Position numbers and translations under genes: made by a program. A DNA stretch of 29,603 nt from a virus. Shown here one piece after another: positions 1-29,603 of the stretch; the first letter of the stretch is position 1, and every line of letters starts with the position of its first letter. A model generated the notes under the pieces. That model ran no database searches and had not been told where the DNA came from. It worked only from the letters and a program-made list of their open reading frames with translations. Location of the stretch: positions 1-29,603 of the IMG/VR virus record IMGVR_UViG_3300021964_000343; one strand, 5' to 3'.

Positions 1-3000
1 GACAAACCAATAGTTTGGAATGAAACCGACACTTTACAAATTTTTGTCGATCAAGGTGATTTAAAAGTTAGACCATATGACTTTGGTACAGATGCTATTG
101 AAAGACAGCGTGTAGCAAATGCAGTATCAATGCTTGATGCTGACTTTGAGTACGGCTTACAGCCTACCAAGTGGCAGGCAATTGGTACAATGCGTGGTTA
201 TCCATCAACATATGAAGTTCCGGGTACAGATAAAGATGTAGCACAAGTGACTACTGATGCTTCGACAGGCAGTGAAGGCATTGGTCAATCATTAATTACT
301 GTAACAACTGTTGGACCACACGGATTTGAATTAGGCAAGCCTATTACAATCAGAGGATTAGATGGATCTGTTCAAGGTAACGGTCGTGCTGAAGGTACAT
401 TTATCATTAATACTATACCTACAACTAACACATTTACTTACTATGCTAAGGCAAAAGTAGGATCAAGTGCAGGGACAACACTACAAACATTTTATACCAT
501 TTTAAGAGGTGCAGATTTTTATACTGGTGCTGATATTCAAGGAGACACATCAGATTTTGTTGTTACTTCTCAAGGATCATCAGGATCATTTACTCTTGCT
601 CTTGGTTCGGATACAGGAGAAGATAGACTTGCTGTACAAGGAAATCAACCACCAATTGGTGCTCCACTACAATCAGCAACAGGAGGAATACCATTAGGTT
701 CTCAGGTTACAGGTAATGTTGGAGATGGCTCAACAATTGATACTCCTGTTTTGACAGCAGATGTTGCTCAAGGTTCGTTTACACTTCCAGTACAAGATTC
801 TGCGGCAGTTGAAATTGGTTCAGCAGTTGATCGAGGTGACGGTACCGCGGCTTTTGTAACCAATGTTGTAGGAAACGACTTAACAATTAGTAGTGCAACA
901 ACACGAACGCTTGTTGGTAATACAGTTCTTTACCAAGGATTATCAGGAACAAACGATCAACCAATCGGAAACGGTGCAACATTTGATATTACGAGAACAA
1001 CAGGTGTTTATGCAGTTGTGCTAAATGCAACTGGTCAAGATTATGAAATTGGTGATAGAATAAAAATTGATGGCGGCCAACTTGGCGGTGCAAGTATTAC
1101 TAACGATATTTTAATTACTATTGAAACTGTGGATACTGGAGGTGAAATTCAAACATTCGCTTTTACAGGTACAGGGTTTGATGGTAACGGATCATTTTTT
1201 GATGTACAAGCAGACTTCCAAGGTGGTACTGGTACTAATCCTATATTTGATATTACATACACAAACAATGCATATTCAGCAAGTGTAAGTTCTCCGGATA
1301 CATCGGGCGGCTATGCTATAGGTGATGTAATCCTAATTGACGGTTTTGAGTTAGGTGGGCAAACAGCAACCAACGACTGTAGATTAAGAGTGACAGCAGT
1401 GGGTGCTGGAGGAAGTATCACAAGTGTAGATGCAACAGGTACAGCAGTAGATGCAGATGTTAGTTATTCATCACCTACATTTACATCAACTACTATCAAC
1501 GGTGTAGACGCAGACTTTAATGTTCAAAGGATCGGAACTGTATATACAATAAGTGTTACTAATGCAGGAACAGGGTACCTGGCGGCGGAAACCTTTAACT
1601 TTCTTGGATCAGATTTAGGTGGTGTTGACGGCACAAACAATTTAACAGTAACAATTACAAGTGTTGATGTTAATGGTGCAATTACAGGAACAAGTGTTGC
1701 TGGTACAGCCGCAAACACCAAAGCCTATCCAGCAGTAACAACCGGTGTTAATCAAAATGGTAATGGAGCATTTTTCCAAGTTGACTTAGCAGGGGGTGTT
1801 TACACAGTATCTGTGCAAGACGCTGGACAAAATTATGCAGTAGATCAAGAATTTCTTATCAGAGGTACAGATGTTAGTGGTGAATCGCCGGCTAATGATA
1901 TTACAATTACTATTACAAGTGTAAATCCATCAGATGGCGGTATTTCAAATATTTCATTTACAGGTAGTGGAGCCACAGGTAGTGGAAGTTATCCAGAAAC
2001 AAGCGGTGATAACGATACACCTTCTGGAGCAAATGCAGTTTTTGATGTAACAAGAAGTGGCGGAGCATATACACTTGTTGTAGCAACCGACAATGGATCG
2101 GGATATGTAGTAGGTGATAGAATTATTATTCCAGGGGATCAACTTGGTGGCGCTACTCCTACAAACGATTTGACACTACGTTGTACAATTGAATCAACTG
2201 AAGGCGACTTTATTGGTATTGATTCATCAGGTACAGCAGTTGATGGAGAAACATTAACATTGTACAGTTCATTAACAATGTCTGAAGAAACTACACAAGC
2301 AATCAATCAAGCAACAGTTATTACCTACAGTGCATTGGCAAGCATAAGAATCACGTTTCAAACACCACACGGATTAGTGCCAGGAGATTCGTTTGCTGTT
2401 ACTATTGCATCAGATGATGGTATTAATAATCACAGTTTAGCGGCAGGTCCGTTTAGTGCTACAGCAGTTCCTGCAACTAATCAACTTGAATACCAATGTA
2501 GATCACCTGGATTTATTGATACTGGTACTAATAACGATTCGCCGGTGATTGGTAATGTTTATCCGAGACCAGATTCGTTCTTTATTCACAGACCATATGA
2601 TGGTGGTGTACAGTTAGGAACAGGCGGACCGCAACACGGTGCTCAAGCAATTAGACAGAGTAAGAAATACATTCGTTACCAGTCAGGTAAAGGTATTATG
2701 TACACAACTGGTGCTCTTTTTGCTCCAAGTTACAATATCCTTAATATTACAGCAGACGGCACAGCACCGGGGGCAATTATTACAATAACTACTGATGAAA
2801 CAGAACACGGTTTACAGGTCGGTGCAGGTATTAGAATAATTGGAGTATCAACTGTAGGCTATAATGGCGAATACACAGTTACTGATGTAAATGACGAAAA
2901 TGAATTTGAGATTGTTGCACAATCAGCATTAGGTAACACCACACCAGAACTTACGTCAGAATGTCAAGTATCACTTAGAACATTCCACGGCGCTACTGTG

Positions 3001-5052
3001 CGTTCAGGAGCATTTGATGACCAAAACGGAATCTTTTTTGAATATGACGGTACGCAGTTTAGTGCAGTACAAAGAACTGCTACATTGCAGTTAGCAGGTG
3101 TGGTTAATATTGATGTTGATTCAAATACTTGTACAGGAATAGGAACAAGATTTAGAGAGCAGTTGTCAGCAGGTGAAAGAATTGTCTTGAAAGGAATGAC
3201 ACATGTTGTATCTCAGGTTATTTCAAATACACTTATGTATCTTGCACCTGACTTCCGTGGTGTTACAGATGTTAGATCAAGCAAAATCTGTTTAGTTAGA
3301 GATAAGAAAACAGAACAAAAAGATTTTAATAGAGATAGAGGTGACGGCACAGGTCCAAGTGGATATAACATTGACATCAGTAAGATGCAGATGGTTGGAA
3401 TTCAATATTCATGGTATGGTGCTGGTTTTATTGATTATATGCTACGTGGTGCTGACGGTAACTTTGTGTTTATGCACAGAATGCGTAACTCAAACATTAA
3501 TACAGAAGCATTTATGAGAACAGGTAATATGCCTGTTAGATACGAAATTACTAACGAAGGTCCAGTTGGTAGACTTTCACAAGATATTGACGACTCTACA
3601 CAGACCGTTGGGTTAGTTGATGCATCGTTTATGCCACCTGAAGGCGGAATAGTATTAATTGATGCTGAAATGATACGTTTTACAGGAGTTAATGGAAAAA
3701 ATTTAACAGGATGTACACGCTCAAGTCCAATGACAAATTTTGCATCAGGATCTACAAGAACATACACAGGAGGTCCAGCGACAGCACACACAAGAAACAC
3801 TGGGGTTGTGTTGATTAGTAATACAGCATCGCCGGTTATTTCACACTGGGGTTCGGCGTTTATTACAGACGGTGGCTTTGATTCAGATCGTGGTTATTTG
3901 TTCTCATACAAATCTACAGGGGTTTCAATTACAACTACCAGAGCAACATCATTCTTACTACGTCTTGCACCAAGTGTAAGTAATGCACTTGTTGGTGATT
4001 TAGGTGAACGTGAACTATTAAACAGAGCACAGTTACTACTTGAAGGTCTTGAGATTACAACAGATACACCAGTATCAACAGATACCGGCGGTATTGTTAT
4101 TGAAGGGATTCTAAATCCACAAAACTATCCAGTCAATCCAGACGATGTTGGTTGGCAGGGATTATCAGGACTTGCACAAGGAGGACAACCAAGTTTTGCA
4201 CAGGTTGCACCAGGTGGTTCTACTAACTGGAACTCAGGTGATATACCGACAACGGCTCTTGTAACAACACAAGCACCTATTACTGCAAATGTAACAGCAG
4301 TTGATAGAGGCTATAGAAGTGGAAATACAAGTTGGGACAACACCCTTGACAACTCAAGAAATTACTTCTTTGTACAAGATAGTTTTTATCAAGCAAATAC
4401 TTCATTGTTTGAGATTGGTGTTAATGTGCAGAGTCAATCGGGCAATTATTTCCCAGGCGGAACTACACTAACTGGAGTATCGTCATACACATATGGTTCA
4501 AGAAGTTTAGGAAGTCTAAGACTTGTGTTTACAAGTAATAGACCAACTGTTGATATTGTAAATACTAATGTTACTATTGTTCTAAGTAAGATATTCAAAG
4601 AAGCACCAACAAACAATATATTCTTCGAAAAAGCAGATTATGACACTGCTGGTGTTGTTCAAGGAACTACCGTAAGTGATAGCAGGTTCCCAGCAGGTAC
4701 ACAGGTTACTTCTGTTAAATTAGAAACATATGGTTCAACTGAATATTATAATGTTACATTTAACCAAACATCAGATAATAGTGCAATAACACCAGGAGTC
4801 ACAGACATTGAATTCCAATTTGTTCAGCCACCTTATGCACAACCAGGAGAAACAATCTTCTCATTCATTGCACAACCTGGAGAAAGATCAACATTAGATC
4901 TATCATTTATTAAAGAATTAACTAATACTACATTAGGTGGTAGAGGTACATTCCCGAATGGGCCAGACGTGTTAGCAATTAACGTATTTAAAACTTCTGG
5001 AGCGGCAATTAGTTCAAATATTGTACTGCGTTGGTCGGAAGCACAAGCCTAA
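1..5052 (+). CDS. Giant virion structural protein (5' partial), probably tail/baseplate
   Basis: The reading frame is open from the first base and ends at TAA 5050-5052, so the start lies outside the window; the Met at 130 is internal, because good coding sequence precedes it (for example a segment reading VRPYDFGTDAIERQRVANA). At least 1683 residues are present. Several modules are visible: beta-rich segments with a PHGF/EHGL-type motif at about nt 295-470, 2341-2510 and 2740-2935; five tandem ~88-residue Gly/Asp/Thr-rich repeats at nt 967-2250; and a conserved-looking region near nt 3370-3580 (SWYGAGFIDYMLRGADG, MRTGNMPVRYEITNEG). There is no signal peptide or membrane segment. Size, composition and neighbouring neck and tail genes point to a virion protein of the kind found in marine T4-like phages. 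Baseplate or tail attachment is inferred. It could correspond to a T4 wedge or fibre-connecting protein, but I cannot match it to one. Confidence 0.8.
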   Translation, partial: DKPIVWNETDTLQIFVDQGDLKVRPYDFGTDAIERQRVANAVSMLDADFEYGLQPTKWQAIGTMRGYPSTYEVPGTDKDVAQVTTDASTGSEGIGQSLITVTTVGPHGFELGKPITIRGLDGSVQGNGRAEGTFIINTIPTTNTFTYYAKAKVGSSAGTTLQTFYTILRGADFYTGADIQGDTSDFVVTSQGSSGSFTLALGSDTGEDRLAVQGNQPPIGAPLQSATGGIPLGSQVTGNVGDGSTIDTPVLTADVAQGSFTLPVQDSAAVEIGSAVDRGDGTAAFVTNVVGNDLTISSATTRTLVGNTVLYQGLSGTNDQPIGNGATFDITRTTGVYAVVLNATGQDYEIGDRIKIDGGQLGGASITNDILITIETVDTGGEIQTFAFTGTGFDGNGSFFDVQADFQGGTGTNPIFDITYTNNAYSASVSSPDTSGGYAIGDVILIDGFELGGQTATNDCRLRVTAVGAGGSITSVDATGTAVDADVSYSSPTFTSTTINGVDADFNVQRIGTVYTISVTNAGTGYLAAETFNFLGSDLGGVDGTNNLTVTITSVDVNGAITGTSVAGTAANTKAYPAVTTGVNQNGNGAFFQVDLAGGVYTVSVQDAGQNYAVDQEFLIRGTDVSGESPANDITITITSVNPSDGGISNISFTGSGATGSGSYPETSGDNDTPSGANAVFDVTRSGGAYTLVVATDNGSGYVVGDRIIIPGDQLGGATPTNDLTLRCTIESTEGDFIGIDSSGTAVDGETLTLYSSLTMSEETTQAINQATVITYSALASIRITFQTPHGLVPGDSFAVTIASDDGINNHSLAAGPFSATAVPATNQLEYQCRSPGFIDTGTNNDSPVIGNVYPRPDSFFIHRPYDGGVQLGTGGPQHGAQAIRQSKKYIRYQSGKGIMYTTGALFAPSYNILNITADGTAPGAIITITTDETEHGLQVGAGIRIIGVSTVGYNGEYTVTDVNDENEFEIVAQSALGNTTPELTSECQVSLRTFHGATVRSGAFDDQNGIFFEYDGTQFSAVQRTATLQLAGVVNIDVDSNTCTGIGTRFREQLSAGERIVLKGMTHVVSQVISNTLMYLAPDFRGVTDVRSSKICLVRDKKTEQKDFNRDRGDGTGPSGYNIDISKMQMVGIQYSWYGAGFIDYMLRGADGNFVFMHRMRNSNINTEAFMRTGNMPVRYEITNEGPVGRLSQDIDDSTQTVGLVDASFMPPEGGIVLIDAEMIRFTGVNGKNLTGCTRSSPMTNFASGSTRTYTGGPATAHTRNTGVVLISNTASPVISHWGSAFITDGGFDSDRGYLFSYKSTGVSITTTRATSFLLRLAPSVSNALVGDLGERELLNRAQLLLEGLEITTDTPVSTDTGGIVIEGILNPQNYPVNPDDVGWQGLSGLAQGGQPSFAQVAPGGSTNWNSGDIPTTALVTTQAPITANVTAVDRGYRSGNTSWDNTLDNSRNYFFVQDSFYQANTSLFEIGVNVQSQSGNYFPGGTTLTGVSSYTYGSRSLGSLRLVFTSNRPTVDIVNTNVTIVLSKIFKEAPTNNIFFEKADYDTAGVVQGTTVSDSRFPAGTQVTSVKLETYGSTEYYNVTFNQTSDNSAITPGVTDIEFQFVQPPYAQPGETIFSFIAQPGERSTLDLSFIKELTNTTLGGRGTFPNGPDVLAINVFKTSGAAISSNIVLRWSEAQA
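967..2250 (+). repeat. Five tandem ~88-residue protein repeats in the giant structural protein
   Basis: Five diverged copies start with a phenylalanine-centred strand (codons at 982, 1246, 1516, 1774 and 2041). Spacing is 264, 270, 258 and 267 bases, always a multiple of three. Each copy reads roughly F-D-[IV]-x-[RY]-x(2)-G-x-Y, then a G-x(2)-Y strand, then [GD]-D-x-[IV]-x-I-x-G-x(2)-L-G-G, then T-N-D followed by an alternating hydrophobic strand and S/T-G-[ST]-A. The copies are clear at protein level but diverged in DNA, so they are old duplications. They look like stacked beta-sandwich or fibre-type domains. Confidence 0.85.
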
Positions 5053-5450
5053 GGTGTTGGCGGCGGATTATTTTTCTTAATTACGTCTTTTTGACTATCA
5101 CCTGGAATAAGTCTATAATTATCTTCAACTGAATCAGGTGTGCTTACTTCACTTACCGAACTACTGTCTTCAAGAGCAATAAGTTGATGCGGTTGCAGTG
5201 GCGGATTGTGCCAAGTGTCACCTGCTTTAAGTTCTTTAGAGTATAATACAGCATCTTTTGTGTCAATCCATTTAACTTCAAAGCGTCCACTGTTAACAAA
5301 CCACGTTTCGTCTTTTTCTCTGTGAAAATGCATCGAAAATTTATTACCTGCTTTTTCAAATACCATAATTTTACCACAATACTTGTCATTGGTTGCCCAT
5401 ATTAGTTCATAACCCCAACCTTTTTCAACTTTACCTTCGAGCCTGCTCAT
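5049..5450 (-). CDS. Cupin-domain protein, sugar-isomerase-like
   Basis: The 133-residue protein is a single small cupin barrel. Cupin motif 1 is visible as HFHREKDETWFVNSGRFEV (His-x-His, then Glu), and motif 2 as AGDTWHNPPLQPHQL with the expected second His. The fold is typical of single-domain cupins found in polysaccharide gene clusters and related to the cupin part of mannose-6-phosphate isomerases. The substrate is unknown. The tail from about residue 95 is hydrophilic and ends in a Pro-rich NNPPPTP. Its ATG overlaps the stop of the upstream gene as ATGA, suggesting translational coupling. Its stop overlaps the stop of the convergent structural gene by four bases, leaving no room for an intergenic terminator. 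As the last gene after hldE and hldD, a role in sugar-nucleotide or glycan metabolism is the likely inference. Confidence 0.75.
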   Translation of the reverse strand: MSRLEGKVEKGWGYELIWATNDKYCGKIMVFEKAGNKFSMHFHREKDETWFVNSGRFEVKWIDTKDAVLYSKELKAGDTWHNPPLQPHQLIALEDSSSVSEVSTPDSVEDNYRLIPGDSQKDVIKKNNPPPTP

Positions 5451-6148
5451 TTTTTACTCCATTTGTCTTTAAATTTTTTGTATGCTCCGCGAAATTTGCT
5501 TTGAAAAATCATATTGCTTACAAAACTTGCTTCATATTTGTTTTTGTCTTCGTCTTGCACTGTAGTTTCCAAGTCTGCAAGTCTAATAGGAACATACATT
5601 GCTAAAGGTGTACCTTTTTCTATTAAAAATTCACCTTCTTTTTTAATTAGTAGTTGTTGATTGATCTGATGGCTCCACTCGGTATGGGTTACGCCTGGCA
5701 TACATTCAAAATACTCGTTAAAATCGTAAAACATTGGTAGTTGCATCATTGCCCAACCCGGACTTGTACGTACCCGCCATGGACAGTCTGTTTTTGCAAC
5801 ACATAAAAACTTATCTTTGACATTTTTTGGTAAATGGTCTCTAAATTGATTGCCATAATGCAGACTCATTGTAAAATCTTCATTACTCGAATACCATGCG
5901 AAATTATCTTTATCAACTTTTATATGAAAATCACACCACATAGTAACTACATAGGCATTTTTATAATAATCAACAAAACCTGGGCAATTTTTAAATGTAC
6001 CTTTATCCTTAAAATTTGTCTCATCAAGGAATTTTGGCATTTCTTTAAACCAGGCTGGTATAAACTTAGTGGCGTTTTGTATTGGCTCTACTTTTGTCAA
6101 CCCAGGAACAACACTCCACCATTCAACTTTGCAATTATTTTGACTCAT
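5447..6148 (-). CDS. Conserved-looking protein of unknown function in the heptose cassette
   Basis: The 233-residue protein is not recognised. It is rich in Trp, Phe, Tyr and His (WWSVVPG near the start, VVTMWCDFHI near residue 70, SPGWAMMQLPMFYDFNEYF near 130, THTEWSHQINQQLL near 155). The second half, with GTPLAMYVPIRL, could be a beta-barrel. No signal peptide or membrane helix is seen. Its start lies inside hldD (14-base overlap) and its stop overlaps the cupin start, so it belongs to the same transcript. That context suggests a step in modifying a sugar or glycan, possibly a metal-dependent oxygenase-like or binding protein, but this is only a guess from residue composition. The reading frame is intact and compositionally like its neighbours. 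Confidence 0.7.
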   Translation of the reverse strand: MSQNNCKVEWWSVVPGLTKVEPIQNATKFIPAWFKEMPKFLDETNFKDKGTFKNCPGFVDYYKNAYVVTMWCDFHIKVDKDNFAWYSSNEDFTMSLHYGNQFRDHLPKNVKDKFLCVAKTDCPWRVRTSPGWAMMQLPMFYDFNEYFECMPGVTHTEWSHQINQQLLIKKEGEFLIEKGTPLAMYVPIRLADLETTVQDEDKNKYEASFVSNMIFQSKFRGAYKKFKDKWSKK

Positions 6149-6959
6149 GTATCCACTCTTGCGGTCTTATAAAAGTATGATTAACATGTGATAGTGTTTT
6201 TGTCATATCGGCACATGTATATTCTTGATAGTGATTTTTAAGATTTTTTGGCATAGGTACATATTGTATTCTTGAATCGTATTTTTTAGCAATGGTTAAT
6301 GCAATGTCTTTGAATGATGTTGCATGACCGGTTCCTAAGTTAAAAATGCCACTTACATCTTCCTCTAACATTTTTTCATGTATTAAACAAACATCTTGAA
6401 CACTAATAAAGTCACGTAAGTAGTTTTCACTGTTTTCAAACAATGTAATCACACCATCTTCTTTAGCCTGTTTGGTAAATTTTGTTACTGGACTTGCTTG
6501 ATTACCTTTGTGTTCTTCATAATTACCGTATACATTAAAATATCTAAATCCTTGGATATTAATTTTAAAGTCATTAGAGTATTCATTTATCCATCTATCA
6601 ATTAGATACTTACTCCATGCATATGGATTCTGAGGGAAGCATTCGCTATCTTCTCTAAAACCATCGTTACCAGGTCCGTACACACTTGCTGAACTTGAAT
6701 ACTGTAAAGTTGTGCCCATCATGTCGCAAATTTCTATAAGTTTCATAGTCCATTCATAATTTTGCTTGAGTATTTTTTCAACATTAGTTTCAGTAGTGCT
6801 TGAAATAGCACCGCAATGGATTACTCGATCATACTGCTGAGCATCCGGAAATTTATTTTCTTGCCACTCCCATCCTTCAACATCATGACCTTTATATTTT
6901 AAATATGAAGCAAGATTTTTACCTATAAATCCTTCATGTCCTGTAACTAAAATTTTCAT
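6135..6959 (-). CDS. hldD: ADP-L-glycero-D-manno-heptose-6-epimerase-like SDR enzyme
   Basis: This 274-residue NAD(P)-dependent short-chain epimerase resembles bacterial HldD (RfaD), which inverts C6 of ADP-D-glycero-D-manno-heptose. A Rossmann motif G-x2-G-x2-G is at residues 7-13. The HldD-like HCGAISSTTETN segment is at 48-59, the Ser patch and SVYGPG at 88-97, and the catalytic Tyr113-x3-Lys117 follows. HldD-type blocks continue with GFRYFNVYGNYEEHKGNQAS (137-156), RDFISVQDV (182-190) and FNLGTGHATSF (206-216). These match HldD better than generic UDP-hexose epimerases. It is somewhat shorter than the E. coli enzyme (310 residues). The start overlaps the hldE stop as ATGA. The adjacent HldE homologue makes the assignment strong, although a related ADP-sugar product is possible. 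Confidence 0.88.
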   Translation of the reverse strand: MKILVTGHEGFIGKNLASYLKYKGHDVEGWEWQENKFPDAQQYDRVIHCGAISSTTETNVEKILKQNYEWTMKLIEICDMMGTTLQYSSSASVYGPGNDGFREDSECFPQNPYAWSKYLIDRWINEYSNDFKINIQGFRYFNVYGNYEEHKGNQASPVTKFTKQAKEDGVITLFENSENYLRDFISVQDVCLIHEKMLEEDVSGIFNLGTGHATSFKDIALTIAKKYDSRIQYVPMPKNLKNHYQEYTCADMTKTLSHVNHTFIRPQEWIHESK

Positions 6960-8185
6960 TTTATTCTCTCTATAATACTTGTAGTCGAAACTCCTTCAAT
7001 AGTTGGAAAAATTTCTACTGGATAGTTCTCATGACCAACTATTGTTTCGATAGTATAGTCTCCGCCTTTAACAATCAAGTTAGGCTTTACCTTATTAATT
7101 GCGTTTATAGGAGTGTCCTCGTCAAATATTATTACATCATCTACCCAAGGTAATAATTTTAGATTCATTTGCCTTTGCAATTGATTATTAATTGGACGAT
7201 TGTTTCCTTTAAGTCTTTTTGTACTTGCATCACTGTTGATACCTACAATTAACTTTTGACCTTTTGATTTTGCAAACTTTAATAGTTTAAAATGTCCTTC
7301 GTGTAGTATATCAAATACACCGTTTGTCCAAACAATACCTTTATCTAAGTCTGCAAATGTAACTGGGTGTACTCCTCTTTTTTCAACGTTCCTTGCACTT
7401 GCATAGCAGGCTAAATTACAAGCATCTGGAATGGACATTTCTTTTATAATATGTCCATATACAAGAACTGCTAAAAACGTATCACCTGCACCAGTCACGT
7501 CAGCGACTTCTCGAACTTCTTCTTTAAAATGCCAATAGTTGTCTTTATTAATAGCATATACACCGTTAGCGCCATCTGTAACAACTAACCATTTCCAGCC
7601 ATATTCTTTTAACTTTGCCTGTGCAGTGTTAATATCAAAAATACCAAACCAATTAACATACTCTGACATGTTAGGTTTTACAAGAAAGCAATCTTTATAT
7701 AGTTCTGGTTGTTGTTTAGGATCTACAAATACTTTGCTATTTTTTAAATCATTCATTAATTTATTTGTAACAACACCTTTGTTATAATCGCTAATAATTA
7801 CAATTTGAGAATTTGCATTCAGGTTGTCTATACTTCCTTGATATTTTTCTTCTCTATCCCAGCGAACTATATGTTGCCCGCCCTGACCAACCAATCTTGT
7901 TTTTGTAGTAGTGACAGAATGATCAAACTGAATATGATTTGTAATAGTATTGTAATTTTTTAATAATTCTATAATCTTGTAACCTTCTTTATCACTACTA
8001 ACTGCACCATATAACGATATTTCGATATGAAGATTTGCTAAGTTTGATGCAAGATTACCTGCACCTCCAATACTAAATGATTGAGTATTTTCTTTTAGCA
8101 CCGGAATGGGGGCTTCAGGAGACATTCTATTTGCTGTGCCGATGATCCAGCGATCTAACATGATATCGCCAATGACTTTAATCAT
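6956..8185 (-). CDS. hldE: Bifunctional heptose kinase / ADP-heptose synthase-like protein
   Basis: The 409-residue protein fuses two domains in the same order as bacterial HldE (RfaE). Residues 1-275 are a PfkB-type sugar kinase: GDIMLDRWIIG and SPEAPIPVL near the start, a GGAGNLASNLA block at 40-50, and the anion-hole/catalytic DVTGAGDTF at 229-237 with Asp235. Residues 284-409 are a nucleotidyltransferase: TNGVFDILHEGH with the HxGH motif at 295-298, NSDASTKRLKG at 317-327, VKGGDY at 372-377 and EGVSTTSIIERIK at the end. In bacteria HldE phosphorylates heptose-7-phosphate at C1 and later transfers AMP to make ADP-heptose. It is shorter than the E. coli protein (477 residues), mainly in the linker and loops, but the key motifs are intact. 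One base separates its ATG from the Nudix stop. Confidence 0.92.
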   Translation of the reverse strand: MIKVIGDIMLDRWIIGTANRMSPEAPIPVLKENTQSFSIGGAGNLASNLANLHIEISLYGAVSSDKEGYKIIELLKNYNTITNHIQFDHSVTTTKTRLVGQGGQHIVRWDREEKYQGSIDNLNANSQIVIISDYNKGVVTNKLMNDLKNSKVFVDPKQQPELYKDCFLVKPNMSEYVNWFGIFDINTAQAKLKEYGWKWLVVTDGANGVYAINKDNYWHFKEEVREVADVTGAGDTFLAVLVYGHIIKEMSIPDACNLACYASARNVEKRGVHPVTFADLDKGIVWTNGVFDILHEGHFKLLKFAKSKGQKLIVGINSDASTKRLKGNNRPINNQLQRQMNLKLLPWVDDVIIFDEDTPINAINKVKPNLIVKGGDYTIETIVGHENYPVEIFPTIEGVSTTSIIERIK

Positions 8186-8186
8186 G

Positions 8187-8627
8187 CTATTCCTCTAATA
8201 GTTTTACTAAATCAAATACAGTTTCTAATTTAGTAATGTTTGTTTTATTTTGAAGTGTATTGCGTAATCCTTGGTGTAATGGCTTAGGCCATTTTCCAAA
8301 ACTTGCCCATGAGTATCCGTCATGTTCGTCATTTAACGTTGGAATAAATTCGTCTTTAACAATTATTAGATATGTATGAAAATTAAATTTTTCATCACTA
8401 CTAACAAATGTTTCTAATGGTATGTGTTTTATAATCGCGGAAACATCACCAACTTCTTCGTTGATTTCTCTTTTGAGTGCATTAAATGGAGTTTCTTCTA
8501 CTGTGTTTTTACCACCAACTAATCCCCAAACATTATTTTGCTTGGTTTGAGTTCTATGTAGTAATAAAAAACGCTTAGTGTTTAATGCGTAGAATAAGGC
8601 TCCGCTACAGGTAATTTTACTGCTCAT
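8187..8627 (-). CDS. Nudix hydrolase
   Basis: The 146-residue protein has a complete Nudix box at residues 39-61 (G-x5-E-x7-R-E-I-x-E-E-x-G: Gly39, Glu45, Arg53, Glu54, Glu57, Glu58, Gly60). It is preceded by the usual NNVWGLVGG strand. Nudix enzymes cleave a nucleoside diphosphate linked to another moiety. The substrate cannot be read from sequence. Its place directly before hldE (one-base gap) makes an ADP-sugar or sugar-nucleotide plausible, while housecleaning of oxidised nucleotides or RNA decapping are alternatives. No clear Shine-Dalgarno precedes the ATG, but a TTTAAATA box lies nine bases upstream, so the gene may also be read from a weak late promoter in addition to the gp14/gp15 transcript. 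Confidence 0.88.
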   Translation of the reverse strand: MSSKITCSGALFYALNTKRFLLLHRTQTKQNNVWGLVGGKNTVEETPFNALKREINEEVGDVSAIIKHIPLETFVSSDEKFNFHTYLIIVKDEFIPTLNDEHDGYSWASFGKWPKPLHQGLRNTLQNKTNITKLETVFDLVKLLEE

Positions 8628-8636
8628 ACAAGTAAT

Positions 8637-8644
8637 TATTTAAA
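8637..8644 (-). promoter_or_regulatory. Possible weak late promoter upstream of the Nudix gene
   Basis: On the minus strand TTTAAATA differs by one base from the T4 late consensus TATAAATA. It overlaps the end of gp15 and stands nine bases before the Nudix ATG. With the T4 spacing the message would have a four-base leader. AT-rich sequence makes a chance match likely, so this is tentative. Confidence 0.25.
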
Positions 8645-10058
8645 ATTGTATGCGCCAGGTTCCGTTTCGATATTCACCTTCGAATGAAAGTATCCATTCT
8701 TTACCAGTCCATTTATATTGGATTCCAGTATTTAAATTGGTTGTGTAAGATATAGTTGATTGTGTACTTGCATCGAATAATATAGTCCATTCTAATCCAG
8801 TCCATTCAATAATATCGTTTTCACTTGCAGTAAAGTCTGTGTTATCATTATTTTTCCAAGCCACAGGACCATTTGTATTAGCAGTATTGCCAATGTCATC
8901 TAACAACAGTATTCTAACACCTGCTTGTTTTATAGTTGTAGGATTAAACGTTTTAGGATCAATTATATAATCAATTTTGTTTCTATCACCTGTCGACCCA
9001 GTAATAACTTTATCACTTGGTATTGTATCATTATCCCATGTAATTGCAAGTCTTGTATCGTCGCTTGGATGAATAGCAACACTGCCATTAATGCTTTGTG
9101 AAAGATCCTGTCGTGTTAATTGTAATTGACTCAAACCTGATCTAAACTCACCTGGTAATGAATCTAAAAATCCTCTCCAAGAAGTATTACCAACAACACC
9201 CTTGTGTATTAATTGTGCTTCGTTGCCCATAACAAGAATATCATAATTATTATATGCTGTAAGAGCAATACCTGCTGTATCTTTACGTTCTGCAGGACCG
9301 TCTTTTTGTGGTTGTGCAGGTCTTTCTGATTGTTCGTCATTGTATGCTTTTAATTCTGGAAAACTTTCACCTAAGTCTATAGTTCCTTGGTCTTCGTTAA
9401 AGATACTCATTACAATGTTTGTTATAACTCCAAGTTTTTTAACTTTAGCCGGTGGACTGATATAGATAGGAGTTTTAAAACTTAGTGTACCTACATCAAT
9501 TTCACTTTCAGTTCCTGTTGGAATACTTCTTGATGAAAATGTAACACTTTCAAGTTCAACAACACTTAAACTGGTCCAATCAACATAGTTATCTGTAGTT
9601 TGTATTTCTAAACTTGGATTAAACAGCATTAGTATCTGTTCCATTATTTGCAATTTCTGATCTGTATTAGTTGACCATATATCTGCACTTACTGTTAAAT
9701 TATAAGGTGTAGGCATTAAACGTTCTACAGTAACATTCTTGCCTTGTGTGTTCAGATATTCGTTATTTTCTTCATCATACTCTCGTTCTCTAAGATGCAC
9801 TTTTCCTACATAAGAAGCATCAGCAAGTCTATCACGATCTAATTCTAATCCGGTCATGTATACTGCTATACGCGGAGCACTTGGAATTTTATTTTCTGAG
9901 TTATCTCTTAAGATATGCCCAACTTGGCGAGTAATGTCCCCATACATAACAGGAATTTGTGTAATTCTTCCATCACCATCTTTATAAGAAAAATTACTCA
10001 TTAATCTAATTAACTGTGTAATGTATCTTCTTATCTGTCCGTCGTAAAAATGTTGCAT
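8640..10058 (-). CDS. 15: Tail sheath stabilizer / neck protein, T4 gp15-like with C-terminal extension
   Basis: The N-terminal half matches the T4 gp15 pattern: HFYDGQIRRYITQLIRLMSN at residues 3-22, then a P-V-x-Y-G strand, an APRIAVYMTGLELDR block, PTPYNLTVSADIWSTNTD, and QIMEQILMLFNPSLEI followed by a SFKTPIYISPP segment. In T4, gp15 caps the tail and stabilises the contracted sheath at the head end. T4 gp15 is 272 residues; this one has 472. The extra C-terminal ~200 residues include two W-rich strands (NDIIEWTGLEWTILFDAS and GIQYKWTGKEWILSFEG) resembling segments in gp14 and gp18 of this phage. The ATG overlaps the gp14 stop as TAATG, indicating translational coupling. Confidence 0.78.
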   Translation of the reverse strand: MQHFYDGQIRRYITQLIRLMSNFSYKDGDGRITQIPVMYGDITRQVGHILRDNSENKIPSAPRIAVYMTGLELDRDRLADASYVGKVHLREREYDEENNEYLNTQGKNVTVERLMPTPYNLTVSADIWSTNTDQKLQIMEQILMLFNPSLEIQTTDNYVDWTSLSVVELESVTFSSRSIPTGTESEIDVGTLSFKTPIYISPPAKVKKLGVITNIVMSIFNEDQGTIDLGESFPELKAYNDEQSERPAQPQKDGPAERKDTAGIALTAYNNYDILVMGNEAQLIHKGVVGNTSWRGFLDSLPGEFRSGLSQLQLTRQDLSQSINGSVAIHPSDDTRLAITWDNDTIPSDKVITGSTGDRNKIDYIIDPKTFNPTTIKQAGVRILLLDDIGNTANTNGPVAWKNNDNTDFTASENDIIEWTGLEWTILFDASTQSTISYTTNLNTGIQYKWTGKEWILSFEGEYRNGTWRIQF

Positions 10059-11221
10059 TAGTTATCTGCCTTTGGTTTAAGTGCTTGTGAAAGACTTTGA
10101 CGTTCTTGAACAGTATCTCCACCAATTGTGTCTGTTTTTGTATTATTAATAAAGTCTGTTTTGTATGTTTTTCTATCGTTTGTATTAGTCATTGTCATAC
10201 GTACATTATCTTCCATTTTGACCCAACGGTCGCCATCATATCTAAATAGTCTATTAGGTAAAAAATCTGTACGCAAGAAATAATCTCCTTTTGCTTGTGT
10301 TAACGGAAATGTAGATCCAAAGCCAAATGCTTCGCCATTTGGTGGAATTCCGTCACCTATCAAATAACCTTTATATCCTTCTCTATCAGGAGTTTCATTC
10401 ACTCTACTTGCATCTAAGTTTCCACTGTTTATACTTGCATCAATGAGTGTTTCATCAGCAGTTACAAGTTCAGGTTTTCCATCACCGTCAACTTGTAGAG
10501 TATACAAGTTTGTAGTATCATAACCAGATTTAGGTGCATCTGCTTCTGCTTGATTAAGGATAGCATTGTTAATTTGCATCTCGCTTTCGTAAGTACTAAG
10601 CACATCACGTAATGATTGAGAACTTCCTTCTTCTGCCGGTAAATCTAATATATCTTTAAATTCTTGTGAATCAACTATTTGTTTTAATTTTACCCTATAC
10701 AAATGCGGATACCAACTTTGTGAAAAACCTTCTGCGGCTCTGTTTACATCTTCAACAACATAAAATCTTTTTAGAGCAACATTATAATCATTTAATGCGT
10801 GTTCGTCTTTTAAATGGGGTAATTCGAATACATCGCCAGCCATCACTTTCCTACCTAATGTTTTTACACTGTAGTTAATAGGTATAGTCATAAACAATGT
10901 ATCGTTTGTAAGAAATAACCCAAATTGACTCATATCAAAATCAACATCTTGTACATTGTATATTCCGCGTATCACGTAAATATCTGGGTCGTATTTTCTA
11001 TCCCTGTTTTCCATGAATAGCATATCTTGAATATTTGTTTCTTTCACAGCATCATAACGAGGCTGTGACGGAGTAGCATCTGCTTCATCAGGATTTTTTG
11101 GCCCTAAGTATTTGTGTACAAAGACATCGGTGCCGCCAACAGTAAACATTTCTGTGACAGTTTTATCTAAAAAATCGTAGTCGTTACCCTTTTCGGGTTT
11201 GTATAAACTAATTCTTGGCAT
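10058..11221 (-). CDS. 14: Neck protein, T4 gp14-like
   Basis: The start at 11221 (MPRISLYKPEKGNDYDF, 387 residues) is preferred over a Met eight codons upstream. The upstream ATG lies within the opposite-facing late promoter of gp13 and before this gene's own late box at 11230-11237. The N-terminal ~200 residues fit gp14, a neck ring component joining head and tail: an internal ETNIQDMLFMENRDRKYD block, then LTNDTLFMTIPINYSVKTLG, then FELPHLKD and FYVVEDVNRAAEGFSQSWYP. T4 gp14 is 256 residues; the additional C-terminal part contains a GDYFLRTDFLPNRLFRYDG segment also seen in other virion proteins here. Its gp13 partner is transcribed divergently, and gp15 follows with overlapping stop and start. 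Assignment rests on pattern similarity and on gp13/gp15 neighbours. Confidence 0.75.
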   Translation of the reverse strand: MPRISLYKPEKGNDYDFLDKTVTEMFTVGGTDVFVHKYLGPKNPDEADATPSQPRYDAVKETNIQDMLFMENRDRKYDPDIYVIRGIYNVQDVDFDMSQFGLFLTNDTLFMTIPINYSVKTLGRKVMAGDVFELPHLKDEHALNDYNVALKRFYVVEDVNRAAEGFSQSWYPHLYRVKLKQIVDSQEFKDILDLPAEEGSSQSLRDVLSTYESEMQINNAILNQAEADAPKSGYDTTNLYTLQVDGDGKPELVTADETLIDASINSGNLDASRVNETPDREGYKGYLIGDGIPPNGEAFGFGSTFPLTQAKGDYFLRTDFLPNRLFRYDGDRWVKMEDNVRMTMTNTNDRKTYKTDFINNTKTDTIGGDTVQERQSLSQALKPKADN

Positions 11222-11229
11222 AGTACTTG

Positions 11230-11237
11230 TATTTATC
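11230..11237 (-). promoter_or_regulatory. Late promoter for gp14 and the minus-strand operon
   Basis: The minus strand reads GATAAATA, matching the T4-like late box. Using the T4 geometry (start about six bases after the box) transcription would begin near 11224, three bases before the gp14 ATG. No Shine-Dalgarno fits in that leader. It is the only good late box seen for the seven-gene leftward unit. Confidence 0.7.
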
Positions 11238-11242
11238 GATCG

Positions 11243-11250
11243 CATAAATA
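11243..11250 (+). promoter_or_regulatory. Late promoter for gp13
   Basis: CATAAATA lies 18 bases before the gp13 ATG. The T4 spacing places the start near 11256, directly at a GGAGA ribosome-binding site (11256-11260). Its box mirrors the gp14 box across a seven-base spacer, so two polymerases are unlikely to bind at once. Confidence 0.7.
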
Positions 11251-11268
11251 CTAATGGAGACGTAATTT

Positions 11269-12027
11269 ATGGCCACATTACAAACACAAAAACAAGAGAT
11301 TTTCGACTATGTTGACGCTATGCTTGGCGGAGGAATGGTTGATGTTGAGTTAGATCCAAGACACTACGAAATAGCATTAAAGAGTTCATTGGATAAATTC
11401 AGACAAAGGTCTGATAATTCAGTAGAAGAAAGTTATGCATTTTTAGATACAGTGATTGATCAAAATGATTACACCCTTGATCCTAACATTGTTGAAGTTC
11501 GCCAAATTTTTAGAAGATCAATTGGATCACGTACAGGCGGCGGAGATGGCGGCACATTGTTTGAGCCTTTCAACCTTGCATACACTAACACTTATTTGTT
11601 AAGTTCATCTAATATGGGAGGACTTGCAACATATAATCTATTTGCAGGATATCAAGAACTTGTAGGACGTATGTTTGGTTCATTTATTGAATTTAAATGG
11701 AATACCACAACTAAAAAACTCACAATCCTCCAAAGACCAAGAGCAGAAGAAAATTTACTATTGTATGTGTACAATTACAGACCAGATTCAGAATTGTTTA
11801 TGGATTATCTTGCAAAACAATGGATCAAAGATTACACACTTGCTAAATGTAAGTATATGCTTGGAGAAGCACGAAGTAAGTTTGCTACTATTGCTGGACC
11901 ACAAGGCGGATCAACACTTAACGGTGATGCACTCAAAGCAGAAGCACAAAGCGAGATGGATAAACTTGAAGAAGATCTAAAATTACAGGTTGCAGGCGGC
12001 ACTGGATACGGCTTTAGTATTGGTTAA
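11269..12027 (+). CDS. 13: Neck protein, T4 gp13-like
   Basis: This 252-residue protein has the layout of marine T4-like gp13: an N-terminal segment EIFDYVDAMLGGGMVDVEL followed by an amphipathic helix (HYEIALKSSLDKFRQRS), then DYTLDPNIVEVRQIFRR, a central beta region, and a C-terminal helical part (DYLAKQWIKDYTLAKCKYML, GEARSKF, then EAQSEMDKLEEDLKLQ). In T4 gp13 forms the neck ring with gp14 that closes filled heads and receives the tail. T4 gp13 is 309 residues, so this one is shorter. It has a GGAGA ribosome-binding site and its own late promoter. In T4 genes 13, 14 and 15 are codirectional; here 13 is split from 14-15 by divergent transcription. Confidence 0.83.
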   Translation: MATLQTQKQEIFDYVDAMLGGGMVDVELDPRHYEIALKSSLDKFRQRSDNSVEESYAFLDTVIDQNDYTLDPNIVEVRQIFRRSIGSRTGGGDGGTLFEPFNLAYTNTYLLSSSNMGGLATYNLFAGYQELVGRMFGSFIEFKWNTTTKKLTILQRPRAEENLLLYVYNYRPDSELFMDYLAKQWIKDYTLAKCKYMLGEARSKFATIAGPQGGSTLNGDALKAEAQSEMDKLEEDLKLQVAGGTGYGFSIG

Positions 12028-12034
12028 AAACCAC

Positions 12035-12063
12035 TTGACATTTCACTAAACATATTATATACT
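12035..12063 (+). promoter_or_regulatory. Sigma70-like promoter for the dNMP kinase gene
   Basis: TTGACA (12035-12040) and TATACT (12058-12063) are separated by exactly 17 bases. This is close to the bacterial housekeeping consensus and unlike the TATAAATA late boxes of neighbouring virion genes. A start near 12070 leaves a short leader with an AGGAGA ribosome-binding site at 12078-12083. It implies early or middle expression of the kinase within a late region. Confidence 0.85.
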
Positions 12064-12088
12064 ATATACTTCAACTTAGGAGATATAG

Positions 12089-12700
12089 ATGATCATTGGT
12101 ATTTGCGGTTTGATTGGTTCAGGAAAAGATACTGTTGCCCAATTCTTAATCAACAATCATAATTTTGTTAAAATATCATTTGCAGACAAATTAAAAGATG
12201 CTGTAAGTGTTATGTTTAGTTGGGATAGAGAACTGCTTGATGGCAAAACTGACGCTTCGAGAGAATGGCGCGAAAAAGAAGATCCTTATTGGACAGCAGA
12301 AACAGGTAGATCTATTACTCCAAGACTTGTGCTACAAGAATTTGGTACAGAATGTATGCGTAATGGATTCTATGATGGAATTTGGGTAAGCCTTACAAAA
12401 CAACATATTCTAAATAATCCTGATACTAACTTTGTAATTCCAGATGTACGTTTTCCAAATGAAGCAAAGATGTTATATGAAATTGATGGCGAAGTTTGGC
12501 GGGTAAAGCGTGGAAATGATCCAGTATGGTTTAGAATATATCAAGATGTTGGTGTAGAGCCAAAAGATGTACACCCTTCAGAATGGGCATGGGCACATAC
12601 TAAATTTACTCAAACTGTAAACAACAACGGAACACTTGAACAACTTAAAAGTCGGGTTCAAGATCACCTTGTTTCCACCGGGCGCCTACTCTCTGCATAG
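12089..12700 (+). CDS. 1: Deoxynucleoside monophosphate kinase, T4 gp1-like
   Basis: The 203-residue protein begins with a beta strand and a P-loop GLIGSGKDT (residues 7-15), followed by a KISFADKLKDAV segment characteristic of phage dNMP kinases (T4 gp1 family). A LVLQEFGTECMRNGFYDGIW block contacts the monophosphate in relatives, and FVIPDVRFPNEA is a Walker-B-like strand with an acidic residue. Such enzymes turn dNMPs from host DNA breakdown into dNDPs for phage synthesis. It is shorter than T4 gp1 (241 residues). It has its own sigma70-like promoter and ribosome-binding site, and its last 56 bases overlap the convergent HNH gene. Confidence 0.88.
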   Translation: MIIGICGLIGSGKDTVAQFLINNHNFVKISFADKLKDAVSVMFSWDRELLDGKTDASREWREKEDPYWTAETGRSITPRLVLQEFGTECMRNGFYDGIWVSLTKQHILNNPDTNFVIPDVRFPNEAKMLYEIDGEVWRVKRGNDPVWFRIYQDVGVEPKDVHPSEWAWAHTKFTQTVNNNGTLEQLKSRVQDHLVSTGRLLSA

Positions 12701-12998
12701 CAATTTGGCAATTAGCACATACTGTTTTTAAGTTGAGAGGACGGCAGTTTTTTAAATCACCATCGATGTGATAAACACGCAACTGTTCTTTATAGGTTGC
12801 TTTAAAATTGCACTTTTCACAGTGATTTTTTTGTCTATAACCAGCCAAGTACCAGTTTGGTTTACCTCGCTGTTTACCTTTATTCCTTAAACAAGTGTCA
12901 CACTGGGTCCTATAAAAGGTTTTGTTACCTTTTTTATAATTAACGGCAACAGGCCGCTTGCCACATTTACATAAAGGACGCATACTGTTATTTACCAT
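12645..12998 (-). CDS. Small HNH-family endonuclease with zinc-binding cysteines
   Basis: The protein is 117 residues from 12998, or 112 if Met6 at 12983 is used. Cys10, Cys12, Cys33 and Cys36 form a first zinc site; Cys60/Cys63 and Cys94/Cys97 form a second. The core reads RVYHIDGDLKNCRPLNLKTV, an HNH/treble-clef arrangement with His77 as the likely general base. Related small HNH proteins occur in T4-like marine phages, commonly as freestanding homing-type nucleases. Starting at Met6 gives MRPLC, which fits my recollection of the family start, and a GGTAAATA box lies exactly five bases upstream of it. From 12998 there is instead an AAAAAGG sequence upstream. The gene faces both neighbours and its tail overlaps the gp1 coding end, which may restrict either gene's divergence. 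Confidence 0.8.
   Translation of the reverse strand: MVNNSMRPLCKCGKRPVAVNYKKGNKTFYRTQCDTCLRNKGKQRGKPNWYLAGYRQKNHCEKCNFKATYKEQLRVYHIDGDLKNCRPLNLKTVCANCQIAMQRVGARWKQGDLEPDF
12989..12996 (-). promoter_or_regulatory. Possible late promoter variant at the HNH gene
   Basis: The minus strand reads GGTAAATA, a one-base variant of the usual GATAAATA box seen in this window, followed by five bases and an in-frame ATG at 12983. That is the same spacing as the two strong boxes at 17078 and 22670. A second candidate, GATAAATT, lies at 13035-13042 on the minus strand. Confidence 0.3.
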
Positions 12999-13051
12999 AC
13001 CTTTTTCTGCCCTTTTAAGACGTATGTTTTGGTTAATTTATCTGACTATTG

Positions 13052-13059
13052 TATAAATA
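13052..13059 (+). promoter_or_regulatory. Late promoter for gp18 (tail sheath)
   Basis: A perfect TATAAATA box stands 30 bases before the gp18 ATG. The expected start near 13065 leaves a leader of about 25 bases containing an AGGAGA ribosome-binding site at 13077-13082. This is the best late box in the window, as expected for an abundant virion protein. Confidence 0.85.
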
Positions 13060-13089
13060 CATATAATAAGTTCAACAGGAGAACACAAG

Positions 13090-16000
13090 ATGGCAAACTT
13101 AGTATCACCAGGAGTGCAGGTCAGCGTAATAGACGAAAGTTTCTATACACCCGCTGAGCCAGGTACTACCCCAATGATTTTTGTTGCTACTGCTCAAGAC
13201 AAAGCAAATGCAAGTGGCACAGGAACAGCAAGAGGAACTACAAAAGCAAACGCTGGCGTACCGTTCTTATTAACTTCACAAAGAGATCTTTCAGAAACAT
13301 TTGGAGATCCAATATTTTATACAGACAACAATAACAATCCAATACACGGTGGAGAGTTAAATGAATATGGTCTACAAACTGCTTACTCATATTTGGGTGT
13401 TTCAAACAGAGCATGGGTTGTAAGAGCAGACATTGACACTAACCAACTTAAAGCATCTGCTACAGCACCGGCGGCTAATCCAGCAGACGGTACTTATTGG
13501 TTTGACACACAAGTTTCAAGAGTTGGTATTTTTGAATGGAATGGTAACGCAGTTACAGCAACAGGCGGACAAACATTTACAAACAAAAATGCAACTGTAA
13601 TTACAGACAATACAAAATTAGTTGGCGGACAAGCAACTGGTAACCCATTACAATCTGTTGGACAAATTGGGGACTATGTTGTTGTTGCTACAACTACTAT
13701 TAATAAAATCTTTTATAAAAATTCAAGTGGTACTTGGGTTAAAGTGGGAACTGACGCATGGATTGCATCTTGGCCAGTAGCGACAGGTTCTCAAAACGCA
13801 ACACCGACTCAGGGATTAACATTTACAATTGGCGGTAATACTATTACTGCTGGTGTAGATTTAAATGCTACTGTAGCCGCTATTAATACAGCAGGTACAG
13901 GTAACGGATTTAGTGCTTCAGTAATTGACAGCAGAGTTAATTTATTCTCAACAGACGGAACAAACTTAGTTGTTGCAGAAGGAACAGGCTTAATGGCAGA
14001 ATTAGGATTTAGTGCAGTAACTTATTATGCACCAAGTCTAAGCGTTGGTCCACACACAAGCATTCCAGAGTTTAAATCAACAGATTCAAATCCGAGACCA
14101 ACTGGTTCGGTTTGGTTTAAAACTACTGATGCAAACTTAGGCGCAAAACTTTATGTCAAAGAGTGGAACGATACAACTTCACTTTGGGAAACAAAAACTG
14201 TTTCAATACATGATACTAATGTAAAAGCACTTAAGGCTCTTGATTCAACAGGAGGCGGAACAAATCTTTCAGTTGATACTTACTATGCACAGTCTAATGT
14301 GTCAGAAGGTGGTCAACCAGAATTTGATTTCAAAATCTTTAAACGTTCTAATGCTGGTGCAACAAAAATTGTATCAGACATTATCAGCACACAGGTAACA
14401 AGTGGCAATTACACATTTACTATTGCTGAATCAATTACTAATCAGGACACATTGAATGCGGCAGTGCAAGTATCAATTACAGCAACTGGTGCTTCAGGCG
14501 ATGCTGAAGAAATTGCAGGACAAATTAACAGTGCAGGCTTTACAAATATTGTAGCAAGTGTAGACGCTTCAAATAGAATTGTTATTGAGCACAACGACGG
14601 CGGCGACTTTAGAATTGTTGATACAGATGGTGCATTAACCCTTGCAGGATATACTCCATATGTTGATGCTAACACTGGCACTGCAAACTTATACTATGTA
14701 CCAGGTACTGACAGTGGCACGAATCCAAAACAACTTATGGCTTCAAACTGGCAAGTACTTTCATACACTGCTGGCGATGATGCACCAAATGCGTTAGCGG
14801 CAGACGGCACATTATGGTACAACTCAATTGTTGACGAATGTGATATTATGATCCACAATGGTACAACATGGGTAGGTTACCAGAACTACGTTTCAGGTAG
14901 CATTAACTATTCAAGCACTTCACCAGATGGTCCAATTGTTTCAGCAACAGAACCAACTACACAGTCAGATGGTTCAGCACTTGTAACAGGCGACGTTTGG
15001 GTGTCAACAGCAGATTTAGAAAACTATCCACTAATTTATGTTTACAACTTTGATACTAAGAAGTGGACACTAAGAGATAGTTCAGATCAATCAACAGACA
15101 ATGGCGTATTATTTGCAGATGCACGTTATAACACAGCAGGTGCAAATAGTGGTTCAGAAGGAACAATTAAAGACTTGTTAGTTTCTAACTACTTAGATCC
15201 AGATGCTCCAGATCCAGCATTATATCCAAAAGGAATGATGTTGTTTAATCTACGCAGAAGCGGATTTAACGTTAAGAAATTTGTACGTAACTACATTGAC
15301 ACAGCAGAAGACAATGGTCGAAATGCTGATGAGTCAATGACTAATTACTATCCACATAGATGGGTAACTGAAAGTGCTAACCAAGAAGATGGCGCAGGTA
15401 CATTTGGACGTAAAGCACAACGTAAAGTTATTACACAGGCGTTACAAGCATTAATGAATAGCAACCAAGATATTAGAGACAACGAATCACGTATCTTTAA
15501 CTTGATGGCTACTCCAGGTTACTCAGAATTAATTGGTGAAATGATTGCATTAAATAACGATAGAGGCTTAACTGCATTTATCGTAGGTGACAGTCCGTTT
15601 AGACTAACACCTGATGCAACATCACTAAACAACTGGGCAACAAACGTAAATGGCGCAGTTGAAGATAATGATAACGGTTTAGTGTCCAGAGACGAATACT
15701 TAGGTATTTTTTACCCAAGTTTATTCACAAGTGATAATGCAGGTAACAACGTAGTTGTTCCGGCATCACATGGTATACTAAGAACTATTGCACTAAGTGA
15801 TCAAGTTTCATATCCATGGTTTGCTCCAGCAGGAACAAGACGTGGTGGAATTACTAATGCTTCAAGTGCAGGATACATTGATGCAGAAGGTGAATTTAAA
15901 ACAGTCGCTCTTAACGAAGGTCAAAGAGATACATTGTACAGCAACGCAATTAATCCAATTACATTCTTAACTGGTGCTGGACTTGTAAACTTTGGTCAGA

Positions 16001-16347
16001 AAACAAGAGCAAGAAACGCAAGTTCATTAGATAGAATCAATGTTGCAAGATTAGTAATTTACTTAAGATCACAACTTAATAAACTTGCTAAACCTTACAT
16101 CTTTGAACCAAATGACAAGATTACAAGAGATGAGATCAAACAACAAGTAGACAGTTTGATGTTAGAACTTGTAGGTCAAAGAGCGTTATATGACTTCTTG
16201 GTAGTGTGTGATGAATCAAATAACACACCTTCAAGAATTGACAGAAACGAGTTATATGTAGACATAGCAATTGAACCAGTGAAAGCAGTGGAATTTATTT
16301 ACATTCCGTTGAGACTTAAAAACACTGGAGAAATAGCGGGCCTATAA
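13090..16347 (+). CDS. 18: Contractile tail sheath protein, T4 gp18-like, enlarged
   Basis: The 1085-residue protein begins with the sheath hallmark SPGVQVSVIDES, then YGLQTAYSYLGVSNRAWVVRAD. The C-terminal third holds typical sheath segments: MMLFNLRRSGFNVKKFV, HRWVTES, AFIVGDSPFRLTP, YLGIFYPSLF, VVPASHGILRTIALSD, YPWFAPAGTRRGGI and RINVARLVIYLRSQL, with the last strands ending in EPVKAVEFIYIPLRLK. The sheath surrounds the tail tube and contracts on infection. T4 gp18 has 659 residues. The excess lies between about residues 120 and 680 and contains several W-rich segments of the form G-[TSD]-x-[WY]-[FV] followed by a strand ending in N-G-x(2)-W. These probably decorate the outside of the tail. 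Late promoter and ribosome-binding site are clear. Confidence 0.95.
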   Translation: MANLVSPGVQVSVIDESFYTPAEPGTTPMIFVATAQDKANASGTGTARGTTKANAGVPFLLTSQRDLSETFGDPIFYTDNNNNPIHGGELNEYGLQTAYSYLGVSNRAWVVRADIDTNQLKASATAPAANPADGTYWFDTQVSRVGIFEWNGNAVTATGGQTFTNKNATVITDNTKLVGGQATGNPLQSVGQIGDYVVVATTTINKIFYKNSSGTWVKVGTDAWIASWPVATGSQNATPTQGLTFTIGGNTITAGVDLNATVAAINTAGTGNGFSASVIDSRVNLFSTDGTNLVVAEGTGLMAELGFSAVTYYAPSLSVGPHTSIPEFKSTDSNPRPTGSVWFKTTDANLGAKLYVKEWNDTTSLWETKTVSIHDTNVKALKALDSTGGGTNLSVDTYYAQSNVSEGGQPEFDFKIFKRSNAGATKIVSDIISTQVTSGNYTFTIAESITNQDTLNAAVQVSITATGASGDAEEIAGQINSAGFTNIVASVDASNRIVIEHNDGGDFRIVDTDGALTLAGYTPYVDANTGTANLYYVPGTDSGTNPKQLMASNWQVLSYTAGDDAPNALAADGTLWYNSIVDECDIMIHNGTTWVGYQNYVSGSINYSSTSPDGPIVSATEPTTQSDGSALVTGDVWVSTADLENYPLIYVYNFDTKKWTLRDSSDQSTDNGVLFADARYNTAGANSGSEGTIKDLLVSNYLDPDAPDPALYPKGMMLFNLRRSGFNVKKFVRNYIDTAEDNGRNADESMTNYYPHRWVTESANQEDGAGTFGRKAQRKVITQALQALMNSNQDIRDNESRIFNLMATPGYSELIGEMIALNNDRGLTAFIVGDSPFRLTPDATSLNNWATNVNGAVEDNDNGLVSRDEYLGIFYPSLFTSDNAGNNVVVPASHGILRTIALSDQVSYPWFAPAGTRRGGITNASSAGYIDAEGEFKTVALNEGQRDTLYSNAINPITFLTGAGLVNFGQKTRARNASSLDRINVARLVIYLRSQLNKLAKPYIFEPNDKITRDEIKQQVDSLMLELVGQRALYDFLVVCDESNNTPSRIDRNELYVDIAIEPVKAVEFIYIPLRLKNTGEIAGL

Positions 16348-16350
16348 TAT

Positions 16351-16358
16351 GATAAATA
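16351..16358 (+). promoter_or_regulatory. Late promoter for gp19
   Basis: GATAAATA lies just after the gp18 stop and 27 bases before the gp19 ATG. The leader would include an AGGAG ribosome-binding site at 16367-16371. An independent promoter allows gp19 expression separate from the long gp18 message. Confidence 0.75.
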
Positions 16359-16377
16359 ATAGAAATAGGAGCAAATA

Positions 16378-17007
16378 ATGGCAATTTCATCACTCTCAAG
16401 ATTAACAGTGCCTTTGGACAGTAACGCAAGTTCAAGTTCACAAGGTTTGTTAATGCCGAAACTGCAATACCGCTTTAGGGTATCGCTTGAAAATTTTGGT
16501 GTATCTACTCCAACTACAGAGTTAACAAAACAAGTAGTTGATGTAACAAGACCTAACGTATCTTTCGAACAGATTACCTTAGATGTTTACAACTCAAAAG
16601 TATATTTGGCAGGTAAACATACTTGGGAACCAATTACACTTAACTTACGTGAAGATGTATCCAACAACGTACAAAAACTTGTTGGTGAGCAGTTACAGAA
16701 ACAGTTCGATTTCTTCGAACAGTCAAGTGCGGCATCAGGTGCAGACTACAAATTCGTTACAAGAATCGAAATACTCGACGGTGGTAACGGAGCAAATACA
16801 GCAACGGTTTTAGAGACATTTGAATTGTACGGTTGTTATCTTGAGAGTGCAAACTACAATCAGTTGGCTTATGCAACATCAGACGCTGTAACAGTTGCAC
16901 TTAACATTAGATACGACAATGCAATCCAAACACCACAAGGCACAGGCATTGGTACTGCTGTTGGCAGAACAGTGAATACACTTGTTACTGGTGGCGGTGC
17001 AGGTTAA
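16378..17007 (+). CDS. 19: Tail tube protein, T4 gp19-like
   Basis: This 209-residue protein has the tube-protein pattern: YRFRVSLENFG near residue 31, a VVDVTRPNVSFEQITLDVYN strand pair, TWEPITLNLREDVSNNVQKLVGEQLQKQFDFFEQS, YKFVTRIEILDG, and LETFELYGCYLESANYNQLAY followed by AVTVALNIRYDNA. The protein stacks as hexameric rings that form the tail's inner channel. T4 gp19 is 163 residues. The extra residues are at the Ser-rich N-terminus and Gly/Thr-rich C-terminus. Start choice is supported by the AGGAG site, and a UNCG-loop terminator follows the gene. Confidence 0.95.
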   Translation: MAISSLSRLTVPLDSNASSSSQGLLMPKLQYRFRVSLENFGVSTPTTELTKQVVDVTRPNVSFEQITLDVYNSKVYLAGKHTWEPITLNLREDVSNNVQKLVGEQLQKQFDFFEQSSAASGADYKFVTRIEILDGGNGANTATVLETFELYGCYLESANYNQLAYATSDAVTVALNIRYDNAIQTPQGTGIGTAVGRTVNTLVTGGGAG

Positions 17008-17029
17008 TAGTTTTATTATATAAAACACA

Positions 17030-17053
17030 AAAAGGCGCTTCGGCGCCTTTTTT
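17030..17053 (+). terminator. Rho-independent terminator after gp19
   Basis: Stem AAAGGCGC (17031-17038), loop TTCG (17039-17042) and stem GCGCCTTT (17043-17050) are followed by further T residues to 17053. The UUCG tetraloop is an especially stable hairpin. It ends gp19 transcription shortly before the next late promoter. Confidence 0.93.
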
Positions 17054-17077
17054 ATTATCTACCCATATAATACTTTA

Positions 17078-17085
17078 GATAAATA
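17078..17085 (+). promoter_or_regulatory. Late promoter abutting the gp54-like start
   Basis: GATAAATA is followed by TTAGC and then the ATG at 17091. By T4 spacing, transcription would start at or within a base of the ATG, giving a leaderless message. The 19 bases TTAGATAAATATTAGCATG recur exactly at 22667-22685. Confidence 0.75.
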
Positions 17086-17090
17086 TTAGC

Positions 17091-18434
17091 ATGGCAAACA
17101 AATTAACTCCATTCTTAAATAATTTAGCACAAGGTGCTTTAAATCCAAAAGGTAATCTCGGCGATTTTGCTCATGCATCTCGTTTGTATGTAGATGATGC
17201 ATTTAAGTATGCTCCAAAAGTAAAATTTCTTTATCATGTAGCATTCAATATTAATCCCGAAGCATCAGCAATTATTCCGCAGTTAACAAGCAAACACAAT
17301 AACACAATTAACATGCTTGTAAAAAGTGTAGACTTACCTAAGTACGATATTACTACTGAAACAAAACATGCTTATAATAGAAAAAGAGTTTTACAAAAAA
17401 GAATAGATTACAGTCCATGTAATATTACATTTCACGATGACAACTTTGGACTAACCACTGCAATGTGGGAAGCATATTATAGATATTATTATAAAGACGG
17501 AAACTATGCATCAGTAGATCAAGCAGGGGCACCTCAAGCAAATAATTCTGCTTACAATAGAGCAAATGTTTATGGAACATCTAATCAGCAATATCGCTAT
17601 GGTTTCGATAATGATAGTTTTGCTCCGTTCTTTAATAGTATAATTGTATATCAAATGTCACGAAAACGTTACACAGCGTTTACACTTGTAAACCCTATAA
17701 TACAAAGTTGGCAACACGATACTATGGACCAAGCAACCAGTGAAGTTGTTCAAAGTACAATGAGTGTTATGTTTGAAACAGTTTTCTATTCAAGAGGACC
17801 GGTTACAGAAGAAGCGGCGCCTAAAGGATTTGCTACAGAACATTACGACAAAACACCAAGTCCGTTGACGCTTGGCGGAGGCGGAACATCAAGCCTATTT
17901 GGACAGGGTGGTGTTGCGGCAGGCGCGGCAGATGTATTTGGAGATATCACAAGTGGACAAGCATTTAGTTCACCGGGTGCATTGTTAGGAACAGTTCTTA
18001 AAGGTGCAAATACGGTAAGAAATGCAAAGAGTCTATCAAGTGAAGGATTACGTCAAGAAGGATTCGGAATTATCAAAGGAGCGTTAGGCGACATAGGTGC
18101 AAACAATGTTGGCGGTGTTGCTAATTCTGTATTTCCAAAATCAGGCGCAACAGATTTAACTACAGCAATAGCAGGAGTTAGTGTAGTTGCCAACGTAGCA
18201 AGTTTAGTTCAATCAAGTAGTGTATCCGATGTTCGAGCACAACTTGCAAATAATCCTGATGCATTAGATAGTCTTACAAAAGCAACAACATTTAAGAAAA
18301 CACATCTTAATGCAGGTGGCGAAGCGTCAGTTGGTGCAATTAACAGTGCTTGGAACAGTGCAAGTGACACATTCAAGTCTGCACAAAACAGTGAGACATT
18401 AAATAATTTAGAAAACATTGTAAGGAGTGCTTAA
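17091..18434 (+). CDS. Tail-tube-fold protein, candidate baseplate tube initiator (gp54/gp48-like)
   Basis: The 447-residue protein has a tube-like N-terminal half (about residues 40-240): KVKFLYHVAFNI, then NMLVKSVDLPKYDITTETKH with VLQKRIDYSPCNITFHDDN, AMWEAYYRYYYKDG and, after a short loop, FFNSIIVYQMSRKRYTAFTLV and SVMFETVFYSRGPV. The order of strands resembles T4 gp54 and gp19-type tube proteins, so it may cap or initiate the tube at the baseplate. The C-terminal ~200 residues are Gly/Ala/Ser-rich with weakly predicted helices and no clear fold. It directly follows gp19. It is not a portal (gp20): no portal motifs are seen. The next gene begins within its stop codon (TAATG), with an AAGGAG site. 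Confidence 0.6.
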   Translation: MANKLTPFLNNLAQGALNPKGNLGDFAHASRLYVDDAFKYAPKVKFLYHVAFNINPEASAIIPQLTSKHNNTINMLVKSVDLPKYDITTETKHAYNRKRVLQKRIDYSPCNITFHDDNFGLTTAMWEAYYRYYYKDGNYASVDQAGAPQANNSAYNRANVYGTSNQQYRYGFDNDSFAPFFNSIIVYQMSRKRYTAFTLVNPIIQSWQHDTMDQATSEVVQSTMSVMFETVFYSRGPVTEEAAPKGFATEHYDKTPSPLTLGGGGTSSLFGQGGVAAGAADVFGDITSGQAFSSPGALLGTVLKGANTVRNAKSLSSEGLRQEGFGIIKGALGDIGANNVGGVANSVFPKSGATDLTTAIAGVSVVANVASLVQSSSVSDVRAQLANNPDALDSLTKATTFKKTHLNAGGEASVGAINSAWNSASDTFKSAQNSETLNNLENIVRSA

Positions 18435-18799
18435 TGACTAATGTACCTTCAGTGCAAAGAGTAGATAGTGCTAAAGAAGTAAAAGAATTTTTCAATCAAT
18501 ACTTTACAGGAAGAATTAGTTTTCCAAGTAATCAAGTTGATGCTGTAATAGGGTTTTTTGAAAATAGAGGTTTTTCAAAAGAAAGTAGTATTGCAGTCGG
18601 CACAGCAATTATGCAACAAGCAAAATTAGATGACGTAAATGTATTCCAATTATTAGATACATTAAAAAAGCAGGACTCAATTCAATTGAGTAGTGTAGTT
18701 ACTGAAATTCTTAATTACAATAGAGAAAAAATTTCTACATTAGGTTACAAAATTGATAACACTGCTAATAGGACTGAAGCACGAAACATAGAGGTGTAA
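18434..18799 (+). CDS. Small helical protein of unknown function between tail and head-completion genes
   Basis: The 121-residue protein is intact and translationally coupled to the previous gene (TAATG, AAGGAG at 18422-18427). It appears mostly alpha-helical: SAKEVKEFFNQYFTG, then VDAVIGFFENRGFSKESSIA, IMQQAKLDDVNVFQLLDTLK and SSVVTEILNYNREKISTLGY. The pattern resembles small conserved proteins near tail genes in T4-like marine phages that I remember only as hypothetical or structural. No catalytic motif or membrane segment is visible. A tail assembly or chaperone role is a guess from position. Confidence 0.7.
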   Translation: MTNVPSVQRVDSAKEVKEFFNQYFTGRISFPSNQVDAVIGFFENRGFSKESSIAVGTAIMQQAKLDDVNVFQLLDTLKKQDSIQLSSVVTEILNYNREKISTLGYKIDNTANRTEARNIEV

Positions 18800-18800
18800 C

Positions 18801-19238
18801 ATGGCCAAGTTTGCACAAGGACGTTACAGCCTAAAAAATCCAGACAAGTACATAGGAAGAAAAACACCATTGTATAGAAGCAGTTGGGAATTTGCTTTTA
18901 TGAAATTCTGTGACGAGAATCCTAATGTAGCAAAGTGGGCAAGTGAAGCAGTAAAAATACCATATAGAAATCCATTGACTGGAAAGGCAACTGTATACGT
19001 TCCTGATTTCTTTATTGCTTATTCAGATAAAAACGGTAAACAACGTGCAGAAGTGATTGAAGTGAAACCCGACAATCAAACAACACTCGAAAGTGCCGGA
19101 CGTAATAAGTATAAACAAGCACAAGTGGTCCTAAACATGGCAAAGTGGGAAGCCGCAAAAGCATGGTGTAAAGACAAGGGATTGTACTTTAGGGTAGTTA
19201 CAGAGAAAGACATTTTTCATTCTGGCTCAAGAAAATAA
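18801..19238 (+). CDS. 4: Head completion protein, T4 gp4-like
   Basis: The 145-residue protein closely follows T4 gp4: FAQGRYSLKNPDKYIGRKT, then RSSWEFAFMKFCDENPNV, KWASEAVKIPYRNPLTGK, YVPDFFIAYSDKNG and AEVIEVKPDNQT. gp4 is needed late in head maturation so that packaged heads can join tails. The PD (68-69) followed by E87-V-K89 resembles a PD-(D/E)xK nuclease core, suggesting an ancestral or actual DNA-end-processing activity; that is family-level inference. T4 gp4 is about the same length. A GAGGTG ribosome-binding site at 18791-18796 supports the start. Confidence 0.93.
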   Translation: MAKFAQGRYSLKNPDKYIGRKTPLYRSSWEFAFMKFCDENPNVAKWASEAVKIPYRNPLTGKATVYVPDFFIAYSDKNGKQRAEVIEVKPDNQTTLESAGRNKYKQAQVVLNMAKWEAAKAWCKDKGLYFRVVTEKDIFHSGSRK

Positions 19239-19246
19239 GATAAATA
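19239..19246 (+). promoter_or_regulatory. Late promoter for the terminase small subunit
   Basis: GATAAATA begins at the gp4 stop and lies 34 bases before the gp16 ATG. Only a weak GGA sequence precedes that ATG. The promoter would drive gp16 and the two genes after it up to the terminator at 21034. Confidence 0.65.
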
Positions 19247-19272
19247 ATAGTAGCAGTTAACGGATCCAAATT

Positions 19273-19773
19273 ATGACAAAGAAATTAGAAGAATTATTAA
19301 ACTTGCCTGACAGTAAAGAAATTATTGATCAAGATAAAAATGATTCAAAAAAAGAAGATAAAAAAACAGCATTAATTGAACACGAAGAAACCCAGCGTAA
19401 TATTGCTGAACTGGATAAAATTAGTGCCGCATTGCCACAGGTTAAAGGCTTAGGCGAAATGGCAGACAAAGAACTCAATGAAGTTGCTTCAAAATCTATG
19501 CAGGCATATGAAGACTTGATGGATTTAGGTATGAATGTTGAAAGTCGTTATAGTGGGCGTGTGTTTGAAGTAGCAGGTAATATGCTCAAAACAAACTTAG
19601 ATGCCAAAGTTGCTAAATTGGATAAAAAATTAAAAATGGTTGAATTACAACTCAAAAAAGAAAAACAGGATAAAGACGGTGGAGGATCTGAAGATAACAT
19701 AGTTTCCGGCGAAGGATATGTGGTTTCTGACCGTAATAGTTTGATTGAGAAATTGAAAAACATGGATAAATAA
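19273..19773 (+). CDS. 16: Terminase small subunit, T4 gp16-like
   Basis: The 166-residue protein is close to T4 gp16 in length (164) and layout: a hydrophilic N-terminus (LEELLNLPDSKEIIDQD), a central helical region with RNIAELDKISAALPQV and SKSMQAYEDLMDLGMNVESR, the segment YSGRVFEVAGNMLKTNLDAK, and a coiled-coil helix at about 110-135 with alternating Lys and hydrophobics. The C-terminal VVSDRNSLIEKLKN resembles the gp16 tail. The small subunit oligomerises and recognises DNA for packaging by gp17, encoded two genes downstream. Similarity is by pattern rather than strong identity, so this is a good but not certain call. Confidence 0.8.
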   Translation: MTKKLEELLNLPDSKEIIDQDKNDSKKEDKKTALIEHEETQRNIAELDKISAALPQVKGLGEMADKELNEVASKSMQAYEDLMDLGMNVESRYSGRVFEVAGNMLKTNLDAKVAKLDKKLKMVELQLKKEKQDKDGGGSEDNIVSGEGYVVSDRNSLIEKLKNMDK

Positions 19774-19794
19774 CTTGTAGTAGGATTAAACATT

Positions 19795-20361
19795 ATGAAA
19801 AAATATAGCGATTATTTAACAGAAGCATACAACGGTAAAACATACGAATTTAAAATCGGTGTTGCAGGTGATAATGAAGGTGTTGCAGATAAAATTGAAA
19901 CTGCATTAAAGAAATTTGGAGTAACTAATATTACTCCGGGTAAGAAAACACCTATTCAAGAACGCCCATTAGATTTTCCACAATTACAAAATATGGATGT
20001 CACATATTATGAAGCAACAATTACATATCCTACACATGCTGAATCTTTACAAGAATATTTAGGTTACAATATTGGAAAATCTCAATCACACATTATGGTG
20101 CGTAATATGAATGCTCCACAGGAAGTGTATCAAGAAATTGATGAAGGCCCATACGAAGTTAAAATTACAAAAGAAGATATGGGTGGAGAAAGTGCTCAAG
20201 ACGAAGTTGGTAATAACAGAGTAATGGAATTACTAAAAGAGTTAGAAGGCGTTAAAAACGAAAATACAAATAGTCCAGTAGACAGCGTTAAAGTAGATGC
20301 TGAACAAAAGCAAATGGATGCTACTGCTGATATCGGTACTAAAAGTCCAATAGGGAGTTAA
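19795..20361 (+). CDS. Unknown protein between the terminase genes
   Basis: This 188-residue protein begins MKKYSDYLTEAYNGKTYEFK. Residues 15-110 look like a compact alpha/beta domain (TYEFKIGVAGDNEG, a helix, then KTPIQERPLDFPQLQNMDVT and a Y-rich strand). The acidic C-terminal 70 residues (GESAQDEVGNNRVMELLKEL and on) appear disordered. I recall similar proteins in marine T4-like phages but no function. The position between gp16 and gp17 makes a virion or head-assembly role likely. An AGGA ribosome-binding site precedes the ATG. Confidence 0.7.
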   Translation: MKKYSDYLTEAYNGKTYEFKIGVAGDNEGVADKIETALKKFGVTNITPGKKTPIQERPLDFPQLQNMDVTYYEATITYPTHAESLQEYLGYNIGKSQSHIMVRNMNAPQEVYQEIDEGPYEVKITKEDMGGESAQDEVGNNRVMELLKELEGVKNENTNSPVDSVKVDAEQKQMDATADIGTKSPIGS

Positions 20362-20363
20362 TT

Positions 20364-21011
20364 ATGAAATTAGATGAAATTTACAAAAAAATTAAGGCGT
20401 TGGACGAAGCACTAACCGAAACAGCATCAGCGTCAATCAACATGTCAGGCGACAGTGCAGAAGACGTTATTAAGTTAATGAATGCACTCAAAGGTGAAAA
20501 AGGTGCAGACACAATAGACAGCATGCCAAAAGCAATTGATAAACCAATTGCACCTATGCCGGTTATGGGTCCACCAGATCCATTAGATGACATGGGCAGA
20601 ATGAGAGATCTTATGAAAGATAAAGATGATGACATGGGCAAGGATGATGACATGGATGATCTTAAACCAGGCATGCAAACTGAACCATGCAAAATCTGTG
20701 GCAAAGTACACTTAGGAAATTCAGGCTGTGCAGAAGATATTGAAGCAGAAGATTATGAAAATGAACCAGATGAAAAATATCAAGATCAACACTACATGAC
20801 TAAAGATTTATCAGGCGGTTCTGAACAAGGTCAAAAGAAATCATATCCTAAAGTTGCAGGCGCTGATAATCCAATGGCACTTGAAGATGAAATTAAGGCA
20901 GAACTTTCAGCAAGATTAGCAGAGTATATGTCAGAAGGCAAAGGTTGTAGTTGTAACGACGGCGGTGATTGCGAATGCAAAGCACCATGTGACGACTGCG
21001 GTTGTAAATAA
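20364..21011 (+). CDS. Acidic protein with a zinc-knuckle-like motif and a Cys-rich tail
   Basis: The 215-residue protein starts two bases after the previous stop, with a GGGAG site. The N-terminus (DEIYKKIKALDEAL, then SINMSGDSAEDVIKLMNALK) is helical. A Met/Pro/Asp-rich low-complexity part follows (residues 53-100). Residues 109-122 read C-x2-C-x3-H-x5-C, close to a zinc knuckle. The last 21 residues carry seven cysteines (195, 197, 203, 205, 209, 212, 214), resembling a metallothionein-like or metal-binding tail. No function is recognised. The terminator follows within 25 bases. It probably belongs to the virion or head-assembly set because of its late cluster position. Confidence 0.7.
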   Translation: MKLDEIYKKIKALDEALTETASASINMSGDSAEDVIKLMNALKGEKGADTIDSMPKAIDKPIAPMPVMGPPDPLDDMGRMRDLMKDKDDDMGKDDDMDDLKPGMQTEPCKICGKVHLGNSGCAEDIEAEDYENEPDEKYQDQHYMTKDLSGGSEQGQKKSYPKVAGADNPMALEDEIKAELSARLAEYMSEGKGCSCNDGGDCECKAPCDDCGCK

Positions 21012-21033
21012 TTCCTAAATTATCAAGTAGTTC

Positions 21034-21060
21034 AAATAGGCCCTCCGGGGCCTATTTTTT
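21034..21060 (+). terminator. Rho-independent terminator upstream of gp17
   Basis: Stem AAATAGGCCC (21034-21043), loop TCCG (21044-21047), stem GGGCCTATTT (21048-21057), followed by more T residues. It is a ten-pair stem with a UNCG-type tetraloop like the terminator after gp19. It separates the gp16 unit from gp17. Confidence 0.93.
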
Positions 21061-21062
21061 TG

Positions 21063-21070
21063 AGTAAATA
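21063..21070 (+). promoter_or_regulatory. Possible late promoter variant for gp17
   Basis: AGTAAATA, a variant of the late box, comes immediately after the terminator and seven bases before the ATG at 21078. It would give a two-base leader. No Shine-Dalgarno is seen before the ATG. Confidence 0.35.
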
Positions 21071-21077
21071 CAATACA

Positions 21078-22670
21078 ATGGCAAATAAAAGTTTAGATGG
21101 GGTATTAACCAAAAAAGCACATACCCGTGAAAAATATACACAACAGCAGATAGAAGATCTTGCAAACTGCATGGATCCTGCTTCAGGATATCTACATTTT
21201 GCAAATCATTTTGCGTACATACAACATCCTGTAAAAGGAAAACTACTATTTGACCCATTTGTATATCAAGTAGGTCTTATGCAAAGTTATCACAATCATA
21301 GATTTAATGTTAACATGCTACCAAGGCAGACTGGCAAAACAACTTGTGCGGCTGTTTACCTAACTTGGTATGCAATGTTCCATCCAGATCAAACTATTCT
21401 TATCGCGGCACACAAGTACACAGGTGCTCAAGAAATTATGCAACGTATTAGATACGTGTACGAAATGTGTCCTGATCATATTAGGGCAGGTGTTACAAAT
21501 TACAATAAAGGTTCAATGGAATTTGAAAACGGCTCACGTATTGTTAGTGCCACCACAACAGGCAACACTGGACGTGGTATGTCCATATCATTACTATACT
21601 GTGATGAGTTTGCGTTTGTGAATCCTAACATTGCGGAAGAGTTTTGGACTTCAATATCACCTACACTTGCAACAGGTGGTCGTGCTATTATAACATCAAC
21701 ACCTAACTCAGATGAAGATACATTTGCTACTATTTGGAAAGAAAGTCAAAACAAGTTTGACGAAAGTGGCAATGAACAAGATGTAGGTATTAACGGGTTT
21801 CATGGATTTACAGTTACATGGGACCAACATCCAGACAGAGACGAAGAATGGAAAAAGGCCGAGATAGGACGCATTGGGGAGGAAAGATTTAGACGCGAGT
21901 ACGGATGTGAATTCTTAGTATTTGACGAAACGCTGATTAATAGTATTAAACTTGCAAGTTTAGAAGGGATAGACCCTTTGGAAAACATGGGGCAAGTGCG
22001 TTGGTATTCAAAACTCGATCCTAAACAAACATATTGTATTAGTCTTGATCCAAGTATGGGTACTGGTGGGGATTATTCTGCTATTCAAGTGTTTGAACTG
22101 CCAAGTTATAAACAAGTTGCAGAATGGAGACACAATACGTCGCCTATCCCGCAACAAATTAGAATTTTAAAAGATATATGTAATTACATCAATGACCAAT
22201 GTAAAGCGCCAGCGGCAAATAATATATATTGGAGTATTGAAAACAATACAATTGGCGAAGCGGCACTACTTGTTATTCAAGATGTTGGTGAAGAAAACAT
22301 ACCCGGACTATTTGTGTCAGAACCTATAAGAAAAGGTCATATTAGAAAGTTCCGTAAAGGATTCAACACTACACATAGATCAAAAATAAGTGCTTGTTCA
22401 AAGTTCAAAACTATGGTGGAAAATGATCAAATGAAAATTTACAGCAAAGCACTTATCTCAGAACTCAAAGGTTTTGTTGCAAGTGGAACAAGTTACAAAG
22501 CAAAAACAGGAGAAACGGACGATCTTGTAAGTGCAGTGTTGCTTAATATTAGAATGATGGGTGTGCTTAAAGACTGGGATCCAAGGGTTTACAACACTTT
22601 CCGTCAAAATAGCATGGAAGAAGAAGATTATGAGCCGCCAATGCCGATCTTTGTTACTGGAGTTTATTAG
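21078..22670 (+). CDS. 17: Terminase large subunit, T4 gp17-like
   Basis: The ATG at 21078 is chosen because an in-frame TTG at 21060 lies in the terminator T-tract. The protein is 530 residues. An N-terminal ATPase carries a Walker A PRQTGKTT (82-89), a Walker B LLYCDE (172-177) and a coupling motif TSTPNS (206-211). The C-terminal RNase H-type nuclease has SLDPSMGTGGD with an acidic Asp near 324, an acidic SIENN at about 387 and a final GETDDLVSA. This motor cuts the concatemer and pumps it into the head at the portal. Length is similar to T4 gp17 (610) minus terminal extensions. The portal gene itself is not in this window. The preceding terminator and absence of a Shine-Dalgarno are notable. 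Confidence 0.97.
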   Translation: MANKSLDGVLTKKAHTREKYTQQQIEDLANCMDPASGYLHFANHFAYIQHPVKGKLLFDPFVYQVGLMQSYHNHRFNVNMLPRQTGKTTCAAVYLTWYAMFHPDQTILIAAHKYTGAQEIMQRIRYVYEMCPDHIRAGVTNYNKGSMEFENGSRIVSATTTGNTGRGMSISLLYCDEFAFVNPNIAEEFWTSISPTLATGGRAIITSTPNSDEDTFATIWKESQNKFDESGNEQDVGINGFHGFTVTWDQHPDRDEEWKKAEIGRIGEERFRREYGCEFLVFDETLINSIKLASLEGIDPLENMGQVRWYSKLDPKQTYCISLDPSMGTGGDYSAIQVFELPSYKQVAEWRHNTSPIPQQIRILKDICNYINDQCKAPAANNIYWSIENNTIGEAALLVIQDVGEENIPGLFVSEPIRKGHIRKFRKGFNTTHRSKISACSKFKTMVENDQMKIYSKALISELKGFVASGTSYKAKTGETDDLVSAVLLNIRMMGVLKDWDPRVYNTFRQNSMEEEDYEPPMPIFVTGVY

Positions 22671-22677
22671 ATAAATA
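22670..22677 (+). promoter_or_regulatory. Late promoter abutting the 770-residue protein start
   Basis: GATAAATA overlaps the gp17 stop and is followed by TTAGC and the ATG at 22683. Its 19-base surroundings match those at 17075-17093 exactly. T4 spacing would put transcription start on the ATG. Confidence 0.75.
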
Positions 22678-22682
22678 TTAGC

Positions 22683-24995
22683 ATGAAGAACTTAGAAAAA
22701 ATTGCAGAAGAACTGTTCAATAAGATTCGAGGTAGATATCCTTCAATCACATTAGGTGATGAAGAATCAACTATTACAAATGTGCCGAATAAAGCACGGT
22801 TCTTTGATTTTGATTTCAAAGAAGGTGTAAAAGTAAATGTAACATTAGACACAGAAAGTCTAACAATACTTTACAACAATGAACTTATTGAAAATTCTCC
22901 AGATACGATTAAAAGTAACTGGTACAATTTTATGAAGGAAATGAGAACCTTTGCTAAGAAACGCATGTTAAAATTTGACACAAGAGACATAACAAAAACA
23001 AATTTAGATAAAAGAGACTATCAATATCTTTCTACAAATAGACCCGGAGATGAAACAATGAGTGAAAGTAAAATGTACGGAACTTCAAAGACAAGTTTCC
23101 AAGACATTGGCAATGCAAAAATGATTGTCAAGCATAGAGGTCCTGTTGATTTTGAAAATCCAGCAGGCAGAACACAACGTATCGACAGCATCTACATAGA
23201 GAGTGCTGACGGCGAAAGATTTAAATATCCGTTCAGACACCTAAATGGTGCAAGAGCAATGGCTACACACGTAAGCGAAGGTGGCAATCAGTACGACTCA
23301 TTTGGAAAACACATCGTTTCACTCAGCGAAGAACTTTCTAAATTGCGTACATTCAAAACTTACATGAACAGATCAAATGTAATGGCAGAGGGTCTTGCTG
23401 GTTACATGGACATTGTTAATGAAAGAATTGAAACTGTTAAAGAAACAGTCTTTAAATTACAAAGACCAACACACTACAAAGAAGCGTTTGAATCATTTGA
23501 AGAAACAGTGATGGAAGAAGTACCAGAAGATGTTTCATCAAATTGGATTGATGAATTAACTATTCGTCAGTTCAACGAAGATCTAAAAAGTGTATTTCCT
23601 TATATCTACAATCTTGTTAAAGAAAACACAAAGCCTACAGAAATTGGTCCAGAAGATTTGTTAGGCGAGTTTGATGGTCCAGATGAAACAGAAGATGGCG
23701 GCAAGAAGGAACAATTACAAGCCTGGTATGACAAATACAGCAAGTATGAAAGCGATAACAGTGATGTCTTACCAAAAGGAATGTTCAAAGGCTACATGGA
23801 CTCTGGTATTCTAACAGACGGTGTAGAAGAGAATGAATTCGCAAACTTAGTTAAACATTTTGGCGGCGACAGAGACGAAGCAGAAGACAAAGTTTTCAAC
23901 GACGAGTACGAGAAATTTTTACCCATTACAACTGCAATGCGAGAAGAGTTTATGAAAATAATGGGTGATCTTGACGAAGACAAATGCAGAGAAGCGGCTA
24001 ACATTTTAGGTGGTGAAAGTATGGACATGGAAGATGCGTATGCTTCACACTTAGACAATATAGTTGCTACATCAAAACACGAGCAAGGTCCGGAAGTTGA
24101 CGAAGCAGATGCCATGAGCACAGGCACTGTAGCAGTGGGTAAAAAAGGCAAGACCAGAAGAGCCACAGGTATTAATGACAACCCCTATGATCACAACGAT
24201 GGCGAAGATGAAACAGCATTGGCAAATGCCGCACTGTGGAACATGAAAGATGTATATCAAACCATAATGGCCGGTGAAGAACTTTCAGAAGACGATATAT
24301 TCTCATATGGAGACCTTGTTCAATACTTGGAAATGACAGATATGCCTGATCATTACAGCAAGTTTTGGGACTTGGTTACAGATGCTATTAACAAAGCAGG
24401 TGGATTTGCAGGACAGGGTGCTTCACTTGAAGTGGATAAGAACATTGCACCAAAGATCAAATCACTGTATCAACAATTCAAAGCCGAAACAAAGGATATC
24501 GCAGGTGTCAAAGAAGGCAACGAGTTCGCACAAAAGGTACGTGAACTAAAAGCCAAAGGTGCTAAGCCAGGAACCAAATTCAAAACATCAGACGGTGAAG
24601 AACATACACTTGAAGATGCTATTAGATTAGCAGGACTACAAGTTGAAGACTTTTGGTCAGAAGAAGAACTAATGGCAGAAAAAGGCGCAGATGACGAAGA
24701 AGATGACGACACTATGGATGTCAAAATTGACAAAGATGGTGCTATTTCAAAAGCAGACGCTCCAGATGATTTACATGACAAAGAAGAAGAATTACCTTTA
24801 GATGAGTTTATCAAAGGACACTTTGATTATACTACTAATCAATTCCCTAAAGGTGAAACGGCTGTTATGACAGCGGTTGAAAAGAAGTATGGTGATGACA
24901 GTATCAAAGATGCTATGAACATCATGAAGGAATTGGTTACAAACCAAGATGAAGAAATGTCAAGAATTAAAACTTTAGCAGGTTTGGCTCACTAA
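22683..24995 (+). CDS. Large acidic virion-type protein of unknown function
   Basis: This 770-residue protein is not recognised by name. The N-terminal ~300 residues seem folded: IAEELFNKIRGRYPSITLGD, then FFDFDFKEGVKVNVTLDTES, NWYNFMKEMRTFAKKRML, and a conserved-looking RHLNGARAMATHVSEGG at about 183-199. The rest alternates acidic linkers (residues about 335-350 and 650-690) with helices, for example EYEKFLPITTAMREEFMKIM. A C-terminal segment of DEEMSRIKTLAGLAH ends the protein. It lacks signal peptides and membrane helices. Its late promoter, position behind gp17 and size suggest a virion or internal head protein. No Shine-Dalgarno precedes the ATG, consistent with leaderless start. Confidence 0.7.
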   Translation: MKNLEKIAEELFNKIRGRYPSITLGDEESTITNVPNKARFFDFDFKEGVKVNVTLDTESLTILYNNELIENSPDTIKSNWYNFMKEMRTFAKKRMLKFDTRDITKTNLDKRDYQYLSTNRPGDETMSESKMYGTSKTSFQDIGNAKMIVKHRGPVDFENPAGRTQRIDSIYIESADGERFKYPFRHLNGARAMATHVSEGGNQYDSFGKHIVSLSEELSKLRTFKTYMNRSNVMAEGLAGYMDIVNERIETVKETVFKLQRPTHYKEAFESFEETVMEEVPEDVSSNWIDELTIRQFNEDLKSVFPYIYNLVKENTKPTEIGPEDLLGEFDGPDETEDGGKKEQLQAWYDKYSKYESDNSDVLPKGMFKGYMDSGILTDGVEENEFANLVKHFGGDRDEAEDKVFNDEYEKFLPITTAMREEFMKIMGDLDEDKCREAANILGGESMDMEDAYASHLDNIVATSKHEQGPEVDEADAMSTGTVAVGKKGKTRRATGINDNPYDHNDGEDETALANAALWNMKDVYQTIMAGEELSEDDIFSYGDLVQYLEMTDMPDHYSKFWDLVTDAINKAGGFAGQGASLEVDKNIAPKIKSLYQQFKAETKDIAGVKEGNEFAQKVRELKAKGAKPGTKFKTSDGEEHTLEDAIRLAGLQVEDFWSEEELMAEKGADDEEDDDTMDVKIDKDGAISKADAPDDLHDKEEELPLDEFIKGHFDYTTNQFPKGETAVMTAVEKKYGDDSIKDAMNIMKELVTNQDEEMSRIKTLAGLAH

Positions 24996-25019
24996 GTCAC
25001 TTTTTTGACAAAGTTTCAC

Positions 25020-25048
25020 TTGACTTTATAAGTAAGTTTGTGTATAGT
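25020..25048 (+). promoter_or_regulatory. Sigma70-like promoter for gp32
   Basis: TTGACT (25020-25025) and TATAGT (25043-25048) have a 17-base spacer. Start near 25055 would leave a leader of about 64 bases ending in a perfect AGGAGG at 25106-25111. Its similarity to the gp1 promoter suggests both genes are switched on early by host polymerase. Confidence 0.85.
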
Positions 25049-25118
25049 ATATATTATGTGCTAAACACAATCAAGGCACTAACATTAGCCCATAGGCATT
25101 TATATAGGAGGCATTATT

Positions 25119-26111
25119 ATGGCAACACTCGCAGAAATTAGAGCGAAACTTAAAGAACAAGAATCACGCACAGGTGGTTCTAATCAATCAAGCGGCGGCG
25201 ACAACGCAATTTACCCATTTTGGAACTTGAAGGAAGGCGAACAGTCAACTGTACGTTTCTTACCTGACGGCGATACAAATTCAGACTTCTTTTGGAAAGA
25301 ACGTTTGATGATCAAACTTCCATTTGCAGGTATTAAAGGTGAAACAGATTCACGTCCAGTACAAGTACAAGTTCCTTGTATGGAAATGTACGGCGAATCA
25401 TGTTCAATTCTAAACGAAGTACGTGGTTGGTTTAAAGACTCAAGTCTTGAAGACATGGGTCGTAAATATTGGAAAAAGCGTTCATACATTTTCCAAGGAT
25501 TTGTAACTGAAAATGGACTTAAAGAAGATTCACTTCCAGAAAATCCAATCCGTAGATTTATTATTGGTCCACAAATTTTCCAACTTATTAAATCTGCACT
25601 ACTTGATCCAGACATGGAAGAACTTCCAACTGATTACACAGCAGGTGTAGACTTTAGAATTGTAAAAACTTCTAAAGGTGGATATGCAGACTATTCAACT
25701 TCTAATTGGGCACGTAGAGAGCGTCCATTATCAGAAGACGAAAAGTCGGCAATTGACAAACATGGTTTATATAATTTAGGTGACTTTTTACCTAAGAAGC
25801 CAGGTGAAGTTGAAGTTAAGGTGATGCAGGAAATGTTCCAAGCATCTGTAGACGGTGAAGCATATGACCCAGAACGTTTTGGTCAATACTTCCGTCCAGC
25901 AGGTATGGCGGCACGTACTGGTGATCCGAACATGGCGGCAAGCAAAAATGCAACTGCAACAAGCCAAAGTGCGCCAGCACCAGAGGCGGCAACTGCTCCA
26001 GTAGCAGAAACTGCACCAGCGGCAACTGCAACTGCACCAGTAGCAGATGAACCTAAAACTGACAACAAAGCGGAAGACATTCTTGCAATGATCCGTTCAC
26101 GTCAGCAATAA
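25119..26111 (+). CDS. 32: Single-stranded DNA-binding protein, T4 gp32-like
   Basis: The 330-residue protein has the gp32 layout. A basic N-terminal stretch (MATLAEIRAKLKEQESR) is followed by the OB-fold core: YPFWNLKEGEQSTVRFLPDG, then FFWKERLMIKLPFAGIKG, VQVPCMEMYGESCSILNEV, WKKRSYIFQGFV, and a STSNWARRERPLSEDEKSAI region. A Pro/Ala-rich linker (about 275-310) leads to the C-terminal AEDILAMIRSRQQ helix. gp32 coats single strands in replication, repair and recombination. T4 gp32 carries a zinc site (His-Cys3). Only two cysteines and no matching His are seen in this region, so the zinc site seems absent. The uvsX, uvsY neighbours fit the role. The AGGAGG site supports the start. Confidence 0.92.
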   Translation: MATLAEIRAKLKEQESRTGGSNQSSGGDNAIYPFWNLKEGEQSTVRFLPDGDTNSDFFWKERLMIKLPFAGIKGETDSRPVQVQVPCMEMYGESCSILNEVRGWFKDSSLEDMGRKYWKKRSYIFQGFVTENGLKEDSLPENPIRRFIIGPQIFQLIKSALLDPDMEELPTDYTAGVDFRIVKTSKGGYADYSTSNWARRERPLSEDEKSAIDKHGLYNLGDFLPKKPGEVEVKVMQEMFQASVDGEAYDPERFGQYFRPAGMAARTGDPNMAASKNATATSQSAPAPEAATAPVAETAPAATATAPVADEPKTDNKAEDILAMIRSRQQ

Positions 26112-26155
26112 GCAAACTTTTTAGGGAGTAGGCTTGTGTCTACTCCCAACTTGCT
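26111..26155 (+). other. Stem-loop between gp32 and uvsX
   Basis: GGGAGTAG (26124-26131) pairs perfectly with CTACTCCC (26140-26147) over an eight-base loop. A flanking AGCAA/TTGCT pair (26111-26115 and 26151-26155) can close an outer stem. There is no T-tract. The uvsX ribosome-binding site AAAGGAG starts just after. It is likely an RNA processing, stability or translational element rather than a full terminator. Confidence 0.7.
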
Positions 26156-26167
26156 AAAGGAGATACA

Positions 26168-27262
26168 ATGGCTAATAAAGCATTTGACGTTTCTAAGTTT
26201 CGTAAAAACTTAACTAAATCCATCACAGGCATGAGTAGTGGCTTCAATGACCCTACTGATTGGATTAGCACAGGTAACTATGCCTTAAACTATCTTATCT
26301 CAGGAGACTTTCACAAAGGTGTTCCGTTAGGTAAGGTTACTGTTTTTGCAGGAGAATCGGGTGCAGGTAAATCATATATCTGTGCAGGTAACATTGTAAA
26401 GGCGGCACAAGATCAAGGTATCTTTGTAGTACTAATTGACTCAGAGAATGCACTTGACGAAACTTGGTTACAAGCACTTGATGTAGACACATCGGAAGAC
26501 AAATTACTTAAACTTAATATGTCAATGATTGATGATGTTGCTAAAACAGTATCAACATTTATGGCAGACTACAAGGAAATGGCTGAAGAAGAACGTCCTA
26601 AAGTATTGTTTGTAATTGATAGTTTGGGTATGTTGTTAACACCTACAGATGTAGATCAGTTTAACAAAGGTGATATGAAGGGTGACATGGGTAGAAAACC
26701 TAAGGCACTTACATCACTTGTTCGTAACACTGTTAACATGATTGGCTCACACAATGTAGGACTTGTATGTACTAACCATACGTATGCATCGCAAGATATG
26801 TTTGATCCAGATGACAAAATCTCAGGCGGTCAAGGATTTATCTATGCATCATCTATTGTAGTTGCAATGAAGAAATTAAAACTAAAAGAAGATGAAGACG
26901 GTAACAAAGTTACTGATGTACGTGGTATTAGAGCGGGTTGTAAGGTAATGAAAACACGTTACGCAAAACCGTTCGAAGGCGTACAGGTAAAAATTCCATA
27001 TGAAACAGGTATGAATCCTTACAGCGGACTTGTAGACTTATTTGAGAAAAAAGGCATTTTATCAAAAGATGGTAATAGACTTAAATATGTTTCAAACACA
27101 GGTGAAGAAATCAAAGAATATCGTAAAGTCTGGGAAGCAGGCGGCGATGTACTTGATCAAGTCATGAAAGACTTTAGTAACCTTGCTGAAGAGGTAACTA
27201 CCAATGATACTGAAACAGAAACAGTAACTGAAAAAGTTGTAGAACCTATTACCGAGGAGTAA
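26168..27262 (+). CDS. uvsX: RecA-like recombinase UvsX
   Basis: The 364-residue protein is a phage RecA/UvsX. The Walker A GESGAGKS is at residues 62-69, followed by a VVLIDSENALDETW strand (the RecA acidic motif), Walker-B-type VLFVIDSLGMLLT, and NVGLVCTNHTY. Loop-2-type ISGGQGFIYASS and the final KVMKTRYAKPFEGVQVKIPY complete the core. UvsX forms filaments on DNA coated with gp32 and promotes strand exchange, helped by UvsY encoded two genes on. It is close to T4 UvsX in length (391). The tail after ~335 is acidic and disordered. The AAAGGAG site precedes the ATG. Confidence 0.97.
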   Translation: MANKAFDVSKFRKNLTKSITGMSSGFNDPTDWISTGNYALNYLISGDFHKGVPLGKVTVFAGESGAGKSYICAGNIVKAAQDQGIFVVLIDSENALDETWLQALDVDTSEDKLLKLNMSMIDDVAKTVSTFMADYKEMAEEERPKVLFVIDSLGMLLTPTDVDQFNKGDMKGDMGRKPKALTSLVRNTVNMIGSHNVGLVCTNHTYASQDMFDPDDKISGGQGFIYASSIVVAMKKLKLKEDEDGNKVTDVRGIRAGCKVMKTRYAKPFEGVQVKIPYETGMNPYSGLVDLFEKKGILSKDGNRLKYVSNTGEEIKEYRKVWEAGGDVLDQVMKDFSNLAEEVTTNDTETETVTEKVVEPITEE

Positions 27263-27269
27263 GACGTTT

Positions 27270-27497
27270 ATGGATAGTTCACAAATAGTAGATACTTGGA
27301 ATCTTTTTAAAGAGCATACTGACAAGAAACAACTTGAAACAGTAGCAGAACGTTATGTTGACTTACTTGCCGATTATGGTACAAGTGACGAAGCAATGAA
27401 AGATTCGTTAGGTGTTTGTGATCATCTTGACGCGGCTATTAATTATTATCTTGATATAGATGAAGAAATGGTGGCCGATGATGATGATTGGGATTAA
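27270..27497 (+). CDS. Small acidic protein between uvsX and uvsY
   Basis: The 75-residue protein is probably helical (SSQIVDTWNLFKEHTDKKQL, VAERYVDLLADYGTSD, DHLDAAINYYLD) with a strongly acidic end EEMVADDDDWD. A GAGGAG site at 27254-27259, inside the uvsX end, supports translation, and the stop is two bases before the uvsY ATG. I do not recognise the family. Position between two recombination mediators suggests a link to recombination or replication, for example binding a partner through its acidic tail; this is inference. Confidence 0.75.
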   Translation: MDSSQIVDTWNLFKEHTDKKQLETVAERYVDLLADYGTSDEAMKDSLGVCDHLDAAINYYLDIDEEMVADDDDWD

Positions 27498-27499
27498 TC

Positions 27500-27952
27500 A
27501 TGTGGTATAGCAAAATATCAAAAGATATAAGCAAGATACCAGATGCTTTGCAATACTACGAAGACGAACTGGTTGAAGCGAAGAAAGAGTGTCGAATCTA
27601 CGGCAACATCGAGAAGGCCGCGGCAAGTATGCCCGGTCTTGTCGAACATCGCTTCAACCAACTTCAAGAACTTGAAGCAATTCTTGAATACTTAAACATC
27701 GAGTTACGTAGACTAAGAAGTTCTTTCTTTAGAAAATATCTTGAAAACTACCAAAGAGCATTGAGTAGTCGTGATGTTGAAAAATACGTAGACGGCGAAG
27801 CAGATGTTGTTGATATGGAGAAAATTATCAACGAGTTTGCCCTGATGCGTAATAAGTGGTTAGGAGTCTCCAAAGGCTTGGATCAAAAGCAATGGCAACT
27901 TACTAACATTACAAAATTACGTGTAGCAGGAATGGAAGATGCCTCGATTTAA
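27500..27952 (+). CDS. uvsY: Recombination mediator UvsY
   Basis: The ATG at 27500 (MWYSKISKDISKIPDALQYY) is preferred over an upstream in-frame TTG at 27488 that overlaps the previous coding end. The 150-residue protein matches UvsY in length (T4: 137) and pattern: ELVEAKKECRIYGNIEKAAA, then HRFNQLQELEAILEYLNIEL, a basic RRLRSSFFRKYLENYQRAL, and a long C-terminal helix ending in the residues WQLTNITKLRVAGMEDASI. UvsY helps UvsX load on gp32-coated single-stranded DNA. The glycosyltransferase gene starts inside its last codons. Confidence 0.92.
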   Translation: MWYSKISKDISKIPDALQYYEDELVEAKKECRIYGNIEKAAASMPGLVEHRFNQLQELEAILEYLNIELRRLRSSFFRKYLENYQRALSSRDVEKYVDGEADVVDMEKIINEFALMRNKWLGVSKGLDQKQWQLTNITKLRVAGMEDASI

Positions 27953-28631
27953 AACTAAAATTATTTGTTTAAAAGAAAACAATCATTCAGTTCAAATTGC
28001 AAAAGACTCTGTAACACAAGCAGAAAAATTTAATATACCTGTTGAATATTTTGATGCTATACACGGCAATGAGTATGTAAAACATTGTACAGAGTTAGGT
28101 GTTACAAGAGTTGGAAAAGTGAAAAAAGGACGTAAAGGAGTAATAGGTTGCTTCCTGAGTCATCTTTCACTATGGAAGCAATGTGCCAGAGATGGCGTTC
28201 CTTATATTATTCTTGAACACGATGGGTACTTTGTTAGAGAACTCCCAGACGACATTTGGAGTAAATTTGATCATGTTTGTAAACTTGACAATTTTGATCC
28301 ATTTAGCAAACAATACGACAGAGAAGTAGAAAAGAGTTTAACTAAAGATGTTGTAATTATTGATTATCATAATCCTCATGCAAAAGGTAAAAAAGTATTA
28401 AATATTGTTGGTAATTATTTTAGAGGTGCATGGAGTTACATTATTAAACCTGAGGCCGCTAATATATTAATTAATTTTGTAAACGAGTATGGTATGATTG
28501 TGGCGGCTGATCAACAAATTGGATCTAACTTATTAGAACTTAAAACTACAAACGTACCTATAGCAAGACTTCATCCGTTTTATTCAATTGGAACTAATAT
28601 TAACTCAGAAAGTCTTACTAAGAAAATATAA
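27939..28631 (+). CDS. GT25-type glycosyltransferase
   Basis: The 230-residue protein has the family 25 hallmark RKGVIGCFLSHLSLWKQCAR, then PYIILEHDGYFVREL. GT25 enzymes add hexoses to lipopolysaccharide in bacteria. In typical members the sequence reads LEDDA; here it is LEHDG, so the metal-binding acid pattern is altered and activity is uncertain. A C-terminal GNYFRGAWSYIIKPEAANIL block fits the fold, and ADQQIG is a likely acceptor-side motif. The ATG lies 14 bases inside uvsY, with AGGA just upstream. The product may modify host surface sugars or virion proteins. It is not next to the heptose genes, but both sets concern sugars. Confidence 0.8.
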   Translation: MPRFKTKIICLKENNHSVQIAKDSVTQAEKFNIPVEYFDAIHGNEYVKHCTELGVTRVGKVKKGRKGVIGCFLSHLSLWKQCARDGVPYIILEHDGYFVRELPDDIWSKFDHVCKLDNFDPFSKQYDREVEKSLTKDVVIIDYHNPHAKGKKVLNIVGNYFRGAWSYIIKPEAANILINFVNEYGMIVAADQQIGSNLLELKTTNVPIARLHPFYSIGTNINSESLTKKI

Positions 28632-28639
28632 GGAACATA

Positions 28640-29587
28640 ATGGCTAACTTACAAAAAAGAGATGACTGGTTTGTAGATTATCACGAGATACCACAGTTAG
28701 GTATTAAAGGAAAACGTGGTCTTAATGACAGAATTAAATTTTATGATCCTAATGACTTTGTAGGATCTACAGTAATTGATCTTGGATGTAATATGGGTCA
28801 GATGTCTTTTCAAGCAAAAGCCTGGGGAGCATCAAAAGTTACAGGAGTTGAATTTGATTGGACTGCTGTACAGAAAGCAAATCAAATCAATGCCCAACTT
28901 AACTTAGATATTAATTTTATTGTAGATGATTTAGACAGTAATTTTTTATGGACCAGTTTACCTAATTTTGATGTAGTAATGTTTCTTGCTGTAATTGACA
29001 CTAAGGAATTAGAAAATAGATACGGAATTTTATCTAAAGCCTGCCGCAAAACAAATAAAGTAATGTACTTTGAAGGACATGGAAAACAACCACCAAGTAG
29101 GTATATTAAAAATATTATTGATTATACTGACTTCAGTGAAATTAAATATTTAGGAGAAACTCCTGTTACCCGTCCTTTTTTTAGATGTACAAGAAATAAA
29201 TTAACAACTGACGAAGCAGTTCAAGTTATTTTAAATTCTAAATATAATAAAATTGCTGTTGTTGGAAAATCAAAGGCTGGTAAGACTACTATAAGAAAAC
29301 AATTTGCTCCCCTAAACAATAACAAATATGCAATAATTGACGATCTTGTTGTTTGGAATGAACAACCTGCCCGCAAAATTAATAAAGCAGAAATACAAAA
29401 TTTTAATAAATTTGTTTTATTTGATTATAGAGGAATAGAATATTATCCAGATGTTGATGTTGTAATTTTTGTTCATCCTAATGAAAATTTACTTGGACAA
29501 TCTCGAAATCCTGCAAAGCCGTTAGTAAGTCCAACAATAAAACATTTTAACAATGTTAAAGAAGTTTATACTGTGATGTCTTATTAA
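28640..29587 (+). CDS. Class I SAM methyltransferase fused to a P-loop NTPase-like domain
   Basis: The 315-residue protein has two domains in one intact frame. Residues 1-185: a Rossmann-type methyltransferase with motif I VIDLGCNMGQMSF (45-57), the acidic end of strand two at VEFD (70-73) and a VVMFLAVID strand at 112-120. Residues 200-315: a strand then a P-loop GKSKAGKT (209-216), IIDD at 232-235, FVLFDYRG (258-265) as a possible Walker B, and VVIFVHPNENLLGQS. The latter resembles a small kinase core. The target of methylation and the phosphoryl acceptor are unknown; a sugar or nucleotide is plausible next to a glycosyltransferase. An AAGGA site precedes the ATG. A fused single gene of this type is uncommon to my knowledge. 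Confidence 0.78.
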   Translation: MANLQKRDDWFVDYHEIPQLGIKGKRGLNDRIKFYDPNDFVGSTVIDLGCNMGQMSFQAKAWGASKVTGVEFDWTAVQKANQINAQLNLDINFIVDDLDSNFLWTSLPNFDVVMFLAVIDTKELENRYGILSKACRKTNKVMYFEGHGKQPPSRYIKNIIDYTDFSEIKYLGETPVTRPFFRCTRNKLTTDEAVQVILNSKYNKIAVVGKSKAGKTTIRKQFAPLNNNKYAIIDDLVVWNEQPARKINKAEIQNFNKFVLFDYRGIEYYPDVDVVIFVHPNENLLGQSRNPAKPLVSPTIKHFNNVKEVYTVMSY

Positions 29588-29603
29588 ATGATATTAATAC
29601 CTA
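29588..29603 (+). CDS. Possible next gene start (3' partial)
   Basis: Directly after the previous stop an ATG opens a frame (Met-Ile-Leu-Ile-Pro) that runs to the window edge. Only five codons are visible. No clear Shine-Dalgarno is seen, so the call relies on abutting gene spacing. Confidence 0.25.

What the first reader, a model, noticed from the sequence alone, without database searches (positions are those of the whole stretch)
28640..29587. Methyltransferase fused to a P-loop NTPase in one phage gene
The intact frame joins a SAM-binding Rossmann domain (VIDLGCNMGQ at residues 45-54) to a second domain with a GKSKAGKT P-loop (209-216) and Walker-B-like FDYRG. A co-linear link between methyl transfer and phosphoryl transfer, next to a GT25 glycosyltransferase, could be a bifunctional enzyme for decorating a sugar, nucleotide or lipid head group. 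I do not know a described system with this architecture.
Basis: partly seen in the sequence, partly recalled or inferred. Interest (0 to 1): 0.72.

Follow-up and report, generated by a model that had tools for sequence, protein, structure and literature searches.

The report
Fused methyltransferase and kinase-like sugar-decorating protein
A marine phage gene really does join a methyl-transferring domain to an ATP-binding, kinase-like domain, and its relatives in other phages and in planctomycete bacteria sit among sugar-chain genes, so it is probably an undescribed kind of enzyme that decorates or caps surface sugars.

Summary
ORF 28640-29587 (315 aa, intact) joins a class I SAM methyltransferase (Methyltransf_31, E 2.8e-9) to a roughly 120-aa C-terminal domain with an invariant Walker A. 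Both domains occur in one polypeptide in 31 of 31 full-length viral copies (21 distinct proteins) and in 7 of 199 planctomycete genomes sampled, where a conserved Wzy-Wzx-fusion-GT2-GT4 polysaccharide operon holds the gene. No split pair was found. Two viral relatives are fused to glycosyltransferases (GT4; a TIGR04414 heptosyltransferase). One contig is a natural domain swap, the C-domain replaced between unchanged flanks. Both halves are under purifying selection.

The model's best fold match is WbdD, a methyltransferase-kinase that caps O-antigen with methyl phosphate, by a narrow margin. Invariant Arg178 aligns with WbdD's phosphate-binding Arg203; WbdD's His132/His133 are not conserved. 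WbdD's kinase half has a protein-kinase fold; here it is P-loop.

I read it as a new P-loop variant of the glycan methyltransferase-kinase architecture. The glycan role is well supported; the P-loop fold is supported but close to no known family; kinase activity and methylation of phosphate are inferred. 'No described system' is wrong as a concept (WbdD, Klebsiella O7 ORF6) but probably right for the P-loop version.

The parts
28640..29587 (+). Fused methyltransferase / P-loop gene, 315 aa, whole ORF with stop
28763..29068 (+). N-terminal class I SAM methyltransferase core (residues 42-143 matched to PF13847); SAM motif VIDLGCNMGQ at residues 45-54
29171..29173 (+). Codon of invariant Arg178, which aligns with WbdD Arg203 (phosphate binding in WbdD)
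   Evidence: PMC3482155
29216..29584 (+). C-terminal P-loop domain, residues 193-315
29264..29287 (+). Walker A GKSKAGKT, residues 209-216
29339..29344 (+). Invariant DD, residues 234-235, at the end of predicted strand 2; candidate substrate or magnesium ligand
29420..29431 (+). FDYR, residues 261-264, at the end of predicted strand 3; Walker-B-like position
27939..28631 (+). Adjacent GT25 glycosyltransferase; a homologue is in 26 of 30 full-length viral loci
5049..8185 (-). Sugar cassette elsewhere in the window: cupin, 233-aa protein, HldD-like epimerase, HldE-like kinase/adenylyltransferase; probable context, not proven partner

Best explanation
The gene encodes a bifunctional glycan-decorating enzyme. 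Its C-terminal P-loop domain binds ATP (Walker A; DD at the end of strand 2 as substrate or magnesium ligand; FD at the end of strand 3; a flexible basic lid between strands 4 and 5) and phosphorylates a hydroxyl of a sugar on a growing or lipid-linked oligosaccharide. Its N-terminal SAM domain then methylates, most likely the new phosphate, giving a methyl phosphate mark or cap as WbdD does. The phage would use it with GT25, pyruvyl-transferase and nucleotide-sugar enzymes to remodel a surface glycan of the host or to glycosylate its own proteins. Shown: the fusion, the two folds (the second only at superfamily level), motif conservation, purifying selection on both halves, and the glycan setting in phages and bacteria. 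Inferred: ATP use, phosphoryl transfer, the acceptor, and phosphate as methyl acceptor. Step estimates: acts on glycans 0.9; C-domain is a true phosphotransferase 0.6; methyl goes onto that phosphate 0.4-0.45.
For: Fusion in 31/31 full-length viral copies and in planctomycetes. Conserved Wzy-Wzx-fusion-GT2-GT4 operon in bacteria. Fusions to GT4 and to a TIGR04414 heptosyltransferase. Phage cassettes with pyruvyl transferase, CDP-sugar and heptose enzymes. Best fold match WbdD. R26, R31 and R178 align with WbdD R31, R36 and R203. P-loop fold of the C-domain. Purifying selection on both halves and natural C-domain swap. Precedent: two unrelated kinase folds already joined to methyltransferases for methyl phosphate ends (PMC3482155, PMC11231755).
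Against: WbdD leads other methyltransferases in the fold search only slightly (4e-9 against 1e-8). WbdD His132 and His133, essential there, are D120 and T121 here. The C-domain is short and no kinase family matches better than E 0.025 by fold. MT-only relatives keep Arg178 (L055, L107), so that residue is not tied to the P-loop. There is no coiled coil as in known chain terminators, and the bacterial operons look Wzx/Wzy-type, which does not need a terminator.
Confidence: 0.42

Rival explanations
1. The methyltransferase methylates a sugar hydroxyl, as E. coli O8 WbdD does, and the P-loop half phosphorylates a different position or substrate; no methyl phosphate is made.
For: His132/His133 of the phosphate pocket are missing. 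MT-only relatives exist beside pyruvyl-transferase and FkbM genes. Sugar O-methylation is common in such loci.
Against: Invariant Arg178 at the place of WbdD Arg203, which the WbdD paper reports absent from other known sugar methyltransferases (PMC3482155). The strict fusion suggests coupled steps.
Confidence: 0.25
2. The P-loop half is not a kinase: it binds ATP or GTP to regulate, or to hold the enzyme in a complex with glycosyltransferases, and only the methyltransferase is catalytic.
For: Small domain with weak fold matches spread over kinases, GTPases and helicases; one relative (L050) has lost FDYR. It evolves faster than the N-domain.
Against: DD invariant in all viral and planctomycete copies, strand order and lid-like basic segment as in small P-loop kinases, no GTPase switch or helicase motifs noticed.
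Confidence: 0.22
3. The enzyme works on nucleic acid: phage DNA hypermodification (glycosyltransferases, P-loop kinases, 2OG oxygenases, radical SAM enzymes) or Hen1/Pnkp-like RNA end repair.
For: 2OG-Fe(II) oxygenase and radical SAM genes lie near in some relatives. The first sequence hit was the RNA methylphosphate capping enzyme MePCE (E 1e-4) and bacterial Hen1 is among the fold hits. DNA-modification P-loop kinases are known in phages (my knowledge).
Against: Chromosomal planctomycete copies sit in a Wzx/Wzy-type polysaccharide operon. Fusions are to GT4 and heptosyltransferase domains. The MePCE match covers only the SAM motif. No base hydroxymethylase or RNA ligase turned up among the neighbours scanned.
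Confidence: 0.06

Closest known systems
WbdD of E. coli O9a / Klebsiella O3 (PDB 4azs; PMC3482155)
   Same: N-terminal class I methyltransferase followed directly by an ATP-using domain; glycan locus; best fold match; DLGCxxG SAM loop; Arg31, Arg36 and Arg203 equivalents invariant
   Different: Kinase half is protein-kinase fold in WbdD, P-loop here; His132/His133 not conserved; no coiled coil; about 18% identity over the aligned part
ORF6 of Klebsiella pneumoniae O7 (PMC11231755)
   Same: Methyltransferase plus a previously unannotated kinase in one chain, methyl phosphate product, glycosyltransferase modules on the same chain as in L050 and L052
   Different: Kinase resembles aminoglycoside kinases (AmiN), methyltransferase closest to CgnL; has coiled coil and a carbohydrate-binding module; direct comparison with ORF6 sequence not made here
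Small P-loop kinases (shikimate kinase, gluconokinase, APS kinase, adenylate kinase 6)
   Same: Walker A, acidic residues after strand 2, order of strands, lid-like segment; among the fold or profile hits
   Different: No significant sequence match and no fold match better than E 0.025; domain only about 120 aa
TIGR04290 family methyltransferases
   Same: Best NCBIfam match of the N-domain (40 bits, E 2.3e-10)
   Different: Far below the family cut-off of 300 bits; match limited to the SAM region; no P-loop domain in that model

Membership tests
Class I SAM-dependent methyltransferase | Rossmann fold with D/E-x-G-x-x-x-G SAM loop | tested here: met
   Pfam above cut-off; fold search; DxGCNxG in 31/31
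P-loop NTPase superfamily | Walker A GxxxxGK[ST] after strand 1 in an alpha/beta fold | tested here: met
   31/31 copies; strand E204-208 then helix H215-226 in the model; Foldseek hits mostly P-loop proteins but only E 0.025 or weaker in the PDB
P-loop kinase (any named family) | Significant match to a kinase family or fold | tested here: inconclusive
   Weak hits to several kinases, none significant
P-loop kinase (any named family) | Phosphoryl transfer activity | not testable with these tools
   Needs an assay
WbdD family | Methyltransferase phosphate pocket: Arg203, His132, His133 | tested here: inconclusive
   Arg203 equivalent invariant (R178), both His replaced by D120/T121
WbdD family | Protein-kinase-fold kinase domain | tested here: not met
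   C-domain is P-loop
WbdD family | C-terminal coiled coil that recruits the polymerase | tested here: not met
   Protein ends with the last strand of the P-loop domain at residue 315
Surface polysaccharide locus component | Conserved linkage to flippase, polymerase or glycosyltransferases | tested here: met
   Planctomycete operons; phage cassettes and fusions

The most novel reading that the evidence does not exclude
A third, independently built class of glycan methyl phosphate enzyme, using a P-loop kinase in place of the protein-kinase or aminoglycoside-kinase folds of WbdD and O7 ORF6. It is shared between marine phages and planctomycetes, and in phages the kinase half can be swapped by recombination, which would change the sugar that is marked.
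Probability: 0.38. Interest if true: 0.75.

Novelty: new variant of a known kind. Interest (0 to 1): 0.6.

Why it matters
Methyltransferase-kinase fusions set the length or end group of some bacterial O-antigens, and I found only two kinase folds described for them. A P-loop version in phages would suggest that viruses carry their own tools to mark surface or virion glycans, which could affect adsorption, superinfection exclusion or virion stability. It would also give a function to an unannotated domain in planctomycete exopolysaccharide operons. The natural domain swap makes a test possible: does the C-domain set the acceptor?

Tried and rejected
tblastn of the whole protein in 50,697 phage records: no match; of each half alone: only E 0.4 or worse; of the divergent relatives L049 and L050: nothing beyond one short methyltransferase-only stretch. 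So no annotated phage record in that collection carries a detectable relative. Plasmids: only SAM-motif matches to TIGR04290 methyltransferases. First GTDB scan with the close alignment: nothing; a more divergent alignment then found planctomycetes. Search for a stand-alone P-loop domain in viral contigs: only fused copies confirmed. Idea that the ParB-like N-domain of L055/L107 is an alternative kinase: a PDB sequence search gave no support, so it stays a hunch. MePCE as a clue to phosphate methylation: rejected as evidence, the match is confined to the SAM motif. GTPase reading (best PDB profile hit GTPase Der, E 2e-4): rejected, the match rests mainly on the P-loop itself. Assembly chimera for L013: judged unlikely, the swap lies between two L038-like flanks and the C-domain is 91%, not 100%, identical to the nearest donor. 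Literature searches for a methyltransferase plus P-loop kinase in polysaccharide synthesis, or a phage methyl phosphate enzyme, found no paper.

Full report
What is there. The window is a fragment of a virus record with T4-type genes: tail sheath, tail sheath stabiliser and terminase, UvsX, UvsY and a single-strand DNA binding protein. Its UvsX is closest to those of jumbo phages such as Atu_ph07, Phosso and Vibrio phage 2.275.O (about 67% identity). The gene at 28640-29587 is the last complete gene. It follows a GT25 gene (PF01755, E 3.4e-16), and an ATG follows its stop codon directly.

The ORF is intact and the quoted motifs are at the quoted residues. Residues 42-143 match a class I SAM methyltransferase. 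Residues 193-315 are claimed by no family, but hold a Walker A invariant in every relative, an invariant DD pair 13-16 residues or so after it, FDYR in 30 of 31, and a C-terminal YTV or YAV. AlphaFold gives pLDDT 85 and pTM 0.85 for the whole protein and pLDDT 86 for the C-domain alone. Foldseek matches of the C-domain are mostly P-loop proteins (shikimate kinase, thymidylate kinase, gluconokinase, APS kinase, helicases), but none is better than E 0.025 in the PDB or 0.009 among viral models. I take it as a real but reduced or divergent P-loop domain, not a member of a named kinase family.

The fusion is not an error. IMG/VR scans gave 35 contigs. In 30 the gene is full length; with the window this makes 31 copies, 21 distinct proteins, all fused and without internal stops. 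Four are cut by contig ends. One (L055) is a methyltransferase with an unrelated N-terminal region and no P-loop. A search with the C-domain alone confirmed only fused copies. dN/dS is well below 1 in both halves (window against L001: 0.060 and 0.091), so both are maintained.

Bacterial relatives. A divergent alignment found Rhodopirellula and Stieleria genomes. Seven of 199 sampled genomes of that family have the full-length fusion, with GRSxAGKS, LDDV and DYRA motifs and a basic, lid-like segment before the last strand. In the loci where I could read the whole neighbourhood (L072, L073, L108, L109, L110) the gene follows a Wzy_C gene and a Wzx-type flippase and precedes GT2 and GT4 genes, with neighbours down to 50-65% identity. 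This is the strongest evidence for a role in polysaccharide assembly, because it does not depend on phage gene mixing.

Phage neighbourhoods say the same. In uvsX-linked relatives the gene lies in a cassette just downstream of uvsY; in jumbo phages 2.275.O and Phosso no such cassette is annotated there. A GT25 homologue is in 26 of 30 loci (many are near-identical, so these are not 26 independent cases). Other members are a pyruvyl transferase (L001, L045), RfbF and RfbG above cut-off and an RfbH-like enzyme below it (L045), a PseB-like dehydratase and RmlD (L043), GT2 genes (L051), and 2OG oxygenases and a radical SAM enzyme (L037). L052 (the longer fetch of L025) carries one 1454-aa chain with a GT4-like part, the methyltransferase, the P-loop, a second methyltransferase and a TIGR04414 heptosyltransferase. 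L050 carries methyltransferase, P-loop and GT4, with a separate TIGR04414 gene downstream. The window itself has a minus-strand cassette with HldE-like and HldD-like ADP-heptose enzymes, best matches but below NCBI's cut-offs. A heptose is therefore a reasonable guess for the acceptor or its neighbour; that is inference.

How it may work. The full model's best PDB match is WbdD (4azs, E 4e-9), ahead of other methyltransferases by a small margin. WbdD phosphorylates the terminal mannose of O9a and then methylates the phosphate; Arg203, His132, His133 and Tyr16 are needed for methylation (PMC3482155). The WbdD letters I used as a probe were confirmed against the PDB file. Invariant R26, R31 and R178 align with WbdD R31, R36 and R203 in all three MAFFT modes, while no His is found at the place of His132/133, where D120/T121 appear to fall (the last point is my reading of the strand-4 motif, since MAFFT places gaps there). 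hhalign supports the Arg26-Asn29-Arg31 match but did not align the end of the domain. The phosphate pocket is thus half conserved; invariant His147 in YFEGHG could stand in, but I could not test it. Klebsiella O7 ORF6 shows that a second, unrelated kinase fold has been joined to a methyltransferase for the same product, in some orthologues with glycosyltransferase modules (PMC11231755). A P-loop version would be a third. In planctomycetes the setting looks Wzx/Wzy-type, so decoration of a repeat unit is more likely there than chain termination.

The domain swap. L013 has an N-domain 99.5% identical to L038 but only 53% in the C-domain, and a C-domain 91% identical to L004 but 65% in the N-domain; the crossover lies near the Walker A strand. 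Its upstream GT25 (78.5% to L038, 48.9% to L004) and downstream gene (95.3% to L038, 60.9% to L004) are L038-like. This is replacement of the P-loop half inside the gene. With the lower conservation of that half (mean identity 49% against 66%) it suggests that the C-domain carries specificity.

Known and new. Membership of the WbdD family is not claimed: the kinase fold and the coiled coil were tested and not met. It may still work like WbdD. I rate it a new variant of a known kind.

Limits. No activity is shown. The kinase assignment rests on motif order and precedent. Most viral relatives are closely related marine contigs. The bacterial sample comes from one family.

Noticed in passing
window 5049-8185 (-): Sugar cassette with a cupin, a 233-aa protein without family, an HldD-like epimerase (TIGR02197, 251 bits, cut-off 275) and an HldE-like kinase/adenylyltransferase (NF008454, E 3e-91, below cut-off): a phage-borne partial ADP-heptose pathway.
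   Followed up: partly
L013:3032-4048: Natural chimera: the P-loop half was replaced between flanks that stay L038-like, with the crossover near the Walker A strand.
   Followed up: yes
L055:7437-8495 and L107: A related methyltransferase without P-loop, with an N-terminal region containing a DGNHR/HGNHR ParB-like motif, in a phage contig and in a planctomycete genome; the phage copy is followed by a methyltransferase-pyruvyl transferase fusion and an FkbM-like gene.
   Followed up: partly
L052:5944-10308: A 1454-aa protein with GT4-like part, methyltransferase, P-loop, second methyltransferase and TIGR04414 heptosyltransferase in one chain, about 1 kb upstream of a T4-type portal gene.
   Followed up: partly
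L045:9667-13465: Phage contig with the start of the CDP-dideoxyhexose pathway: RfbF and RfbG above cut-off, RfbH-like aminotransferase below cut-off, epimerase.
   Followed up: no
window 26168-27262: UvsX is most similar (about 67%) to those of jumbo phages of 349-490 kb, so this contig may be a piece of a jumbo phage.
   Followed up: partly
window 130-5052 and 22683-24995: Two long ORFs (1640 and 770 aa) without any Pfam match; relatives of the second are only partly alignable between close phages.
   Followed up: no
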